Shown: positions 1-64,000 of the stretch, in pieces
How the letters are laid out: each line of letters opens with the position of its first letter
Position numbering within the stretch: the stretch's first letter is position 1
NCBI GenBank assembly: GCA_017556805.1
Contig: JAFYMC010000008.1
Location: forward strand, 1 to 64,000
Source: Lachnospiraceae bacterium
GTDB lineage: Bacteria > Bacillota > Clostridia > Lachnospirales > Lachnospiraceae
Direction of reading: 5' to 3'
Length of the DNA: 64,000 nt
Notes under the pieces: model-generated
Databases searched by the model: none
What the model saw: only the letters and a program-made list of their open reading frames with translations
What the model was told of the DNA's origin: nothing
Position numbers and translations under genes: made by a program

Positions 1-126
1 AACAATAATAACAATAATAACTGGGGCAACAATTGGGGAAACAACTGGGGCAACAACGATTGGAATAATAATAACGGAAATAATAATAACGGTGGAAACA
101 ACACAGGAAACGCCGGGGCACAGACC
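1..126 (+). repeat. Low-complexity Asn/Gly/Trp-rich linker coding repeat
   Basis: AAC/AAT runs interspersed with TGGGG units encode repeats such as NNWGNNWGNN. This is an interdomain linker typical of modular secreted glycoside hydrolases, not a DNA-level control element. Confidence 0.8.
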
Positions 127-480
127 AATGAGGTACAGTGCGAGTCTATGACTAAGAGCGGTCAGTACACCGGGAATACCAACAATCCGTTTAACGGTGT
201 GGCATTGTATGCCAACAACGATAAGGTGTCCTTCTCCCAGTACTTTGCATACGATACCCACAGCTTTACCCTTCGCGGTGCGTCCAACAATTCCAAGACC
301 GCAAAGGTGGATTTGGTAATCAACGGTCAGACGGTGGGGACCTTCTCCTTCGGAAACAATACGCCGACGGAGTATACCATTCAGAATGTAAAGCATGCAA
401 CCGGACAGGTAACTGTTGAGTTGGTGGTAACTAACGATGACGGTAGCTGGGATGCATATATTGATTATTTGAAGTTTTAA
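1..480 (+). CDS. C-terminal end of secreted xylan-binding protein, CBM36-like (5' truncated)
   Basis: The reading frame is open from base 1, so the start and any catalytic domain lie outside the window. The visible part begins with an Asn/Gly/Trp-rich linker of about 42 residues, followed by a beta-sandwich-like domain of about 115 residues. That domain has the features I associate with CBM36, a calcium-dependent xylan-binding module: PFNGVALYANND, TQ/SQYF, LRGASNNS and the terminal DGSWDAYIDYLKF. In that family the C-terminal Asp residues take part in calcium binding. The parent protein is therefore probably a secreted xylanase or related hemicellulase. Another CBM6/35/36-clan family is possible. 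A strong terminator follows directly. Confidence 0.7.
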   Translation, partial: NNNNNNNWGNNWGNNWGNNDWNNNNGNNNNGGNNTGNAGAQTNEVQCESMTKSGQYTGNTNNPFNGVALYANNDKVSFSQYFAYDTHSFTLRGASNNSKTAKVDLVINGQTVGTFSFGNNTPTEYTIQNVKHATGQVTVELVVTNDDGSWDAYIDYLKF

Positions 481-494
481 TTCATAGAATTTTA

Positions 495-523
495 GGGCCG
501 TATCCGAGGATACGGCCCTTTTT
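495..523 (+). terminator. Intrinsic terminator after the CBM36-like gene
   Basis: A perfect 10-bp stem GGGCCGTATC/GATACGGCCC with loop CGAG is followed by five T. It lies 15 bases after the stop codon. Confidence 0.95.
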
Positions 524-584
524 GTATGTTCTCGTGCCTTTCCGGGCATACTGTTACAAAAAACAGGAAGGAAACGGGAATGGT

Positions 585-1355
585 ATGGAACGTAATAGCA
601 ATGAAAACAATAACGAAAAGAATCGTACAGAGAAAAGTTATGAAAATGATGTAAATAACAAGAAAAACAACTCCTCCGATGACAGAGCGGAGCGGAGAGA
701 GGCGGAAAAACAACGGGATGAAAAGATTTCCGAATACGGTCAGACCGTATTAAATACAAGTGAGCCGGGCAAGCGGATTCATCTTTTGTCCATTATCGGG
801 GAAATTGAGGGACACGAATGCTCTGCCCAGAATATGAAGACGACAAAGTATGAGCACGTGCTTCCGCAGCTGGCGCAGATTGAGGATGATAAAAACATCG
901 GAGGACTCTTGATTTTACTGAATACGGTGGGTGGAGACGTGGAAAGCGGCCTTGCGATAGCGGAAATGATTGCTTCTTTGAGTAAGCCGACGGTGTCTCT
1001 GGTGCTTGGCGGAGGACATTCCATTGGTGTGCCGTTAGCGGTATCCACGGACTATTCCTTTATTGTGCCGACGGGGACCATGATTGTGCATCCGGTGCGT
1101 ATGAGCGGCATGGTGATCGGAGCACCGCAGACCTATGAGTATTTCCGACGGATTCAGGACCGTATCACCGGGTTTGTGGCAGCCCACAGCAGGGTGAAGA
1201 AGGAGCGTATCGAAGAGATGATGCTAAAGGAAGGAGAACTGACGAAGGATTTGGGGACGATTCTGGTAGGCGAGGATGCGGTGAGAGAAGGATTTATCGA
1301 CGAAGTTGGCGGCATTCGGGCGGCAATGAAGAAAATGAAAGAGATGATGGAATAA
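585..1355 (+). CDS. tepA: ClpP-fold serine protease, TepA/YmfB family
   Basis: The product is 256 aa from ATG 585, chosen because AGGAAGG lies just upstream and the more distal in-frame start at 522 sits in the preceding terminator. Residues 1-50 are charged, Asn-rich and probably disordered. Residues 60-250 form a ClpP/crotonase-like fold. The nucleophile is probably Ser146 in GGGHSIG, with His169 in IVHPVRM. In Bacillus subtilis TepA is a cytosolic ClpP-like protein linked to protein export and spore functions and is encoded near spoIIIE; here ftsK/spoIIIE is 6 kb downstream. It lacks the features of housekeeping ClpP, and no Clp ATPase gene is adjacent. Substrate unknown. Confidence 0.85.
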   Translation: MERNSNENNNEKNRTEKSYENDVNNKKNNSSDDRAERREAEKQRDEKISEYGQTVLNTSEPGKRIHLLSIIGEIEGHECSAQNMKTTKYEHVLPQLAQIEDDKNIGGLLILLNTVGGDVESGLAIAEMIASLSKPTVSLVLGGGHSIGVPLAVSTDYSFIVPTGTMIVHPVRMSGMVIGAPQTYEYFRRIQDRITGFVAAHSRVKKERIEEMMLKEGELTKDLGTILVGEDAVREGFIDEVGGIRAAMKKMKEMME

Positions 1356-1368
1356 AATGAGATAAAGC

Positions 1369-1403
1369 AAAGGTGTCATGGAATGTTACATGGCGCCTTT
1401 TTT
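1369..1403 (+). terminator. Intrinsic terminator after tepA
   Basis: An 11-bp stem AAGGTGTCATG/CATGGCGCCTT, with two G-U pairs and an 8-base loop, is followed by a T run. Confidence 0.85.
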
Positions 1404-1446
1404 GTGATAAAATGAAGTTAAATCGGAAAATCTGAAGCGTTTTTGG

Positions 1447-1475
1447 TTGACGGAAGAGGGAAATTTGATTATAAT
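1447..1475 (+). promoter_or_regulatory. Sigma-A type promoter for the esterase gene
   Basis: TTGACG (1447-1452), a 17-base spacer and a perfect TATAAT (1470-1475). Its position inside the longer open frame argues that translation starts at 1549, not 1447. Confidence 0.8.
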
Positions 1476-1548
1476 GAGTATCGCGAGATTATATGTATTA
1501 CGTCAGGAAAATGCGAGAGTTTTCCGGGACGAAGGAAAGGGAACGGAT

Positions 1549-2661
1549 ATGAAAAAGAGTATGAAAAAGCGTGGAATTGCGCTGATGCTTGTATGTGGCA
1601 TGCTGGTAGGCTTTGCGGCATGTGGAAAAGATACGGAGGGAAAGACAACCGGAAATACGGATGCCACCGCGACTCCGGTGTCGGAGGCAACGGCGACTCC
1701 GGAACCGACGGCGACCCCGGAGCCGACCGCAACTCCGGAACCGACGGCAACCCCGAAGCCGACAGCTACCCCGGCACCGGTGTATGCGGAGAATGCATGG
1801 TTTGATAACGGAAACGGTGCGGATATGTCTGTTGCTGCGGCAACGGTTGAGGTAAAGGCTCCTGCTGCATACACTTATAAAAAGAGTGATGTGGAATACG
1901 GGGAGATTATTACCACGACCTATTATTCTACTACCTGCGGAAGAGATAAGAACCTGATCATCGCGCTTCCGGCGGGGTATACCGAGGAGAAGCAGTATCC
2001 GGTGACTTATGTTTTACACGGTGTGGGCGGCTCCGAAAAGGATATGATCGGCAACGGCAGTAGCGGTGTCCGCGTGATGGCGGCAAATCTGGCGGCAAAG
2101 GGAGAGGCAGAGGAGATGATTCTCGTTTTCCCGAATATGTACTCCAGTGCCACCCAGGCAAGCTTTTCCGGGATTGATCAGGAGAATATGGCGGCTTACG
2201 ACAATTTTGTAAATGATATGGTGAACGATTTGATGCCGTACATGGAGGCAAATTATTCTATCGCTACCGGTCGTTTGAATACGGCTGTGGTAGGATTTTC
2301 CATGGGAGGCCGTGAATCTCTTTGCATCGGTTTTTCCAGACCGGATTTGTTCGGTTATGTGGGTGCGATTGCTCCGGCACCGGGACTGACACCGGGCAAG
2401 GATATGTTCCTTGACCATGTAGGTACGTTTTCTGAGGAGGAGCTGGTGTTTGGCGACGTAAGTCCGGAGATTCTGATGATTTGTAGCGGAGATAAGGACA
2501 GCGTAGTAGGGCAGTTCCCGAAGAGTTATCATACGATTTTAACAACCAACGGAGTGAATCACATCTGGTATGAGATTCCGGGTTCCAACCACGGAGATCC
2601 GGCCATGTCCAGTGGTTTGTACAACTTCTGTAAGATGATTTTTAAGACGGAACAGGAATAA
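1549..2661 (+). CDS. Secreted lipoprotein esterase, alpha/beta hydrolase (CE1/esterase-D-like)
   Basis: The 370-aa product starts at ATG 1549 behind GAAGGAAAGG. Residues 1-24 are a signal peptide with a lipobox GFAAC (Cys25), so the protein should be anchored outside the membrane. A Thr-Pro-rich linker spans about 40-78. The hydrolase domain has an oxyanion-region motif YVLHGVGG, the nucleophile elbow GFSMGG (Ser251), a candidate acid at Asp315 or Asp317 in SGDKD, and His348 in GSNHGD. This arrangement fits feruloyl or acetyl-xylan esterases of carbohydrate esterase family 1. Close proximity to a xylan-binding protein supports hemicellulose side-chain removal, but the substrate is inferred. 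Confidence 0.8.
   Translation: MKKSMKKRGIALMLVCGMLVGFAACGKDTEGKTTGNTDATATPVSEATATPEPTATPEPTATPEPTATPKPTATPAPVYAENAWFDNGNGADMSVAAATVEVKAPAAYTYKKSDVEYGEIITTTYYSTTCGRDKNLIIALPAGYTEEKQYPVTYVLHGVGGSEKDMIGNGSSGVRVMAANLAAKGEAEEMILVFPNMYSSATQASFSGIDQENMAAYDNFVNDMVNDLMPYMEANYSIATGRLNTAVVGFSMGGRESLCIGFSRPDLFGYVGAIAPAPGLTPGKDMFLDHVGTFSEEELVFGDVSPEILMICSGDKDSVVGQFPKSYHTILTTNGVNHIWYEIPGSNHGDPAMSSGLYNFCKMIFKTEQE
1666..1778 (+). repeat. Thr-Pro linker repeat inside the esterase gene
   Basis: Imperfect 15-18-base repeats encode ATPEPT-type units. This is a surface-protein spacer between lipid anchor and catalytic domain. Confidence 0.85.
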
Positions 2662-2712
2662 ACAAAGCGGATTGCAACGGAATCCTTCGTTTGTCGAAAA
2701 GAAAATTAGGGA

Positions 2713-2741
2713 TTGACAAGAGGTATTAGGAAGACTATAAT
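2713..2741 (+). promoter_or_regulatory. Consensus promoter of the leader ORF/ABC exporter operon
   Basis: Perfect TTGACA (2713-2718), a 17-base spacer and perfect TATAAT (2736-2741). Such a strong promoter ahead of a leader ORF and a terminator suggests control after initiation. Confidence 0.9.
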
Positions 2742-2806
2742 ACAACTGTTGCTAAGAAAAGGAAATCGACGCAGGTCGAAATTTGAAAGAAAGTGAGGTA
2801 TGCGAT

Positions 2807-2908
2807 ATGAACAACACAAAAATGAATGTAATGCAGGGAAAAGTGAATACATTTGGTAAGAGTTATGTGCAGAGAACATATGGTATGACCTCATCTTGTC
2901 CGCGATAG
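2807..2908 (+). CDS. 33-codon leader ORF upstream of ABC exporter genes
   Basis: ATG 2807 lies 7-10 bases after GAAAGTGAGG and encodes a 33-residue polar peptide (begins MNNTKMNVMQGK, ends TSSCPR) with no membrane segment and no clear secretion leader. An intrinsic terminator follows 32 bases after the stop, and two multidrug-type ABC half-exporter genes follow that. By analogy with bmrB upstream of bmrCD in B. subtilis, I infer a regulatory leader peptide whose translation state decides read-through. A secreted or modified peptide is less likely because the exporters lack a peptidase domain. An overlapping 19-codon frame starts at ATG 2800. Confidence 0.55.
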   Translation: MNNTKMNVMQGKVNTFGKSYVQRTYGMTSSCPR

Positions 2909-2940
2909 AAACGAATTTCGGATTGCTATAGGATGAATGG

Positions 2941-2976
2941 AACCCCGTAGTGTGATTGCGCTACGGGGTTTTCTTG
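2941..2976 (+). terminator. Intrinsic terminator/attenuator between leader ORF and ABC genes
   Basis: A 10-bp perfect stem AACCCCGTAG/CTACGGGGTT with a 10-base loop is followed by TTTTCTT. It stands between a strong promoter and the exporter genes, which have no other visible promoter, so it probably acts as an attenuator. Confidence 0.85.
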
Positions 2977-2978
2977 CG

Positions 2979-3052
2979 TGTAGGCAAAGCGCCCACGACT
3001 GAGCGACGTAAGTCGTGAAGTGCGTGGGGTGAGCGTAGGGCATGTGCCTACA
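2979..3052 (+). repeat. Small hairpin element, copy 1
   Basis: Bounded by perfect 8-bp inverted ends TGTAGGCA (2979-2986) and TGCCTACA (3045-3052). Inside are nested stems CACGACT/AGTCGTG and CCCACG/CGTGGG. It begins directly after a terminator T tract. A related copy lies at 33471-33600, also directly after a terminator; both contain GCGCCCACGAC(T/C)GAGCGAC. Here it forms part of the leader of the ABC exporter mRNA. Confidence 0.7.
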
Positions 3053-3087
3053 AACAAAAGTGACAGGATGACGTCTTTGGAGGAGTT

Positions 3088-4851
3088 ATGAAAAAGGTAA
3101 GTTATTATTTGAAAAAGTATTGGTTCGCATATCTGATTGCGGTAGTTTGCCTGGTGACGCAGATTACCATAGATATGTTGAACCCCCAGGTGACCATTCG
3201 GATTATCGATGAGGTCATCGGCGAGGGAAAGCTTTCGTTGTTAAAGTATTCTCTCATAATGATGCTGGTGTTTGCTTTGGGGCGCGTAGTCTTCGGTTAT
3301 GCCAAGGAGTATTTGTTCGATACCACCAGCTTTAAAATCAGTGTGGATATCCGGAAGGGGCTGTTCCGGCATATTCAGAAGCTTTCCGTGAATTACTTTG
3401 ACCGGAGTAATACCGGAGAGATCATGTCCCGTGTCAAGGACGATGTGGACCGTATCCAGGCGGCCTTCGGTTATATCGGAATGCTGAGTATTATGGTTGT
3501 GATTCACATGTCTATGGTTATTTTTTGTATGGTGCGTATCAGCCTGAAGCTGGCACTGGTTCCGCTCATCGCCGTTCCGGTGTGTGCGGTGCTGGCGATT
3601 GTACTGGAGCGGAAGTTAAATAAGGTTTACGAGGATATCAGTGAGGAAAATGCGGAAATGAATACCGTGGCGGAGGAAAATCTGGCCGGTGTTCGTACCG
3701 TAAAGGCTTTTGCCAGGGAAAAGCATGAGATTTTAAAGTTCATGCAGCATAATAAAAAGTATTATGAGCTGAATATGCGTCAGTCTAAGCTTTGGATTCG
3801 CTATTATCCGTTTTTCCAGATGATTTCCAAGGTGTTGCCGATTACGTCGGTCATTATCGGTGGTGTAATGGTAATGAACGAAGAGATTACGTTGGGAACC
3901 CTCGGCGCATTTATCGAGTATTGTAACAATGTGGTCTGGCCGTTGGAAATGCTGGGATGGCTGTCCAATGAGCTGGCGGCGGCATTTGCTTCCCGGAAGA
4001 AAATTAATAAAATTTATAACGAGACGTCCATGATTGCGGAGCCGGAACAGCCGGTGGTGCTTCCGCAGGTAAGAGGCGAGATTTCCTTTGAAAACGTGGG
4101 CTTTGCGTTGGAAGATAAGGAAATTTTACGGGACGTATCTTTTTGTGTTCCGGCAGGGAAGACGCTTGGGATTATCGGTGCTACGGGCTCCGGTAAGAGT
4201 TCCTTAATCAATTTGCTGCTTCGTATGTATGATACGACTGTCGGTGCCGTAAAGCTGGACGGAGTGGATGTAAAGGAGCTTTCGCTCGGGCAGGTACGTG
4301 GGAGCGTATCCCTTGTGATGCAGGATGTGTTCCTGTTCTCGGATTCCGTTAGCGAAAATGTAAAGCTGGGTAGAAAGAATACGATTACGGATACGGAAGT
4401 GGCAACGGCTCTACAGAAGGCTCAAGCAGCCGGCTTTGTGAAGAAGTTGGAAGCGGGGGCGGAGACCATTATCGGTGAGCGCGGTGTCGGCTTATCCGGC
4501 GGTCAGAAGCAGCGAATCAGTATGGCGAGAGCCTTTGCAAAGGAGGCACCGATTCTGGTACTGGACGATTCCACATCGGCACTGGATATGGAGACGGAGC
4601 GTATGATTCAGAAGACGCTCAGGGAGATTACCGGTATTACGAAGCTGATTGTTGCCCATCGTATTTCCTCTGTACGACATGCGGATGAGATTATTGTACT
4701 GGAGGAAGGAAGAATTGCCGAGCGGGGCACCCATGAAGAGTTACTTGCAAAGAGAGGATATTATTACAAGACCTATCAGGCACAGTACGGAGAGTATATG
4801 GGAGTGCCGGAGGTTGCGGTTACGGATGAAGCCACTCCGATGACAGAATAG
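3088..4851 (+). CDS. ABC exporter half-transporter with degenerate Walker B (BmrC/LmrC-like)
   Basis: The 587-aa protein starts at ATG 3088 after GGAGGAG. An N-terminal six-helix exporter domain (about 1-310) is fused to an ATPase domain (about 330-570). Walker A is GATGSGKS (364-371), the signature is LSGGQ (469-473), and the H-loop His is 524. Walker B ends LDDS, placing Asp494 where the catalytic Glu normally sits. This substitution marks the non-catalytic site of heterodimeric exporters such as BmrC/BmrD, LmrC/LmrD and TM287/288. The partner is encoded 13 bases downstream. Probable role: export of drugs or lipid-like compounds across the cytoplasmic membrane. Substrate not predictable. 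Confidence 0.9.
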   Translation: MKKVSYYLKKYWFAYLIAVVCLVTQITIDMLNPQVTIRIIDEVIGEGKLSLLKYSLIMMLVFALGRVVFGYAKEYLFDTTSFKISVDIRKGLFRHIQKLSVNYFDRSNTGEIMSRVKDDVDRIQAAFGYIGMLSIMVVIHMSMVIFCMVRISLKLALVPLIAVPVCAVLAIVLERKLNKVYEDISEENAEMNTVAEENLAGVRTVKAFAREKHEILKFMQHNKKYYELNMRQSKLWIRYYPFFQMISKVLPITSVIIGGVMVMNEEITLGTLGAFIEYCNNVVWPLEMLGWLSNELAAAFASRKKINKIYNETSMIAEPEQPVVLPQVRGEISFENVGFALEDKEILRDVSFCVPAGKTLGIIGATGSGKSSLINLLLRMYDTTVGAVKLDGVDVKELSLGQVRGSVSLVMQDVFLFSDSVSENVKLGRKNTITDTEVATALQKAQAAGFVKKLEAGAETIIGERGVGLSGGQKQRISMARAFAKEAPILVLDDSTSALDMETERMIQKTLREITGITKLIVAHRISSVRHADEIIVLEEGRIAERGTHEELLAKRGYYYKTYQAQYGEYMGVPEVAVTDEATPMTE

Positions 4852-4864
4852 AGGTGAGTATAGA

Positions 4865-6637
4865 ATGGCTAGAAATGCAACAAAACAGGACGAACAGATT
4901 TCGGAAAAGACCAAACGAGAGACATTGTTTCGGTTGTTTAAGTATTTGTTCGGATATAAAAAGACGATTGCGGTGGTGATGCTTTTAATGGCGGCGTCCA
5001 CGACAATTATTTTAATGAACCCGATTATTTTAGAGCGGGCCATCGACGTACATATTGCGAATAAGGATTCCGAAGGGCTGATTAAGCTGGGAATTCTCGG
5101 TATTACGTTAAATGTACTGTTGATTCTTTTGATTAAGCTTCGTATGTATTTGATGGCGAAGGTATCAAACGATGTACTGGTAAAGATTCGAAAAGAACTG
5201 TACGAGCATATTCAGACCCTGGGCTTTCAGTTTTTTGACAGCAGACCGACGGGAAAGATTTTGGCCCGTTTGATGGGAGACGTAAACTCCTTAAAGGATG
5301 TACTTTCAAACAGTGTAACTACCTTTATTCCGGAGGCGGTAACACTGGTGGCGGTTGTGATTATTATGATTGTCAAAAACGGAAAGTTGGGGTTGGCGTC
5401 CATGAGTGCCATGCCGCTTATGGCTGTCGGCGTGTGGTACGTACAGAGTAAGTCTCACAAAAAATGGCAGATTTTCCGTAAGAAGAATTCAAATTTGAAT
5501 GCTTTTTTGCATGAGGATGTAGCCGGTATTCGCGTGATTCAGAGCTTTCATGCCGAAGGGGAAACGGAGGAGACCTTCGATGATTTGTTGAAGCAGCACT
5601 ATGATTCCTTTGATATGGCGGTACGCTATGCAGACGCCTTTGGTCCGGTGGTAGATATTTGCTGGGGTATTGCCGGTATGATGATGTACTGGGTCGGCGT
5701 AGGTCTTATCGGAAAAGGCGAGGTGCAGGTAGGTGCGCTGGTTTCCTTCGGCAGTTATATCGCCATGTTCTGGCAGCCGCTCATGAATCTCAGTAATTTC
5801 TACAATCAGCTGGTAACTAATATTACCGGTGCGGAGCGTATTTTTGAGATTCTGGATACGGAGGCGGAGATTACCGATGCGGAGGATGCGGTGGAGCTTC
5901 CGAAAATTAAGGGAGAAGTGACCTTTTCCCATGTATCCTTCCATTATGATGACGACCCGGATGTATTGTCCGATGTAAGCTTCACGGTAAAGCCGGGAGA
6001 AACCATTGCACTTGTGGGACCGACCGGTGCCGGAAAGTCTACCATTGTCAATCTGGTATCCCGATTTTATGATGTTCAGCAGGGCGTAGTACGGATTGAC
6101 GGTTACGATATCAAAAAGGTGTCTGTGGAGAGTCTGCGTGAGCAGATGGGTGTTATGACTCAGGATAATTTCCTGTTTTCCGGAACGGTGCGGGATAATA
6201 TTCGTTACGGTAAGTTAGATGCCACCGACGAGGAAATCGAGGCGGCTGCAAAGGCTGTGAATGCCCATGAGTTTATCATGAAAATGGAAGAGGGCTACGA
6301 TACGAAGATAAAGGAGAGGGGCGCGGGACTTTCCATCGGACAGCGCCAGCTTCTGGCCTTTGCCAGAACCATGGTGTCCGCGCCGCGGATTCTCATTCTG
6401 GATGAGGCCACTTCCAGTATCGACACTCATACGGAGCTTTTAGTGCAGCAGGGAATCGAGACTTTGCTTGCGGGGCGTACCTCCTTTGTCGTGGCACACA
6501 GATTGTCTACGATTCAGAAGGCAGACCGGATTTTTGTGGTGGATAAGGGCGGTATTATAGAGTCCGGTTCTCCGGCGGAACTGATGGCGAAAAAGGGCGA
6601 ATATTACAAGCTTTATATGGCCCAGTTCGAGAACTAA
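4865..6637 (+). CDS. ABC exporter half-transporter, partner subunit (BmrD/LmrD-like)
   Basis: The 590-aa protein starts at ATG 4865 after GAGGTGAG. It has an exporter membrane domain (about 25-325) and an ATPase domain with Walker A GPTGAGKS (385-392) and the catalytic Glu514 in ILDEATSS. Its signature motif is LSIGQ (489-493) instead of LSGGQ. In a dimer this altered signature would face the Asp494 site of the partner, giving one degenerate and one full ATP site. The pair therefore shows the expected complementary pattern. A terminator follows, closing the operon. Confidence 0.9.
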   Translation: MARNATKQDEQISEKTKRETLFRLFKYLFGYKKTIAVVMLLMAASTTIILMNPIILERAIDVHIANKDSEGLIKLGILGITLNVLLILLIKLRMYLMAKVSNDVLVKIRKELYEHIQTLGFQFFDSRPTGKILARLMGDVNSLKDVLSNSVTTFIPEAVTLVAVVIIMIVKNGKLGLASMSAMPLMAVGVWYVQSKSHKKWQIFRKKNSNLNAFLHEDVAGIRVIQSFHAEGETEETFDDLLKQHYDSFDMAVRYADAFGPVVDICWGIAGMMMYWVGVGLIGKGEVQVGALVSFGSYIAMFWQPLMNLSNFYNQLVTNITGAERIFEILDTEAEITDAEDAVELPKIKGEVTFSHVSFHYDDDPDVLSDVSFTVKPGETIALVGPTGAGKSTIVNLVSRFYDVQQGVVRIDGYDIKKVSVESLREQMGVMTQDNFLFSGTVRDNIRYGKLDATDEEIEAAAKAVNAHEFIMKMEEGYDTKIKERGAGLSIGQRQLLAFARTMVSAPRILILDEATSSIDTHTELLVQQGIETLLAGRTSFVVAHRLSTIQKADRIFVVDKGGIIESGSPAELMAKKGEYYKLYMAQFEN

Positions 6638-6666
6638 GTCAGTAAGGAAATGCTTTTGTAATCATT

Positions 6667-6711
6667 CAACCCTTTCGGAAAAGTTTTTGCCCGAAAGGGT
6701 TGAGTTTTTTT
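6667..6711 (+). terminator. Intrinsic terminator after the ABC exporter operon
   Basis: A perfect 12-bp stem CAACCCTTTCGG/CCGAAAGGGTTG with a 12-base loop is followed by seven T. Confidence 0.95.
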
Positions 6712-6728
6712 GTTCAATCTTATATAAT
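6700..6728 (+). promoter_or_regulatory. Candidate promoter of uppP
   Basis: TTGAGT (6700-6705), a 17-base spacer and TATAAT (6723-6728). The -35 overlaps the end of the preceding terminator stem. Confidence 0.5.
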
Positions 6729-6765
6729 TATAAGATAGGATATTTAGAAGTAAGAGGAGATACCG

Positions 6766-7626
6766 ATGGAATTATTCAAAGCGATTATTTTAGGATTTAT
6801 ACAGGGAGTGGCCGAGTTTTTGCCGATCAGTAGCTCGGGTCATCTGGCAATTTTTAAGAATGTACTTGGATTTGATACGGATACCGGACTGTTGTTTGAT
6901 GTTTTGCTTCATTTGGGAACGTTAGCAGCTGTTTTTGTGGTATTTCGGAAGGATATTTGGGAGCTCATCAAAGAGGGATTTGCTATTATCGGACAGTTCT
7001 TTCAGAGCCTGTTCGGTTGTCTGTTTAAAAAGCAGAAGTGGCAGCCGGTGGTAACGACGCCGTATCGTCGTTTTGTAATGATGGTGATTGTGTCCACCAT
7101 TCCGACCGGTATTATGGGAATTGTACTGGAGGGCGCCATTAATGCGGCATCGGCTACCTTAATTGTACCTGGTATTTTGCTTTTGTTAAACGGCGTACAG
7201 CTTCTGATTTCCGACCGGTTACCGGACGGAGCGTTGACGGAGGCGGATGCACCTTTCGGAAAAGCAGTAATCGTGGGTATTGCACAGGGCATAGCTACGT
7301 TTCCGGGCATTTCCCGTTCCGGAACCACCATTACCGCATGTCTTGCCTGCGGCTTTAAAAGAGAGTTCGCGGTAAAGTATTCCTTTATCATGTCTATTCC
7401 GGCCATTTTAGGTGCGCTGGTATTGGAACTTATGGATTTTTCACCGGAGATGTTATCCGGTTCCGATATGGTAAATTATCTGATCGGTACATTAGTATCG
7501 GCAGTGGTGGGCTATGTTTGTATTAAGACTATGCTCGTTATTGTCAGAGGAAAGAAGTTTAAGTATTTTGCATATTACTGCTTCGCCATGGGCGCATTCG
7601 CAGTATTGTTCAGTATTTTTGCATAA
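6766..7626 (+). CDS. uppP: Undecaprenyl-diphosphatase UppP/BacA
   Basis: The 286-aa polytopic membrane protein starts at ATG 6766 behind AGAGGAG. UppP removes a phosphate from undecaprenyl pyrophosphate to recycle the lipid carrier of peptidoglycan synthesis, and high dosage gives bacitracin resistance. Both family signatures are present: [14 protein letters not shown] (13-26) and [14 protein letters not shown] (about 174-187), containing the conserved Glu and the Ser/Arg residues of the active site. The following ftsK-like gene starts 17 bases later with no terminator between, so the two are probably cotranscribed. Confidence 0.97.
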
Positions 7627-7643
7627 GTGCAAGGAGGGATGAA

Positions 7644-10600
7644 ATGGCATCCGCAGGTAAGGGAACAACAGCAAAACGGAATAGCGGTACAGGTGCGAAC
7701 CGTGCCCGTTCGGGAAGCGTTACAAAGAGTACGGCGGGCTCCCGGTCCGGCGCAGGCAGTCGCTCGGGCGGGACTAAGTCTGCACGAAGTACCGGTACTT
7801 CCGCAAAGCGGAGTACGACGGCGCAGAACAGCCGTAGTTCCGCACAGAAGAATAAGGCTAGCAACGAAATTAAGAACGAAGTCGTTTTAATGATTACGCT
7901 GGTGGTTTCGGTGCTTTTATTGTTGAGCCATTTCCACCTGGGAGGTGCGGTAGGAGAGGCAATTAACGGCGTCATGTTCGGCTTGTTCGGTCTTGTGGCG
8001 TACATATTCCCGATTCTTCTTTTTTTCGGAACGGCCTTTTTCCTTGCCAACAGAGGCAGCCGCGCCCTGACCGGAAAGATGCTGTATCTTGTCGGAATGC
8101 TGTTTATGCTGACGGCGCTGATTCAGATGATGACCACCTATTCTATGGAGCAGTTAAATACGGTTGGGATTACAAGCGACCATGTACAGAAAATTGCGGA
8201 GTATCACAAAAGCATAGAAATTTCGGATTATTATAAGCTGGCTGCCGGGTTCAGAAAGGGCGGCGGTATTTTCGGCGGCTTGATTTGTTTTCTCTTTATG
8301 CCGCTGTTTGATACGGTAGCTTCTTATGTGGTGATTATTGCACTGTTTTTGGTGTTCTTTATGCTGTTTTCCGGCAAGGCGATTTTTGCCTGGATTGCAA
8401 AGAAAAGCAATGAGCGTTATGCCCTTCATAAGGTCCATGCCCAGGAGCGGAGAGAGTCCTTTGAGGAGCGTCAGGCGGAGCGAGAGCGTCTGGTAGAGGA
8501 AAAGCGTAAGGAACTTACGGAGCGCAGGGCAAAGACGTATTTGTTGTCCGAGGAAGAAAAGGCAAAGATGGAGCCGGTACAGGGCGGCACTTCGGGTGGA
8601 GTACATACGCCTGTAACAACGGAGCCGGTACAGCCGGTAAAGCCGAAAAAAGAGAAGCGGAATTTCTTCGGCGGCAAAACACCGACCGGTGATTTTACGC
8701 TGGATATGAATAATCAGTATACTTTACCGCAGCAGACGGTGTCTGAGGTAAATGCGCTGTACAGCGAGGAACGGAAGGCGCAGAATGCAGGGTTACGTTT
8801 GATGGAAATTTCTCCGGAGACAGGAGAATACAAGGATACGACATATGTAGAACGAAAGAATGCGGGCGGAGATTACGGACAAACATTTGCCGGTACGACG
8901 CAGAATTCCGCTGGGACAGCGGTATCCTCTGCCGGTGCAAGCGGTTTGAAGTGGAATAATACTCCGCGAAAGGGTCCGACGGTGGCAGAGCAGTTGGATG
9001 CGTTAGGAGATGACGGAATCCGCCAGACCTCCGGCGGTCAGAAGTTCCGTGCAGATTCTACGGCAGAAGAGAATATAGGACGAGATGTGTCTAATGATAA
9101 CGATTCTACAGCTATAGACAACACTAAAACACAGACTTCGACTCGAAGAACAAGCAAAACTGCAAGCGATAATGAGCCGATTGAGCCGCTTGTAATCGAA
9201 GAGAGCGAACCGATTCAAAAATATGAGTTTCCTCCGGTGGATCTGCTCACAAAGCCGAAGGGGACAAAGGGTGTTTCCGAACAGGATTTACGGGAAACCG
9301 CTATGAAGTTGCAGAGCACGTTAGAAAGCTTTGGCGTACGGGTATCCGTCACCAATGTAAGCTGCGGTCCTGCAGTTACCCGGTATGAGCTTCAGCCGGA
9401 GCAGGGCGTAAAGGTCAGTAAGATTACCAGTCTTGCGGATGATATTAAGTTAAATCTGGCTGCGGCGGATGTGCGTATCGAAGCACCGATTCCGGGAAAG
9501 GCGGCGGTTGGTATTGAGGTACCGAATAAGGAGAATTCCACGGTATTGTTGCGAGAACTTTTAGAGTCCTCCGAATTTACCGGACACGGCTCCAATGTGG
9601 CATTTGCGGTAGGTAAGGATATCGGCGGACAGACGGTGGTGACGGATATTGCCAAGATGCCGCACCTTCTCATTGCGGGTGCAACCGGTTCCGGTAAATC
9701 CGTATGTATCAATACGTTAATTATGAGTATTTTGTATAAAGCGGACCCTTCCGAGGTTAAACTTATCATGGTGGACCCGAAGGTGGTAGAGCTTTCCGTG
9801 TATAACGGTATTCCGCATTTGATGATTCCGGTGGTGACCGACCCGAAGAAGGCCAGCGCGGCATTGAACTGGGCGGTAATCGAGATGACGGAGCGTTATC
9901 AGAAGTTTGCGGAGCTGGGTGTCCGTGACTTAAAGGGTTACAACGAGCGTGTAGCAGATGCGGCAAAGCAGGGCTTAGAGGAAGAGAAGTACAAGCACCT
10001 TCCGCAGATTGTCATTATCGTGGACGAGCTTGCGGACCTTATGATGGTAGCACCGGGCGAGGTGGAGGATTCCATTTGTCGTCTGGCACAGCTGGCGAGA
10101 GCAGCAGGTTTACATCTTGTTATCGCAACCCAGCGTCCGTCGGTCAACGTTATTACGGGTCTCATTAAAGCAAATATTCCGTCCCGTATCGCCTTTGCGG
10201 TTTCTTCGGCAATCGATTCCAGAACGATTTTGGACGGAGCGGGAGCGGAGAAGCTTCTGGGTAAGGGTGATATGTTGTTCTTTCCGTCCGGTTACTCCAA
10301 GCCGGTACGTGTACAGGGTGCCTTTGTATCCGACAGAGAAGTCAGTGCAGTAGTTGATTTCTTAAAAGCAAATAACGAAGGCAGTGCTTACAATATGGAA
10401 GTGTCGGAGAAGATTACCAGTATGCCGACAAACAGCGGGGATGCAAACGGAGCAAACTCCGGAAATGCAAACGGTTACGATGAGTACTTTGCGGATGCGG
10501 GCAAGCTTATTATCGAGAAGGACAAGGCTTCCATCGGTATGCTCCAGCGTGCATATAAAATCGGCTTTAACCGAGCGGCCCGGATTATGGACCAGCTGGC

Positions 10601-10697
10601 GGAAGCAGGCGTGGTAGGCCCGGAGGAGGGCACAAAGCCGCGTAAGGTACTGATGTCTGCGGAGGAGTTTGAGCAGTATATCGGAGAGTATGTATAG
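7644..10697 (+). CDS. ftsK: FtsK/SpoIIIE DNA translocase
   Basis: The 1017-aa product starts at ATG 7644 after AAGGAGGG. Residues 1-75 are a basic Ser/Thr/Lys/Arg tail, about 80-260 contain several membrane segments, and about 270-540 form a charged linker. The RecA-like motor has Walker A GATGSGKS (679-686) and Walker [12 protein letters not shown]. The C-terminal winged-helix gamma domain (about 945-1010), which reads polarity sequences on DNA, is complete. The enzyme pumps chromosomal DNA through the division or spore septum. FtsK and SpoIIIE cannot be told apart by sequence alone; a spore-former would use it in forespore translocation. Confidence 0.95.
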
Positions 10698-10716
10698 TGT
10701 TTGAGGGGATATAATC

Positions 10717-11202
10717 ATGACGGAACAGATGTATAATGAGAAAGAGGTTCTTGTATCCGAGAACGATGGTGTATATACAATCGATATATGGGTAACCGAG
10801 ATTCGGGAAAAAATAATTTTTGATATTGTTATGATGTTGGTGCTCTGGCCTGTTGTCATAACAGCGGCTGTGCTTATCCTTGTAAATATGCCGAAAAAAT
10901 ACATGGCAATAACGGGTTCCGGTTTGGTTTTGTCCTTTTTGTTAATTATTCCGATTGCGCTTATGATACGTAAGCTGGCCCAAAAGTACCATCGAGAATA
11001 TGAGTTTAAACGTATTGTGGTACCGGTTGAGGTCCGGAAGAATTCTGTGTACATCGGTGGGAAAAAGGTAAAAATTAAATACAATTTTGAAGCGGAAGCA
11101 TTTGACATATATACAAGCACAATGAAAGGTTATGCTGTGGACGGCGGAGTTACGGAGGAATTCAGAACATTCCTGGAGAATAAAAAGATTCCATACCGTT
11201 AA
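10717..11202 (+). CDS. Hypothetical membrane protein, 161 aa
   Basis: I do not recognise the family. ATG 10717 follows AGGGGAT, 19 bases after the ftsK stop, so it may be cotranscribed with ftsK. Residues about 32-57 and 67-88 are two hydrophobic segments forming a hairpin, flanked by a polar N terminus and a C-terminal domain of about 70 residues rich in Lys, Glu and beta-prone stretches. The architecture resembles small membrane proteins with a PH-like cytosolic domain, but this is only a shape comparison. Confidence 0.6.
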   Translation: MTEQMYNEKEVLVSENDGVYTIDIWVTEIREKIIFDIVMMLVLWPVVITAAVLILVNMPKKYMAITGSGLVLSFLLIIPIALMIRKLAQKYHREYEFKRIVVPVEVRKNSVYIGGKKVKIKYNFEAEAFDIYTSTMKGYAVDGGVTEEFRTFLENKKIPYR

Positions 11203-11249
11203 AAAAGCGGGAAGCGCGGAAGAACCAAACAAGCTAAGGAGGCATGCGG

Positions 11250-11636
11250 ATGAATGTATTGGAGTTCTTACATGAAGTGATGCAGGTTGTGGTAGAGATT
11301 GCCATTCTCATTTTTGAGTTTATCGGTATCGGTGTGATTATTTGTTCCGGTATTAAAGGCTTTATCTATTATATACAAAAGAATCCGAACGTCAAACTAA
11401 CGCTGGCTCACGGTCTGGAAATCGGTTTGGAGTTCAAGCTGGGCAGTGAGATTTTAAAGACGGTTATCGTCAGGGAATGGGAAGAAATACTGACGGTCGG
11501 TGCGATTATTGCGCTTAGAGCAGCGCTTACGTTCCTGATTCACTGGGAAATCAAGGAGGAGAATAAGCACAAAAGCGAGCAGGAAGAAAAATTGCAACGG
11601 AGTCATTTGCTCGGACCAAAGGAAAATAAAAAGTAA
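11250..11636 (+). CDS. DUF1622 family membrane protein
   Basis: The start is placed at ATG 11250 because AAGGAGG (11236-11242) sits 7 bases before it but only 1 base before the alternative ATG 11244. The 128-aa product has about three hydrophobic segments and the conserved region LEIGLEFKLGSEILKT with a following TVGAIIALRAALTFLIHWE, which I recognise as DUF1622. Function is unknown. It ends with a charged Lys/Glu-rich tail and precedes fhs by 49 bases. Confidence 0.75.
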   Translation: MNVLEFLHEVMQVVVEIAILIFEFIGIGVIICSGIKGFIYYIQKNPNVKLTLAHGLEIGLEFKLGSEILKTVIVREWEEILTVGAIIALRAALTFLIHWEIKEENKHKSEQEEKLQRSHLLGPKENKK

Positions 11637-11685
11637 AGTAACGGGGTGTCATAGGACACTACTGTAAATATAAGGAGGACAGGTC

Positions 11686-13356
11686 ATGAAGACTGATATT
11701 GAAATCGCACAGGAGGCGGTGCTTAAGCCGGTTAAGGAGGTTGCGGCGCAGCTTGGTATCACAGAGGATGAGCTTGATTTTTACGGCAAGTACAAGGCGA
11801 AGTTTACGGATGAGCTCTGGGACAGAGTAAAGGGGAATCCGGACGGTAAACTGGTGCTTGTGACGGCGATTAATCCGACTCCGGCAGGCGAGGGTAAGAC
11901 GACGACCACCGTAGGTCTCGGTCAGGCCTTCGGAAAGCTTGGCAAGAAGGCTGTTATCGCTCTTCGTGAGCCTTCCCTGGGACCGTGCTTCGGTGTAAAG
12001 GGCGGTGCTGCAGGCGGCGGCTACGCACAGGTAGTGCCGATGGAGGATTTGAACCTTCATTTTACCGGAGACTTCCATGCCATTACCTCTGCAAATAACT
12101 TACTTGCGGCGATGTTAGATAACCACATCCAGCAGGGCAACGCCCTTCGTATTGACACGAAGCAGGTCATCTGGAAGCGTTGCTTGGATATGAATGATCG
12201 TGCCCTTCGTAATATCGTAATCGGTATGGGTAAGAAGGCGGACGGCGTGGTAAGAGAGGACCACTTCATCATTACCGTGGCATCCGAGATTATGGCAATC
12301 CTTTGTCTGGCTACGGATATGGATGATTTAAAGGCACGTCTCGGTCGCATTATTGTTGCATACGACTATGACGGTAATCCGGTAACCGCAGAGCAGCTAA
12401 AGGCTGTGGGTTCCATGGCAGCTCTCTTAAAGGACGCCCTCCGTCCGAACCTGATTCAGACTTTAGAGCATACCCCGGCAATCGTTCACGGCGGTCCGTT
12501 TGCAAATATCGCACACGGCTGTAACAGCGTCCGTGCAACGAGAACCGCATTAAAGCTTGCGGATTATGTGATTACCGAGGCAGGCTTCGGTGCAGACCTG
12601 GGTGCGGAGAAGTTCCTTGACATTAAGTGCCGTATGGCAGGTCTTAAGCCGGATGCGGTAGTGCTTGTGGCTACGGTACGTGCCCTCAAGTACAACGGCG
12701 GCGTAGCTAAGGCAGACCTGGGTGCCGAGAACGTCGAGGCATTAAAGAAGGGTATCGTAAACCTTGAGAAGCATATTGAGAACTTACAGAAGTACAAGGT
12801 GCCGGTAGTGGTTACCTTGAACCGTTTCATTACCGACTCCCCGGCAGAGCTTGCGTTTGTAAAGGAGTTCTGTGAGGCAAGAGGCGCGGAGTTCGCACTT
12901 TCCGATGTATGGGAAAAGGGCGGCGACGGCGGTATTGAGCTCGCGAACAAGGTGCTTGAGACTTTGGAGACCAAGGAGAGCTTCTTTGAGCCGATTTATA
13001 AGGATGAGCTTTCCCTTAAGGAAAAGATTGAAACCATTGCAAAGGAAATCTACGGTGCAGGCAGTGTCACCTACGATCCGTCCGCAGAAAAGGCCATCGC
13101 AAAGATTGAGGCTATGGGCTTCGGCAACGTGCCGGTATGTATGGCAAAGAATCAGTACTCCTTATCCGACGACCAGACGAAGCTTGGCCGTCCGGAAGGC
13201 TTTAATGTAAACATCCGTGAGGCATATATTTCCGCAGGTGCAGGCTTTATGGTAGCCATCACCGGTACCATTATGACCATGCCGGGACTTCCGAAGACTC
13301 CGGCTGCGGAGAGAATTGATGTGGATGAAAACGGTATGATTACCGGATTGTTCTAG
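11686..13356 (+). CDS. fhs: Formate-tetrahydrofolate ligase
   Basis: The 556-aa length matches the family. ATG 11686 follows AAGGAGGACAG. The enzyme makes 10-formyl-THF from formate, THF and ATP for purine and one-carbon metabolism, and is a key step of the Wood-Ljungdahl methyl branch where that pathway exists. The ATP-binding motif [16 protein letters not shown] lies at 65-80, followed by [18 protein letters not shown] and the conserved [10 protein letters not shown]. No THF riboswitch-like structure fits in the short leader. The stop codon is followed by a terminator that is also one arm of an inverted-repeat element. Confidence 0.98.
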
Positions 13357-13389
13357 GGACGTATCATTCCGCTGATTTCAAAAGGATAT

Positions 13390-13424
13390 AAAAGGCTGTC
13401 GCAGGAAACTGTGACAGCCTTTTT
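13390..13424 (+). terminator. Intrinsic terminator after fhs
   Basis: A 15-bp stem AAAAGGCTGTCGCAG/CTGTGACAGCCTTTT with one G-U pair is closed by a GAAA tetraloop and followed by T. Its 5' arm is also the left terminal repeat of the element at 13390-13733. Confidence 0.9.
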
Positions 13425-13733
13425 CTGTGTATTGTGTATTGAATAGAACCACTGGTCCGAAGACAGCTTTTCTCTCTTGATACGGATATAAGTCTTTCTA
13501 AATTACTCTGAGAAAGTATGCGACAAAGTGACGCAACCGCCCTGATGCGGCATCCGTGCCTTATGGCGGGCTCGCTCAAACATCCTGTTTGAGCGTTGCT
13601 GACAGACAAACAGAGTAATAAGAAAGTCTAATATCCTGCTCAAAGTTCGAAAAGTCTGTCTTCGGACCGGTGGTTCTATGTCAGCATAAAGAACACAGAA
13701 AAGGGTGGAAGACTTTGCTTGCGACAGCCTTTT
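13390..13733. repeat. 344-bp inverted-repeat element (MITE-like or structured RNA)
   Basis: The ends are perfect 14-bp inverted repeats, AAAAGGCTGTCGCA (13390-13403) and TGCGACAGCCTTTT (13720-13733). Complementarity continues inward: a 24-bp arm at 13443-13466 pairs with 13656-13679 with a single T-G wobble, and 13485-13510 pairs imperfectly with 13616-13637. The centre has a perfect 8-bp hairpin GCTCAAAC/GTTTGAGC. No ORF of note lies inside. It fills most of the gap between fhs and the next gene. Either a non-autonomous mobile element or a long structured RNA fits. Confidence 0.7.
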
Positions 13734-13819
13734 TATGTTTCTGTAAAAAGAGCGGAATGATACTGTGCACTTAGTGGGGGGAGATGGTATTAAAAGTGGA
13801 GAAACATGAACTCATTTCG

Positions 13820-13848
13820 TTGCGGAATCAGACGGAATATGGTATACT
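13820..13848 (+). promoter_or_regulatory. Candidate promoter for the ITP/XTP pyrophosphatase gene
   Basis: TTGCGG (13820-13825), a 17-base spacer and TATACT (13843-13848), 38 bases before the start codon. Confidence 0.55.
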
Positions 13849-13886
13849 TTTATTCGTGAGATTTGTTGAATTATGAGGAGAAAACA

Positions 13887-14495
13887 ATGAAGATTTTATA
13901 TGGTACGACCAATAACGGCAAGCTTCAGGCGATGAAAAACGTCTTAAAGGATTTTGATATCGAGCTTATCGGGTTAAATGATTTAGAAGGGGAGCTTCCA
14001 AAGATTCGGGAGGACGGAAAGACACCACTAGAAAATGCGGAGATTAAGGCCAGAGCATATTTTAAAGCGTTTGGTATTCCTGTGTTTTCCTGTGACAGCG
14101 GGCTGTATTTTGAGGAACTGATTGAGGAGGAGCAACCGGGGCTTCATGTCCGCAGAGTCGGTGGAAAAGAGCTGACGGACGAGGATATGATAGAGTATTA
14201 TGCAACGTTGGCGGGAAAGCACGGCGGGAAGATTACCGGGCGGTATCGCAATGCGATTTACTTTATTTTAGATGAGAAACATCACTATTCCAGCATGGAT
14301 ATGTCCATTGCCACGGAGCCTTTTGTGTTGGTTGAAAAGCCTCATGAGAAGCGTGTGAAAGGCTTTCCGCTGGATTCTTTGTCGGTGGATATTGCTACAG
14401 GAAAGTATTACTACGATTTGGAAGTAAAGGATGTCAGTACTTCGGTGGACGATGGGGTCAGAGTGTTCTTTACCGGGGCACTTGGAGGGAGATGA
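13887..14495 (+). CDS. Non-canonical purine NTP pyrophosphatase (Ham1/RdgB family)
   Basis: The 202-aa product starts at ATG 13887 behind GAGGAG; an in-frame TTG at 13863 lacks a ribosome site. The N-terminal TTNNGKL (7-13), ENAEIKARAY (50-59) and CDSGLYFE (69-76) are Ham1-family signatures. These enzymes hydrolyse ITP, dITP and XTP to monophosphates and keep deaminated purines out of nucleic acids. The central part, including HHYSSMDM, diverges from standard RdgB, so it may be a subfamily with a different nucleotide preference. The next ORF starts immediately after its stop codon. Confidence 0.8.
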   Translation: MKILYGTTNNGKLQAMKNVLKDFDIELIGLNDLEGELPKIREDGKTPLENAEIKARAYFKAFGIPVFSCDSGLYFEELIEEEQPGLHVRRVGGKELTDEDMIEYYATLAGKHGGKITGRYRNAIYFILDEKHHYSSMDMSIATEPFVLVEKPHEKRVKGFPLDSLSVDIATGKYYYDLEVKDVSTSVDDGVRVFFTGALGGR

Positions 14496-14762
14496 ATGAA
14501 CAGCATGGAAGAAATTATGGAACAAATTAAGGTATTATCTTCGGCTGTGACGGAAGAAGAGTATAGTGCTACCCTTGAACAGGGCTATGAACTGTTGGTG
14601 AAATTGCATGATTTGGGCGCAGATAAGGACAGTGTTTATCAATCGTTGTCTGCGTATCTTAACAGTTTAGAAGACGGCATATCATACAATTTTATTGCAG
14701 ATACGTTAGATTTTGTGGTCGGGTGGTGTTCCCCGGAAAAAAGCATTTGGGATAAGGATTGA
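14496..14762 (+). CDS. Hypothetical protein, 88 aa
   Basis: Not recognised. ATG 14496 abuts the stop of the pyrophosphatase gene, with GGAGGGAG as its ribosome site, so translation is probably coupled. The protein is acidic, soluble and predicted mostly helical, with no Cys pairs or known motif. It ends WDKD at 14762, and the next gene begins 17 bases later. Confidence 0.6.
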   Translation: MNSMEEIMEQIKVLSSAVTEEEYSATLEQGYELLVKLHDLGADKDSVYQSLSAYLNSLEDGISYNFIADTLDFVVGWCSPEKSIWDKD

Positions 14763-14779
14763 TATGAGGAGAGTATGCA

Positions 14780-15517
14780 ATGGATAACGAGTTTGATACA
14801 AATAATCAGCAGAAAAGAGAATCGCCGCTAAAAATAGTGGTAGACAGTTTTCTTACGTTGGTAGTTATCGTGCTTATTATAGGATTTTTGTTTACCTTAG
14901 AAAAGCATATGTATTGGCTTACGGTAAGTATTGCGGGTGTATTTCTTTGGGTAATTGACATCGTAATGTTTGCGAGAGAGTTTGAAAAAGACCGAAAACG
15001 TAATTTTTTATTGCCGATTATCACTTGTTTCATAGGGAGCGTAATGGTTTTGTGCGGGACGATGTTAAAGAAAGACCCTGAGATGGTGAAAGCGTTTGTT
15101 TTGAAGCATGCGTTGCTTTTTTTGATGCTTCTGCTTTTGAGTATAGGCGTCGGATTGCTTTTCTGCGCAATTACCGAACCACGCAGAAAAAGGCGATACT
15201 GTACCGTAAGAGTATTTGGTGAGTGTTGTGGGTTTGCAACAAAGTTTTCTTCTTCACGGGGAGGACACAGGGTGCATGCTCCGATTTATAAATTTCACTT
15301 CGGAGAAGAGGAGTACTGTGTTGCGGACAAAACGTTTTCCAGATATGCCAATCCACAGGAGGGGGAGAAGCGTGAACTTTATGTGGATACAGAAACCATG
15401 GATGAAATTTACGAACCGATACGTTCCGGGAAGCTTAGAAAATTTACTTACGGACTTGGATTTTGTTTTACTGTAATTCCGATAGTAGGATTGCTTATGA
15501 TGTACTTTGAGAGATAA
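14780..15517 (+). CDS. Hypothetical membrane protein, 245 aa (DUF3592-like C terminus)
   Basis: ATG 14780 follows GAGGAGAG. After a polar 20-residue start there are hydrophobic segments at about 21-40, 46-62, 73-93 and 108-130, then a soluble region containing HAPIYKFHFGEEEY, and a last hydrophobic segment near 220-241. The soluble part with a Tyr-rich beta-strand pattern recalls DUF3592 proteins. Function unknown. It probably belongs to the same small transcription unit as the two preceding genes. Confidence 0.6.
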   Translation: MDNEFDTNNQQKRESPLKIVVDSFLTLVVIVLIIGFLFTLEKHMYWLTVSIAGVFLWVIDIVMFAREFEKDRKRNFLLPIITCFIGSVMVLCGTMLKKDPEMVKAFVLKHALLFLMLLLLSIGVGLLFCAITEPRRKRRYCTVRVFGECCGFATKFSSSRGGHRVHAPIYKFHFGEEEYCVADKTFSRYANPQEGEKRELYVDTETMDEIYEPIRSGKLRKFTYGLGFCFTVIPIVGLLMMYFER

Positions 15518-15577
15518 AAGGAAATATCATCAGATTTATTATCCGCAGGAAGCGGTTGCGGGAAAGAGGAGACTAAC

Positions 15578-15994
15578 ATGAACAAAAACACAGCAAGAGA
15601 TTTATTGGCGAAAGTATTAGATGACATGGAAAAGAAAGCCTCAGAAATGAAAATTCAAGGTGTGGGCGTTGCCTGCTTTTTGGATAAAAACAGCGTAGTT
15701 GACTGGATTGGTGAGATGAAGGTGGTAGAGACTCCGTATAATATAAAGGAAGGCTGGAATTTGGTGGCAATCGCATGGTCGAAGGCCGGTGAGGTTATTG
15801 CATCCTCAGCAAACAGCGGAAATCCGAAGAGAAAAAAGATTATGGGCGAGCTGGGATTTGTGGGCGGAGCTTACGCAGAATGTGATGAGTATAAGCTTGC
15901 CTTTGCCTTTAGCGGTGCAACTTCGGAAGAAGATTTGGAAGTGGCAGAGTATGGAATTGCCCAATTTAAGGGATATGCGAAAGAAGCTAAATAG
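15578..15994 (+). CDS. GlcG/HbpS-like (DUF336) protein
   Basis: The 138-aa product starts at ATG 15578 after AGAGGAG. It has a helical N terminus (1-24), a strand-rich centre with AIAWSKAGEVIASSANSG, and the C-terminal block GELGFVGGAYAECDEYKLAFAFSG. This resembles GlcG/HbpS-fold proteins, some of which bind haem or cobalamin. The typical haem ligand cannot be assigned here, so binding is uncertain. No signal peptide, so it is probably cytosolic. Confidence 0.6.
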   Translation: MNKNTARDLLAKVLDDMEKKASEMKIQGVGVACFLDKNSVVDWIGEMKVVETPYNIKEGWNLVAIAWSKAGEVIASSANSGNPKRKKIMGELGFVGGAYAECDEYKLAFAFSGATSEEDLEVAEYGIAQFKGYAKEAK

Positions 15995-16067
15995 ATATAC
16001 GACGTTTTAGGTCGATGATGTATGAGACGTAGTGAAATATATAAGAAATCGTAAGGGGGATTACTGA

Positions 16068-17063
16068 TTGAAGTATAGTTTGGAGTATGCTAAGGCTGTG
16101 TTTGCGTTAGAGGAGTACAAGTGTACTCAGGTGGCCGGACATGAAGGGGGCCGCAACCTTGTTTATGTTTGCAGCAAAGACGGCGAGAATAAGTATGTTC
16201 TCCGCATTTCGTCCTTGGGAGACAGAGAAGAGAAGGATTATCTTGCGGAGACGGAGTTTGTCCGTTATCTGGCGGCAAACGGAGCACCGGTGGCGGATGC
16301 GATTCCGTCGGTTTACGGAAGGCTTGTGGAGTGTGCGGAGGCAGAGGGTGAAACGAGCTACATCAGTCTGTTTGTTTATGCGAAAGGAATGCTGATCTGT
16401 GATAACGGGTATCGCTACCGGGAGGGAGCACCTCTTGAGGAGTATTTCTACAATACAGGAAAAGTGTTGGGAATGATTCATCGGTTTTCTAAGTCTTATA
16501 AGCCTACTTACCGCAGAACTACCTACTTTGAGAAATATAACAAAGCGTATATCGACGGTTTGATTCCGGACACTTACAAAGAATTGAAGCAGGCGATGTT
16601 TGAACGATTGGATGCTTTTCGCGAACTGCCGGTAGATGACGAGTGCTTCGGTCTGGTGCATTTTGATTTCAGTGACGGAAATTATCACATCGATATGAGT
16701 ACAGGTGAGATTACCGCGTATGATTTTGATAACTGCATCTATTGCTGGTATATGTTTGATTTGGCGAATCTTTGGACCCATGGCGTAGGCTGGTGTCAGT
16801 TCGAAGAGGATGCGGAAAAACGTATGGAATATATGGGACACTATTTTGATACGGTACTTGAGGGCTACCGGAGCGAAACGGAGGTTTCGGAGGAACTGAT
16901 TCACCGTTTGCCTTTGTTTATCGACATGGTGCTTATAGAAAATGTGGTAGATGAATTTGAATGCTGTGTCCGGGAAGACGAAGAGCTTGACTACGAGGAT
17001 ATTGAGGACGCGGCAGAGTGTTTGATACATAAGATTCCGTTTGCGGGCGTGGGTGAGGCATAA
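16068..17063 (+). CDS. APH-fold phosphotransferase
   Basis: The start is TTG 16068, 8 bases after AAGGGGGA; no ATG lies nearby in frame. The 331-aa product carries the kinase motif HFDFSDGNYHID with His198, Asp200 and Asn205, and the metal-binding YDFDN (Asp219). These are the catalytic loop and DFG-equivalent of aminoglycoside phosphotransferase/choline kinase-fold enzymes. The family covers small-molecule kinases for aminoglycosides, homoserine, choline and others, as well as the stress kinase SrkA. Genomic context gives no substrate, so it should not be called a resistance gene. Confidence 0.8.
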   Translation: MKYSLEYAKAVFALEEYKCTQVAGHEGGRNLVYVCSKDGENKYVLRISSLGDREEKDYLAETEFVRYLAANGAPVADAIPSVYGRLVECAEAEGETSYISLFVYAKGMLICDNGYRYREGAPLEEYFYNTGKVLGMIHRFSKSYKPTYRRTTYFEKYNKAYIDGLIPDTYKELKQAMFERLDAFRELPVDDECFGLVHFDFSDGNYHIDMSTGEITAYDFDNCIYCWYMFDLANLWTHGVGWCQFEEDAEKRMEYMGHYFDTVLEGYRSETEVSEELIHRLPLFIDMVLIENVVDEFECCVREDEELDYEDIEDAAECLIHKIPFAGVGEA

Positions 17064-17095
17064 TACAGAGATACGATAAGAACAGGAGAAAACCA

Positions 17096-18115
17096 ATGGA
17101 AAAAGACGATATTATTATCAGAGAGGCGGTCATCCATATTTTGGATTCCATGGTGGGAATGCCGGTGCTTTCGGATTCCTTGCTTGAGATGGGACCGGAT
17201 TTGTGCGATTTTTTGCGGAATCATATTTATAAGCTGTTGTCGGGAGATGATTTGAAGAATTGTGTGTTTGATACGGAGTCTTCCGAGGTGTATGCGGTAC
17301 TCAGAGATTTCCGGGAAGAGAATCTGATTCCGGTGAGCAAGCAACTGGCGGGACAGCTTTACGAGATTATGAATTCTAACATTGATATTCCGGCGGGGGA
17401 TGTGTTTTTTGTGACTTTTCAGGTGGAGTCAAGACAACATCTGGCCATCCTTAAGATGAATTACAAGGAAGTGTATGTGCATTATACCTCTCTGGGTGAG
17501 CAGGACGAGAATATCAATGAAGTCATGAAGCAGACGGCAGCGCTGCCACTGGCGGGCGGTAAGCTTTCCGAGGCGGTACTTATCGACCTTGAGGGCGATG
17601 CGGTACGCCTGGTGGAGAAGAAGTTTCCGGTAAACGGAGAGAAGGTCAACTACCTGTCGGAGCTGTTCTTACATTGTCATGCCAGAATGTCCCAGAAGAC
17701 GAAGCTGGACCTTGTGACGAAAGCGGTGGAGCAGATTAATAAAAAGTACTACGACGATGATTTCGAGCAGAAGATGAAGACAAAGAGCGTGCTTCATGAG
17801 GAATGCGCGAAGTCCGAAGGCCCGATTAAGGTAGAGGAAATTGTAGAGAAAGTCTTTAAGGAAGCGGCTCCGGAGATTAAAGAGGAGTTTGTGGAGAAGC
17901 TGGAAAAGTACAAGCTTCCGAAGGAAGAGATTAAAATTCAGAGTGAGAAGACTACAAAGAAACTGGAAAAACAGTTCCTTACCACCGACAGCGGCATTGA
18001 AATTAATATTCCGATGGAGGAGTATAATAACAAGCAGCACGTGGAGTTTATTACGAATCCGGACGGTACGATTTCGGTGCTGATTAAAAATGTGAATCGG
18101 ATTACCAGTAAGTAG
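17096..18115 (+). CDS. Nucleoid-associated protein, NdpA/YejK-like
   Basis: The 339-aa product starts at ATG 17096 behind AGGAGAAAA. Its overall pattern matches the 37-kDa nucleoid-associated (NA37) family: an N-terminal helical region, the motif FFVTFQVESRQHLAILKM near 105-120, and a C-terminal basic/acidic alternating helical segment from about 215. In Escherichia coli the relative YejK is a spermidine nucleoid protein that interacts with topoisomerases. The role here is inferred only. It is followed by a terminator shared with the convergent gene at 18137-18400. Confidence 0.7.
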   Translation: MEKDDIIIREAVIHILDSMVGMPVLSDSLLEMGPDLCDFLRNHIYKLLSGDDLKNCVFDTESSEVYAVLRDFREENLIPVSKQLAGQLYEIMNSNIDIPAGDVFFVTFQVESRQHLAILKMNYKEVYVHYTSLGEQDENINEVMKQTAALPLAGGKLSEAVLIDLEGDAVRLVEKKFPVNGEKVNYLSELFLHCHARMSQKTKLDLVTKAVEQINKKYYDDDFEQKMKTKSVLHEECAKSEGPIKVEEIVEKVFKEAAPEIKEEFVEKLEKYKLPKEEIKIQSEKTTKKLEKQFLTTDSGIEINIPMEEYNNKQHVEFITNPDGTISVLIKNVNRITSK

Positions 18116-18122
18116 ATTATGT

Positions 18123-18169
18123 AGCCCTGTGGGAGATCAACAGTTATGATTGTCCCGCAGGGCTGTTTT
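18123..18169 (+). terminator. Intrinsic terminator between convergent genes
   Basis: A 12-bp stem AGCCCTGTGGGA/TCCCGCAGGGCT with one G-U pair is followed by GTTTTA. The stop of the minus-strand gene lies in the loop region, so its 3' end overlaps the hairpin. Confidence 0.75.
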
Positions 18170-18400
18170 ACATTCGATGTCCACAAGGATGATGTCCGGC
18201 CCGATTTGTTTGATGTTGCACCACGGAATCACATATTCGCAGGAATCACCAAAGAAACCGAAGAACTTCCCCGGACCAGGCACAATGATTTTTTCAAGAC
18301 ATCCGGTGCAGATGTTAAATTCCACATCACCGACGAACCCTAGGCGGGCACAGTCTCTGCAGTTAATGACTTCCTTTTGGCGTAAATCGTACAGACGCAT
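18137..18400 (-). CDS. YlmC/YmxH family PRC-barrel protein
   Basis: The 87-aa product reads on the minus strand from ATG 18400, preceded by GGAGGAT. It begins MRLYDLRQKEVINC, as in YlmC/YmxH proteins, which are single PRC-barrel domains conserved in spore-forming Firmicutes and often annotated as sporulation proteins. It has Cys pairs in NCRDC and CTGC that might bind metal. It is the only convincing minus-strand gene here and is divergent from the radical SAM operon. Confidence 0.85.
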   Translation of the reverse strand: MRLYDLRQKEVINCRDCARLGFVGDVEFNICTGCLEKIIVPGPGKFFGFFGDSCEYVIPWCNIKQIGPDIILVDIECKTALRDNHNC

Positions 18401-18456
18401 GGGATATCCTCCGGAAGAAGCGGTATAGTTCAGTATATGTAGGATTTTTGAAAATA

Positions 18457-18485
18457 TTGACGCATATTACGGTTTATGGTAAAAT
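18457..18485 (+). promoter_or_regulatory. Promoter of the radical SAM/lipoprotein operon
   Basis: TTGACG (18457-18462), a 17-base spacer and TAAAAT (18480-18485), 48 bases before the start codon and divergent from the ylmC/ymxH-like gene. Confidence 0.65.
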
Positions 18486-18533
18486 TTTAATATGGATATC
18501 GTATGATTTTTTATTGCAAAAGAGGGGGGACTT

Positions 18534-19610
18534 ATGAGACTGACAAATGAGCAAAAAGTACAGCATATGACGGATCTTGCGGCCTATAAGAGAAGGCTTT
18601 GGAGACAGCCCCAGCTTCGAAATCTTTTTTTGGAGCTGACCATGGACTGCAATGAGCGTTGTCTGCATTGCGGAAGCCGGTGCGGTGAGGTAAAAAGCGA
18701 GCTTTTAAGTGTAGAGACCTATAAGACTTTTTTAGATAAGATAAAGGCAGATTTTGGGACAAAGGGACTTCAGATTTGCGTGACGGGCGGAGAACCGCTT
18801 CTTCGACCGGAGTTTTTTGAAATTATGGGCTATGCCCATAAACTTGGCTTTCACTGGGGCATGACCAGTAACGGGACGCTGATTGATACGGAGACAGCAA
18901 AGAAACTGCAGGAGTGCGGGATGGGAACGATTTCTATCAGCATCGATGGGTTACCGGAGACTCACGACTGGTTCCGGCAGACACCGGGCGGTTATGCTGC
19001 GGCCATGAGTGGCGTGGAGGCCTTGATTTCCAACGGAAGCTTTCAACATGTGCAGATTACGACGGTGGTACATAAAAAGAATATCGGGGAATTGGATGCA
19101 TTGTATCGTATTATGGAGAACGTGGACATTGATTCCTGGCGTGTCATTAATCTGGAGCCGATGGGACGGGCGGAGGATATGCCGGAGCTTTTGCTTTTCC
19201 CGCAGGATTATGTGACCTTGTTTGAGTTTATCAAGGAAAAGCGCAGACAGGGAGAGCCGGTGCAATACGGATGCAGCCATTATCTGGGTGTAGAGTACGA
19301 GAGAGAGGTCAGAGATTGGTATTTCCTTTGTAACGCCGGTATTTATACGGCGGCAATCATGGCCAACGGGGATATCGGAGCTTGTCTTGATATCGAGCGC
19401 AGGCCGGAGCTGATTTACGGCAATATTTTAAAGGATGATTTTACGGAAGTGTGGAAGAGCGGGTTCGGAGCATACCGTCGGAATCTGTCCGAAGAAAACG
19501 AGACCTGCCGTACCTGTAAGGACCGGGAATTTTGCGGCGGAGGTGCGTTTCACAGCTGGGATTTTGACAAAAATAAGCAGAAGATGTGCTTTAAAGGAAC
19601 GTTGTTTTAG
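18534..19610 (+). CDS. Radical SAM/SPASM enzyme (rSAM/lipoprotein-system type)
   Basis: The 358-aa protein starts at ATG 18534 after AGAGGGGGG. The radical SAM cluster motif CNERCLHC supplies Cys39, Cys43 and Cys46, followed by GGEP (85-88). The SPASM region has Cys247, 266, 284, 325, 328, 334 and 352, enough for auxiliary 4Fe-4S clusters. Such enzymes modify peptides or proteins by radical chemistry. The phrases LRNLFLELT, YGCSHYLG, VRDWYFLCNAG and YGNILKDDFTEVW match my recollection of the Bacteroidetes family TIGR04133, which accompanies putative lipoproteins. Four tandem lipoprotein-like genes follow, the first 61 bases downstream with no terminator, making them the likely substrates. Confidence 0.85.
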   Translation: MRLTNEQKVQHMTDLAAYKRRLWRQPQLRNLFLELTMDCNERCLHCGSRCGEVKSELLSVETYKTFLDKIKADFGTKGLQICVTGGEPLLRPEFFEIMGYAHKLGFHWGMTSNGTLIDTETAKKLQECGMGTISISIDGLPETHDWFRQTPGGYAAAMSGVEALISNGSFQHVQITTVVHKKNIGELDALYRIMENVDIDSWRVINLEPMGRAEDMPELLLFPQDYVTLFEFIKEKRRQGEPVQYGCSHYLGVEYEREVRDWYFLCNAGIYTAAIMANGDIGACLDIERRPELIYGNILKDDFTEVWKSGFGAYRRNLSEENETCRTCKDREFCGGGAFHSWDFDKNKQKMCFKGTLF

Positions 19611-19671
19611 AGATAACATCAACAGGATGATTTATAACGGATTTGTATGACGAAGGGAAAGGGATGTGAGG

Positions 19672-20385
19672 ATGAAGAAGAGCAAAACGGCATAATTATT
19701 TACATCAATCTTTGCAGCGGCAGTGAATATGAACGGATGCGGGGTATACGGACCGCCGGAGTTTGATCCGAGCCAAAATATTGCTCAACCGGAATACGGA
19801 GCTCCGTACTATATGGAACCGACGATGGCGGTGACGACGACAGAGATGGACTGGTTAAGGGAGAACCGCTATGCGGTGTTTCGTGTAGTATCTGTCCCTG
19901 AGGCACTTCCGGAAGAAGAAGAGATTCCGGAGTATGTGATTTGCGGAGTGGAATTGTTGTCCTGTTATGCGGGAAACGATGAGAATTTAAGTAAGCTATC
20001 CCGGATTTCGTTTCGTGGTGAGGACCGACACCTGTTTGCCGAGGAAAATGTGATATTTGCGGAACTCGGGGAAGGAGTGTCGGAGGACGAAACATTTTGT
20101 TATGAAGTGAAATACGATGCATATGGCCCGGTAATGAATCGTTTTATTGACGGTAAATTAGTAGTTTGGGAAGAATTCAGAAACCACGAGAGCTATAAGT
20201 ATTTTTCGGATTTTAACGGCTATATGGAATGGAATTATCTGGTGAATCAAACCGGTGTTGTAAACGAAATAACCGGTGAACCGGTGTACTTTGCGGACGG
20301 GATGACGGTAGAGGAGGCAGCATTGTTCTTTACGGCGCTTCAGAAGGCACAGGAAGCGAACGAAAACGCATCCGGAAACGAGTAG
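19672..20385 (+). pseudogene. YGPP lipoprotein paralog 1, stop codon in the signal peptide
   Basis: From ATG 19672 the frame reads MKKSKTA, then TAA (19693-19695), then continues uninterrupted to 20385. Counting the stop as codon 8, the lipobox Cys falls at residue 23 and is followed by GVYGPP, as in the three sister genes. Sister gene 3 has TTA (Leu) at codon 8, so one T-to-A change explains the stop. The rest encodes about 215 residues homologous to paralog 2. Translation could restart at GTG 19723 or ATG 19729 but would lose the signal peptide. Either a recent null allele, a read-through product or a sequence error. Confidence 0.75.
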
Positions 20386-20422
20386 CTCCGGACGAAACCG
20401 GAGGTGAAAGGAGTGGGATAGT

Positions 20423-21136
20423 ATGAGAAAAGGAACGAAACTATTGGTAACCGCATCGGTATTTGCGGTAGCAATGAACGCAAATGCATGTATGTACGGA
20501 CCGCCGCCGGAGGGCTATGAGCGTATTCAGTCAGCTCCGCCGCCGGTGGTGGAAAATTTACATGTCATAGCAGAACCGCCGGATTGGTATTTTGCTGCCA
20601 TGGGACAGTATGCAGTGGTCCGATTGCTTTCGGCGGCGGAAACAGAGTCGGTATTTGACGGTCAGACCGGGGGAGCGGTATGTGAGGTTGAGCTTTTGTC
20701 TATTTATAACCCAAGGTTGGATTTGGGGTTACCGTCCAAAATCATAATTCCGGTAGAGGATGCTTCTTCGTTTTCCCAAGGAGATGTCTTATTTGTTGAA
20801 TTGGGGTCGATGAAATGGGACGGAGAAGCGTATACAACATGCCAACTTATGGAAAATGAAGAAGGGGCAATTTATGCGCCGTATGTGGACAATCGGCTGG
20901 TTCTTACGGAGAGGTTCACAAGGAGTTTCTTTTATGAAAGTCTGGCGGTCTATAATGCAGAAGTGCAAGAGTACCGGGTACAGTCGGAAAAGGGTGAAAG
21001 CTATTACATGGAGTACGGAACCCAGGCGTTTGAAGAAGGCATGACGCCGGAGGAAACAGAGGTATTCTTTCAGGAGTTTCAGAAAGCAAAGAAGGATTAT
21101 GAAGTGGTTTTGAATACAACAAACGGAGTGAAGTAG
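20423..21136 (+). CDS. YGPP lipoprotein-like paralog 2
   Basis: The 237-aa product starts at ATG 20423 after GGAGTGGGA. A short signal-like segment ends at Cys23 (ANAC), immediately followed by MYGPPPEGYE (YGPP at 25-28). The mature region (about 55-230) is homologous to paralog 1: both have AVxRxxS, VELLS and the C-terminal EEGMTPEE/DGMTVEE block. The lipobox is weak because position -3 is not Leu or Val. Family function unknown. Its place after the radical SAM enzyme suggests that the Tyr-Gly-Pro-Pro segment near the acyl-Cys is a modification target. Confidence 0.7.
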   Translation: MRKGTKLLVTASVFAVAMNANACMYGPPPEGYERIQSAPPPVVENLHVIAEPPDWYFAAMGQYAVVRLLSAAETESVFDGQTGGAVCEVELLSIYNPRLDLGLPSKIIIPVEDASSFSQGDVLFVELGSMKWDGEAYTTCQLMENEEGAIYAPYVDNRLVLTERFTRSFFYESLAVYNAEVQEYRVQSEKGESYYMEYGTQAFEEGMTPEETEVFFQEFQKAKKDYEVVLNTTNGVK

Positions 21137-21147
21137 GGAGGAGTTCA

Positions 21148-21438
21148 ATGAAAAAAGGAAAAAAGCTATTAGTAACCGCATCCTTGGTATCCACGGCAAT
21201 GACTGTGGGCGGATGCCGGTTCCTACCATGGATGAATGAAAATGCGGAAGTCTACGGACCGCCGCCGGATTATTATGTGACGGCAACGCCTGTTCCGGAG
21301 GCGGAAGAAGAAGCGGAGGGGCGATTTACGCCGACGCCGGAGGAGGATGAGGTATTTTCTCCGGAGGGGAATTTGGTAGAGTGTCTGTATGGACCGCCGT
21401 TGGATAGAGGTGCTATCCTGAAAGGAGAAGAAGAGTAG
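21148..21438 (+). CDS. YGPP lipoprotein-like paralog 3, short form
   Basis: The 96-aa product starts at ATG 21148 behind GGGAGGAG, 11 bases after paralog 2. It has a signal segment with lipobox TVGGC (Cys23), then RFLPWMNENAEVYGPPP (YGPP 36-39), an acidic Pro/Thr-rich stretch and a second copy of the motif as ECLYGPP (81-84). It lacks the large domain of paralogs 1 and 2. The first 90 bases are almost identical to paralog 4, indicating recent tandem duplication. Confidence 0.7.
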   Translation: MKKGKKLLVTASLVSTAMTVGGCRFLPWMNENAEVYGPPPDYYVTATPVPEAEEEAEGRFTPTPEEDEVFSPEGNLVECLYGPPLDRGAILKGEEE

Positions 21439-21450
21439 GGAGGACGCCGA

Positions 21451-21708
21451 ATGAAAAAAGGAAAAAAGCTATTAGTGACCGCATCCTTGGTATCCGCGGC
21501 AGTGACTGTGGGCGGATGCCGGTTTTTGCCATGGATGAATAACGATCAGCCGGTCTACGGTGTACCCATGGACCCTCGTGTTACACTGTCACCGATTCCG
21601 GACGATGTGGAAGAAGAGGTGGAAGGTGCGGATGTTACGCCGGTAGCGGAGGATGCGGACATCATAACGGCGTCGAATGTGGATAATAAGGAGAAGGAAC
21701 GTGAGTGA
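21451..21708 (+). CDS. YGPP lipoprotein-like paralog 4, short form
   Basis: The 85-aa product starts at ATG 21451 after GGGAGGACG. Its signal segment and lipobox TVGGC (Cys23) with RFLPWMN match paralog 3, followed by PVYGVPMD (YGVP at 36-39) and an acidic tail. It has only one motif copy. Its last codons overlap the start of the next gene by 8 bases, implying translational coupling with the membrane protein downstream. Confidence 0.7.
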   Translation: MKKGKKLLVTASLVSAAVTVGGCRFLPWMNNDQPVYGVPMDPRVTLSPIPDDVEEEVEGADVTPVAEDADIITASNVDNKEKERE

Positions 21709-22804
21709 GGTTGTTGGTTATATCGTATTAATACTTGTAATCGGTGTAATTCCCGGAGGATTGACTCTCTGGAATTGTTTCAATTTATTTGCTAAGTCGC
21801 CGAAAAAGCCGAAGCTGGCGTTCTGGCTGACCTTTTTCATCGGAGGAATACTATATGTTTTGCTATACGAAATCAGCTTCGATACCGCTGGAGACTGGTA
21901 TGAGGTGATTTATGACATCCAGTTTCATTACAGTATTTCCACCCAATACGGTGCGAGTGTTTATATTCCGGCGATACTCGGTGCTTTGGGAATGATGCTC
22001 TTGTGCGGGTGTAAGACGGAGAAGTTTTCGCCCCTTGTGTCGGCGTTTGCTGTTGCCGCAACGGTGCTGTTTCAGGTGCTTCAGATTGTGTATGCGGTAC
22101 AGATATCGAAACACATCAGTGAAGGCATTCTTCTTCTTTTTTACGTGTATCATGTGAACCTGTTTGTTTTGGCGGTGACGGGAGTCAGACGTCTGATGAA
22201 ACAGCAGATGCAGTATTATGAGAGTGTAAGAAGCGCCGGGGAGGAGCCGGAAGAAAGTACCGTAAAACAAGGCCGGCTGTACCGGACGGTGAATACCTTC
22301 TCAAGGTATACAGGGCTGATTTTTGTTTGTCTGTTTTTCATTATTGCAGTGTTTGAGATATTGTTTATTTTGTTCGGACAGGGCGTGGATGCGCCCATAA
22401 AGGCGTTCACGGATACGGCAGGGTGGACATTCTCCAAGCAGATTCCGCCGCCACCTATGGAATATGACGGGCATTACCTTTGCACCGTTGCGGCAGGCGG
22501 GCATAAGCGCGTGGTGAGGCCGCTACGTTACGGCCGAAGACGGGGCCAGACGATTGTGGTAAACCGTCAGCTTTGTATCGCTAATGCCTTTGAGGATTTT
22601 ATCAAAGAGAAGCTGCCGTGGTTTCATAAGGCGGTGCGGAACTTTTACGATACCCACGGGTATCCGTTGTCAAAGCACATTACGACACCGGCCCGGGCGG
22701 ATGTGGTGTATGTTTTGATGAAGCCGTTTGAGTGGTGCTTTTTGATTTTTTTGTATTTGTTTGATGTAAGACCGGAGGAGCGTATCGGAAGACAGTATCG
22801 GTAG
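21701..22804 (+). CDS. Polytopic membrane protein, DUF6688-like
   Basis: The start is set at GTG 21701, a few bases after AAGGAGAAGG; this overlaps the stop of paralog 4. The 367-aa protein has hydrophobic segments at about 5-27, 36-54, 85-102, 112-131, 135-158, 205-230 and near the C terminus. The soluble C-terminal part contains GHYLCTVAAGGHKRVVRPLR and RADVVYVLMKP, which I associate with DUF6688. Function unknown. Translational coupling to the lipoprotein genes suggests that it acts with them, for example in surface handling of the product. Confidence 0.65.
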   Translation: MSEVVGYIVLILVIGVIPGGLTLWNCFNLFAKSPKKPKLAFWLTFFIGGILYVLLYEISFDTAGDWYEVIYDIQFHYSISTQYGASVYIPAILGALGMMLLCGCKTEKFSPLVSAFAVAATVLFQVLQIVYAVQISKHISEGILLLFYVYHVNLFVLAVTGVRRLMKQQMQYYESVRSAGEEPEESTVKQGRLYRTVNTFSRYTGLIFVCLFFIIAVFEILFILFGQGVDAPIKAFTDTAGWTFSKQIPPPPMEYDGHYLCTVAAGGHKRVVRPLRYGRRRGQTIVVNRQLCIANAFEDFIKEKLPWFHKAVRNFYDTHGYPLSKHITTPARADVVYVLMKPFEWCFLIFLYLFDVRPEERIGRQYR

Positions 22805-22814
22805 GAGAAGGAAT

Positions 22815-23147
22815 ATGAAGAGAAGATTAAAACTGATCATTAGCTGTGTGTGTATTATATTAGACAGCCTCGCAACGCCATTTATTTTTAGTTATTTATA
22901 TTTAGCTTTTGGAATGTTGATTTGGACTTGTAAAAATAACTGTTTTGAGGTTCAACAGCTTGTTTATTGTCTTGTAATGGTTGTTCTGTTCCTTGCATAT
23001 AGTGTGTCGTTTGTGTGGTCAAACATATTTCTTTGCAAGCTTCTTTATCGTAAAAATATAAAGCTGGTTATTATACCGGTTCTTCTTTCTATAATTCTGA
23101 CTCTGATTTTCTTATTTACGGTAGCTTGGAATTTTGAGTGGGAATGA
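22815..23147 (+). CDS. Small hypothetical membrane protein, 110 aa
   Basis: ATG 22815 follows AGGAGAAGG, 10 bases after the previous stop. Three hydrophobic segments (about 5-36, 47-70 and 80-104) make up nearly the whole protein. Its codon use is more AT-rich than its neighbours. Not recognised. A terminator 38 bases downstream ends the radical SAM/lipoprotein operon. Confidence 0.55.
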   Translation: MKRRLKLIISCVCIILDSLATPFIFSYLYLAFGMLIWTCKNNCFEVQQLVYCLVMVVLFLAYSVSFVWSNIFLCKLLYRKNIKLVIIPVLLSIILTLIFLFTVAWNFEWE

Positions 23148-23184
23148 AACTTTCATTTTTTCGGCCAAGAAATATCAATATAAC

Positions 23185-23214
23185 AAGAGGCCTACATAAG
23201 TAGGCTTCTTTTTT
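23185..23214 (+). terminator. Terminator of the radical SAM/lipoprotein operon
   Basis: An 11-bp stem AAGAGGCCTAC/GTAGGCTTCTT with one G-U pair and loop ATAA is followed by a T tract. Confidence 0.9.
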
Positions 23215-23223
23215 AGATATAAC

Positions 23224-23249
23224 TTTACAGATAACTTGACACTTGTAAA
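23224..23249 (+). promoter_or_regulatory. Candidate operator (inverted repeat) over the nad promoter
   Basis: TTTACA (23224-23229) and TGTAAA (23244-23249) form a perfect inverted repeat with a 14-base gap, straddling the -35 box. The operon ends with the likely repressor gene niaR, so this is a plausible NiaR site, though I cannot match it to a known consensus. Confidence 0.4.
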
Positions 23250-23264
23250 TTTCTATGTTATACT
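23236..23264 (+). promoter_or_regulatory. Promoter of the nadABC-niaR operon
   Basis: Perfect TTGACA (23236-23241), a 17-base spacer and TATACT (23259-23264), about 60 bases before nadA. Confidence 0.85.
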
Positions 23265-23328
23265 GTGCCCAACATCTTGAAAAAGGGAGAGTTTGTGCGG
23301 TATATCTTGTGGCACAACATATATGTGT

Positions 23329-24237
23329 ATGGAGAATCGGTTAATTGCAGAGATACAGAAGTTAAAGAAAGAGAAGAATGCCATCATCTTAGCCCATTAT
23401 TATGTAAATGAGGAGTTACAGAAGCTGGCGGATTTTGTGGGGGATTCCTTTTATCTGGCCAAGGTGGCAAAGGGAACCGATGCGGATGTGGTAGTCTTTT
23501 GCGGCGTTTCCTTTATGGGAGAGAGTGCAAAGATGCTGAATCCGGAAAAGACGGTGCTGATGCCGGATATGACGGCGGATTGTCCCATGGCACATATGGC
23601 GCAGGTGGCGAAAATCAAGGAGCTGCGGGAGCAGTACGAGGATTTGGCAGTGGTTTGTTACATCAACTCCACGGCGGAGCTAAAGAGCTACAGTGATGTG
23701 TGCGTGACCTCCTCCAATGCGGTGAAGATTGTAAAGGCATTGCCGAATCAGAATATTTTCTTTATTCCGGACGTAAATCTGGGCCGGTTTGTGGCGGAGC
23801 AGGTGCCGGAAAAGAATGTGATTTTAAACGACGGATATTGTCCGATTCATAAAGATATCACCGGGACCGGTGTGAAGGAGCTGAAAAAGAAGCATCCGAA
23901 CGCGCTTGTGATGGCGCACCCGGAATGTAAGGAAAATGTGGTGAAGCTGGCGGATTACGTAGGCAGTACGGCGGATATGATTGCCTTTGCAAAGAACAGC
24001 GAGTGCAAGGAGTTTATCGTGTGTACCGAGGAAGGTGTGAATTACCGTCTGCGGGAGGATAACCCGGACAAGAAGTTTTATTTCGGCGGAGAATATTTGT
24101 GCCGTGATATGAAGTTAAATACGTTGGAAAAGATATTGCATGTACTTAAGACCGGAGAGAACGAAATGAAGCTCCCGGAAGAGCTTTGTGAGCGGGCGGT
24201 ACAGCCTCTTGAACGGATGCTGGAGTTGGCGAAGTAA
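23329..24237 (+). CDS. nadA: Quinolinate synthase NadA
   Basis: NadA condenses iminoaspartate with dihydroxyacetone phosphate to give quinolinate, using a 4Fe-4S cluster. The 302-aa form from ATG 23329 starts MENRLIAEIQKLKKEKNA, as expected for the family. The start is uncertain: AAGGGAGAG at 23283-23291 fits no in-frame start well, and TTG 23293 or ATG 23323 are alternatives. Family motifs include ILAHYYVNEELQ, VCYINSTAELK, AHPEC and CTEEGVNYRL; the Cys residues in VFCGVSFMG, AHPEC and CTEEG are the likely cluster ligands. First gene of the NAD operon. Confidence 0.95.
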   Translation: MENRLIAEIQKLKKEKNAIILAHYYVNEELQKLADFVGDSFYLAKVAKGTDADVVVFCGVSFMGESAKMLNPEKTVLMPDMTADCPMAHMAQVAKIKELREQYEDLAVVCYINSTAELKSYSDVCVTSSNAVKIVKALPNQNIFFIPDVNLGRFVAEQVPEKNVILNDGYCPIHKDITGTGVKELKKKHPNALVMAHPECKENVVKLADYVGSTADMIAFAKNSECKEFIVCTEEGVNYRLREDNPDKKFYFGGEYLCRDMKLNTLEKILHVLKTGENEMKLPEELCERAVQPLERMLELAK

Positions 24238-24338
24238 GGACGGGAGTAAGAGCCGAAAGTACGGAAATATGCACGGAATAGTGTAAATAAAGAGCCTATT
24301 GTCAACGGTTGCCGTAAAGGCAGAAGGATGTGACGATT

Positions 24339-25676
24339 ATGAATAATAAAAACAGAAAAACCGATATTGTCATTATCGGCTGCGGTGTGGCGGGCTTGTA
24401 TTGTGCCCTGCATTTGCCGAAGGACAAGCAGATTGTGATTGTATCCAAGGATGAGTTTGAGCGAAGCGATTCTTTTTTGGCCCAGGGCGGTATTTGTGTT
24501 CTGCGGGATGAAGCGGACTACGATTCCTATTACGAAGATACCATGAAAGCGGGGCATTACGAGAATAATCCTCGTTCTGTGGAGCTGATGATTCGTTCTT
24601 CGCAGGAGGTCATCGGAGATTTGATTGCCTGCGGTGCGGAGTTTGAGAAGGATGAGAACGGATACGTTTATACGAGAGAGGGAGCTCATTCCAGACCGCG
24701 GATTTTGTTCCATGAGGACGAGACCGGAAAGGAGATTACCTCAAAGCTTTTGGCTACGGCGCGGAAGCTCCAAAACGTTACGTTAATCGAGCATTATACC
24801 ATGGTGGATTTGCTGACGAAGGACAACGTCTGCTACGGTATTGTGGGTCATGACAAGGACGGTGTCTATTCTACGATTACGGCGGATTACACGGTGTTAG
24901 CCACCGGCGGTATCGGTGGATTGTACGAGCATTCCACCAACTTTAGGCATTTGACGGGAGATGCCCTGGCGGTGGCCCTGCGGCACGACATTAAGCTTCA
25001 GAATATTGATTATATTCAGATTCACCCGACGACGCTGTATCAGGAAAAGCCGGGACGGAAGTTCCTCATTTCCGAGTCGGTACGGGGCGAGGGGGCCATA
25101 CTCCTAAACTCCAAGGGAGAACGGTTTGTGGATGAACTGCTTCCGAGGGACGTAGTGACCCAGGCCATCCGCAAGGAGATGAAACGGGAGGGCACCAAGC
25201 ATGTGTGGCTGTCTCTGGCACCGATTCCGGAGGAAGAGATTCGGAACCATTTCCCGAACATTTACGCCAAGTGTCTGGAGGCGGGCTATGATATTACAAA
25301 GGAGCCCATCCCGGTGGTGCCGGCCCAGCATTATTTTATGGGCGGTGTTGCGGTGGACGAGTACAGCAAAACCTCCATGGACCGACTGTATGCGGTAGGT
25401 GAGACCGCCTGCAACGGTGTCCACGGAAAGAACCGTCTGGCCAGCAATTCGTTGCTTGAAAGTCTTGTGTTTGCAAAACGGGCGGCGGGACAGATTGCAG
25501 AAGGATATATTACGTTAGATGAGGAAAAGGAACGGCAGGTATTAAGTAAGCCGGGGATAAGGGAGAAAGCGACCTACGCCGGTTATGCGGAACAATATAA
25601 AAAAGCGGTGCTTGCCGCCATCGAAAAGGAGAAAGATTATCATGAACAATATCAGTATGACGTTGAACGCGGATGA
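24339..25676 (+). CDS. nadB: L-aspartate oxidase NadB
   Basis: NadB oxidises L-aspartate to iminoaspartate for NadA, using FAD. The start is ATG 24339, with AGAAGGA 10 bases upstream; an in-frame GTG at 24330 is too close to that site. The 445-aa product has the FAD-binding motif VIIGCGVAGLYCA at its N terminus, QGGICV, and the conserved HPTTLY, SESVRGEGA and GETACNGVHGKNRLASNS blocks of the fumarate reductase/aspartate oxidase family. It is slightly shorter than E. coli NadB at the C terminus, and its end overlaps nadC by 35 bases. Confidence 0.95.
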   Translation: MNNKNRKTDIVIIGCGVAGLYCALHLPKDKQIVIVSKDEFERSDSFLAQGGICVLRDEADYDSYYEDTMKAGHYENNPRSVELMIRSSQEVIGDLIACGAEFEKDENGYVYTREGAHSRPRILFHEDETGKEITSKLLATARKLQNVTLIEHYTMVDLLTKDNVCYGIVGHDKDGVYSTITADYTVLATGGIGGLYEHSTNFRHLTGDALAVALRHDIKLQNIDYIQIHPTTLYQEKPGRKFLISESVRGEGAILLNSKGERFVDELLPRDVVTQAIRKEMKREGTKHVWLSLAPIPEEEIRNHFPNIYAKCLEAGYDITKEPIPVVPAQHYFMGGVAVDEYSKTSMDRLYAVGETACNGVHGKNRLASNSLLESLVFAKRAAGQIAEGYITLDEEKERQVLSKPGIREKATYAGYAEQYKKAVLAAIEKEKDYHEQYQYDVERG

Positions 25677-26493
25677 GTTGATTTTAAGCGCATTAAAGGA
25701 GGATATCAGCAGTGAGGACGTATCCACCAATGCGGTGATGCCGGATTATCAGTTGGGCGAAGTGGAGCTACTTTGTAAGGAAGACGGTGTCATTGCGGGA
25801 CTGCCGGTATTTGCAAGAGTATTCGAGCTTTTGGATGCAAATACCGAGGTGACTTTGTTTGCCAAGGACGGCGATACGGTGAAAAAGGGACAGAAGTTAG
25901 GTGTCATCCGCGGTGATATCCGTGTTCTTTTGTCCGGTGAGCGTACCGCACTGAATTATTTACAGCGTATGAGCGGTATCGCTACTTATACCCGTTCCAT
26001 TGCGGTACTGTTTGAGGGCAGTAAGACGAAGCTTTTGGATACGAGAAAGACTACGCCGAATATGCGTATTTTCGAGAAGTATGCGGTAAAGGTGGGCGGC
26101 GGCTATAACCACAGATACAACTTAAGCGACGGTGTACTTTTAAAGGATAATCATATCGGTGCGGCAGGCAGTGTGGCAAAGGCAGTTGCAATGGCAAAGG
26201 AATATGCACCGTTTGTGAGAAAGATTGAGATTGAAGTGGAGAATCTGGATATGTTTAAGGAAGCGCTGGATGCCGGTGCCGACATCATTATGCTTGATAA
26301 TATGAGTGTGGAGGATATGAGAGAGGCAGTGCGTCTGGCGGCAGGCAAGGCGGAAATCGAGTGCAGCGGTAACGTAACGAGAGAAAACGTAGAGCGTCTC
26401 ATTGATATCGGTGTAGACTACATTTCCAGTGGTGCCTTGACCCATTCCGCGCCGATTTTGGACCTTTCCTTAAAGAATTTGCACGCAATCTAA
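25642..26493 (+). CDS. nadC: Nicotinate-nucleotide pyrophosphorylase (carboxylating) NadC
   Basis: NadC converts quinolinate and PRPP to nicotinate mononucleotide. The start is ATG 25642, preceded by AAAAGGAGAAAG; the longer frame runs inside nadB without a ribosome site. The 283-aa product contains EDISSEDVST, GERTALNYLQRMSGIAT, DTRKTTPNMR, GGGYNHRYNLSDGVLLKDNH and EIEVEN, covering the quinolinate and PRPP binding residues. It completes the de novo NAD branch of this operon. Confidence 0.97.
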   Translation: MNNISMTLNADELILSALKEDISSEDVSTNAVMPDYQLGEVELLCKEDGVIAGLPVFARVFELLDANTEVTLFAKDGDTVKKGQKLGVIRGDIRVLLSGERTALNYLQRMSGIATYTRSIAVLFEGSKTKLLDTRKTTPNMRIFEKYAVKVGGGYNHRYNLSDGVLLKDNHIGAAGSVAKAVAMAKEYAPFVRKIEIEVENLDMFKEALDAGADIIMLDNMSVEDMREAVRLAAGKAEIECSGNVTRENVERLIDIGVDYISSGALTHSAPILDLSLKNLHAI

Positions 26494-26505
26494 AGGGGGA
26501 GCTTT

Positions 26506-27021
26506 ATGAAGGGAAAAGAACGCAGAAAGGAAATTACGGCGCTGATTATGGCGGCGGAGGAACCGGTATCGGGCTCTGTGCTTTCGGAATGCCTGGGGGT
26601 GTCCCGTCAGATTATCGTGCAGGATATTGCTATGTTGCGGGCGGAAGGATACGATGTACTTTCCACCCACCAGGGCTATGTAATTACCAAGGGACCTTTT
26701 GCGGAGCGTGTGTTTAAGCTGCGCCATACCAGTGAGCAGACGGAAGACGAACTGACCACCATTGTGTCCATGGGCGGCACTGTGGTGAATGTGTTTGTCT
26801 GGCATAAGGTATACGGCAAAGTAGAGGCGAATCTGAATATTTTTTCGGAGCGCAGCATTGCCCAGTTTATGGACGGAATCAAAAGCGGAAAATCCAAGGA
26901 ACTGATGCATATTACGGAAGGGTATCATTACCATACGGTGCGGGCGGATTCGGAGGCGGTATTGGACGAGATCGGGGCTGTATTGGATAAAAAGGGCTAT
27001 ATTGTGCCGGAAATCATGTAA
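26506..27021 (+). CDS. niaR: Niacin-responsive transcriptional repressor NiaR
   Basis: The 171-aa product starts at ATG 26506 behind AGGGGGAG, 12 bases after nadC. It has an N-terminal winged helix-turn-helix (about 5-60; VSRQIIVQDIAMLRAEGYD is the recognition region) and a C-terminal 3H domain with conserved His residues in LRHTSEQ, VWHKVYGK and HITEGYHYHTV, which bind metal and nicotinate in this family. NiaR represses NAD synthesis and niacin uptake genes when niacin is plentiful. Its position at the end of nadABC predicts autoregulation. Confidence 0.92.
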   Translation: MKGKERRKEITALIMAAEEPVSGSVLSECLGVSRQIIVQDIAMLRAEGYDVLSTHQGYVITKGPFAERVFKLRHTSEQTEDELTTIVSMGGTVVNVFVWHKVYGKVEANLNIFSERSIAQFMDGIKSGKSKELMHITEGYHYHTVRADSEAVLDEIGAVLDKKGYIVPEIM

Positions 27022-27028
27022 TTGTGGC

Positions 27029-27056
27029 TTGCATTTTTTTACATTTCTTTTATAAT
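27029..27056 (+). promoter_or_regulatory. Candidate promoter of nrdR
   Basis: TTGCAT (27029-27034), a 16-base spacer and perfect TATAAT (27051-27056), 83 bases before nrdR. Confidence 0.6.
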
Positions 27057-27138
27057 AGAATTAAGAGAAGAGCATTTCGAGGGTTGCAAGGTTTTGTAAA
27101 ATTCGAAGGGTTGCGTAAGGCAACAGAAGGGGGAACTT

Positions 27139-27594
27139 ATGAAGTGTCCGTTTTGCGGAAAAGAAAATACGAGAGTAATCGATTCCAGACCGGCGGATGA
27201 CGGCGGATCGATTCGCAGAAGACGTCAGTGTGACGAGTGCGGCAAGCGTTTTACGACTTATGAGAAGGTGGAGACCATTCCGCTTGTTGTAATTAAGAAG
27301 GATAATATCCGCGAGGCTTATGATCGTGCGAAGATTGAGTCCGGTGTATTCCGTTCCTGCCACAAGCGTCCGATTTCCGTAGACCAGATTACGACATTGG
27401 TGGATGAGATCGAAACCATTATTTTCGGTCTTGAGGAAAAGGAAATTCCGAGCAGTAAAATCGGAGAAATTGTTATGGATAAGCTGAAGGACCTGGATGC
27501 GGTAGCTTACGTACGTTTTGCGTCCGTATACCGTGAGTTCAAGGATGTGAATACCTTCATGCAGGAGATTAAGAAGATTCTGGACACTAAATAG
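27139..27594 (+). CDS. nrdR: Ribonucleotide reductase repressor NrdR
   Basis: The 151-aa length is standard. ATG 27139 follows AAGGGGGAAC. The N-terminal zinc ribbon uses Cys3, Cys6, Cys31 and Cys34, and the rest is an ATP-cone (about 48-138) that senses ATP/dATP. NrdR represses ribonucleotide reductase genes by binding NrdR boxes; no nrd gene lies in the window. comM begins 80 bases downstream. Confidence 0.98.
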   Translation: MKCPFCGKENTRVIDSRPADDGGSIRRRRQCDECGKRFTTYEKVETIPLVVIKKDNIREAYDRAKIESGVFRSCHKRPISVDQITTLVDEIETIIFGLEEKEIPSSKIGEIVMDKLKDLDAVAYVRFASVYREFKDVNTFMQEIKKILDTK

Positions 27595-27674
27595 GAGCCT
27601 GGATCGTACGGAGGCCGGAGCCGGTGTCCGGTACAAGGATTTTTATGAATCTTTTCCGCAAGGGAAAGGATACT

Positions 27675-29198
27675 ATGTTAGGAAAAGTGTATTCTGCGGC
27701 GGTGCTTGGCATCGAAGCGGAGCTGATTACGGCAGAAGCGGACGTAAAGGACGGTCTGCCGTGCTTTTCTATGGTCGGGGCCTTAGCCTGTGAGACCAGG
27801 GAAGCGAGAGAACGAGTGCGCATTGCACTGGAGAATTCTGGCTATCGTCTGCCGGTGAAACGGATTACGGTGAATCTTTCACCGGCGGATATCAGAAAAG
27901 AGGGGACAGCATTCGATTTGTCCATTGCGATAGCCGTCTTAACCGCGTTCGGTTATATTTCGGAACAGTCAATTGAAAAGAGTATGTTTCTGGGAGAACT
28001 TTGCCTTGACGGCAGTATAAACCCGGTACCCGGTGTATTGCCGTCCGCCTGTCTTGCCAAGGAGGAGGGCTTTTTGCAGGTGTTTGTGCCGCAGGAAAAT
28101 GCGAGGGAAGCGACCGCTGTGGGAGACTTCTTTGTGTACGGTGTGACATGCTTGCGGGAGGTGGTGGACATATTAAACGGCAACGGAGATATTTTGCCGT
28201 ATCATGAGGAGAAAACACCGGAGGAGGTTACGCGGGAACGGTATGATTTTTCCGAGGTACATGGGCAGCGTATGGCAAAACGGGCCCTGGAAATTGCGGC
28301 GGCGGGCCGTCATAATGTGCTGATGATCGGACCGCCGGGAACCGGAAAGACGATGCTGGCCAAGCGGATCCCGACGATTTTACCGGCACTGAATTTTGAG
28401 GAAAGTTTGGAGATTTCTAAGATATACAGTGTGGCGGGCCGGCTTGCCGGGAAACGGTTGATTACGGAGCCTCCCTTTCAGGCACCTCACCATACGGTGA
28501 CTCAGTCGGCACTGGCGGGAGGCGGGCGCAGGGCCACTCCTGGGATGATCAGTCTGGCTCATAAGGGAGTATTGTTTTTGGATGAATTTCCGGAGTTTCG
28601 AAGAGAGACCATCGAGATTTTGCGTCAGCCCTTGGAGGAACGGAAAATTACCGTGGCGCGGTTTGATGCCACGTATGAGTATCCGGCGGGCGGAATGCTG
28701 GTGGCGGCCATGAATCCCTGCGGGTGCGGTTTTTATCCGGATCGTAGCCGGTGTAATTGTTCCGCTACGCAAATCAAACGGTATCTGGGGAAAATAAGCC
28801 GGCCTCTTTTGGAACGGTTTGATATGTGTATGGAGGTACTGCCGGTTTCCTTTCGGGACTTAAAGAAGGAAACAAAGGAGGAGGGCTCTGCCGAAATACG
28901 GAAGAGAGTAGAAGCTGCCAGGGCGCGGCAGGAGGAGCGTTACCGGGGAATGCCGTTCTTTTGTAATTCCGAGGTGCCCGGCGGTGAGGTTACAAAGTAT
29001 TGTGTTTTAACGGAGGCGGCGAAGCATCGAATAGAGGAGGCATATGAACGTCTTTCTTTAAGTGCCAGGTCTTATCACCGCATTTTAAAAACCGCCCGGA
29101 CCATTGCGGATTTGGCAGGAAGCGAGGAAATCGAAGAGACGCATGTGGCGGAAGCACTGATGTATAGAGAGCCGGACAGAAAGTATTGGGGGGAATAG
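27675..29198 (+). CDS. comM: Mg-chelatase-like AAA+ ATPase ComM/YifB
   Basis: The 507-aa product is started at ATG 27675 (MLGKVYSAAVLGIE, the usual family start) after AAGGGAAAGG; upstream ATG 27645 is possible. It has an N-terminal ChlI-type domain, an AAA+ core with Walker A GPPGTGKT (about 219-226) and Walker B VLFLDEFPEF, and a C-terminal Mg-chelatase domain. In naturally transformable bacteria ComM is a helicase promoting branch migration during DNA integration. Linkage to dprA supports a recombination role, though both genes also occur in species not known to be transformable. Confidence 0.92.
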   Translation: MLGKVYSAAVLGIEAELITAEADVKDGLPCFSMVGALACETREARERVRIALENSGYRLPVKRITVNLSPADIRKEGTAFDLSIAIAVLTAFGYISEQSIEKSMFLGELCLDGSINPVPGVLPSACLAKEEGFLQVFVPQENAREATAVGDFFVYGVTCLREVVDILNGNGDILPYHEEKTPEEVTRERYDFSEVHGQRMAKRALEIAAAGRHNVLMIGPPGTGKTMLAKRIPTILPALNFEESLEISKIYSVAGRLAGKRLITEPPFQAPHHTVTQSALAGGGRRATPGMISLAHKGVLFLDEFPEFRRETIEILRQPLEERKITVARFDATYEYPAGGMLVAAMNPCGCGFYPDRSRCNCSATQIKRYLGKISRPLLERFDMCMEVLPVSFRDLKKETKEEGSAEIRKRVEAARARQEERYRGMPFFCNSEVPGGEVTKYCVLTEAAKHRIEEAYERLSLSARSYHRILKTARTIADLAGSEEIEETHVAEALMYREPDRKYWGE

Positions 29199-30380
29199 AT
29201 GATGGAGAAGACATTGGATGATATCATAAGAAAGCATCATAGTATCTGGCATGGGTTTGCCTCTTTTTGTATTACACCGAAGCAACAGGAGGCGGTGCTG
29301 ACCTATTTTGAAACACCGGAGAATGCACTTGCGGCAAAGGACGGAGAGTGGGAGGACTTTTTTCGGCTGGCGGTACAGTTCGATTTTAAGGAGACGGAGA
29401 AAGAAAGCATACGGCAGGTGCGGAAGCGGGACCATGAAAAAGCGTATGCGGAGATAGAAGCGCAAGGAATCGGCTTTGTCACACAAGAGGACAGGAATTA
29501 TCCGGAAAAGCTAAGAAAGACCTTTTCCGCTCCCCGTTGTTTCTATTATAAAGGAAGTCTTCCGGGGGAATGCCCTTTGATAGCGATTATCGGTGCCAGA
29601 AAGTGCTCTCATTACGGCAGTGAGATTGCATGGCGTATCGCAAGGGAATTGGCAGGGCAAGGAGTAGGCGTGATTTCAGGCCTGGCCTACGGCGTGGATA
29701 AGGCGGCTCATGACGGAGCATTGGCAGGCGGAGGAGTTACTTATGGGGTGTTGGGTTGCGGACCGGATGTTTGTTACCCGAAGGGACATCGGGATACCTA
29801 TGAACGGATTGTTTCCGCAGGCGGAGGAATTGTTTCGGAGTATCCACCGGGTACGCAACCGCTTTCCTGGTTTTTTCCGCAACGGAACCGGATTATTGCG
29901 GGCTTGTCCGACGGAATATTGGTGACGGAGGCCCGGAAAAAGAGCGGAACTCTGATTACCGTATCCTTCGGCCTGGAGTACGGAAAGAATATTTATGCCG
30001 TTCCGGGGAGAGTGGATGATGTCTTAAGCGAAGGCTGTAATTATTTAATAAAAGAGGGTGCAAAACTGACGCTTTCCGCTGCGGATATTCTTGAGGATTT
30101 ACAAGTCGCCATCCCGGGGAAAAAGAGCAAAAATAATGTTCAAAAATGTAGAAATTATGAATTTTTAAAAAATATACTTGCAACAAATGAAAAAATGGTG
30201 TATGCTAGTTTGCGTTTGAAGCCAAAACATATAGAGGAAATTCAGGAAGAAACAGGACTTTTGCCCGGGGAATTGTCGGCGGCTTTGGAGCTTCTTTCTT
30301 CCTATGGTTGTATAAAACGATACGGACAGGCATATTATGCATTGTCGGATGAAACGAATAGATTGCTTATGGAAAGGTAA
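29199..30380 (+). CDS. dprA: DNA processing protein DprA
   Basis: The 393-aa product starts at ATG 29199, directly after the comM stop (a second ATG follows at 29202), with GGGGGGAAT as ribosome site. The Rossmann-like DprA core contains IGARKCSHYGSE, VISGLAYGVDKAAHDGAL, and the FFPQRNRIIAGLSDG block. The C-terminal 70 residues form a winged helix. DprA loads RecA on incoming single-stranded DNA in transformation. topA follows after 9 bases, so comM-dprA-topA is one unit. Confidence 0.95.
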   Translation: MMEKTLDDIIRKHHSIWHGFASFCITPKQQEAVLTYFETPENALAAKDGEWEDFFRLAVQFDFKETEKESIRQVRKRDHEKAYAEIEAQGIGFVTQEDRNYPEKLRKTFSAPRCFYYKGSLPGECPLIAIIGARKCSHYGSEIAWRIARELAGQGVGVISGLAYGVDKAAHDGALAGGGVTYGVLGCGPDVCYPKGHRDTYERIVSAGGGIVSEYPPGTQPLSWFFPQRNRIIAGLSDGILVTEARKKSGTLITVSFGLEYGKNIYAVPGRVDDVLSEGCNYLIKEGAKLTLSAADILEDLQVAIPGKKSKNNVQKCRNYEFLKNILATNEKMVYASLRLKPKHIEEIQEETGLLPGELSAALELLSSYGCIKRYGQAYYALSDETNRLLMER

Positions 30381-30389
30381 GGACAGCAA

Positions 30390-32465
30390 ATGGCAAAAAA
30401 TTTACTGATTGTGGAGTCTCCCGCAAAAGCAAAGACCATTAAGAAGTTTTTGGGTGCCAATTACGAGGTACTGGCGTCTAACGGTCATGTGCGTGATATT
30501 CCGAAGAGCCGCATGGGCATTGATGTGGAACATGATTACGAACCGAGATATATTACAATCCGCGGAAAGGGCGATATTCTGGCAAAGCTTCGTAAGGAAG
30601 TGAAGAAGGCCGAGAAAGTGTATCTGGCAACGGACCCCGACCGTGAGGGAGAGGCAATCAGTTGGCATCTTGCGGAAGCGTTAAAGATTCCGGAAGAGGA
30701 AGTAAAGCGTATTACGTTTAACGAGATTACCAAGAACGCCATTCGGAATTCCATTAAGGAAGCCCGTGGTATCGATATGAATCTTGTGGATGCTCAGCAG
30801 GCAAGACGTATTCTGGACCGTATGATCGGTTACCGGATCAGCCCGCTTCTTTGGGATAAAGTTAAGAGGGGACTGAGTGCGGGTCGTGTACAGTCTGTGG
30901 CACTCCGTATTATTTGTGACAGAGAAGAAGAGATTAATGCGTTTGTTCCGCAGGAGTATTGGTCCTTAGATGCGGATTTTTCCGTAAAGGGCATGAAAAA
31001 GCCGTTCCGTGCGAAGTTTTACGGTGACGAGAACGGAAAGCTTGCGATTTCTTCCGAGGAAGAGGCAAATAAGATATTAAAGGCAGTTGCAAAGGCAAAG
31101 TTTACGGTAAGCGAAATTAAGATGGGAGATCGGAAGCGTCAACCGGCACCGCCGTTTACCACCAGTACCCTGCAGCAGGAGGCAGCCAAGGCGCTTAATT
31201 TCTCCACTCAGAAGACCATGCGATTGGCGCAGCAGTTGTACGAAGGCGTGGATGTAAAGGGGCACGGTACCATCGGCTTGATTTCTTACCTTCGTACCGA
31301 CTCTATTCGTGTATCGGAAGAGGCGGATGCGGCGGCAAAGCAGTTTGTTGAAGAAAATTACGGTAAAGATTTCGTGATTGAGACCGAGCAGAAAAAGGCG
31401 GATAAAAAGAAGATTCAGGATGCGCACGAAGCCATCCGTCCGACCTACGTGGAGCTTACTCCTGCCGAGGTGAAGGATTCTTTATCCAGAGATTTGTTCC
31501 GTTTGTATCAGCTCATTTGGAAACGTTTTATTGCCAGCCGTATGCAGGCGGCAAAGTATGAGACGGCGTCCGTAAAGATTTCCGGCGGCGGTTACCGCTT
31601 TACCGCAACTACGTCAGAGCTTGTGTTTGACGGTTTCCTGGCGGTATATTGTCCGGAGGAAGAAGAAGATACGGATGAGGTGAAGGGCGGTTTCTTAAAG
31701 TCCTTATCGAAGGATTCGGAGCTTAAGGCGGAGGAGTTTTTCCCGACTCGTCATTTTACCGCGCCTCCGGCTCATTATACGGAAGCATCCTTGGTTAAGA
31801 CCTTGGAAGAACTGGGCATCGGTCGTCCGAGTACCTATGCTCCGACCATTACGACCATCCTTGCAAGACGTTATGTAGTAAAAGAAAATAAAAATCTCTA
31901 TGTCACCGAAATCGGCGAAGCAGTGAACCGCATTATGCGGCAGGCATTCTGTTCCATTGTGGATGTAAGCTTTACCGCAAATATGGAGACCCTTCTGGAT
32001 GCAGTGGAAAGCGGCGATATTCACTGGAAGACTATTGTACGTAATTTCTATCCGGATTTGGAGGAGTCTTTGGCTAATGCGGAACAAGAGCTGGAAAACA
32101 TTGAGATTGAGGACGAGGTTTCCGATGTAACCTGCGAAATGTGCGGCAGACAGATGGTAATCAAATACGGTCCTCACGGAAAGTTCCTTGCGTGTCCGGG
32201 CTTCCCGGAATGCCGCAATACTAAACCGTATCTGGAGAAAATCGGTGTACCGTGTCCGGTGTGCGGAAAAGAAGTGGTAGTGCGTAAGACAAAGAAGGGC
32301 AGACGCTATTACGGTTGCGAGGCAAATCCCGACTGTGATTTCATGGCATGGCAGAAGCCATCCGGTAAGAAATGCCCGCAATGCGGCGGAATTCTTCTGG
32401 AAAAGGGCAACAAACTTGCCTGTGCTTCGGAGGAATGCGGTTATGTGGAAATGAGTGAGAAATAG
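30390..32465 (+). CDS. topA: DNA topoisomerase I
   Basis: This type IA enzyme relaxes negative supercoils. The 691-aa protein begins MAKNLLIVESPAKAKTI, the Toprim domain with the DPDREGEA metal motif. The catalytic Tyr300 sits in SYLRTDSIR. Three Cys4 zinc-finger modules lie at the C terminus (starting CEMCG, CPVCG and CPQCG), as in Firmicute TopA. ATG 30390 follows AAGGACAG. Confidence 0.98.
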   Translation: MAKNLLIVESPAKAKTIKKFLGANYEVLASNGHVRDIPKSRMGIDVEHDYEPRYITIRGKGDILAKLRKEVKKAEKVYLATDPDREGEAISWHLAEALKIPEEEVKRITFNEITKNAIRNSIKEARGIDMNLVDAQQARRILDRMIGYRISPLLWDKVKRGLSAGRVQSVALRIICDREEEINAFVPQEYWSLDADFSVKGMKKPFRAKFYGDENGKLAISSEEEANKILKAVAKAKFTVSEIKMGDRKRQPAPPFTTSTLQQEAAKALNFSTQKTMRLAQQLYEGVDVKGHGTIGLISYLRTDSIRVSEEADAAAKQFVEENYGKDFVIETEQKKADKKKIQDAHEAIRPTYVELTPAEVKDSLSRDLFRLYQLIWKRFIASRMQAAKYETASVKISGGGYRFTATTSELVFDGFLAVYCPEEEEDTDEVKGGFLKSLSKDSELKAEEFFPTRHFTAPPAHYTEASLVKTLEELGIGRPSTYAPTITTILARRYVVKENKNLYVTEIGEAVNRIMRQAFCSIVDVSFTANMETLLDAVESGDIHWKTIVRNFYPDLEESLANAEQELENIEIEDEVSDVTCEMCGRQMVIKYGPHGKFLACPGFPECRNTKPYLEKIGVPCPVCGKEVVVRKTKKGRRYYGCEANPDCDFMAWQKPSGKKCPQCGGILLEKGNKLACASEECGYVEMSEK

Positions 32466-32526
32466 ACAGATTTTTATTCATTGTTCACAAAAAAACACCG
32501 TAGTGTGTCAAATGTTCAATTTGCAC

Positions 32527-32555
32527 TTGTTTTTCAAAAAAAACTGTGATATAAT
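32527..32555 (+). promoter_or_regulatory. Candidate promoter of codY
   Basis: TTGTTT (32527-32532), a 17-base spacer and TATAAT (32550-32555), 63 bases before the GTG start. No terminator is visible after topA, so read-through is also possible. Confidence 0.55.
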
Positions 32556-32617
32556 ATGAAATAATAGATAACGTATTGGAAAATGTAAGGCAGATTTTCT
32601 GCCGGAAAGGAGTTACC

Positions 32618-33382
32618 GTGAGCGTACAGTTGTTGGATAAGACCAGAAAGATTAACAAGCTTTTACACAACAATACTTCCCACAAGGTAGTGTTTAATGA
32701 TATTTGTCTGGTCCTCGGAGAAATTTTGGAATCGAATATTTTGGTAATCAGTAAAAAGGGTAAGGTTCTCGGTATCAAGAATCGTAACGATGTAGAGACA
32801 ATCGAAGAGTTGATCAAAGATGCAGTGGGCGGATATATTGACGGTATGTTAAACGAGCGTCTGTTAAACATTCTTTCTACAAAGGAGAATGTGAATCTTG
32901 AAACTCTTGGGTTCTCTTTCCCGGATGTGGATAAGTATCAGGCCATCATTTTACCGATCGATATCGCAGGAGAGCGTCTCGGAACCTTGTTTATTTACAA
33001 GAAGGGCGCATCTTACTCCATCGATGACATTATCTTAAGTGAGTACGGCACCACCGTAGTCGGACTTGAAATGATGCGTTCCGTAAACGAGGAGAATGCG
33101 GAAGAGAACCGTAAGGTACAGATTGTTCGTTCCGCAATCAGCACCTTGTCCTTCTCCGAGTTGGAAGCAATCACACATATCTTCGAAGAATTGGAAGGTA
33201 ACGAGGGTATTCTTGTAGCAAGTAAGATTGCGGACAGAGTAGGAATTACCCGTTCCGTTATTGTAAATGCACTTCGTAAGTTCGAGAGTGCGGGCGTTAT
33301 CGAGTCCCGTTCCTCCGGTATGAAGGGTACTTATATCAAGGTATTGAACGACGTCGTATTCGACGAGTTAAAGAGACTGTAA
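32618..33382 (+). CDS. codY: GTP- and branched-chain amino acid-sensing repressor CodY
   Basis: The start is GTG 32618, 8 bases after AAAGGAG, giving 254 aa and the family-typical beginning SVQLLDKTRKIN. Residues 1-160 form the GAF domain that senses isoleucine, leucine and valine. The C-terminal winged helix-turn-helix contains VASKIADRVGITRSVIVNALRKFE, a highly conserved CodY DNA-binding helix. CodY represses adaptive genes, including motility in Bacillus, under rich conditions. It lies just before the flagellar operon. Confidence 0.97.
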   Translation: MSVQLLDKTRKINKLLHNNTSHKVVFNDICLVLGEILESNILVISKKGKVLGIKNRNDVETIEELIKDAVGGYIDGMLNERLLNILSTKENVNLETLGFSFPDVDKYQAIILPIDIAGERLGTLFIYKKGASYSIDDIILSEYGTTVVGLEMMRSVNEENAEENRKVQIVRSAISTLSFSELEAITHIFEELEGNEGILVASKIADRVGITRSVIVNALRKFESAGVIESRSSGMKGTYIKVLNDVVFDELKRL

Positions 33383-33433
33383 GGTTTCGCAATTGAATAT
33401 GGGATTGACCGGGATGGATTCCGGTTCGACGGT

Positions 33434-33469
33434 AAAGGGATTTTTGAGTCTGCTCAAAAGTCCCTTTTT
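33434..33469 (+). terminator. Intrinsic terminator after codY
   Basis: A 15-bp stem AAAGGGATTTTTGAG/CTCAAAAGTCCCTTT with one T-G pair and loop TCTG is followed by T. Confidence 0.92.
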
Positions 33470-33470
33470 G

Positions 33471-33600
33471 CGTGTAGGCAAAACGAGCATAGAAGAGATT
33501 CGGAAGCTTGCTTCCGGAAATCTCGGATTATGCGAGCGCGCCCACGACCGAGCGACCGTGTCGCGAGGTGCGGGAGCAGATGCGTAGCATTGCCTGCACG
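33471..33600 (+). repeat. Small hairpin element, copy 2
   Basis: Inverted ends CGTGTAGGCA (33471-33480) and TGCCTGCACG (33591-33600) pair over 10 bp with one G-U. The core GCGCCCACGACCGAGCGAC matches copy 1 at 2979-3052. This copy carries an extra nested hairpin (about 33485-33535), including CGGAAGC/GCTTCCG. Like copy 1 it begins directly after a terminator T tract. Confidence 0.7.
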
Positions 33601-33650
33601 GAAAATCAGAGATAGACACAACGTCTAGTATTTTTTCACTAAAAACGAGG

Positions 33651-33665
33651 AATTTTGTAAATATA
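33651..33665 (+). promoter_or_regulatory. CodY-box-like site upstream of flgB
   Basis: AATTTTGTAAATATA matches the published CodY box AATTTTCWGAAAATT at 11 of 15 positions and lies next to the flgB -35 region. In B. subtilis CodY represses the fla/che operon by binding its promoter. Confidence 0.35.
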
Positions 33666-33667
33666 TC

Positions 33668-33695
33668 TTGTGTTTTTACAAAACTTCGATATAAT
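33668..33695 (+). promoter_or_regulatory. Candidate promoter of the flagellar operon
   Basis: TTGTGT (33668-33673), a 16-base spacer and TATAAT (33690-33695), 23 bases before flgB. Confidence 0.55.
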
Positions 33696-33718
33696 AGTAT
33701 TGAAAGGAAGTGTATCCT

Positions 33719-34105
33719 ATGATAGGTTCAGATGCTTTTAGCTTTGTAAATGTGCTGGATAAGGCGGCAGACGCCTCCTGGAAGCGCAACGAAGTCATTG
33801 CCAACAATATCGCAAATGTGGACACGCCGGATTTTAAACGCAGCGATGTCACCTTTGAGACGTATCTGGCAAAGGAGTTGACCGGAAGAGACGCTTTGTC
33901 GAAGAAGGTCAAGAATATGGATTTGTCCAAGCTTGGTTCCACTACCTATTTGGACCATGCGACACTGGATTACCGCAAGGACGGTAACAACGTGGATATT
34001 GATACGGAGTCCGCATATTTGGCGGATAACCAGTTAAAGTATTATGCTTTGCTGGATTCCATGACACAGGAGTTTTCCAGAATCCGTTCCGTGTTACAGC
34101 GGTAA
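33719..34105 (+). CDS. flgB: Flagellar basal-body rod protein FlgB
   Basis: The start is ATG 33719, 8 bases after AAAGGAAG; GTG 33710 overlaps that site. The 128-aa product has the rod-protein signature NNIANVDTPDFKR (about 28-40) and a C-terminal helical block. FlgB forms the proximal rod with FlgC and FliE after export by the flagellar type III apparatus. It is the first gene of a roughly 30-kb operon. Confidence 0.96.
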   Translation: MIGSDAFSFVNVLDKAADASWKRNEVIANNIANVDTPDFKRSDVTFETYLAKELTGRDALSKKVKNMDLSKLGSTTYLDHATLDYRKDGNNVDIDTESAYLADNQLKYYALLDSMTQEFSRIRSVLQR

Positions 34106-34181
34106 CGGCTTTTCGGCGTGTATAAATAAGTTTCGTTACATACGGAGTGCATAAGCGTACTTATGCGGAAAGGAGCGGCCT

Positions 34182-34640
34182 ATGTCTTTGATGGGTTCTT
34201 TAAATGTCAGTGCCAGCGGTATGTCGGCACAGCGTACAAGAATGGATATTATTTCCCAGAATATTGCGAATGTAAATACGACAAGAGACGAGAACGGTGA
34301 TGTATACCGTCGTCAGACCGTGGTGTTTGCGGAGAAGAACGATTCCAATTTCGAGTCGATTTTAACGGCGATGCAGACCGGTATTTCCAGAAAGAGCGAC
34401 GGTCTCGGTGACGGTGTGAAGATTACCGGCATTGCGGAGGATCATGTAACTCCGATGAAGATGGTGTATGATCCGGCGCATCCGGATGCGGATGAGGACG
34501 GATACGTAACCATGCCGAATGTCAATACGGTAACGGAGATGACAAACCTGATTGATGCCACCCGTTCTTTCGAGGCAAATGTTACGGCGTTTAACGCAAC
34601 CAAGAACATGGCATTAAAGGGACTGGAAATCGGTAAGTAA
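34182..34640 (+). CDS. flgC: Flagellar basal-body rod protein FlgC
   Basis: The 152-aa product starts at ATG 34182 after GAAAGGAG. N-terminal SASGMSAQRTRMDIISQNIANVNTT and C-terminal EANVTAFNATKNMALKGLEIGK are the paired terminal helices of axial proteins. It is a proximal rod subunit, here after flgB and before fliE in the usual Firmicute order. Confidence 0.97.
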   Translation: MSLMGSLNVSASGMSAQRTRMDIISQNIANVNTTRDENGDVYRRQTVVFAEKNDSNFESILTAMQTGISRKSDGLGDGVKITGIAEDHVTPMKMVYDPAHPDADEDGYVTMPNVNTVTEMTNLIDATRSFEANVTAFNATKNMALKGLEIGK

Positions 34641-34662
34641 CCGGAGGAAAGGATGAGGCGGT

Positions 34663-34977
34663 ATGAGTTTAATTGCACCGATTAATAAAATTAAGCCGTT
34701 AGACAGCGGGTTTCAGGTAAATGCGGTGAAGGATAAGCCTGAGGGAGCAGGCGCCTTTGAATCGTTATATCAGTCTGCCATCGGGCTGTTGGAGGAAACC
34801 AACCGTTATACCCATGAAGCGGAAGAGGCACAGATGTCTTATATGCTGGGATTAAACGACAACGTACATGATTTACTCATTGCCCAGAATAAGGCAAATC
34901 TTTCGTTACAGTATACGGTAGCGATTCGGAATAATGTTCTGGATGCTTACAAGGAATTAATGCAGATGCAATTTTAA
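34663..34977 (+). CDS. fliE: Flagellar hook-basal body protein FliE
   Basis: The 104-aa length and the C terminus (DLLIAQNKANLSLQYTVAIR plus NNVLDAYKELMQMQF) match FliE, which joins the MS ring to the rod and is the first exported rod component. ATG 34663 sits behind a purine-rich stretch 22 bases after flgC. Confidence 0.95.
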   Translation: MSLIAPINKIKPLDSGFQVNAVKDKPEGAGAFESLYQSAIGLLEETNRYTHEAEEAQMSYMLGLNDNVHDLLIAQNKANLSLQYTVAIRNNVLDAYKELMQMQF

Positions 34978-35026
34978 TTTATAATCCCGTAGGGATGGAT
35001 AGATTTCGTACAAAGGAGCGGCCATT

Positions 35027-36628
35027 ATGCAGGAGAGGTTAAAAGAGCTTCCAAAGCGGTTATTGGAATTATGGAATAAGTATACAAGTAAGCAGAAGAC
35101 CATTATTATCACTGTGTTTTCAGGTGTGGTTTTGGCGCTTGCTATTCTTATTGTGCTTTTAAGCAGAACGAAGTATGTGACGCTGTCTACCTTTGAGACG
35201 ACGAATATTGCCACCGGCGTGGTGCAGCTTTTAGAGGAAAACGGGATTAAGTATAAGCTTTTGGATGATAATCTGACGGTTGAGGTGGATCAGAAACGAC
35301 AGACCGATGCCGTGGTTCTGGTGGCACAGAGTGATTTGGAAACGGACGGATTCGGGATTGAGGATTTGTTAAGTACCAGTATCAGTACCACCAGCGGAGA
35401 GCGTTTAACAAGAAATCATTTATATTTGCAGTCTGAATTGAAGCAGAATATCGAATCCTGGGTGGGGATTGATAAGGCATCCATCAATTATGTGCCGCAG
35501 GATTCCTCCACAACGATTCTGACGGCCAAGAAGAATATACCGGCCAGCGTATTTTTAACAACAAACAAAGAGTTTGATGAGGAGGTAACTCCGGAGGCCG
35601 TTGCGGTAGCGGTAGCCCATGCCTTAGGCAATTCGTCCACCGAAGAAATCCGTGTGGTGAATCAATACGGTGTCATTCTTTACGACGGACCGAAGCCGGA
35701 GGATGAAGAGCCTACTCACGACGAGATTGCGGCGTTTAAGGATGAGATTGCGTTAGCGTATAAAAATCTGGTATATGCCGGCTTTGCCGCATGTCAGTAT
35801 CAGCTGACGGAGGTTATGCCGTCCATTACCGTAAACATGGACAAGAAAGAGGTTTATACGGAGCGGTATTATCCGGATAATCCGGATATGGAACAGGGCT
35901 ATCAGTTACACTATGAGTCCTATTCCGCTACGGGAGTAACGGGAGACGGGGATATTCCGGGAACGGATAGTAACGATGAAGTGGATTACATGCTGGTAAA
36001 CAGCCTGGGTGGCAGCTCCTCCATCGATTCCGAGTCCATTGATTTTATTTATAACAAGCAGATTTCCAATGAGATTTACGAAACCGGCGTGGTAGATAAG
36101 GATAGCTCTACAATCAGCGTGGTTGCAACTCATGTGGATGAGGTGACGGAGGCGGAACTTCGTGAGAAGGGGCTTTTGACCGAGGATATGACCTACGAGC
36201 AGTTCCAGCTTTTGTACGGAAAGCCGGTAAAGACGGAGCCGTCCGAGGATTTGTACCAGATGGTGGCAAAGGCAACCGGTATTCCGGTAGAGAATATACA
36301 TATTACGACCTATGACCAGTATAAGTTTGTTGAGGTTTTGGAGGAGCCGGTAAATTGGGAGTTTATCCTTACCATTGTGCTGGCAGTATTGCTTCTGGCA
36401 TTCCTTGCTTATGTGGTATTCCGCGGAATGAAGCCGGTAGAAGTGACGGAGGTGGAGCCGGAGCTCAATTACTCCGAAATTTTGGCGGAGCACGGCAACA
36501 ATGCTTCCTTAGAGGATGTTGAGTTCGGCGAAAAATCCGAGACTCGAATGTTGATTGAGAAGTTCTTTGACGAGAATCCGGAGTCTGTGGCGATGCTGTT
36601 GCGGACCTGGTTGAATGACGAGTACTAA
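35027..36628 (+). CDS. fliF: Flagellar MS-ring protein FliF
   Basis: The 533-aa protein starts at ATG 35027 after AAAGGAG. It has an N-terminal membrane segment (about 24-46), a periplasmic-side YscJ-like ring-building domain, a variable middle and a second membrane segment (about 444-464), followed by a cytosolic tail ending AMLLRTWLNDEY. That last helix is the FliG-binding site. FliF forms the ring on which the C ring and export gate assemble. Confidence 0.96.
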   Translation: MQERLKELPKRLLELWNKYTSKQKTIIITVFSGVVLALAILIVLLSRTKYVTLSTFETTNIATGVVQLLEENGIKYKLLDDNLTVEVDQKRQTDAVVLVAQSDLETDGFGIEDLLSTSISTTSGERLTRNHLYLQSELKQNIESWVGIDKASINYVPQDSSTTILTAKKNIPASVFLTTNKEFDEEVTPEAVAVAVAHALGNSSTEEIRVVNQYGVILYDGPKPEDEEPTHDEIAAFKDEIALAYKNLVYAGFAACQYQLTEVMPSITVNMDKKEVYTERYYPDNPDMEQGYQLHYESYSATGVTGDGDIPGTDSNDEVDYMLVNSLGGSSSIDSESIDFIYNKQISNEIYETGVVDKDSSTISVVATHVDEVTEAELREKGLLTEDMTYEQFQLLYGKPVKTEPSEDLYQMVAKATGIPVENIHITTYDQYKFVEVLEEPVNWEFILTIVLAVLLLAFLAYVVFRGMKPVEVTEVEPELNYSEILAEHGNNASLEDVEFGEKSETRMLIEKFFDENPESVAMLLRTWLNDEY

Positions 36629-36648
36629 TTGCGGAAGGAGGAAGCGGT

Positions 36649-37662
36649 ATGGCAGGCAGATCTCTTGATTTGACAGGAATACAAAAAGCGGCAATTTTGT
36701 TTATTATCGTCGGTCCGGAGCGTGCGTCCAAGGTTTTTAAGTTTCTGAAAGAAGACGAAGTGGAACAGCTGACCCTTGAGATTGCGAATACAAAGAATAT
36801 TACTCCGTCCGTGAAGGACGAGGTGTTGGATGAGTTTTATGAAATTTGTCTGGCACAGCAATATGTTACCGAGGGCGGTATCAGTTATGCGAACGACTTA
36901 CTGGAAAAGTCCTTCGGTGCGGAAAAGGCGAGGGAGATTATCGGAAAGCTTACCGATTCCCTGCAGGTTCGTCCGTTCGAGTTTGTACGAAAGACGGACC
37001 CGAGCCAGTTGCTCAACTTTATTCAGGACGAGAATTCCCAGACCATCGCCCTTATTTTGTCCTACCTTTCCGCTGGACAGGCGGCAACCATCGTCAGTGC
37101 GTTGTCACCGGATAAGCAGGCGGATGTTGCAAAACGTATTGCACAGATGGACCGTACATCGCCGGATACGATTCGCGATGTAGAGCATGTATTGGAGCGT
37201 AAGTTAGCTTCCTTGGTAAATCAGGACTACACCATTGCCGGCGGCGTGGATGCTATCGTAGAGATTTTGAATACCGTAGACCGCGGTACAGAGAAGCATA
37301 TTATGGAAACCCTCGAAATCGAAGAGCCGGAACTTGCAGACGAGATCCGCAGAAAGATGTTCGTATTCGAGGATATCCTTTCCCTCGACGATCGTTCCAT
37401 TCAGCGTGTATTGCGTGAGGTTGATAATAACGAACTTGCTACCGCTCTTAAGAGTGCCAACGAAGAGGTACAGACGGTTATCTTCAATAACCTGTCCAAG
37501 CGTCTTGTGGCTATGATTAAGGACGATATGGACTTCATGGGGCCGGTTCGTTTGAAGGATGTTGAAGAAGCACAGCAGAAGATTGTTAATATTATTCGTA
37601 AGTTAGAGGACTCCGGAGAAATTGTTATTTCCAGAGGCGGAGGTGACGAGATCGTTGTCTAA
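36649..37662 (+). CDS. fliG: Flagellar motor switch protein FliG
   Basis: The 337-aa product starts at ATG 36649 after GGAAGGAGG. Armadillo-like N, middle and C domains are all present. The torque helix region VFEDILSLDDRSIQRVLREVDNNELATALK carries the charged residues that contact MotA. FliG links FliF to FliM/FliY in the C ring. Its stop codon overlaps the proposed fliH start by 8 bases. Confidence 0.97.
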   Translation: MAGRSLDLTGIQKAAILFIIVGPERASKVFKFLKEDEVEQLTLEIANTKNITPSVKDEVLDEFYEICLAQQYVTEGGISYANDLLEKSFGAEKAREIIGKLTDSLQVRPFEFVRKTDPSQLLNFIQDENSQTIALILSYLSAGQAATIVSALSPDKQADVAKRIAQMDRTSPDTIRDVEHVLERKLASLVNQDYTIAGGVDAIVEILNTVDRGTEKHIMETLEIEEPELADEIRRKMFVFEDILSLDDRSIQRVLREVDNNELATALKSANEEVQTVIFNNLSKRLVAMIKDDMDFMGPVRLKDVEEAQQKIVNIIRKLEDSGEIVISRGGGDEIVV

Positions 37663-38665
37663 TGTGATAAAGGCGTACACGGTACGCTACAAGGAAGAAA
37701 TGCGTAAAATCGATGTTTCGGGCCGGGAAGAAGAGATTCATGCTAAGGTGGCGGATGCCATTGTTTCCAATGCCTTTGTAGGAGGGCTGAATGCGGTTTC
37801 TTTGACGGAGAGCGGAGAAATTCCGGCCATTGCGGATTATGTGGATGACGCAGATGGGGATACCGCTTCCGCATTATTTGCCGACGGGGCGGGTGAGGGT
37901 TCCGAGGGCGTCAGAGAGATTTCCGAAGAGGAACTGATGGCACGGGCGGTACGGGCAGTGAGTAAAGAGGTTGCATTGGACGCTTGGAGGCAGGAAGAAC
38001 GCAGGAAAATAAAGGAAGAGATTACCGGTGCGGAACGTCTGGCTATGAAGATTGAAATGGAGAAGGCAATCCGTACCCAGGCCGATGTTATATTGGAGCA
38101 GGCCAGAGCTCAGGGGGAGCAGGTAAAGGAAAAGGCCAGAATGGCTGCAGAAGCGGAGCGTGCGGAGGTTTTTGAGGCGGCCAGACAGGCGGGCTACGAA
38201 GAAGGCAGGGAACGTATGCTTCTGGAACAGCAGGAGTTGGAACGTGCCTTTGCGGAAAAAGAACGTCAGCTTTCGGAGCAATTTGAAAATAAGCAAAAAG
38301 AACTGGAGCCTATGGCGACGGATGTGATTGTAAAGTTGTTGGATTATTTGACCGGAGTATGTCTGGAGACCAGAAAAGGGATTGTTACTTATCTGGTAAC
38401 GAAGGCTCTGACGGAGGCGGATCGCAGCGAGTCCTTTTTGATTAAAGTGTCGAAGGAGGACTACGAGGAGGTAAAGGGAGCTTCCGATAAGCTTCGCTCT
38501 TTGTTTGAACGGGAAGTTACGTTGGAAGTGGTACAGGACGTTTTGTTGAAGAAGGGCGAATGCCTGATAGAAACGGATTCCAATATTATTGATTGCAGTT
38601 TAGGTACACAGCTGGAGGGCCTCTTGGAGGATATCCGGCTGCTTGGTGTACAGGAAAGGGTGTAG
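37655..38665 (+). CDS. fliH: Flagellar assembly protein FliH
   Basis: The start is inferred as TTG 37655, 11 bases after GGCGGAGG inside fliG, giving SNVIKAYTVRY near the N terminus, typical for FliH. No ATG is available. The 336-aa protein has a long Glu/Arg/Lys-rich coiled coil (about 115-235) and a globular C-terminal domain with DVIVKLLDYLTGV. FliH dimers regulate the export ATPase FliI and dock it to the C ring. TTG plus overlap implies translational coupling to fliG. Confidence 0.9.
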   Translation: MSNVIKAYTVRYKEEMRKIDVSGREEEIHAKVADAIVSNAFVGGLNAVSLTESGEIPAIADYVDDADGDTASALFADGAGEGSEGVREISEEELMARAVRAVSKEVALDAWRQEERRKIKEEITGAERLAMKIEMEKAIRTQADVILEQARAQGEQVKEKARMAAEAERAEVFEAARQAGYEEGRERMLLEQQELERAFAEKERQLSEQFENKQKELEPMATDVIVKLLDYLTGVCLETRKGIVTYLVTKALTEADRSESFLIKVSKEDYEEVKGASDKLRSLFEREVTLEVVQDVLLKKGECLIETDSNIIDCSLGTQLEGLLEDIRLLGVQERV

Positions 38666-38666
38666 C

Positions 38667-39974
38667 ATGGCGCTTTTGACCGAGGACTTTTTGCGACTGC
38701 GGGAGCGGTCCTATGTTAAAAAATACGGCAAAGTGGTGAAGATTGTCGGATTGACCATAGAGTCTCTCGGACCGGAGGCAAAGCTTGGCGATGTGTGTAC
38801 GATTGCTTCTGCGGATAAGGGACGGCAGATTCGTGCCGAGGTAGTAGGCTTCCGGGATAACAGAGTGTTGCTTACGCCCTATGAAGAGGTATCGGGTATC
38901 GGTATCGGGGATATGGTGGAGCTTTGTTCCGAAGCATTAAAGGTGCCTGTGGGAGAGGAACTTCTCGGTATGGCATTGGACGGTTTGGGACGTCCGTTAA
39001 ACGGAGAAGAGCTAAATGTCAGTCAGTATTACGAAGTAAATGCCACACCGCCGGATCCGATGGACCGCGTATTGATCCGGGATGTATTGTCTCTCGGAGT
39101 AAAGGCTATTGATGGTTTGCTGACTCTGGGGAAGGGGCAGCGTATCGGCATTTTTGCCGGCTCCGGTGTGGGAAAGAGTACCCTGCTGGGTATGATTGCT
39201 CGGAATACAAAGGCAGATATTAATGTCATTGCTCTCATCGGAGAGCGAGGACGAGAGGTAAAAGAGTTTATTGAGCACGACTTGGGGGAAGAGGGTATGC
39301 GGCGTTCCGTATTGGTTATCGCCACTTCCGATAAGCCGGCGCTTATTCGTAAAAAGGCGGCACAGACCGCTACCGCAATTGCGGAATATTTCAGAGATCA
39401 GGGAAAAGACGTACTGTTGATGTTGGACAACCTGACCCGTTTTTCCATGGCGCAAAGAGAAATCGGTCTGGCGGCGGGCGAACCGCCGGTATCCAGAGGC
39501 TATCCGCCCAGTGTATATGCGGAGATGCCAAAACTACTGGAACGTGCCGGAAACGGTGCGGTAGGCTCCATTACCGGCATTTATACGGTGCTGGTAGACG
39601 GTGACGACTTTAACGAGCCGATTTCCGATACAGCCCGCGGTATTTTGGATGGACATGTTATTTTGTCCCGAAAGCTGGGTCATAAAAATCACTATCCGGC
39701 CATCGACGTACTTCAGAGTATTTCCCGAGTTATGAGTGCGGTGGCATCAAAGGAGCATAAACAGCTGGCAAGTAAGCTTAAGAGTACGCTTGCAACCTAT
39801 ACGGATGCCGAGGATTTGATTAATATCGGTGCTTATAAGTCCGGATCTAATCCGGAGATTGACTATGCCATCCGGAAAAACAGCGCTATTAACGAGTTTT
39901 TGTGTCAGGCAACGGATGAGAAGTTTTCCTTTGAGGAAACGGTGGAGCAGCTAAGGGCGATTTTCTCGGAGTAA
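38667..39974 (+). CDS. fliI: Flagellum-specific ATPase FliI
   Basis: The start is ATG 38667, one base after the fliH stop, with GGAAAGGG upstream. The 435-aa enzyme resembles the F1 beta subunit: Walker A GSGVGKST (165-172), the GERGREV motif and LLMLDNLTRF as Walker B. It energises or primes substrate entry into the flagellar export gate with FliH and FliJ. Confidence 0.97.
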   Translation: MALLTEDFLRLRERSYVKKYGKVVKIVGLTIESLGPEAKLGDVCTIASADKGRQIRAEVVGFRDNRVLLTPYEEVSGIGIGDMVELCSEALKVPVGEELLGMALDGLGRPLNGEELNVSQYYEVNATPPDPMDRVLIRDVLSLGVKAIDGLLTLGKGQRIGIFAGSGVGKSTLLGMIARNTKADINVIALIGERGREVKEFIEHDLGEEGMRRSVLVIATSDKPALIRKKAAQTATAIAEYFRDQGKDVLLMLDNLTRFSMAQREIGLAAGEPPVSRGYPPSVYAEMPKLLERAGNGAVGSITGIYTVLVDGDDFNEPISDTARGILDGHVILSRKLGHKNHYPAIDVLQSISRVMSAVASKEHKQLASKLKSTLATYTDAEDLINIGAYKSGSNPEIDYAIRKNSAINEFLCQATDEKFSFEETVEQLRAIFSE

Positions 39975-40006
39975 ATCAGAGCGTAATAAAGGAGGGGATG
40001 TAACGA

Positions 40007-40462
40007 ATGAAAAAATTTCGATATTCGATGCAGAGCCTTCTTGTCATTAAACAGAAGTTAGAGGACCAGGCAAAGGCTGCTTACGGTGCGGCAAAACTCC
40101 GTTTGACGGAGGAGGAAGAACGTTTGGCGGACCTGCAGAGGCAGAGAGAGTCCTATGTGGAAGATAAACGCCGGGTGATGGCATCCCGTCTGGATGTGCC
40201 GAAGTTAAATCGTCTGCAACTGGCGGTGGAGGCTATGGATGACCGGATTGTCAGACAACGTCAGAATGTGAAAAAGGCAGAGGCGGCCCTGCGGGCGGCA
40301 GAGGAACGTCTGGTAGAGTCCATGACGGAACGTAAGACGCAGGAACGTCTGAGAGAGAATGCATTCGAGGCTTACCGGCAGGAGATGAATGCGGAGGAAC
40401 AAAAGGAAATCGATGAACGTACAAGCTTTCGGTACGGTGTAAGTGAGGCGGAGGAAGCGTAA
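40007..40462 (+). CDS. fliJ: Flagellar export chaperone FliJ
   Basis: The 151-aa product starts at ATG 40007 after AAGGAGGGG. It begins KKFRYSMQSLLVIKQKLEDQ and is almost entirely one antiparallel coiled coil rich in Arg/Glu, as for FliJ. It sits in the centre of the FliI hexamer and contacts FlhA. Its stop overlaps the following ATG (TAATG). Confidence 0.92.
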   Translation: MKKFRYSMQSLLVIKQKLEDQAKAAYGAAKLRLTEEEERLADLQRQRESYVEDKRRVMASRLDVPKLNRLQLAVEAMDDRIVRQRQNVKKAEAALRAAEERLVESMTERKTQERLRENAFEAYRQEMNAEEQKEIDERTSFRYGVSEAEEA

Positions 40463-41238
40463 TGGCGAAAAAGGACAGAGAAAACGGAGCGGAAGAAGAA
40501 AAGAAAGGCGGATTACTGACCGTCTTTATTGTCATGCTGATTATTATTATCTGGATTGCGATTTTTGCACTGTTAATTCATTTGGATGTGCTTGGAATCG
40601 GTACCTCTTTGCGACCGGTGTTAAAGGATATTCCGGTTGTAAATAAGATTCTTCCGCCGGTTACCGACGATGAGCTGGCTTGGGAGAACGATTTAGCATA
40701 TAAAGATATCGTAGAAGCGAATCAACGTATTAAGGAATTGGAGATTTTGGTCGATAAATTAACTATAGACGGTGAAGATAAGGATGATGAAATCACAGCC
40801 CTTACCGCACAGGTGAACCGGTTAAAGGAACTGGAGAAGCAGATGGCCGATTTTGAGGACCGGGTCTATGAATTCGATAAGAAAATCGTGTTCGGGGAGA
40901 ATGCCCCGTCCATCGATGAATACATAAAGTGGTATGAGACGATTTCGCCGGAAAATGCGGAGCGGATTTATGAGATGGCAATCCAGAAGGAAGCCTATAA
41001 CGCCACCATTAAGGAGAAGGCGAACTATTACGAAAAGATGAAGGCTTCCGCGGCGGCGGATGTATTCGAGAATATGACGGCGGATTTGGAATATGTATGT
41101 AAGCTGTTATATTGCATGAAGGTACAGTCGGTTTCCGATATCCTTGCGGCAATGGACCCGTTATATGCGGCAAAGGTGACGAGAAAGATGAAGGAAATGG
41201 ACGAAGCCAGGTTTGATGACTGGGTACTGGAGTATTAA
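40462..41238 (+). CDS. MotE-like membrane coiled-coil protein (YlxF position)
   Basis: The 258-aa product starts at ATG 40462, overlapping the fliJ stop. A short polar N terminus is followed by one membrane segment (about 18-42), a coiled coil (about 82-130) and a C-terminal helical domain like the MgtE N-domain (ENAERIYEMA, VSDILAAMDPLYAAKVTRKM). This architecture and location between fliJ and fliK match MotE/YlxF proteins, which chaperone the stator protein MotC in Sinorhizobium; the Firmicute role is less clear. Confidence 0.82.
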   Translation: MAKKDRENGAEEEKKGGLLTVFIVMLIIIIWIAIFALLIHLDVLGIGTSLRPVLKDIPVVNKILPPVTDDELAWENDLAYKDIVEANQRIKELEILVDKLTIDGEDKDDEITALTAQVNRLKELEKQMADFEDRVYEFDKKIVFGENAPSIDEYIKWYETISPENAERIYEMAIQKEAYNATIKEKANYYEKMKASAAADVFENMTADLEYVCKLLYCMKVQSVSDILAAMDPLYAAKVTRKMKEMDEARFDDWVLEY

Positions 41239-41292
41239 TTCGGGAAATCCCCGAGAGGGTTTCTATAAAATCTTAGAGAAAGGAGGAAAAAG

Positions 41293-42660
41293 ATGACAGC
41301 ACAGGGTATTACAAACGGTGCTGGTTCGGCGATGAATGCCGTGTTTTCCGGGTTTCCTGCGGTAGGCGGTTCCGTGAAAGGAACGCAGGATGCTTCTTTT
41401 GAACAGATTATGGAAACGTCCAAAAGCGGAAATGATGCAGTTTCGGATACGCCTACGTACAACAAAGGCGTAAAGGGAAGTGCCGCAGAACCGAAAGCAG
41501 TGAAAGACCGTGCCAAGGAGTTCTTTACCGGCGACAGCAAAGTAAAGGATGCTACGGTAACACAGACAGAAGAGTCTGCAGAGGTTTCCGTGGAAGAAAC
41601 GGAAGCGGTTTCGGCTTTGATGGTTCAGGTACAGCAGGTGATTTGCGAAGCACTCGGCATTACGGAAGAACAGCTTACCGAAGCCATGGAAGCGTTAGGA
41701 CTGGATAAGGCGGATCTGACGGACCGTGACAGCCTGCAGCAGTTGTTCTTACATGTAAATCAGGCAGAGCCGACGGAGTTTCTGACAAACGAAGAACTGT
41801 TTCTTTCGTTTAACGAATTGGTACAGGACGTGGAGCAGACCGTAGAGACCGCCGGATTTACCGTAGAACAGGTACAGGATATTTTAAAGGCGGCAGAACC
41901 GGAAGCAGAGCTTGCGGACAACACAGAGGGACCGGAGCTTGTAACGGAGCAACCGGAGATGGTGAAGGAACAAGCGACAGAGCCGGAAGCAGATGAGCTA
42001 GAACAGCCTCTGACGGAAGCGGCAGAGACGAAGGTGTCCGATACTTCTTCCGAAGCGAAGACCGAAACCGGTAGCGACGAAGCAGAAGGGCATACGGCAC
42101 AGGCAAAGAAAGACGGTGACACGATTACCGTATCTACAGAGACGGATGCCGAAGTGAGAAACGTATTTATCGACGCATTGGCAAATCATGCGGTAGGGCA
42201 GACCGGCGAAGCAGACCTTGCAGCGGCGGCACAGGTAAGAGAAATCGCGAACCAGATTATGGAGCAGATTAAGATTACCATTCGTCCGGAGCAGACCAAT
42301 ATGGAGCTGCAGTTAAATCCGGAGCATCTCGGCAGAGTCAATCTTACCATTACCGAAAAGGAAGGTATGATGACCGCACAGTTTACCACACAGACCGAGG
42401 TGGCAAAGGAAGCAATCGAGAGCCAGATGACGGCACTCAGAGAGTCCTTACAGAACCAGGGCATCAAGGTAGAGGCCATTGAAGTAACGGTATCCGAATT
42501 CGGATTTGAGCGTGACAGACAGTCCGAAGAGCATGGTAACGGCGAACCGGAGAAGAGAAGAAAGTCCGGCAGCTTTGCGGTAGAGGATACGGAAGAGGCC
42601 GCACCGAAGATGGCAGATTATTTAAACGTAACCGACAGCAGTGTTGACTATTCAGCGTAA
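41293..42660 (+). CDS. fliK: Flagellar hook-length control protein FliK
   Basis: The 455-aa product starts at ATG 41293 after AAAGGAGG. The first 300 residues are acidic, low-complexity (Glu/Ala/Thr/Pro) and probably act as the flexible ruler. The conserved C-terminal domain has MELQLNPEHLGRVNLTITEKEG and ESQMTALRESLQNQGI, which bind FlhB and switch export specificity from hook to filament. Confidence 0.93.
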   Translation: MTAQGITNGAGSAMNAVFSGFPAVGGSVKGTQDASFEQIMETSKSGNDAVSDTPTYNKGVKGSAAEPKAVKDRAKEFFTGDSKVKDATVTQTEESAEVSVEETEAVSALMVQVQQVICEALGITEEQLTEAMEALGLDKADLTDRDSLQQLFLHVNQAEPTEFLTNEELFLSFNELVQDVEQTVETAGFTVEQVQDILKAAEPEAELADNTEGPELVTEQPEMVKEQATEPEADELEQPLTEAAETKVSDTSSEAKTETGSDEAEGHTAQAKKDGDTITVSTETDAEVRNVFIDALANHAVGQTGEADLAAAAQVREIANQIMEQIKITIRPEQTNMELQLNPEHLGRVNLTITEKEGMMTAQFTTQTEVAKEAIESQMTALRESLQNQGIKVEAIEVTVSEFGFERDRQSEEHGNGEPEKRRKSGSFAVEDTEEAAPKMADYLNVTDSSVDYSA

Positions 42661-42675
42661 GAAAGGAACAAAGTT

Positions 42676-43527
42676 ATGGCATTGATTCAACCGATTAAAG
42701 ACGGAAAAATCGAAAATACCGCGATCGAAAGTACCAAGAAGGAAACCAAGGGAACTTCCGAACTCGGAAAAGATGCATTCTTACAGCTTTTGGTGGCACA
42801 GATGAAGTATCAGGATCCGTTAAATCCTACGTCGGACACCCAGTATATCGCTCAGCTGGCACAGTTTTCACAGCTGGAGCAGCTTCAGAATCTTTCCGCA
42901 ACCAACGAGAATTCCCAGATGCTTTCTCTGGTGGGCAAGGAGGTTTGCGTATCCGTAGAAAACGCAGACGGTACCGAGTCTTACAAGAACGGCAAGGTAA
43001 GCGGAGTGACCTTAAGCGGCGGCAAGGCATATCTGGAAGTGGACGGTGCGATTTACGAGTCGGATAAGTTGGTTCAGGTGTACGAGGACGGTTATCTTTT
43101 GGAACAGAAGATGCCGGATATGGCATCCGGGTATTTTGCGTTTGACGGTGAGAGCCCGAAAAACTTCTCCTTTGAAGTGGATTTCGGACAGGATGAAGCA
43201 AAGGCAACGGAGATTGCGCTTATTGTGGACGGAGAACAGATTGTCAATCCGGACTACATCCGCAGAAGCGATAATTACTTCACCGTAAATCAGGATGTTT
43301 TCATGCAGTTAACACCGGGCAAGCACAGAATTTCTGTAATGTTTAACAATGACCCGTACTACACCACAAAGGACAGTGTCATCGAAGTGGATGTAATTAA
43401 TTCCAACCCGAAGGAAAACTCGGATGTATTCGTACAGGATAATCCGGTAGAATCCCGACCGAACCCGCCGGTACAGACAGAGACCGAAGAGGGCGAGGAC
43501 AAAGCAAATAACGAACAAACAGTGTAA
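42676..43527 (+). CDS. flgD: Flagellar hook assembly (cap) protein FlgD
   Basis: The 283-aa product starts at ATG 42676 after AAAGGAAC. The N-terminal motif LGKDAFLQLLVAQMKYQDPLNPTSD and the FSQLEQLQN segment are FlgD signatures, and the middle has the Ig/tudor-like fold of the cap. The C-terminal 50 residues, rich in Pro/Glu/Asn, are an extra acidic tail. FlgD caps the growing hook. Confidence 0.95.
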   Translation: MALIQPIKDGKIENTAIESTKKETKGTSELGKDAFLQLLVAQMKYQDPLNPTSDTQYIAQLAQFSQLEQLQNLSATNENSQMLSLVGKEVCVSVENADGTESYKNGKVSGVTLSGGKAYLEVDGAIYESDKLVQVYEDGYLLEQKMPDMASGYFAFDGESPKNFSFEVDFGQDEAKATEIALIVDGEQIVNPDYIRRSDNYFTVNQDVFMQLTPGKHRISVMFNNDPYYTTKDSVIEVDVINSNPKENSDVFVQDNPVESRPNPPVQTETEEGEDKANNEQTV

Positions 43528-43579
43528 CTAAATCACGGAGGATTACGCCACAGAGCGTAGGACAAAGGAAGGGAAGCTT

Positions 43580-43978
43580 ATGAACCAGTTACAGAACGGT
43601 CGGTTTGTATCGATAGAACAGATGACAAACCAGTATCTGGATACGACCGGCAAAACTAAACCCGTAAATGTTTCCCAATCCGCAGGTGTCAGTTTTCGTC
43701 AGATACTGGAAGAAAAACAGGCACAGACCACAGAGCTTCGTTTTTCGAAGCACGCAAACGAGCGTCTTGCCAGTCGGAACATCCGGTTATCGACGGAGCA
43801 GAGAGAACGCCTGGAGGGCGGAGTGAACAAGGCTTCGCAGAAGGGAATCAAAGACTCGCTGGTTATGGTGGACAATATGGCCTTTATCGTAAATGTTACA
43901 AACCGCACGGTGATTACCGCTGTGGGAGAGGGCGACGATAAAATATTTACCAACATAGACGGCGCAATTATTACTTAA
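43580..43978 (+). CDS. Flagellar operon protein, TIGR02530 family
   Basis: The 132-aa product starts at ATG 43580 after AAAGGAAGGG. The block FSKHANERLASRNIRLS and the end VTNRTVITAV with IFTNIDGAIIT are typical of TIGR02530, a family found only in Firmicute flagellar operons between flgD and flgE. Role undefined; the position suggests hook assembly. Confidence 0.88.
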   Translation: MNQLQNGRFVSIEQMTNQYLDTTGKTKPVNVSQSAGVSFRQILEEKQAQTTELRFSKHANERLASRNIRLSTEQRERLEGGVNKASQKGIKDSLVMVDNMAFIVNVTNRTVITAVGEGDDKIFTNIDGAIIT

Positions 43979-44050
43979 CTGCCGGACCTGATGAGGAGGC
44001 AGTATTCCCCGGACTGACAGAAGGGGAATCAACAAAGGAGGTCATGTACT

Positions 44051-45499
44051 ATGTTAAGATCACTTTATTCCGGTGTATCCGGTTTGAAAGTTCATCAGAC
44101 AAGAATGGACGTTATCGGTAACAATATTTCCAACGTAAATACCGTAGGCTTTAAATCCAGCCAGGTAACCTTTTCCGATGTGTTGTACCAGACATCTTCC
44201 GCAGCATCCGGACCGGACGAGAAGACCGGACGTGCCGGTGTAAATGCAAAGCAGATCGGTCTCGGTGCCAACTTTGCATCCGTAAAGACTACCATGGATT
44301 CTACCGGTGGTTCTACCAGAACCGATAACCCGTTTGACTTGATGATTGAGGGTGACGGATTTTTCATTGTAAATAACGGTTCTTCCAACTACTTTACAAA
44401 GGCGGGTTCCTTTACATTGGACGCAAACGGTACGCTTTGTACCGCTACCGGTTACAACGTAATGGGCTGGCAGGTAGACCCGAACGACCCGTCAAAGATT
44501 AAAGCGGATACCGTATCTCCGTTACATATTATGAGTGCGGAGAATATGTATTCCGAGCCGGAGGCAACGACAGCGGTTCATTTTGAGGGTAACATCGACA
44601 GCGCGGATTCGGATCTTGCGGGAAGCGGCCGTGTGACGAATTTTACGTTTTATGACAGTCTCGGACAGAGTTATACGGTACAGATGTTAGTAAAGCAGAA
44701 TACCCAGGCGGATTCTTTGATTAAGAATGAATATGCGGTATCCATTACCGATGTACTGGATTCCAACGGACAGTCTATTTTCTCTACGCCGGAGGATGAC
44801 GGAAACGGTAACGTAACCTACGGTGAGAGCAGTATTACGGAAGTAACTTTGGGAGATTATACCTTCGGTGTGACTTCGATCGATGAGTTAACCGGAAAGC
44901 CGGTTTTGGATGGCGAGTCTCCGATTTTAACCTTTAACGCATCTACCGGTAAGATGACCAGCATCGGTGATGAAGAGGGTGTAAAGAGCCTGACGTTTTC
45001 CATCAATATCGGCGGAGAGCATCCGTTTAAGGATATCGATGTTGACTTTTCCGCATTGACTATGTTCGCAAACAGCGGTAAGACTACCATCGAGGGTAGC
45101 AAGGGCGGCCTTGACAATCTCGGCAAGGGCCGTACCGCAGGTAACATGTCCGGTGTGTCCATTGATACCGCAGGTAAGGTTTACGGTGTCTATGACAACG
45201 GTGTCAGCAAGCTTTTGGGACAGGTTGTAGTTGCGAAGTTTGCAAACAACTCCGGTCTGGAAGCAATCGGTAACAGCCTGTTTGCAGAGTCCCAGAACTC
45301 CGGTGAATTCGACGGCATCGGTGAAGAAATCACCATGGACGGCGGAAAGTTTAACGTAGGTGTGTTGGAGAGCTCCAATGTAGACTTGGCAAGTGAGTTT
45401 ACCGACATGGTAGTAACCCAGAGAGGTTTCCAGGCAAACTCCCGTATCATTACGGTTTCCGATACGTTGCTTGAAGAATTGATTAACTTAAAGAGATAA
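44051..45499 (+). CDS. flgE: Flagellar hook protein FlgE
   Basis: The 482-aa product starts at ATG 44051 after AAAGGAGG. It begins MLRSLYSGVSGLKVHQTRMD and has NNISNVNTVGFK, and ends with SEFTDMVVTQRGFQANSRII before the last heptads, the standard axial-protein ends. Length and central D1/D2-like regions fit hook protein rather than the shorter FlgG rod protein. Confidence 0.94.
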   Translation: MLRSLYSGVSGLKVHQTRMDVIGNNISNVNTVGFKSSQVTFSDVLYQTSSAASGPDEKTGRAGVNAKQIGLGANFASVKTTMDSTGGSTRTDNPFDLMIEGDGFFIVNNGSSNYFTKAGSFTLDANGTLCTATGYNVMGWQVDPNDPSKIKADTVSPLHIMSAENMYSEPEATTAVHFEGNIDSADSDLAGSGRVTNFTFYDSLGQSYTVQMLVKQNTQADSLIKNEYAVSITDVLDSNGQSIFSTPEDDGNGNVTYGESSITEVTLGDYTFGVTSIDELTGKPVLDGESPILTFNASTGKMTSIGDEEGVKSLTFSINIGGEHPFKDIDVDFSALTMFANSGKTTIEGSKGGLDNLGKGRTAGNMSGVSIDTAGKVYGVYDNGVSKLLGQVVVAKFANNSGLEAIGNSLFAESQNSGEFDGIGEEITMDGGKFNVGVLESSNVDLASEFTDMVVTQRGFQANSRIITVSDTLLEELINLKR

Positions 45500-45506
45500 G
45501 CTTAAT

Positions 45507-45552
45507 ATAAGGTCGGCGAAGGAAGACGTTTTGACTTCCTTTGCCGGCTTAT
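45507..45552 (+). other. Intercistronic hairpin between flgE and flbD
   Basis: Arms 45507-45525 and 45535-45552 are nearly complementary (ATAAG, CGGC and AAGGAAG blocks match) with a 9-base loop. There is no T run, so it is probably an mRNA stability or processing structure, or a weak pause, rather than a complete terminator. Confidence 0.6.
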
Positions 45553-45573
45553 AGGCGTTTTATCGGGGGATTT

Positions 45574-45777
45574 ATGATTGAGATTACAAAATTGAATGAT
45601 GCAAAAATTTCGATTAATGCGGAATTGATTGAAACTGTGGAGGAAATTCCGGATACTGTAATTACTCTTACCACAGGAAAAAAAATATTTGTAAAAGAAA
45701 GTAGACAAAAGATAGAAAATCTAGTAAAATCATATAAAAGGGATATTTTTCGTCAGATTATGAATGTAAATGAGTAA
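45574..45777 (+). CDS. flbD: Flagellar protein FlbD
   Basis: The start is ATG 45574, preceded by GGGGGA; upstream in-frame codons fall in the hairpin. The 67-aa product begins MIEITKLNDAKISINAELIETVEEIPDTVI-like sequence, diagnostic for Firmicute FlbD (distinct from the Caulobacter regulator of that name). Small flagellar operon protein before motA; function poorly defined. Confidence 0.9.
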   Translation: MIEITKLNDAKISINAELIETVEEIPDTVITLTTGKKIFVKESRQKIENLVKSYKRDIFRQIMNVNE

Positions 45778-45835
45778 ATAGTTGCTACATTTTATGCGAT
45801 AAACGAAAGAGATTTTTGATGGGAAGGTGAATGGC

Positions 45836-46636
45836 GTGGATTTATCTACATTAATTGGTGTAATAGCCGGATTGGTACTTTGTATTTTCGGTATGGTCGT
45901 GGGACAGGAAAATGCGATGAAAGCAATTTCGTCATTCTTGCATCTGCCGTCTGCATTGATTACCTTCGGCGGAGCTTTGTCGGCTACCCTTGTTATGTCA
46001 CCGAGTATAAAGGATTTTGTAAACGGTTTGAAATCCTTCGGTATCGGATTGAAAAAGGTAGAATATGACGAAATAGAGAAAATTAAGCAAATTATCGAGT
46101 TATCCAATGTTGCACGTAAGGAAGGTCTTCTGGCATTGGAAGAAGCGGCTAACAGCAGCATCGATGATGAGTTTATGAAGAAGGGAATTCTTCTTATCGT
46201 AGACGGTACGGATCCGGAGTTTGTACGACGGATTTTGGAGACGGAGCTTGAGTGTATCGAGGGCAGACATAAGTCTACCATTACATTCTGGGAAAATTTA
46301 GCATCCATGGGTCCTGCATGGGGTATGATCGGTACCCTGGTAGGATTGGTACTTATGCTTGCGGACTTACAGGATATCAGTTCCGTAGGTCCGAACATGG
46401 CAGTTGCACTTATTACGACATTCTACGGCTCGTTGCTCGCAAACTGGATTTGTCTTCCGATGGCTGCAAAGTTAAAGGAAAAAAACGGTGCGGAGATTAT
46501 GCTAAAGACCATCGTCGTAGAAGGCTTGTTGTCGATTCAGGCAGGTGAGAATCCGCGTGTCATCGAAGAGAAGTTAAAGTCCTTCATTGACCCGACCGCG
46601 AGAGAATCCCTGACTTCGGGAGGCGGTGAGGCTTAA
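45836..46636 (+). CDS. motA: Flagellar stator protein MotA
   Basis: The start is GTG 45836, 8 bases after GGGAAGG (GTG 45827 overlaps it); this yields the common beginning (V)DLSTLIGVI. The 266-aa protein has four membrane segments, the cytosolic torque loop with charged residues, and PAWGMIGTLVGLVLML with the conserved Pro. MotA4-5/MotB2 units conduct ions to drive rotation. The stop overlaps motB (TAATG). Confidence 0.95.
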   Translation: MDLSTLIGVIAGLVLCIFGMVVGQENAMKAISSFLHLPSALITFGGALSATLVMSPSIKDFVNGLKSFGIGLKKVEYDEIEKIKQIIELSNVARKEGLLALEEAANSSIDDEFMKKGILLIVDGTDPEFVRRILETELECIEGRHKSTITFWENLASMGPAWGMIGTLVGLVLMLADLQDISSVGPNMAVALITTFYGSLLANWICLPMAAKLKEKNGAEIMLKTIVVEGLLSIQAGENPRVIEEKLKSFIDPTARESLTSGGGEA

Positions 46637-47529
46637 TGGCTAAAAAGAAAAAGGAAGAGGCACCGGCACCGGGGTCACCGGCATGGATGGCCACCTTCAG
46701 TGACCTTATGAACTTGTTGCTTTGCTTTTTCGTATTATTGTTCTCCATGTCCTCGGTAGATACCGCGAAGTTTAACGAAATGGCTCAGTCCTTTGCCAGC
46801 ACCTTCAGTATTTTTGAAGCGGGCGGCGCGTTTTTCGGAGACGGAAATCTGGTAGCAAACGGAGCCACCCAGTTAAACAATCTGGATGAACACAAAAATA
46901 CCATGGGAGAAAAGTCCGATTCCGATACACCGGAGAAGGATATTTTTGAGAATGAAGGAAATACGGAAAAGCTCTTGGAATATTACGAGCAAAAGGTAGC
47001 GGAGTTGGAAGGTACCATAGAAGAACTGGAGCATATTGAGGAAATTCTTGAGGAACAAAAACAGGAAGCCTCCTCTGCGGTATACGATGAGGTGTATGAG
47101 CTTGCACAGCGCTATAACCTTGGAGAAAACGTAGAGTTCAGTATGGATTCGTCCTATAATTTCGTTAGAATCGAAGTAAAGGGCTCTGTATTATTTGAGG
47201 ATAACAAAGCAGACATTAAAGAAGATGCAAAACCCGTATTACTGAAAATCGGCGACATATTAAAGGAATACGATAATTTCGGAATCGAAATTATCGGACA
47301 TACGGACAATACGCCGATTAAGTCCGGTCCGTATAAGGACAATGATTATTTGTCCGCGGCCCGTGCCATTGAAACGGCACAGTATTTGATTGCGAATAAG
47401 AATCTGGATGCTTCTAAGGTTTCCTTCTCCGGAATGGGAGAACGGGAGCCGGTGGATACCAATGCCACGGAAGAAGGACGTAGGAAAAACCGGAGAATCG
47501 AGTTCCGGATTTACACCCCGACAAAGTAG
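46636..47529 (+). CDS. motB: Flagellar stator protein MotB
   Basis: The 297-aa product starts at ATG 46636. A single membrane helix (about 18-40) carries the ion-binding Asp23 in ATFSDLMNLLLCFF. A plug/linker with coiled-coil character (about 105-140) leads to an OmpA-like peptidoglycan-binding domain containing EIIGHTDNTPI and GMGEREPV. It anchors the stator to the cell wall. Confidence 0.96.
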   Translation: MAKKKKEEAPAPGSPAWMATFSDLMNLLLCFFVLLFSMSSVDTAKFNEMAQSFASTFSIFEAGGAFFGDGNLVANGATQLNNLDEHKNTMGEKSDSDTPEKDIFENEGNTEKLLEYYEQKVAELEGTIEELEHIEEILEEQKQEASSAVYDEVYELAQRYNLGENVEFSMDSSYNFVRIEVKGSVLFEDNKADIKEDAKPVLLKIGDILKEYDNFGIEIIGHTDNTPIKSGPYKDNDYLSAARAIETAQYLIANKNLDASKVSFSGMGEREPVDTNATEEGRRKNRRIEFRIYTPTK

Positions 47530-47580
47530 AGAACAGGATAGAAGCGTTACAGTAAGGCAGTATCAAAGGAGGTAGCGTAT

Positions 47581-48087
47581 ATGAAGAGAAATATGCTTGC
47601 AGTGGTGATTTTGGCGGCAACGTTAATCAATACCACCTTATTGGCGGTATTGGTGTTTACGGTGGTTCCGAAGGCAAAGCGTACGGATGCTTTGATTGAG
47701 AAAATCGTGGCTGCGGTAGAGTTAGAGACCGAGTCAGGTATCGGCAAGAATTACGGTGAAATTTTGCCGGCGGATCAGGAAGAATATGTATTCCAGAAGG
47801 AGTATGTAAACGTAAAGGCAAATGCAGGTGAGCCGAATGTAGCTTTGGCGAATATTACCATTACGCTCAATAAGAAGCATGATGATTACGCAACGGTGCA
47901 GCCGTTAATCGAAGGTAAGAAGTCAAAGATTACCGCAGAGGTAAGTAAAATCACCGGTGACTATATGACGGCCGAGATTCCGTTGTATTACGAGGATATC
48001 GAAAAGGATGCGCTGGAGAAAGTTCAGGCGATTTTCCAGTCGGATTGTATCATCGAAGTCACACTTCAAGTTTATGGTGGAAATTAA
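47581..48087 (+). CDS. fliL: Flagellar basal body-associated protein FliL
   Basis: The 168-aa product starts at ATG 47581 after AAAGGAGG. One N-terminal membrane segment (about 5-27) is followed by an extracytoplasmic stomatin-like domain and the end IFQSDCIIEVTLQVYGGN. FliL rings surround and stabilise active stators. Sequence similarity is weak, so the call relies on topology and position between motB and fliM. Confidence 0.82.
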   Translation: MKRNMLAVVILAATLINTTLLAVLVFTVVPKAKRTDALIEKIVAAVELETESGIGKNYGEILPADQEEYVFQKEYVNVKANAGEPNVALANITITLNKKHDDYATVQPLIEGKKSKITAEVSKITGDYMTAEIPLYYEDIEKDALEKVQAIFQSDCIIEVTLQVYGGN

Positions 48088-48168
48088 AAGTTTTTGATGA
48101 TTTTTTGCACAATATGTGGTATGATAGTAGTAGGTAATCATTCAGTAGCAACGTAGGGAGGTTTCGGT

Positions 48169-49146
48169 ATGGGTGACGTGTTATCCCAAAAAGAAATAGA
48201 TGACCTGCTTGCGGCGTTCAGTAGCGGTGAAATAGACGCGGAGGAAATGAAAGGGACGGCGGAGAAGCAGGTAAAAAACTATGACTTTAATCGTCCGACA
48301 AAGTTTTCCAGAGATCACCTCCGTACTCTTGAGATTATTTTCGAGCATTACGGGCGTTTGTTATCGACCCATTTGCCGGCGTATTTAAGAAAGACGGTAA
48401 ACGTTGAGGTAATGAACTCCGAGGCGGTTATTTATTCGGAGTTTACCAACGCACTTTCCAATCCGGTTTTGCTCGGTATCGTAGATTTTAAACCGTTGGA
48501 GGGCAATATTATTATCGAATTGTCCGACAATCTCGGTTTTGCGATTGTTGACCGCATGTTGGGAGGTCCCGGACTTCCTCTTGATAAGTCCAGAGACTTT
48601 TCGGAGATAGAGCTGGTAATTATCGAGCGTATATTTACGATTATTACGAATCTGCTCCATGATCCGTGGGAGAATGTGGTATCCTTAAGACCTCGTTTGA
48701 CACGTATCGAGACCAACTGCCAGTTTGCGCAGATGATTGCGCCGAACGAGACGGTTTCCATTATTACCTTGAACGTTAAGGTGGGAAATACGGAAGGCAT
48801 GTTAAATATTTGTATTCCGTATAAGGTGCTGGAGCCGGTAATCGATAAGCTGAATACGAAGTCCTGGTATTCTTCGGAGAAGCTGAAGGACGATGAAGTT
48901 TATAAGGAGTTTATCGAGCTTGTGATTGCGAAGGCAAAGGTTCCGATTAAAGCAATTCTCGGAAGAAGCACCATTTCGGTCAATGATTTTGTCAACATGC
49001 AAAAAGGTGACATTATTAAGCTGGATACAAAGACGGAAGATGAGTTAAATGTGTTTGTCGGAAATATATGGAAGTTTACGGCGTTGCCGGGTTCGTCCTC
49101 GGACACATATGCAGTTAAAATATCAAGTATCGTGAGGGAGGAATAA
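48169..49146 (+). CDS. fliM: Flagellar motor switch protein FliM
   Basis: The 325-aa product starts at ATG 48169 after AGGGAGG. The N-terminal LSQKEIDDLLAAF is the CheY-P binding peptide. The middle CheC-like domain and the C-terminal SpoA domain (INDFVN/VNDFVNMQKGDIIKLD) are complete. FliM forms most of the C ring and sets rotation direction. Confidence 0.97.
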   Translation: MGDVLSQKEIDDLLAAFSSGEIDAEEMKGTAEKQVKNYDFNRPTKFSRDHLRTLEIIFEHYGRLLSTHLPAYLRKTVNVEVMNSEAVIYSEFTNALSNPVLLGIVDFKPLEGNIIIELSDNLGFAIVDRMLGGPGLPLDKSRDFSEIELVIIERIFTIITNLLHDPWENVVSLRPRLTRIETNCQFAQMIAPNETVSIITLNVKVGNTEGMLNICIPYKVLEPVIDKLNTKSWYSSEKLKDDEVYKEFIELVIAKAKVPIKAILGRSTISVNDFVNMQKGDIIKLDTKTEDELNVFVGNIWKFTALPGSSSDTYAVKISSIVREE

Positions 49147-49150
49147 GTGC

Positions 49151-50326
49151 ATGGACGGAATGTTATCACAAGAAGAAATCAATGCATTATTCAGCGGCAT
49201 GGATATTGAAGAGGAACCGGCGAATACTTCGGGTTCGGGAACGTCACAATCGCTTTTGACACCGGAAGAGAAGGATGCCATCGGGGAGATTTCCAATATC
49301 AGCCTCGGTTCTTCGGCTACTACTTTGTTTGCATTGGTCAATCAAAGAGTAAATATATCGACTCCTACCGTATCGATTTGTCGCTGGGAGGAGTTGTCGA
49401 ACCAGTACGAGAGACCGTGTGTCTTTATCCAGATTTCCTATAAAGAGGGTCTGGACGGTAAGAATGTGTTGATTCTTCAGGAAAAAGACGTTAAGATCAT
49501 TGCCGATTTGATGATGGGCGGTGACGGTAGCAATGTAGAAGGCGAATTAAGCGATTTGCATCTGAGTGCCATCAGTGAGGCCATGAATCAGATGATGGGA
49601 GCTTCGTCAACGTCTCTTTCCCAAATGTTCGAAACGAAGATTGATATCAGCCCGCCATCCGCAAGTTTAGTAGATTTAAGCGATGTGGTCAGCGGCGGCG
49701 ATATGGATATGTTCCTTCGGGAGGAGTTTGTAAAGGTTTCCTTCCGCATGGAAATCGGTGATTTGATTGACAGTGAGTTGATTCAAATGTATCCGGTTGA
49801 TTTCGCGAAGAGTCTCTATAAGAAATTTATCAATGATGACGAGGCGGCAGTCTCGACACCGGAACCGGTAACTCCGGCTCCGGCAGTGAAAACAGCACCA
49901 CAACCGGCACCGGTACCGCAACAGGCGGCGGCTCCGATGCAGGATATGAATATGATGGCAATGGGACAGATGCAGGGAATGATGCAGCCGCAGATGATGG
50001 CAATGCCGTATGCGATGCCTCCGGTACAGGATGTAAATATTTCACCGGTACAGTTCCAGGCGTTCCAGCCGGTACAGAGCCCGTTGTTACAGACAGAGAA
50101 TATCGATCTTTTGCTTGATGTTCCGCTGGAAGTAACCGTGGAGCTGGGCAGAACCAGTAAATCCATTAAGGAGATTCTGGATTTTGCACCGGGAACCATT
50201 GTCGAACTGAATCGGTTGGCAGGTGAACCGATTGACGTATTAGTCAACGGAAAGTATGTGGCAAAGGGAGAAGTTGTTGTGATTGAGGAAGCCTTCGGTA
50301 TCCGAGTTACCGAGGTAATCAAGTAG
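49151..50326 (+). CDS. fliY: Flagellar motor switch phosphatase FliY
   Basis: The 391-aa product starts at ATG 49151 after GGGAGGAA. An N-terminal LSQEEINALFSG peptide precedes a CheC-like domain with two phosphatase signatures, EKDAIGEISNISLGSSATTL and SAISEAMNQMMGASSTSL. A Met/Pro/Gln-rich linker (about 245-300) leads to a FliN-type SpoA domain. FliY both builds the C ring and dephosphorylates CheY-P. Confidence 0.95.
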   Translation: MDGMLSQEEINALFSGMDIEEEPANTSGSGTSQSLLTPEEKDAIGEISNISLGSSATTLFALVNQRVNISTPTVSICRWEELSNQYERPCVFIQISYKEGLDGKNVLILQEKDVKIIADLMMGGDGSNVEGELSDLHLSAISEAMNQMMGASSTSLSQMFETKIDISPPSASLVDLSDVVSGGDMDMFLREEFVKVSFRMEIGDLIDSELIQMYPVDFAKSLYKKFINDDEAAVSTPEPVTPAPAVKTAPQPAPVPQQAAAPMQDMNMMAMGQMQGMMQPQMMAMPYAMPPVQDVNISPVQFQAFQPVQSPLLQTENIDLLLDVPLEVTVELGRTSKSIKEILDFAPGTIVELNRLAGEPIDVLVNGKYVAKGEVVVIEEAFGIRVTEVIK

Positions 50327-50374
50327 CAACAATAGTAAGTCAGGCGAATTACATTAAAAGATTGGAGAGGTACT

Positions 50375-50737
50375 ATGGCTAAAAACATTCTGATTTGCGA
50401 TGATGCCGCTTTTATGCGTATGATGATTAAGGATATTTTAACGAAGAACGGCTATGAGATTGCGGGAGAAGCAGAAAACGGTCAGGTAGCTGTTGATAAA
50501 TATTCCGAAGTAAAGCCGGATTTGGTTATGATGGATATTACGATGCCGGAGAAGGATGGCATTCAGGCGTTAAAGGAGATTAAGGCAAAGGATCCGTCCG
50601 CAAACGTTATTATGTGTTCCGCAATGGGACAGCAGGCAATGGTAATTGAGTCTATTCAGGCCGGAGCGAAGGATTTCATCGTAAAACCGTTTGCAGCGGA
50701 CCGTGTATTGGAAGCTGTTCGTAAGGCAGTCGGCTAA
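50375..50737 (+). CDS. cheY: Chemotaxis response regulator CheY
   Basis: The 120-aa single receiver domain starts at ATG 50375 after GGAGAGG. Acid pair Asp9-Asp10, phospho-acceptor Asp54 in MMDITMPEKDG, and the conserved Lys in IVKPFAADR are present. CheY-P binds FliM. Position between fliY and fliO is the normal Firmicute order. Confidence 0.96.
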   Translation: MAKNILICDDAAFMRMMIKDILTKNGYEIAGEAENGQVAVDKYSEVKPDLVMMDITMPEKDGIQALKEIKAKDPSANVIMCSAMGQQAMVIESIQAGAKDFIVKPFAADRVLEAVRKAVG

Positions 50738-50754
50738 ACGATAAAGGAGTATTT

Positions 50755-51159
50755 ATGGCAGAAGCGTTACAGAGCGGAGGTACCTTTTTGGTACATAACT
50801 CAAGATCGGGAAATATTCTTGAATTAATTATGCTCTTAGGCATATTTGTGTTGGTTCTTGTCGCGTGCGTATTTACCACACGGTTTGTGGCAGGACATCA
50901 GATGCAACGCGGCAGGAACAGCAATTTCAAGCCGATTGAGACTTATCAGATTACCCAGAACCGTTATTTGCATCTGGTGCAGATAGGGACACGGTATTTT
51001 GTAGTTTCCGTAACGAAGGAAAATATAAGCTTTATTGCCGAACTGAAGGAAGAGGAGATTGTTGCAAAGCCTGAAAAGGGTGGAACGCAACGGTCGTTCA
51101 AGGAAATTTTATCTGAATTTAAAGTAAAGGTTGATAAGAATGACGACGCACAGAAGTAG
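50755..51159 (+). CDS. fliO: Flagellar biosynthetic protein FliO/FliZ
   Basis: The 134-aa product starts at ATG 50755 after AAAGGAG. A single membrane segment (about 20-42) is followed by a basic cytosolic domain with FKPIETYQITQNRYLHLVQIG and RYFVVSVTKENISF, as in FliO. It aids FliP pore assembly. The 3' end overlaps fliP by 20 bases. Confidence 0.85.
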   Translation: MAEALQSGGTFLVHNSRSGNILELIMLLGIFVLVLVACVFTTRFVAGHQMQRGRNSNFKPIETYQITQNRYLHLVQIGTRYFVVSVTKENISFIAELKEEEIVAKPEKGGTQRSFKEILSEFKVKVDKNDDAQK

Positions 51160-51979
51160 AAAAATTTTGAAAATTTCAGCACTCATTGGAATTTTCATTG
51201 CGGCGTGCCTGTTAACCTTTATTTGGCATGCAGAAAACACAGCATATGCAACCGATTTAGGAACAGAGAGCGGAATCGATATTAACGGAAACGTAGGTAA
51301 TGTCGATTTCAACATCTCTTCCGGACAGGAAGAGGACAGTTCTTTGGCCACCACGTTGCAGATGCTGTTTATTTTAACAATTATTTCTTTGGCACCGTCT
51401 ATTTTGATTATGGTAACTTCTTTTACCAGAATTTTGGTGGTGCTTCATTTCGTACGTTCCGCCATGGGAACGCAAACGACGCCTCCGAATCAGATATTAA
51501 TCGGTTTGGCGTTGTTTTTGACGTTGTTTATTATGTCCCCGACCTTAACAAGAATCAATGATGAGGCAATCAAACCTTTGTCTGCCGGTGAAATTACCGG
51601 AGAAGAGGCCATTGACGCGGCTATTGATCCGCTCAGAGAGTTTATGTTTGCGGAGACCAGAAACGAGGAGCTTGCCCTGTTTGTGGATATTGCGGGAATT
51701 GAGGTAGTAGAGACGGCGGATGATATTCCGACCTGGGTATTGGTTCCGGCGTTTATTATCAGTGAGTTGAGAGCCGCGTTCATTATCGGTTTTCTCATTT
51801 ATATTCCGTTTATTGTTATTGATATGGTAGTGTCGTCCACCCTTATGGCGATGGGTATGATGATGTTGCCGCCGACAACCATATCCATGCCGTTTAAGAT
51901 TTTATTGTTTATTATGGCAGACGGCTGGACGTTGATTATAGAAAGTGTATTACGTACCTTTAAGACATTCGGCGGATAG
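51140..51979 (+). CDS. fliP: Flagellar export gate protein FliP
   Basis: The start is taken as ATG 51140 within fliO, with AAAGG 11 bases upstream; TTG 51131 is an alternative. The 279-aa product has a cleavable signal-like helix (about 9-30), then four membrane segments with SFTRILVVLHFVRSAMGTQTTPPNQ and MGMMMLPPTTISMPFKILLF, both FliP signatures. FliP pentamers form the core of the export pore. Confidence 0.95.
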   Translation: MTTHRSRKILKISALIGIFIAACLLTFIWHAENTAYATDLGTESGIDINGNVGNVDFNISSGQEEDSSLATTLQMLFILTIISLAPSILIMVTSFTRILVVLHFVRSAMGTQTTPPNQILIGLALFLTLFIMSPTLTRINDEAIKPLSAGEITGEEAIDAAIDPLREFMFAETRNEELALFVDIAGIEVVETADDIPTWVLVPAFIISELRAAFIIGFLIYIPFIVIDMVVSSTLMAMGMMMLPPTTISMPFKILLFIMADGWTLIIESVLRTFKTFGG

Positions 51980-52001
51980 TAGGTAAAGGAGGCGAGAGGC
52001 T

Positions 52002-52274
52002 TTGGATGAAGCGGTATTAATTGATTTATTGGTTTCGGCTGTCGTTACGATTATCAAAGCTGCCGCACCGCTTTTGCTTGTTTCGTTGGTGGTGGGACTT
52101 GTGATTAGTATTTTACAGACAGTGACTTCCATTCAGGAACAAACGCTCACATTTGTTCCGAAGCTTTTGGCAGTGTTTCTTGTATTAATCATTGCGGGAA
52201 ACTGGATTATGGGACTGGCCGTAGAGCTGATGCGAGAGCTGTGTTTGAATTTTGAGTATTACATACACGGATAG
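52002..52274 (+). CDS. fliQ: Flagellar export gate protein FliQ
   Basis: The start is TTG 52002 behind AAAGGAGGCGAG; no in-frame ATG precedes LLVSAVVTIIKAAAP. The 90-aa product is two membrane helices with GLVISILQTVTSIQEQTL, the FliQ signature. Four FliQ copies join FliP and FliR in the gate. Confidence 0.95.
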   Translation: MDEAVLIDLLVSAVVTIIKAAAPLLLVSLVVGLVISILQTVTSIQEQTLTFVPKLLAVFLVLIIAGNWIMGLAVELMRELCLNFEYYIHG

Positions 52275-52276
52275 CA

Positions 52277-53056
52277 ATGACCATTTCTTTAGACCATTTG
52301 GAGTTTTTCCTGCTGATACTTGTGAGAATCAGCGGATTTATGGTGGCAGCACCGATTTTTTCGCTCCGTAATATTCCCATGAGGGTAAAGACCTTACTGG
52401 CAATTGCGATTGCCATTGTAATGTTTCATGTAATTCCGTATCGGGAAGTTGCATATTCTACGACAATAGAATACGCGTTGGTAGTAATTACAGAGATGCT
52501 GGCCGGAGTGATTATGGGGTTTATGGCGAATGTGGCCTATTACATCCTGTCCTTTGCGGGACAGATTATTGATCAGGAAATCGGGTTTTCCATGGTGAAC
52601 CAGTATGATCCGATTACCAGTGCCCAGGTGACGATTACCGGTAATTTTTATACGTATGCGGTGATGTTGATGGTGTTGATTACCAATATGCATCACTATT
52701 TGATTCGGGCACTTACGGATTCTTTTCTGGTAATCCCTGTGGGAAGCGTGGCTCTGGATTTCGGCATTTACGAAGTAATGAAGCGATTTGTGGTTGATTA
52801 TTTTGTGCTCGGTTTTCGTATTGTATTGCCTATTTTTGCCAGTCTTTTGGTTGTAAATACCATTCTCGCGATTTTGGCGAGAGTTGCACCTCAGATGAAT
52901 ATGTTTGTCATCGGTTTGCAATTAAAGGTATTTGTGGGACTGGCGGTTTTAGTATTGATGTTTATGATGATTACAGGTGTGGCGGACTTGATTTTCCGGG
53001 AAATGATTTCCATGATGAAGGATACGCTTCCGTATCTCGGAGGCGCAGGGGAATGA
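52277..53056 (+). CDS. fliR: Flagellar export gate protein FliR
   Basis: The 259-aa product starts at ATG 52277, two bases after the fliQ stop and without a clear ribosome site, so it is probably translationally coupled. Six or so membrane segments, RISGFMVAAPIFS near the start and GQIIDQEIGFSMVNQYDP identify FliR. Confidence 0.94.
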   Translation: MTISLDHLEFFLLILVRISGFMVAAPIFSLRNIPMRVKTLLAIAIAIVMFHVIPYREVAYSTTIEYALVVITEMLAGVIMGFMANVAYYILSFAGQIIDQEIGFSMVNQYDPITSAQVTITGNFYTYAVMLMVLITNMHHYLIRALTDSFLVIPVGSVALDFGIYEVMKRFVVDYFVLGFRIVLPIFASLLVVNTILAILARVAPQMNMFVIGLQLKVFVGLAVLVLMFMMITGVADLIFREMISMMKDTLPYLGGAGE

Positions 53057-53102
53057 TGCGACAGCTGTAGAACGATGACGTATAAGAAAGGAGTGTGGCG
53101 GA

Positions 53103-54230
53103 ATGATGTGGGATGAGGAGCTTTCTTCCCGGTATTTGATTCCGATACGCCTCCAGTTCTTTGCGGATGAAGGCGGTGCGGACAAGACCGAAGAAGCGAC
53201 GCCGAAAAAGTTACAGGATGCCAGAAAGGAAGGTCAGGTAGCACGAAGCCAGGAACTTTCCACCGCAGTCATGTTGTTAGCATTCTTTTTGGTAGTGAAA
53301 GTATTTGTTGGATTTATCGGCAATCGTTTTCTGGGAAGCTTTAAAGAGATTTATCAGGTGATTGATGTCTATACGGCGGATGAGTTCGGTTCCGGTATGG
53401 CCGGTGCGTTTATGCGGGACAGTCTGGCGGAGATTTTGATTATCTGTTTGCCGGTTTTTATATCGGCAGTATTGGTCGCCTTTGTAGTAACCGTTGCTCA
53501 GGTAAAATGGCAGGTGACTACCAAACCGTTACAGCCGAAGTTCAACAAATTCAATCCGATCAACGGATTTAAACGTATTATCTCAAAGGATAAGTTGTTC
53601 GAGCTGATAAAGGATGTTGTTAAGATTGCCCTGATATTCTACGTCGCATATTCCGACCTGAAGGAGGGAGCGGAGACTATCGGGATACTGTATGATTTAT
53701 CCCTGCCCCAGGCGATTGTGTATGTGGGTGATTTTGTCATCGGTCTGGGAATCAAGCTCAGTGCCATTTATCTGATTGTGGGCTTCGCGGATTACATTTA
53801 CCAGAAGCTTAAGTTTAAAAAAGATTTGATGATGTCAAAGCAGGAAGTAAAGGACGAGTACAAGCAGCAGGAAGGTGACCCGCAGGTAAAAGGTAAGATT
53901 AAATCCAAGATGCGAGAGGTGTCACAGCGTCGTATGATGCAAAAGCTTCCGGAGGCAGATGTCGTGATTACCAACCCGACCCATTTTGCTTGTGCGATTA
54001 AATACGATAAAGAGGTGTCGGAGGCACCGGTGCTCATTGCCAAGGGTGCCGATTATCTGGCACAGAAGATAAAAGATGCGGCAAAGGAACATAATGTTCC
54101 GATTGTGGAAAATAAGCCTTTGGCGCGAATGTTGTACTACAACGTGGATCTGGACAGTGAGATTCCTCGGGAATTGTATCAGATGACGGCAGAAGTACTG
54201 GCGTACGTCTATAAGCTGAAAAACAGCTGA
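53103..54230 (+). CDS. flhB: Flagellar export switch protein FlhB
   Basis: The 375-aa product starts at ATG 53103 after AAAGGAG. Following a longer than usual N terminus (about 35 residues before EEATPKKLQDARKEGQ), it has four membrane helices and a cytosolic domain with the self-cleaving NPTH motif at 291-294. Cleavage and FliK contact switch export from hook to filament proteins. Confidence 0.96.
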   Translation: MMWDEELSSRYLIPIRLQFFADEGGADKTEEATPKKLQDARKEGQVARSQELSTAVMLLAFFLVVKVFVGFIGNRFLGSFKEIYQVIDVYTADEFGSGMAGAFMRDSLAEILIICLPVFISAVLVAFVVTVAQVKWQVTTKPLQPKFNKFNPINGFKRIISKDKLFELIKDVVKIALIFYVAYSDLKEGAETIGILYDLSLPQAIVYVGDFVIGLGIKLSAIYLIVGFADYIYQKLKFKKDLMMSKQEVKDEYKQQEGDPQVKGKIKSKMREVSQRRMMQKLPEADVVITNPTHFACAIKYDKEVSEAPVLIAKGADYLAQKIKDAAKEHNVPIVENKPLARMLYYNVDLDSEIPRELYQMTAEVLAYVYKLKNS

Positions 54231-54260
54231 CGATAAAATACATCGAAGGGAGGAAGGAAA

Positions 54261-56294
54261 ATGAAAAAGACGGATATGTTTTTAGGTATTTATATTCTGG
54301 CTGCGATTATGTTTTTGATTATTCCGTTGCCGACCGCTCTTTTGGATGTGTTGATGGCGTTAAATATTTCCGTAGCACTCATTATTTTGTTCAATGCCCT
54401 GTTCTCCCAGGAAGTGCTTAATATGTCCACCTTCCCGATGATTTTGCTGTTTACGACGATTTTCCGTATCAGCTTAAATGTTTCTTCCACGAGAAATATT
54501 TTGACCAAGGGCTATGCCGGAGAAGTGGTAAATGCCTTCGGTGAATTCGTAGGCGGCGGTGATATGGTTGTCGGTGTTATCGTCTTTATAATTCTTGTAC
54601 TGGTGCAGTTTATGGTAATCAATAAAGGTTCCGAACGAGTATCCGAGGTACAGGCTCGATTTACCCTGGATGCAATGCCGGGTAAACAGATGGCGATTGA
54701 TGCTGACTTAAATACCGGTGCCATTACCGATGCGGAGGCAAAGGTACGTCGTGAAAAGATTCAGGCGGAGTCGGCATTCTTCGGTTCCATGGACGGTGCT
54801 ACGAAGTACGTAAAGGGAGATGCGGCTGCGGGTTTAATTATTACTTTGGTAAATATTGTGGGTGGTCTTGTTATGGGTATGACCCGAGAAGGACTGGATA
54901 TGACCACCGCACTTAATAAATATGCGATTATTACCATCGGTGACGGTCTGGTAAGCCAGATTCCGTCCCTGCTCATTTCTCTTTCTACCGGTATTATGGT
55001 TACAAAGGTATCCAAGGAAGCCGATGTGGGCGACCTTCTTATGCGGGAACTTTTTTCTACGCCGAAGGTGTTGTACATGGTAGGTGCGGGCCTTACGGTA
55101 TTAGGTTTATTTACAAAGCTTCCGACTCTGATATTTGTTGCATACGGAGTTATTTTCATTATGGTAGGACGGAGTATTCAGGCTAAAATCGAGGTGGCAA
55201 AGACCGAAGCGGAGGCCGGCGCGGCGGAAGAGGAGGATTTACCGATCAGGCGTCCGGAAAATGTCCGGGAGATTATTTTACCGGACCAGGTGGAGTTGGA
55301 GTTCGGTTACGGTATTATTCCGCTTGCTGACGTAAATCAGGGCGGAGACCTTTTGGACCGAGTAGTCCTTATTCGAAGACAGATTGCATTGGAACTTGGT
55401 TGTGTCGTTCCGACCATTCGTTTACGAGACAATATTCAGTTAAATCCGAATCAGTATGTGATTAAAATTAAAGGCATTGCGGTCAGTGAAGGTGAGATTT
55501 TATTCGACCATTACATGGCCATGAATCCGGGCTATGTAGAAGAGGAGATTACCGGTATTCCGACCTTTGAGCCGTCCTATCATTTGCCGGCTATCTGGAT
55601 TACCGAGGGTCAGCGTGAGCGTGCCGAGTCTTACGGTTATACGGTAGTTGACCCGCCGTCCATTATTGCGACTCATTTGACCGAGGTTATCAAGGGGCAT
55701 CTGGACGAACTTTTGACTCGTCAGGCGGTGCAGGAGCTGATCAACAATATTCAGGAGGCCAACCAGGTGCTGGTGTCCGAATTAATTCCGAAGCTTCTTG
55801 GAATCGGCGAAGTACAGAAGGTATTGCAGAATTTGCTGCGTGAAGGGATTGCCATTCGTGATATGGTAACGATTTTGGAAACCTTGGCAGACTATGCACC
55901 GACCACACGTGATACGGATGTACTGACCGAATATGTAAGACAGGCATTAAAGCGTGCGATTTCCAATAAATACTTCCCGGGCGGAGAGACTACAAGTGTA
56001 GTCACATTGGATCCGGTAGCGGAACAGGATATTATGAATTCCGTAAAGCAGACAGAGCAGGGGGCCTACATTACGTTGGACCCGGAGAAGACGCAGCGTT
56101 TGATGCAGTCGGTAAAGGTAGAAGCGGAGAAGTTGGAGAATCTCGGAAAGAACCCGATTATCGTGACTTCGCCGATTGTGCGTATGTATTTTAAACGTTT
56201 AACGAAGGATTATTATCCGGATTTGATTGTCATTTCTTACAATGAAATCGAATCCAATGTGGAATTACAATCAGTTGGGATGGTGACGGCATAG
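54261..56294 (+). CDS. flhA: Flagellar export gate protein FlhA
   Basis: The 677-aa product starts at ATG 54261 after GGGAGGAAGG. The N-terminal half has eight membrane segments with the FHIPEP signature region FTLDAMPGKQMAIDADLNTG; the cytosolic C-terminal half forms the nonameric ring that binds chaperone-substrate complexes. Only one base separates it from flhF. Confidence 0.97.
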   Translation: MKKTDMFLGIYILAAIMFLIIPLPTALLDVLMALNISVALIILFNALFSQEVLNMSTFPMILLFTTIFRISLNVSSTRNILTKGYAGEVVNAFGEFVGGGDMVVGVIVFIILVLVQFMVINKGSERVSEVQARFTLDAMPGKQMAIDADLNTGAITDAEAKVRREKIQAESAFFGSMDGATKYVKGDAAAGLIITLVNIVGGLVMGMTREGLDMTTALNKYAIITIGDGLVSQIPSLLISLSTGIMVTKVSKEADVGDLLMRELFSTPKVLYMVGAGLTVLGLFTKLPTLIFVAYGVIFIMVGRSIQAKIEVAKTEAEAGAAEEEDLPIRRPENVREIILPDQVELEFGYGIIPLADVNQGGDLLDRVVLIRRQIALELGCVVPTIRLRDNIQLNPNQYVIKIKGIAVSEGEILFDHYMAMNPGYVEEEITGIPTFEPSYHLPAIWITEGQRERAESYGYTVVDPPSIIATHLTEVIKGHLDELLTRQAVQELINNIQEANQVLVSELIPKLLGIGEVQKVLQNLLREGIAIRDMVTILETLADYAPTTRDTDVLTEYVRQALKRAISNKYFPGGETTSVVTLDPVAEQDIMNSVKQTEQGAYITLDPEKTQRLMQSVKVEAEKLENLGKNPIIVTSPIVRMYFKRLTKDYYPDLIVISYNEIESNVELQSVGMVTA

Positions 56295-56295
56295 T

Positions 56296-57519
56296 ATGAA
56301 CATCAAAACATTCAAAGGAAAAACAGAAGAAGAAGCAATGGAGCTCGCAAAGAAAGAAATGGGCGAGCATGCGGTAAAGATGGCGGCCCGCAAGGTAGAA
56401 CCGAAGGGGTTTTTTAAGAAACTGTTTTCCCAGCCGGTCTGGGAGGTGACAGCGGCGGTGGACGAGCCGGATGTGTACGAACGTACGGCACCTCGCAAGC
56501 CGGTGCAGGATAATCCGGCGGTACATTATACGCCGACGGCCAATAAGTCTCAGGAACTTTTATTCGATGATAATAATAAGTCCGAGAAGGGGGCCAATGC
56601 CATTGAGCAGAAGCTGGATAATTTAAAAAAGCTGTTCGAGGAGCAAATCCGCGAGCAGGGACAGGGGAAAAGCGTCGAGGAGACAAAGGAAAAGGCGGAG
56701 ACTTCCGCAAATGAGCTTCCGGATAAGAATATTGCATTTTTGCGTCTGATTTTCCGTCAGCTTCTGGATAATGAGGTAGAGGAGCAGTATGCCAACCAGA
56801 TTATTACGGAGATTGAGGCATCCCTAAAGAAGGAGACGGATGTCAGCAAGATTCTTGCAAATATCTACCAGAAAATTGTATTAAAGCTGGGGCAGACAAA
56901 GACGCTTGAGGTGGTAAACGGAAAGACCAAGTATATTTTCTTTATCGGTCCGACCGGCGTGGGTAAGACTACCACTATCGCTAAGCTGGCGTACAGTCTG
57001 ATGGAGCAGAAGAAGGCCAAGGTGGCTCTTTTGGCTGCGGATACCTATCGTATTGCGGCAGTGGACCAGCTGCGTACCTATGCGGAGATTATGAATATTC
57101 CGCTGTATGTAATTTACAGTGAAACAGAGCTTGCGGAGTATAAGGAAGAGCTTGGTAAGTACGACGTAATTCTTGTGGATACGGCAGGACGTTCCCATCG
57201 GAACAAGGAGCAGAGAGATGATATCGAGCGTTTGATTCATTCCGTGCCGGCAGCAGCAAGAGAGACCTATCTTGTACTCAGTGCAACGACGAAGTACCGC
57301 GATTTAGTAAAGATTACGGAGGCATATTCCGAAATTGCGGAGTATCGTTTGATTTTCACGAAATTAGATGAAACCGGAACAATCGGAAATATCTTTAATA
57401 TTAAAATGTTAACGGGGGCACCGCTGTCTTACGCAACCAACGGTCAGAATGTACCGGATGATATCAGTCGGATGGATCCGCAGAATATCGCGAGACAGCT
57501 TTTGGGAGGTGGAAACTGA
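56296..57519 (+). CDS. flhF: SRP-type GTPase FlhF
   Basis: The 407-aa product starts at ATG 56296. A basic N-terminal region (MNIKTFKGKTEEEAMELAKK) and a charged linker precede the NG domain, with P-loop GPTGVGKTT (about 218-226), DTAGRSHRN and FTKLDET. FlhF places new flagella at the correct site and is activated by FlhG, encoded next with a one-base overlap. Confidence 0.95.
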   Translation: MNIKTFKGKTEEEAMELAKKEMGEHAVKMAARKVEPKGFFKKLFSQPVWEVTAAVDEPDVYERTAPRKPVQDNPAVHYTPTANKSQELLFDDNNKSEKGANAIEQKLDNLKKLFEEQIREQGQGKSVEETKEKAETSANELPDKNIAFLRLIFRQLLDNEVEEQYANQIITEIEASLKKETDVSKILANIYQKIVLKLGQTKTLEVVNGKTKYIFFIGPTGVGKTTTIAKLAYSLMEQKKAKVALLAADTYRIAAVDQLRTYAEIMNIPLYVIYSETELAEYKEELGKYDVILVDTAGRSHRNKEQRDDIERLIHSVPAAARETYLVLSATTKYRDLVKITEAYSEIAEYRLIFTKLDETGTIGNIFNIKMLTGAPLSYATNGQNVPDDISRMDPQNIARQLLGGGN

Positions 57520-58421
57520 TGGATCAGGCAGAACAGCTCAGAAAACTTGTAAAGAATCAGGAACGGCAGCAGACGGCCGCAAGGGTAATTACGGTTACCA
57601 GTGGGAAAGGCGGCGTAGGAAAGACCAGTATTGCGGTAAATCTCGCCATTCAGATGCAGCGTCTCGGAAAGAGAGTCATTATTCTGGATGCGGACTTCGG
57701 ACTGGCCAATATTGAGGTAATGTTAGGCATCCGCCCGCAGTATAATTTGGCGGATTTGATGTTCCGCGGGAAGAGTTTATCCGAAATTATTACCAAAGGG
57801 CCGGAGGGCATCGGCTTTATTTCCGGCGGTTCCGGTATTCAGGAACTGGCACGGATGACGAAGGAACAGGTCATGTATTTGACCCAGAAGCTGGTGGAAC
57901 TGGATTCCATGGCTGATGTGATTCTTGTGGACACAGGCGCAGGAATTGCGGATAATGTACTGGAGTTTGTAACGGCCAGCTCCGAAGTAGTGTTGGTGGC
58001 AACTTCGGAACCGACCTCCATTACGGATGCGTATGCACTTTTGAAAGCTTTGAACCGGAGAGCGGGATTCTCCAGAGAACATACCAGTATTAAAATGATT
58101 TCCAACCGGGTGGGCAGTGAAGCGGAAGGAAAGAGCTTATACGAAAAAATGAGTGTTGTGGTGGACAAGTTTTTAAATATTCAGCCGGAATTTCTCGGTA
58201 TCATTCCGCAGGATGACATGATATCCAAAGCGGTCATGGTACAGAAGCCGATTACGATGGCATATCCGAATGCTCCGGCGGCCAAGGCAATGCAACTCAT
58301 TGCGGCTAAATTATGTGACAGTCCGCAACAAGAGTTGAAAAAAGGAATTACAGGCTTGTTTTCTGATATGATTCGTACAAGATTCCGGAAAGCACGCAGT
58401 AAGAAAGAGGGAGAACAGTAA
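57519..58421 (+). CDS. flhG: MinD-like ATPase FlhG (YlxH/FleN)
   Basis: The 300-aa product starts at ATG 57519 after GGGAGGTGG. The N-terminal DQAEQLRKLV helix (the FlhF-activating segment) precedes the deviant Walker A SGKGGVGKTS (28-37). ILDADFGLANIEVMLG and a C-terminal amphipathic region are present. FlhG controls flagellar number with FlhF. Confidence 0.96.
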   Translation: MDQAEQLRKLVKNQERQQTAARVITVTSGKGGVGKTSIAVNLAIQMQRLGKRVIILDADFGLANIEVMLGIRPQYNLADLMFRGKSLSEIITKGPEGIGFISGGSGIQELARMTKEQVMYLTQKLVELDSMADVILVDTGAGIADNVLEFVTASSEVVLVATSEPTSITDAYALLKALNRRAGFSREHTSIKMISNRVGSEAEGKSLYEKMSVVVDKFLNIQPEFLGIIPQDDMISKAVMVQKPITMAYPNAPAAKAMQLIAAKLCDSPQQELKKGITGLFSDMIRTRFRKARSKKEGEQ

Positions 58422-58424
58422 TAC

Positions 58425-59183
58425 ATGAGTCATCTGATTGAGACGGGAACGAAATTGGAATTAAAGAAAATCAGACATGTTGATACCATGGGTGACACAA
58501 GCTACGTCAGCCGTTTTCTGTATCAGAAATCTGCGGATGAGGCTGTCATTGAAATGCCGGTAAAGGGCGGTTCCCTTGTGGCGTTAGAGCCGGAGGAGCT
58601 GTTTCAGGTATGCTTTTATACAAGCAAAGGTTTGTATCAGTGTCAGTGTCAGGTGGTTTCCCGTCATTACGAGGATTCCCTTCCGGTTGCGGTTATTAAG
58701 TTCCGTTCCGAGTTTGAAAAGCTGCAACGCAGACAGTACTACCGAATGGAATGTTTGCTTCAGATGGAGTTTAAAACTCTGACGGAAGAGGAATATGATG
58801 AACTGTTGTTTTTAAAGACGATTCCGAAGCAGGAACGCGAGGAAATGAAATCGGAAGCAGAAGAAGGGAAGGTGGAAGCGGAACGTTATTACAGCGGTGT
58901 CTCCCTGGATATCAGCGGTGGAGGTGTCCGCTTTAATTCCGGACATGCGGCAAATGCCGGCGATATTATCGCAATGCGGATTGCGTTTGTGTCCGAGGAG
59001 GCCAGAAAACTGCAGCTTTTGTTTGCGAAGGTGCTTACGGTATCCCCGGTACAGAACCGTTCGGGAATGTTCGAGCACAGAGTGGAGTTTGTTTCAATTT
59101 CTAATATGGAGAGAGAATGTATTATTCGGTATATCTTTTTGGAAGAGCGGAAAAGAAGAAAGAGAGAGGCCGGATTGGAATAG
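58425..59183 (+). CDS. PilZ/YcgR-type c-di-GMP-binding flagellar brake-like protein
   Basis: The 252-aa product starts at ATG 58425 after AAAGAGGGAGA. It has an N-terminal YcgR-like beta domain (about 1-95) and a PilZ domain with RRQYYR (102-107) and DISGGG, which together form the c-di-GMP binding motif. An acidic Glu-rich insertion separates these motifs (about 118-150). B. subtilis YpfA/MotI, a relative, binds MotA and acts as a clutch. Its place between flhG and cheB in the operon supports a motility role. Confidence 0.88.
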   Translation: MSHLIETGTKLELKKIRHVDTMGDTSYVSRFLYQKSADEAVIEMPVKGGSLVALEPEELFQVCFYTSKGLYQCQCQVVSRHYEDSLPVAVIKFRSEFEKLQRRQYYRMECLLQMEFKTLTEEEYDELLFLKTIPKQEREEMKSEAEEGKVEAERYYSGVSLDISGGGVRFNSGHAANAGDIIAMRIAFVSEEARKLQLLFAKVLTVSPVQNRSGMFEHRVEFVSISNMERECIIRYIFLEERKRRKREAGLE

Positions 59184-59195
59184 AGGTGAAGCAGT

Positions 59196-60317
59196 ATGAA
59201 TAAGAAAAATATTTTAATTATTGATGACTCTGCACTTATGAGAAGGGTGCTATCTGATATAATTAATTCAGATGAAAGATTCATGGTTTGCGACGTTGCA
59301 AGCAATGGTCTGGAAGCATATGATAAGATCACGTTACATCCGAAATTATACGATGTGGTTCTTCTGGATATTAATATGCCGAAGATGAACGGTATCGAGT
59401 TTATGGAGGAAATTAACCGTTTGAAATTAAAACTTACGGTTATCGTGGTCAGTACGATTGCCATAGAGGGTGCAGCAGAAACGATTCGTTTGCTGGAACT
59501 CGGAGCTTTTGATTTCGTAACGAAACCGAACAGTTTCTCGGAAGCAAAAGAAAACACCTTCCAGGAAAGAGTATTGACATGTCTTGCATGTGCAGCCGGG
59601 TTTGAACGCATGGAGTTCCGACACAGAACCGTACCGGAAGCCCCGAAGTTACCGAATCCTGTGGGAAAAGAAACAACGCCTGTGAATTCCGCAAAGGAGA
59701 CGGTAACCAGAAAACCGCATAAAGCGGTGGGCAGAGCGGCACGTAAGCTTGTTGCACTGGCATGCTCTACCGGCGGGCCTAAGGCGTTGCAACAGGTGGT
59801 TCCGCTTTTGCCGGAGAATATGGATGCTCCGATGGTTATCGTACAGCATATGCCGGTGGGATTTACGGAGACTTTGGCCAATCGTCTGAACGAGCTGAGT
59901 AAGGTAACGGTAAAGGAGGCGGCGGACGGCGACGTGTTACGGAATGGTTTCGTGTATGTCGCAAAAGGAGGCTCCCAGCTCAGGGTGAAAAAGAAGGGCA
60001 GTGACTATGTCCTGGCGGTTACGGATGAGCCGGCCAGAAATGCGTTAAGACCGTGTGCGGACATCATGTATGAATCTTTGTTGGAATCTGACTACGATGA
60101 CATTACCTGTGTGGTATTGACCGGTATGGGCAGGGACGGCACCGTAGGAATTAAGCAACTCAATGACAAGCGCAATATTTATGTAATCGGTCAGGAAGCT
60201 TCTACCTGTACGGTATACGGAATGCCGCGCGCTCTTTGCGAAGCGGGACTTGCGGATGTGATGGTACCTCTGGAGGAAGTGGCTGAAACGATTATCAAAA
60301 ACGTAGGAGTGCGATAA
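59196..60317 (+). CDS. cheB: Chemotaxis protein-glutamate methylesterase CheB
   Basis: The 373-aa product starts at ATG 59196 after GAGGTGAAG. The receiver domain has Asp10-Asp11 and phospho-Asp58; a linker (about 125-185) leads to the methylesterase domain with catalytic Ser191 in CSTGGP, His218 in VQHMP and the GMGRDG motif. It demethylates or deamidates chemoreceptors. No CheR gene is visible in the window. Confidence 0.96.
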   Translation: MNKKNILIIDDSALMRRVLSDIINSDERFMVCDVASNGLEAYDKITLHPKLYDVVLLDINMPKMNGIEFMEEINRLKLKLTVIVVSTIAIEGAAETIRLLELGAFDFVTKPNSFSEAKENTFQERVLTCLACAAGFERMEFRHRTVPEAPKLPNPVGKETTPVNSAKETVTRKPHKAVGRAARKLVALACSTGGPKALQQVVPLLPENMDAPMVIVQHMPVGFTETLANRLNELSKVTVKEAADGDVLRNGFVYVAKGGSQLRVKKKGSDYVLAVTDEPARNALRPCADIMYESLLESDYDDITCVVLTGMGRDGTVGIKQLNDKRNIYVIGQEASTCTVYGMPRALCEAGLADVMVPLEEVAETIIKNVGVR

Positions 60318-60319
60318 TT

Positions 60320-62410
60320 ATGGATGTAAGTCAGTATCTGGAAATATTTATTGATGAAACAAGAGAGCATTTACAAAGCTTAAATGAGCAGATTCTTGTA
60401 TTGGAACGTGAACCGGAAAATGTAGACACCATTAATGAGATTTTCCGTGCCGCACATTCCTTAAAGGGTATGGCCGGCACCATGGGATATAAGAGAATGC
60501 AGCGTCTCACCCATGATATGGAAAATGTATTCTCCGAAATTCGTAACGGAAAGATGAAAGCATCCCCGAAGCTGGTGGACGTTTTGTTTAAGGGATTGGA
60601 TGCGTTGGAACAGTATCTGGATGTAATCGTAAATTCCGGCGACGAAGGAACGGAAGATAACGAAGATATTATTAACGCTTTGAACGAAATTCTGCAGGAA
60701 GGCCTCGGCGGAGGCGCAGCGGAACCGGCACCGGCTCCTGCGGCACCGGCGGCACCGGTGGCAGCAGCAACCGCAACCGCGGCAGCAGGTGAAAACGGTG
60801 TGAAGCCGTATACTCTTGCGGAACATGAAAAGAGTGCCATTTCAAAGGCGTTGTCCGAAAAAATGAACGCCTATGCCATGACCGTATATATTCAGGAGTC
60901 CTGTATTTTAAAGGCTGCCCGTGCTTTTCTTGTATTTAAAGCACTGGAAGATCTCGGAACGGTGATACATTCCGAACCGTCGGTACAGGATATTGAGGAT
61001 GAGCGTTTTGAATTTGATTTTACCGTTGTGTTGTTAACGGATAAGGATGCGGAGACTGCCAAGAAGAAGGTAGAGAATGTATCCGAAATTAAGATGGCTT
61101 GTGTAGAGACGATTAAACCGGAGGATGTAGCACAGGCTGTTGCAGAAGAAAAGAAGGAAACCGTAGAGGCAGCTGCCGCAGTTCAGAAAGAGGCTCCGGC
61201 GCAGGCAAACAATACCGCTGCGGCACCGCAGAAGACTTCGGGTAAGCCGGTAGTGAACCGTTCCGTTCGTGTCGATATCGACAAGCTGGATGATTTGATG
61301 AATCTTGTCAGTGAGCTCATTATCGCAAAGAACGGTCTTGTATCGATTAATACGGCAGAAGTGACCGGTCTTCGTGAAAGCGGTTTTAATGAGCAGATTG
61401 AGTATCTGGAGCGTATTACCACCAATCTTCACCAGTCGGTTATGAAGACCCGAATGGTGCCGATTGAGAATGTTGTAAGCCGTTTCCCGCGTATGATTCG
61501 CGATATCAGTAAGAAGTTAAACAAGAAGATGGAACTCTATATGTCCGGTGAAGAGACCGAACTTGACCGTACCGTAATCGATGAAATCGGTGACCCATTG
61601 ATGCACATGTTACGAAATGCGGCTGACCATGGTCTGGAATCCAATGAGGAGCGTATCAAGGCAGGAAAGCCGGAGGTCGGTTCTATTTTCTTAAATGCAT
61701 ATCAGGACGGTAACAATGTAGTTATCGAGGTAAGAGATGACGGTAAAGGCGTAGATGTAGAAAAGGTAAAGAAAAAGGCTGTGGAAAAAGGTGCCATTAC
61801 GGCAGAACAGGCAGCTACCATGTCGGATAAGGAAGCGGTTGATTTATTATTCCGTCCGAGCTTTTCTACGGCAGAGCAGGTTTCCGATCTTTCCGGCAGA
61901 GGCGTGGGACTGGATGTTGTTAAATCTAAGATTGAAGCGCTCGGCGGTGATGTGGAAGCAAAGACGGTTCTCGGAGAGGGAACGACCTTTATTGTTCGCT
62001 TACCGCTGACCCTTGCGATTATTCAGGCGCTTATGGTGGAAATCGGACAAGAGAAGTACGCAATTCCGTTAGGAAGCATTCAGACCATTGAGGATGTTAT
62101 GCCGGAGGATATTAAGTACGTACAGACGAAGGAAGTCATTCATCTGCGCGGCAATGTAATTCCGCTCATTCGTTTGCGTAAGGTACTTGATATTCCGGAG
62201 GATGATTTTGCTCCGGATAGTCTGACGGTAGTAATCGTTGCCAAGGGTGACCGTCTTGCGGGCCTTGTAATCGATAACTTAATCGGCCAGCAGGAAATCG
62301 TTATTAAGTCCATTGGTAAGTACATCAGTAACAACAAGATGATTGGTGGCGCAACAATCCTTGGTGATGGTGAAGTCGCATTGATTCTTGATGCGAATGC
62401 AATAGTCTAG
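60320..62410 (+). CDS. cheA: Chemotaxis histidine kinase CheA
   Basis: The 696-aa product starts at ATG 60320, two bases after cheB. Domains in order: HPt with phospho-His46 (AAHSLKGMAG), an Ala/Pro linker (about 133-157), the CheY-binding P2 domain, a second linker, dimerisation helices, the ATP-binding domain (HMLRNAADHGLES and DDGKGV), and a CheW-like regulatory domain. It phosphorylates CheY and CheB. Confidence 0.97.
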   Translation: MDVSQYLEIFIDETREHLQSLNEQILVLEREPENVDTINEIFRAAHSLKGMAGTMGYKRMQRLTHDMENVFSEIRNGKMKASPKLVDVLFKGLDALEQYLDVIVNSGDEGTEDNEDIINALNEILQEGLGGGAAEPAPAPAAPAAPVAAATATAAAGENGVKPYTLAEHEKSAISKALSEKMNAYAMTVYIQESCILKAARAFLVFKALEDLGTVIHSEPSVQDIEDERFEFDFTVVLLTDKDAETAKKKVENVSEIKMACVETIKPEDVAQAVAEEKKETVEAAAAVQKEAPAQANNTAAAPQKTSGKPVVNRSVRVDIDKLDDLMNLVSELIIAKNGLVSINTAEVTGLRESGFNEQIEYLERITTNLHQSVMKTRMVPIENVVSRFPRMIRDISKKLNKKMELYMSGEETELDRTVIDEIGDPLMHMLRNAADHGLESNEERIKAGKPEVGSIFLNAYQDGNNVVIEVRDDGKGVDVEKVKKKAVEKGAITAEQAATMSDKEAVDLLFRPSFSTAEQVSDLSGRGVGLDVVKSKIEALGGDVEAKTVLGEGTTFIVRLPLTLAIIQALMVEIGQEKYAIPLGSIQTIEDVMPEDIKYVQTKEVIHLRGNVIPLIRLRKVLDIPEDDFAPDSLTVVIVAKGDRLAGLVIDNLIGQQEIVIKSIGKYISNNKMIGGATILGDGEVALILDANAIV

Positions 62411-62421
62411 GAGGTGCCGAT

Positions 62422-62883
62422 ATGACAGAGACAGTTTCAAGTAAAGAAGCAAAGCAATATATTGTAGTGAAGCTTGGAAACGAACAATACGGCATTGATA
62501 TCCAGTACGTGGATAATATTGTCCGAATGCAGAAGATTACCCGTGTGCCGAAGGCGCAGGATTATTTTAACGGTGTAATCAACCTGCGTGGTGAGATTGT
62601 TCCGGTAATGAGCCTTCGCGTCAAATTTGAATTGGAGAAGGATGAGTACACCAACAAGACCCGTATTCTCATTCTTAAGTTTGAACAGCAGGCTGCCGTC
62701 GGTGTTATCGTAGACGAGGTCAGAGAGGTGGTTACGCTGGATTCCGATAATATCGAGAAGGTCAGCTACAATCCGAATGACGAGAAAACCTTATATCTTT
62801 CCGGGATCGGAAAGCACAATGACAACCTGATTTCTCTGTTGAATATCGAGGGAATCATTGTAGAAAAAGAAAAAGAAGCTTAA
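62422..62883 (+). CDS. cheW: Chemotaxis coupling protein CheW
   Basis: The 153-aa product starts at ATG 62422 after TAGGAGGTG. It is a single CheW domain with QYIVVKLGNEQYGIDI, VINLRGEIVPVMSLRVKF and GVIVDEVREVV. It couples receptors to CheA. A strong hairpin separates it from cheC. Confidence 0.96.
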   Translation: MTETVSSKEAKQYIVVKLGNEQYGIDIQYVDNIVRMQKITRVPKAQDYFNGVINLRGEIVPVMSLRVKFELEKDEYTNKTRILILKFEQQAAVGVIVDEVREVVTLDSDNIEKVSYNPNDEKTLYLSGIGKHNDNLISLLNIEGIIVEKEKEA

Positions 62884-62892
62884 TGCATGGTA

Positions 62893-62924
62893 CAAGGAAG
62901 AAGTCCCGGAGGGCTTCTTCCTTG
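62893..62924 (+). other. Intercistronic hairpin between cheW and cheC
   Basis: A 14-bp stem CAAGGAAGAAGTCC/GGGCTTCTTCCTTG with one G-U pair and loop CGGA starts 9 bases after the cheW stop. Only GTGTGTTT follows, so termination would be weak. It may adjust cheC-cheD expression or protect the upstream mRNA. Confidence 0.65.
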
Positions 62925-62948
62925 GTGTGTTTGAATTGGGAGGAAGGT

Positions 62949-63566
62949 ATGGCAAATCTGGAACTGGATGCAATGGATGTTGTACAATATGATGTATTGA
63001 GAGAAATCGGAAACATCGGAGCCGGGAATGCGACCACAGCATTGGCAACTATGCTTCAGGTTAAGGTGGATATGAAGGTCCCGAAGGTGGAGTTATTGGA
63101 TTTCCAGGAGCTTCCGGAGATTTTAGGCGGCGCGGAAAACATTATCGCAGGTATTTTGCTTACGTTAAGCGGAAGTATCGATGGCATGATGATGTTTGTT
63201 TTAGAGCGTGATGCCGCCCATTCCATGGTAAATATGCTGATGAGGCAGGATACACCTCTTGATGCGGAGTTTTCCGAAATAGAGGCGTCCGCCTTACAGG
63301 AAATCGGTAATATCATTACCGGAGCGTACCTGTCTTCTTTGTCCAATCTTACACAGATGTCGATTAATCCGAGTGTACCGTACATAGCAATCGACATGGC
63401 AGGGGCGATTTTAAGTGTTCCTGCGATTGAATTCGGAAAAATAGGTGACAAGGCACTTTTGATACAAACAGAATTCGGTGAAAAGGATACGCAGGTCAAC
63501 GGATTCTTTATACTGATACCTACGTTAGACTCTTATAACGCAATTTTAACTTCTCTTGGCTTATAG
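62949..63566 (+). CDS. cheC: CheY-P phosphatase CheC
   Basis: The start is ATG 62949 after GGGAGGAAGG; the longer frame runs through the hairpin. The 205-aa product has both phosphatase half-sites: LREIGNIGAGNATTAL with a downstream Pro, and LQEIGNIITGAYLSSL with SVP. CheC dephosphorylates CheY-P and binds CheD, whose gene follows. Confidence 0.95.
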   Translation: MANLELDAMDVVQYDVLREIGNIGAGNATTALATMLQVKVDMKVPKVELLDFQELPEILGGAENIIAGILLTLSGSIDGMMMFVLERDAAHSMVNMLMRQDTPLDAEFSEIEASALQEIGNIITGAYLSSLSNLTQMSINPSVPYIAIDMAGAILSVPAIEFGKIGDKALLIQTEFGEKDTQVNGFFILIPTLDSYNAILTSLGL

Positions 63567-63574
63567 GAGGGGAC

Positions 63575-64000
63575 TATGGGAAATATGATAAAGGTAGGCA
63601 TGGCAGATATGAACTATTGTCATGCGCCTGATGCAATTACAACATTAGGGCTTGGCTCTTGTGTCGGCGTTGTTTTGTATGATCCGAATGCAAAAATCGC
63701 CGGATTAGTGCATATCATGCTGCCGGATAGTACAAAAATCAGAAACAACGAAAATTGTGCAAAGTTTGCGGATACAGGAATTGAAGAAATGGTGCGCCGT
63801 GTTGTGGCGGCCGGAGCTTCTCGTACGAATTTAAAGGCTAAAATCGCCGGAGGAGCCCAGATGTTCGCCTTCAGTTCCGAAAATGATTTGTTGCGTGTAG
63901 GCGCACGGAACGTAGAGGCAGTGAAGGAGAAGCTGGCCGGTTTACGGATTCCGATTATGGCCGAGGATACCGGAAATTCCTACGGTCGTACCATAGAATT
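63575..64000 (+). CDS. cheD: Chemoreceptor glutamine deamidase CheD (3' truncated)
   Basis: ATG 63575 follows AGGAGGGG, 8 bases after cheC. The frame is open for 142 codons to the window end, so about 15-20 residues are missing. Conserved Cys in LGLGSCVGVVLYDP and His in GLVHIMLPDS form the catalytic pair, and IAGGAQMFAF is the GGA motif. CheD deamidates receptor glutamines and is regulated by CheC. Confidence 0.95.

Follow-up and report, generated by a model that had tools for sequence, protein, structure and literature searches.

A radical SAM/SPASM enzyme paired with Tyr-Gly-Pro-Pro-tagged lipoproteins in Lachnospiraceae: a possible splicease of exported proteins

Introduction

What does a radical SAM/SPASM enzyme do beside a row of lipoprotein genes that carry a short Tyr-Gly-Pro-Pro motif? 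The question is raised by a unit in the window, by which we mean the whole stretch of 64,000 nucleotides analysed here (Lachnospiraceae bacterium, assembly GCA_017556805.1, contig JAFYMC010000008.1), where the enzyme gene is followed by four paralogous lipoprotein genes and two downstream genes. Its features are as follows.

18457..18485, + strand: sigma-70-like promoter match, TTGACG-17-TAAAAT with extended TG, just 5' of the enzyme gene (promoter-like matches in the region are at chance level, 10 found against 8.3 expected)
18534..19610, + strand: radical SAM/SPASM enzyme of 358 aa, a sister of TIGR04133 (domain and profile matches, alignment, trees)
19672..20385, + strand: paralog 1, YGPP/YGAP lipoprotein gene, broken by an in-frame TAA at codon 8 (19693-19695)
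19747..19758, + strand: YGPP tag of paralog 1, without Asn at -6
19795..19806, + strand: YGAP tag of paralog 1, Asn at -6
20423..21136, + strand: paralog 2, 237-aa lipoprotein with Cys23 and one YGPP
20495..20506, + strand: YGPP tag of paralog 2, Asn at -6 within the signal peptide
21148..21438, + strand: paralog 3, 96-aa lipoprotein with Cys23 and two YGPP tags
21253..21264, + strand: YGPP tag of paralog 3, Asn at -6
21388..21399, + strand: second YGPP tag of paralog 3, Asn at -6
21451..21708, + strand: paralog 4, 85-aa lipoprotein with Cys23 and one YGVP tag
21556..21567, + strand: YGVP tag of paralog 4, Asn at -6
21701..22804, + strand: DUF6688 membrane protein, with an in-frame ATG at 21677
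22815..23147, + strand: hydrophobic ORF, 110 aa, no family, membrane assignment by eye
23185..23210, + strand: terminator-like hairpin of 11 pairs that ends the unit

Results

The initial annotation saw no terminator between the enzyme and the paralogs, and indeed no terminator-like site was found there on the + strand, the strongest such site being the hairpin at the unit end. Its description of four paralogs with Cys23 and YGPP or YGVP fits paralogs 2-4, whereas paralog 1 is broken: the listed ORF begins at GTG 19723, the ATG reading from 19672 meets the TAA, and the window copy thus has no intact signal peptide. An open copy of paralog 1 is present in the close relative L008. The four paralogs hold six YGxP sites in total, paralogs 1 and 3 having two apiece, and the C-terminal domain of paralog 2 gave no family match. 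The two downstream genes had been read as membrane proteins, in agreement with the DUF6688 family match of the first and the by-eye assignment of the second. A DUF6688 counterpart follows in L008 and none lies within 3.5 kb in L009. These two genes probably lie outside the core system, and were rejected as members because, in BLAST of neighbours, no other, untagged gene family recurred next to the enzyme in more than 6/80 related loci.

A survey of conserved co-occurrence, set beforehand as the test of the annotation, upheld the pairing of enzyme and tagged proteins, which we regard as near certain. A YGPP-bearing ORF adjoins the enzyme in 70/80 related loci (the best 80 of 105, picked by similarity to the window enzyme), and YGPP occurs in 86/768 same-strand mechanical ORFs of at least 50 aa within 1.5 kb of the enzyme in these best 80 of 105, compared with 0/1893 ORFs on either strand more than 3 kb away. 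Ten loci have no adjacent YGPP; two of them carry YGSP or YGPGP beside the enzyme, L072, L074, L078 and L082 encode a YGPP lipoprotein at another genomic site, and in 4/80 loci a tagged partner was not found (L042, at a contig end, L049, L051 and L063). Among 299 genomes of the family Lachnospiraceae, tag-profile matches at E <= 1.4e-5 were obtained in 8/18 enzyme-positive and 0/281 enzyme-negative genomes, with the E-value line set after the list was seen, at most 25 first-look candidates scored per genome, and a profile (A1) that includes the window's own rows and rows apparently identical to hits of G031 and G174. By strict YGPP a partner is present in 11/18 enzyme-positive genomes, and in 16/18 by a wider tag definition fixed post hoc with the data already seen; one enzyme-positive genome, G152, has no clear partner, and the enzyme of another, G074, has lost CxxxCxxC. 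The phylum-wide search found the enzyme in 2/398 genomes, both from the window's family. The annotation had called the system a Firmicute version, but it is not only Firmicute: Coriobacteriaceae-type loci also carry it.

It could be argued that enzyme and tagged proteins have no more in common than an operon or pathway, and that YGPP is an unmodified ligand motif, given that no modified product is known, that proline-rich motifs can bind partners unchanged, and that some enzyme genes have no neighbouring tag. This is very unlikely in our view: the tag is the sole common feature seen among unrelated partners (lipoprotein, zinc ribbon, DUF805 tail), no strong tag match was found in the 281 enzyme-negative genomes, and, as described below, an Asn is kept even inside the signal peptide, where it would be of no use to an exported ligand.

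The annotated enzyme with CxxxCxxC and a seven-Cys SPASM region was confirmed by matches to Radical_SAM PF04055 (6e-22) and SPASM PF13186 (1.2e-07). CxxxCxxC comprises C39, C43 and C46, followed by C50, and the seven C-terminal Cys (247, 266, 284, 325, 328, 334 and 352) are present in 81/81 aligned enzymes, except for one row gapped at 334 and one at 352. TIGR04133 is the top-scoring of 81 families, as the annotation had expected, but at 256.9 bits the enzyme misses the curated cut-off of 425, and TIGR04133 is over its cut-off in 0/299 family genomes. TIGR04134, which had been expected to match the paralogs, matched none of the four (cut-off 39.8 bits), and a search of the genome that contains the window gave no hit at E <= 0.01. 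Direct membership in TIGR04133/TIGR04134 was therefore rejected. The Bacteroidetes pair with YGxP near the acyl-Cys, to which the annotation had pointed, was of the right kind: the motif that lies at the lipid Cys or close to it is CEYGSP in the Parabacteroides partner, CEYGTP in that of Phocaeicola and CYGMP in that of Treponema. In Parabacteroides and Treponema, the proteins also pass TIGR04133 and TIGR04134. Like that pair, the window system has a sister enzyme and an adjacent lipoprotein with X-Y-G-x-P near the lipid Cys; it differs in its sub-cut-off enzyme score, in lipoproteins without a TIGR04134 match, and in a tag that is usually YGPP, has Asn at -6, is often repeated and is found on further types of carrier. 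PADLOC suggested an antiviral viperin (78 bits), which was rejected as general radical SAM similarity, TIGR04133 giving 257.

In the trees, the window-enzyme family groups with three TIGR04133 enzymes (100/99). Both together appear to share one side of a branch with the TIGR04103/GDL clade, a splicease-type clade of five plasmid-borne enzymes of putative activity, with support of 98/94.8 in a tree built after an AcgM-containing test and omitting AcgM (long branch), one Microvirga enzyme and four family rows; another tree gives the same grouping at 91/85. With the long AcgM branch included, the joint clade is not recovered, yet it is not rejected either (lnL difference 0.01, p 0.50). AhbD as nearest kin was rejected by the AU test (p 0.00015), a weak test because the AhbD-like rows do not form a single group and all fall short of that family's cut-off. 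The window enzyme shares with the clade Gly47 after the third cluster Cys (5/5, 0/9 other SPASM enzymes), Ser48 (5/5, 2/9), Trp202 (5/5, 1/9) and Glu256 (4/5, 1/9). For the Tropicibacter and Agathobacter enzymes of the clade, no partner peptide was found in the one neighbour examined for each. By profile, the window enzyme reaches 120 bits with TIGR04103, short of the cut-off of 725, and AhbD, NirJ2, MftC (132 bits) and TIGR04053 all rank above it.

The tag has the consensus N-x4-[V/A/L]-Y-G-P-P, with one to seven copies per protein and Val immediately before Tyr in 144/181 tags. It had been tied to the lipid anchor, which does not hold, as it recurs up to seven times along a protein and is also found in zinc-ribbon proteins and in the tail of a DUF805 protein. 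All that unites the lipoprotein, zinc-ribbon, DUF805 and Nif11 partners is Tyr-[Gly/Ala] and a Pro within three residues. We judge the tag to be very probably the site that the enzyme modifies.

SPASM enzymes commonly make cyclophane-type rings through C-C cross-links, and a three-residue ring of this kind, joining the Tyr ring to the residue two positions on, would be compatible with the invariant Tyr and a rigid Gly-Pro-Pro turn; moreover, the four solved chains nearest to the enzyme by sequence include two ring-forming peptide enzymes, SkfB and 5wgg, which we take to be CteB. However, the residue that would be joined varies (P, V, A, S, T, M, L, C) with no preferred functional side chain, and the tree without AcgM, in which no cyclophane enzyme was placed, favours the splicease-type clade, so that we consider a cross-link doubtful. 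A Cys-Tyr cross-link as the general reaction was discarded, a non-lipid Cys being at -2 in only 16/181 tags.

Asn at -6 is present in 137/174 tags of 73 distinct lipoproteins (background 6%), and in 47/47 tags of 12 Coriobacteriaceae-type loci (the best 12 of 24 matches), a label taken from L066 alone. All of these best 12 of 24 carry a Tat-like TRRxF; in L210 the tagged frame extends 5' of TRRxF, with one of four tags lying there. Where -6 falls after the lipid Cys, Asn is kept in 123/151 tags, and where it falls inside the signal peptide, in 20/22; where it would hit the lipobox, in 0/8. By tag position the Asn counts are 19/21 vs 7/39 (Fisher 4.7e-8, a statistic that ignores shared ancestry). 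In six genomes with both lipoprotein kinds, Asn is present in the near kind in 6/6; the far kind lacks it in four genomes, has it in 2/3 in L013 and has it throughout in L014. When Tyr comes soon after the lipid Cys, the Asn is part of the signal peptide, so that recognition of the tag probably precedes export.

Could the Asn, or the Val-Tyr pair, be the target of some other change, such as mycofactocin-like oxidation/decarboxylation-type chemistry, epimerisation or Asn modification? MftC acts on Tyr and the adjacent Val according to PMC8326336, and its profile outscores TIGR04103 on the window enzyme. Both are SPASM enzymes with Tyr and a neighbouring Val at the known or presumed target, and Asn is kept in most Firmicute tags and in all 47 Coriobacteriaceae-type tags. 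On the other hand, the target Tyr of MftC is C-terminal and that of the tag internal, the MftC peptide is small with mftA adjacent to mftB, and MftC lies on the opposite side of the tree branch, its grouping with the window family being only just rejected (p 0.048, tree without AcgM). Asn is absent from Bacteroidetes and Treponema partners and from three of four zinc-ribbon partners (by eye), and thus looks like a recognition residue and not the site. We consider such other changes unlikely.

Discussion

PlpX excises tyramine at Xaa-Tyr-Gly, and presumably belongs to TIGR04103, judging from its described gene layout and from IPR026482 being that family. The window enzyme resembles the PlpX/TIGR04103/GDL enzymes in a shared side of the branch that is supported when AcgM is left out, in Gly47 and mostly Ser48, Trp202 and Glu256, and in a partner with Xaa-Tyr-Gly; a Nostoc TIGR04103 enzyme (853 bits, cut-off 725) adjoins a precursor ending LYGLPPELF. 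It differs in that the presumed substrates are exported lipoproteins without a Nif11-type leader, and its splicease activity is putative. PlpX acts together with PlpY, a small partner protein (PMC11002830). BLAST found no PlpY-like small gene conserved beside the enzyme in the 80 loci, although such a search might miss a gene that is short and evolves fast. Among engineered tags, one that underwent splicing contains GYGLP, while LYGLP tags inserted in FtsZ were unmodified at those sites (PMC10533398), so that YGxP alone is insufficient even for PlpX.

Taking motif and possible kinship together, we propose that the enzyme may be a lipoprotein splicease that excises tyramine at the tag, a serious possibility that we place a little short of even. 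The enzyme would be a protein-modifying radical SAM/SPASM enzyme with neighbouring proteins as substrates, recognizing N-x4-hydrophobic-Tyr-Gly-(Pro)-Pro in the cytosol, ahead of precursor export and lipidation, and acting once per tag; the mature protein would be lipid-anchored and bear one to seven ketoamides. Known spliceotides inhibit proteases, thus a first guess at the purpose would be a surface protease trap in the gut, although we consider protease inhibition rather unlikely as the purpose. The fuller proposal, in which an exported-protein splicease would edit the backbone of lipoproteins, zinc-ribbon and DUF805 proteins at a portable Asn-x4-Val-Tyr-Gly-Pro-Pro tag, arrays of lipid-anchored ketoamides on gut bacteria would serve as protease traps, and recognition overlapping the signal peptide would order modification and export, is tentative and on balance improbable in all its parts.

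No open-access literature was found on TIGR04133, TIGR04134, YGPP with radical SAM, or rSAM-associated lipoproteins, and work on splicease spread and leader-independent splicing may overlap in part with ours. For a named but unexplained enzyme/lipoprotein pair, the analysis supplies a motif in the substrate, a sequence of steps and a reaction that can be tested, and a short tag on unrelated carriers would be of interest to protein engineers. If splicing is true, backbone editing would reach lipid-anchored proteins on the surface of gut and rumen bacteria, which would display repeated reactive groups there.

The enzyme and its gene unit

18534-19610: radical SAM/SPASM enzyme ORF, with Radical_SAM and SPASM domains

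In an alignment of 81 enzymes, the three cluster Cys and the following C50 were conserved, together with seven C-terminal Cys, the exceptions being one row gapped at 334 and one at 352. Four mutually paralogous lipoprotein genes lie 3' of the enzyme ORF. Paralogs 2-4 are intact and have their Cys at position 23, and paralog 1, read from the ATG at 19672, has an in-frame TAA as codon 8 (19693-19695) with the remaining frame open; this TAA is a recent break or an assembly error, and an open version is present in a relative, L008. The window holds six YGxP tags, five of them with Asn at -6, counted back from the Tyr, and the unit is flanked by a promoter-like match at one end and the strongest terminator-like match at the other. 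Upstream (17096-18115) a 37-kDa nucleoid-associated protein (NA37, PF04245) is encoded, and after the unit (23293-27021) a NAD synthesis cluster was recognized by eye (quinolinate synthase, aspartate oxidase, phosphoribosyltransferase and regulator).

Pairing of enzyme and tag

Genome contigs were scanned with the enzyme, and the best 80 of 105 loci were used. An initial script detected tagged lipoproteins at 64 of these 80, and a simpler count found YGPP in a same-strand ORF within 1.5 kb of the enzyme in 70. YGPP ORFs made up 86 of the 768 same-strand ORFs within this distance, none of the 1893 ORFs lying more than 3 kb away on either strand contained YGPP, and no untagged gene family was found near the enzyme in more than 6 of the 80 loci. 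Among the ten loci without a YGPP ORF, L040 has an adjacent zinc-ribbon protein carrying YGSP and a hydrophobic C-terminal segment, L058 has a lipoprotein with YGPGP, and in L042 and L072 the enzyme is close to a contig end; L049, L051, L063, L074, L078 and L082 complete the set. Since a YGPP lipoprotein occurs elsewhere in the genomes of L072 (possibly merely through a contig break), L074, L078 and L082, only 4 of the best 80 loci are left with no partner found. L009 (5396-5971) encodes a free-standing relative of the paralog 1/2 C-terminal domain, with neither tag nor signal peptide.

Among 299 genomes of the window's family, not picked by likeness to the window enzyme, 18 hold the enzyme (TIGR04133 model, E <= 1e-55). 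A profile built from tag-bearing N-termini (A1) matched at E <= 1.4e-5 in 8 of the enzyme-positive genomes but in 0 of 281 lacking the enzyme; the matches ranking next mostly span the signal peptide alone. A strict YGPP partner adjoins the enzyme in 11 of the 18; in G280 this is a zinc-ribbon protein, and in G270 the tagged tail belongs to a DUF805 membrane protein. A wider tag definition, chosen after the data were seen, gives 16 of 18. The five gained carry VYGPAP, LYAPPP or YYGCP in lipoproteins and IYGPKP or IYGPMP in zinc-ribbon proteins. No clear partner was found beside the enzyme in G152, and the G074 enzyme (L110) is a decayed copy that has lost CxxxCxxC and beside which no tagged protein was seen. 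In L108, an enzyme gene containing one TAA lies between two small lipoproteins (1291-1530 and 3098-3289), both bearing YYGCPNS close to their C-terminal end. In L096 (2559-3305) the gene immediately upstream of the enzyme encodes a DUF805 membrane protein whose C-terminal tail bears several YGPP tags, and zinc-ribbon proteins adjoining the enzyme in L102 (2567-2884), L097 (2510-2914) and L112 (904-1296) carry IYGP-x-P between two ribbons, with no signal peptide seen by eye.

The distribution of the system is patchy, with the enzyme in 2 of 9 further genomes from the same genus as the window (E <= 1e-60). Deer, goat, buffalo or reindeer guts are named in many titles of the best 80 of 105 loci (no tally was made). 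The L010 contig, titled Alistipes sp., is probably mislabelled; among genomes sampled from the taxonomic order around it, enzyme matches fell at coordinates identical to those of window-family genomes (G406 and G031, G361 and G212).

Tag sequence and probable timing of modification

The 75 lipoproteins carry 181 tags, 1-7 each, with Val before the Tyr in 144 and Asn at -6 in 143; among distinct proteins only (n=73), Asn occupies -6 in 137 of 174 tags versus a background of about 6%. By eye, an Asn at this position is also present in L040 and in the tail of the DUF805 protein. The family of G333 (genome of L066, titled Coriobacteriaceae) supplied data mostly unused in finding the motif. The enzyme occurs in 23 of its 140 genomes, and in all 12 fetched loci (the best 12 of 24 matches, one being a second G333 copy previously encountered as L114) a protein with 3-6 YGPP tags adjoins the enzyme, with Asn at -6 in 47 of 47 tags. 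All 12 tagged lipoproteins (L200-L211) have TRRxF, a Tat-like signal; the Tat route exports finished proteins.

Where the Tyr lies two residues past the lipid Cys, the Asn is 4 residues before that Cys, thus its reading, if the enzyme reads it, must precede signal peptide removal. With counts that ignore kinship, Asn is retained in 20 of 22 such tags and in 123 of 151 where its position is C-terminal to the lipid Cys, and occurs in 0 of 8 where that position falls inside the lipobox.

Which reaction

Among the 40 records listed, of 51 from a plasmid search, the TIGR04133 enzymes from Treponema, Parabacteroides and Phocaeicola (the last from an unannotated record) rank first, followed by E-value by an Agathobacter enzyme (2e-34), a Nostoc TIGR04103 enzyme (2e-30) and then MftC (best 9e-25). 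Partners of the TIGR04133 enzymes in Bacteroidetes and Treponema carry CEYGSP, CEYGTP and CYGMP. The Nostoc enzyme scores over the TIGR04103 cut-off, and its gene sits between a 71-aa ORF and a Nif11-type precursor whose last residues are LYGLPPELF, the arrangement that PMC11002830 describes for PlpX and PlpY. Tyr-Gly or Tyr-Ala occurs in 4 of 5 DUF1843 peptides adjoining two GDL-type enzymes. In a 33-enzyme tree, one side of a branch (support 98/94.8) holds the window family, TIGR04133 and the TIGR04103/GDL clade; with AcgM included, this grouping was neither found nor rejected. Gly47 is common to the window family and 5 of 5 clade members versus 0 of 9 other enzymes, and Ser48, Trp202 and Glu256 occur in 4 or 5 of 5 members versus 1 or 2 of 9 others.

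PlpX-type splicing, that is, tyramine excision at Xaa-Tyr-Gly, may be the tag reaction, at a likelihood we place a little under one half. Counting against splicing, AhbD, NirJ2, MftC and TIGR04053 all outscore TIGR04103 in HMM comparison of the window enzyme, and no PlpY-like gene was found beside the enzyme in the best 80 of 105 loci. A carbon-carbon ring formed by the enzyme within the tag has a likelihood of about a quarter. As to splicing, PMC10533398 reports that an engineered tag containing GYGLP was spliced and that LYGLP tags inserted in FtsZ were unmodified at those sites; spliceotide products are termed protease inhibitors in PMC11117315.

For the pairing of enzyme and tagged protein, the support is about the strongest that sequence can give. 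Within rSAM/lipoprotein systems, the novelty is a tag of its own and new carriers, and the system points to a specific reaction that is easy to test.
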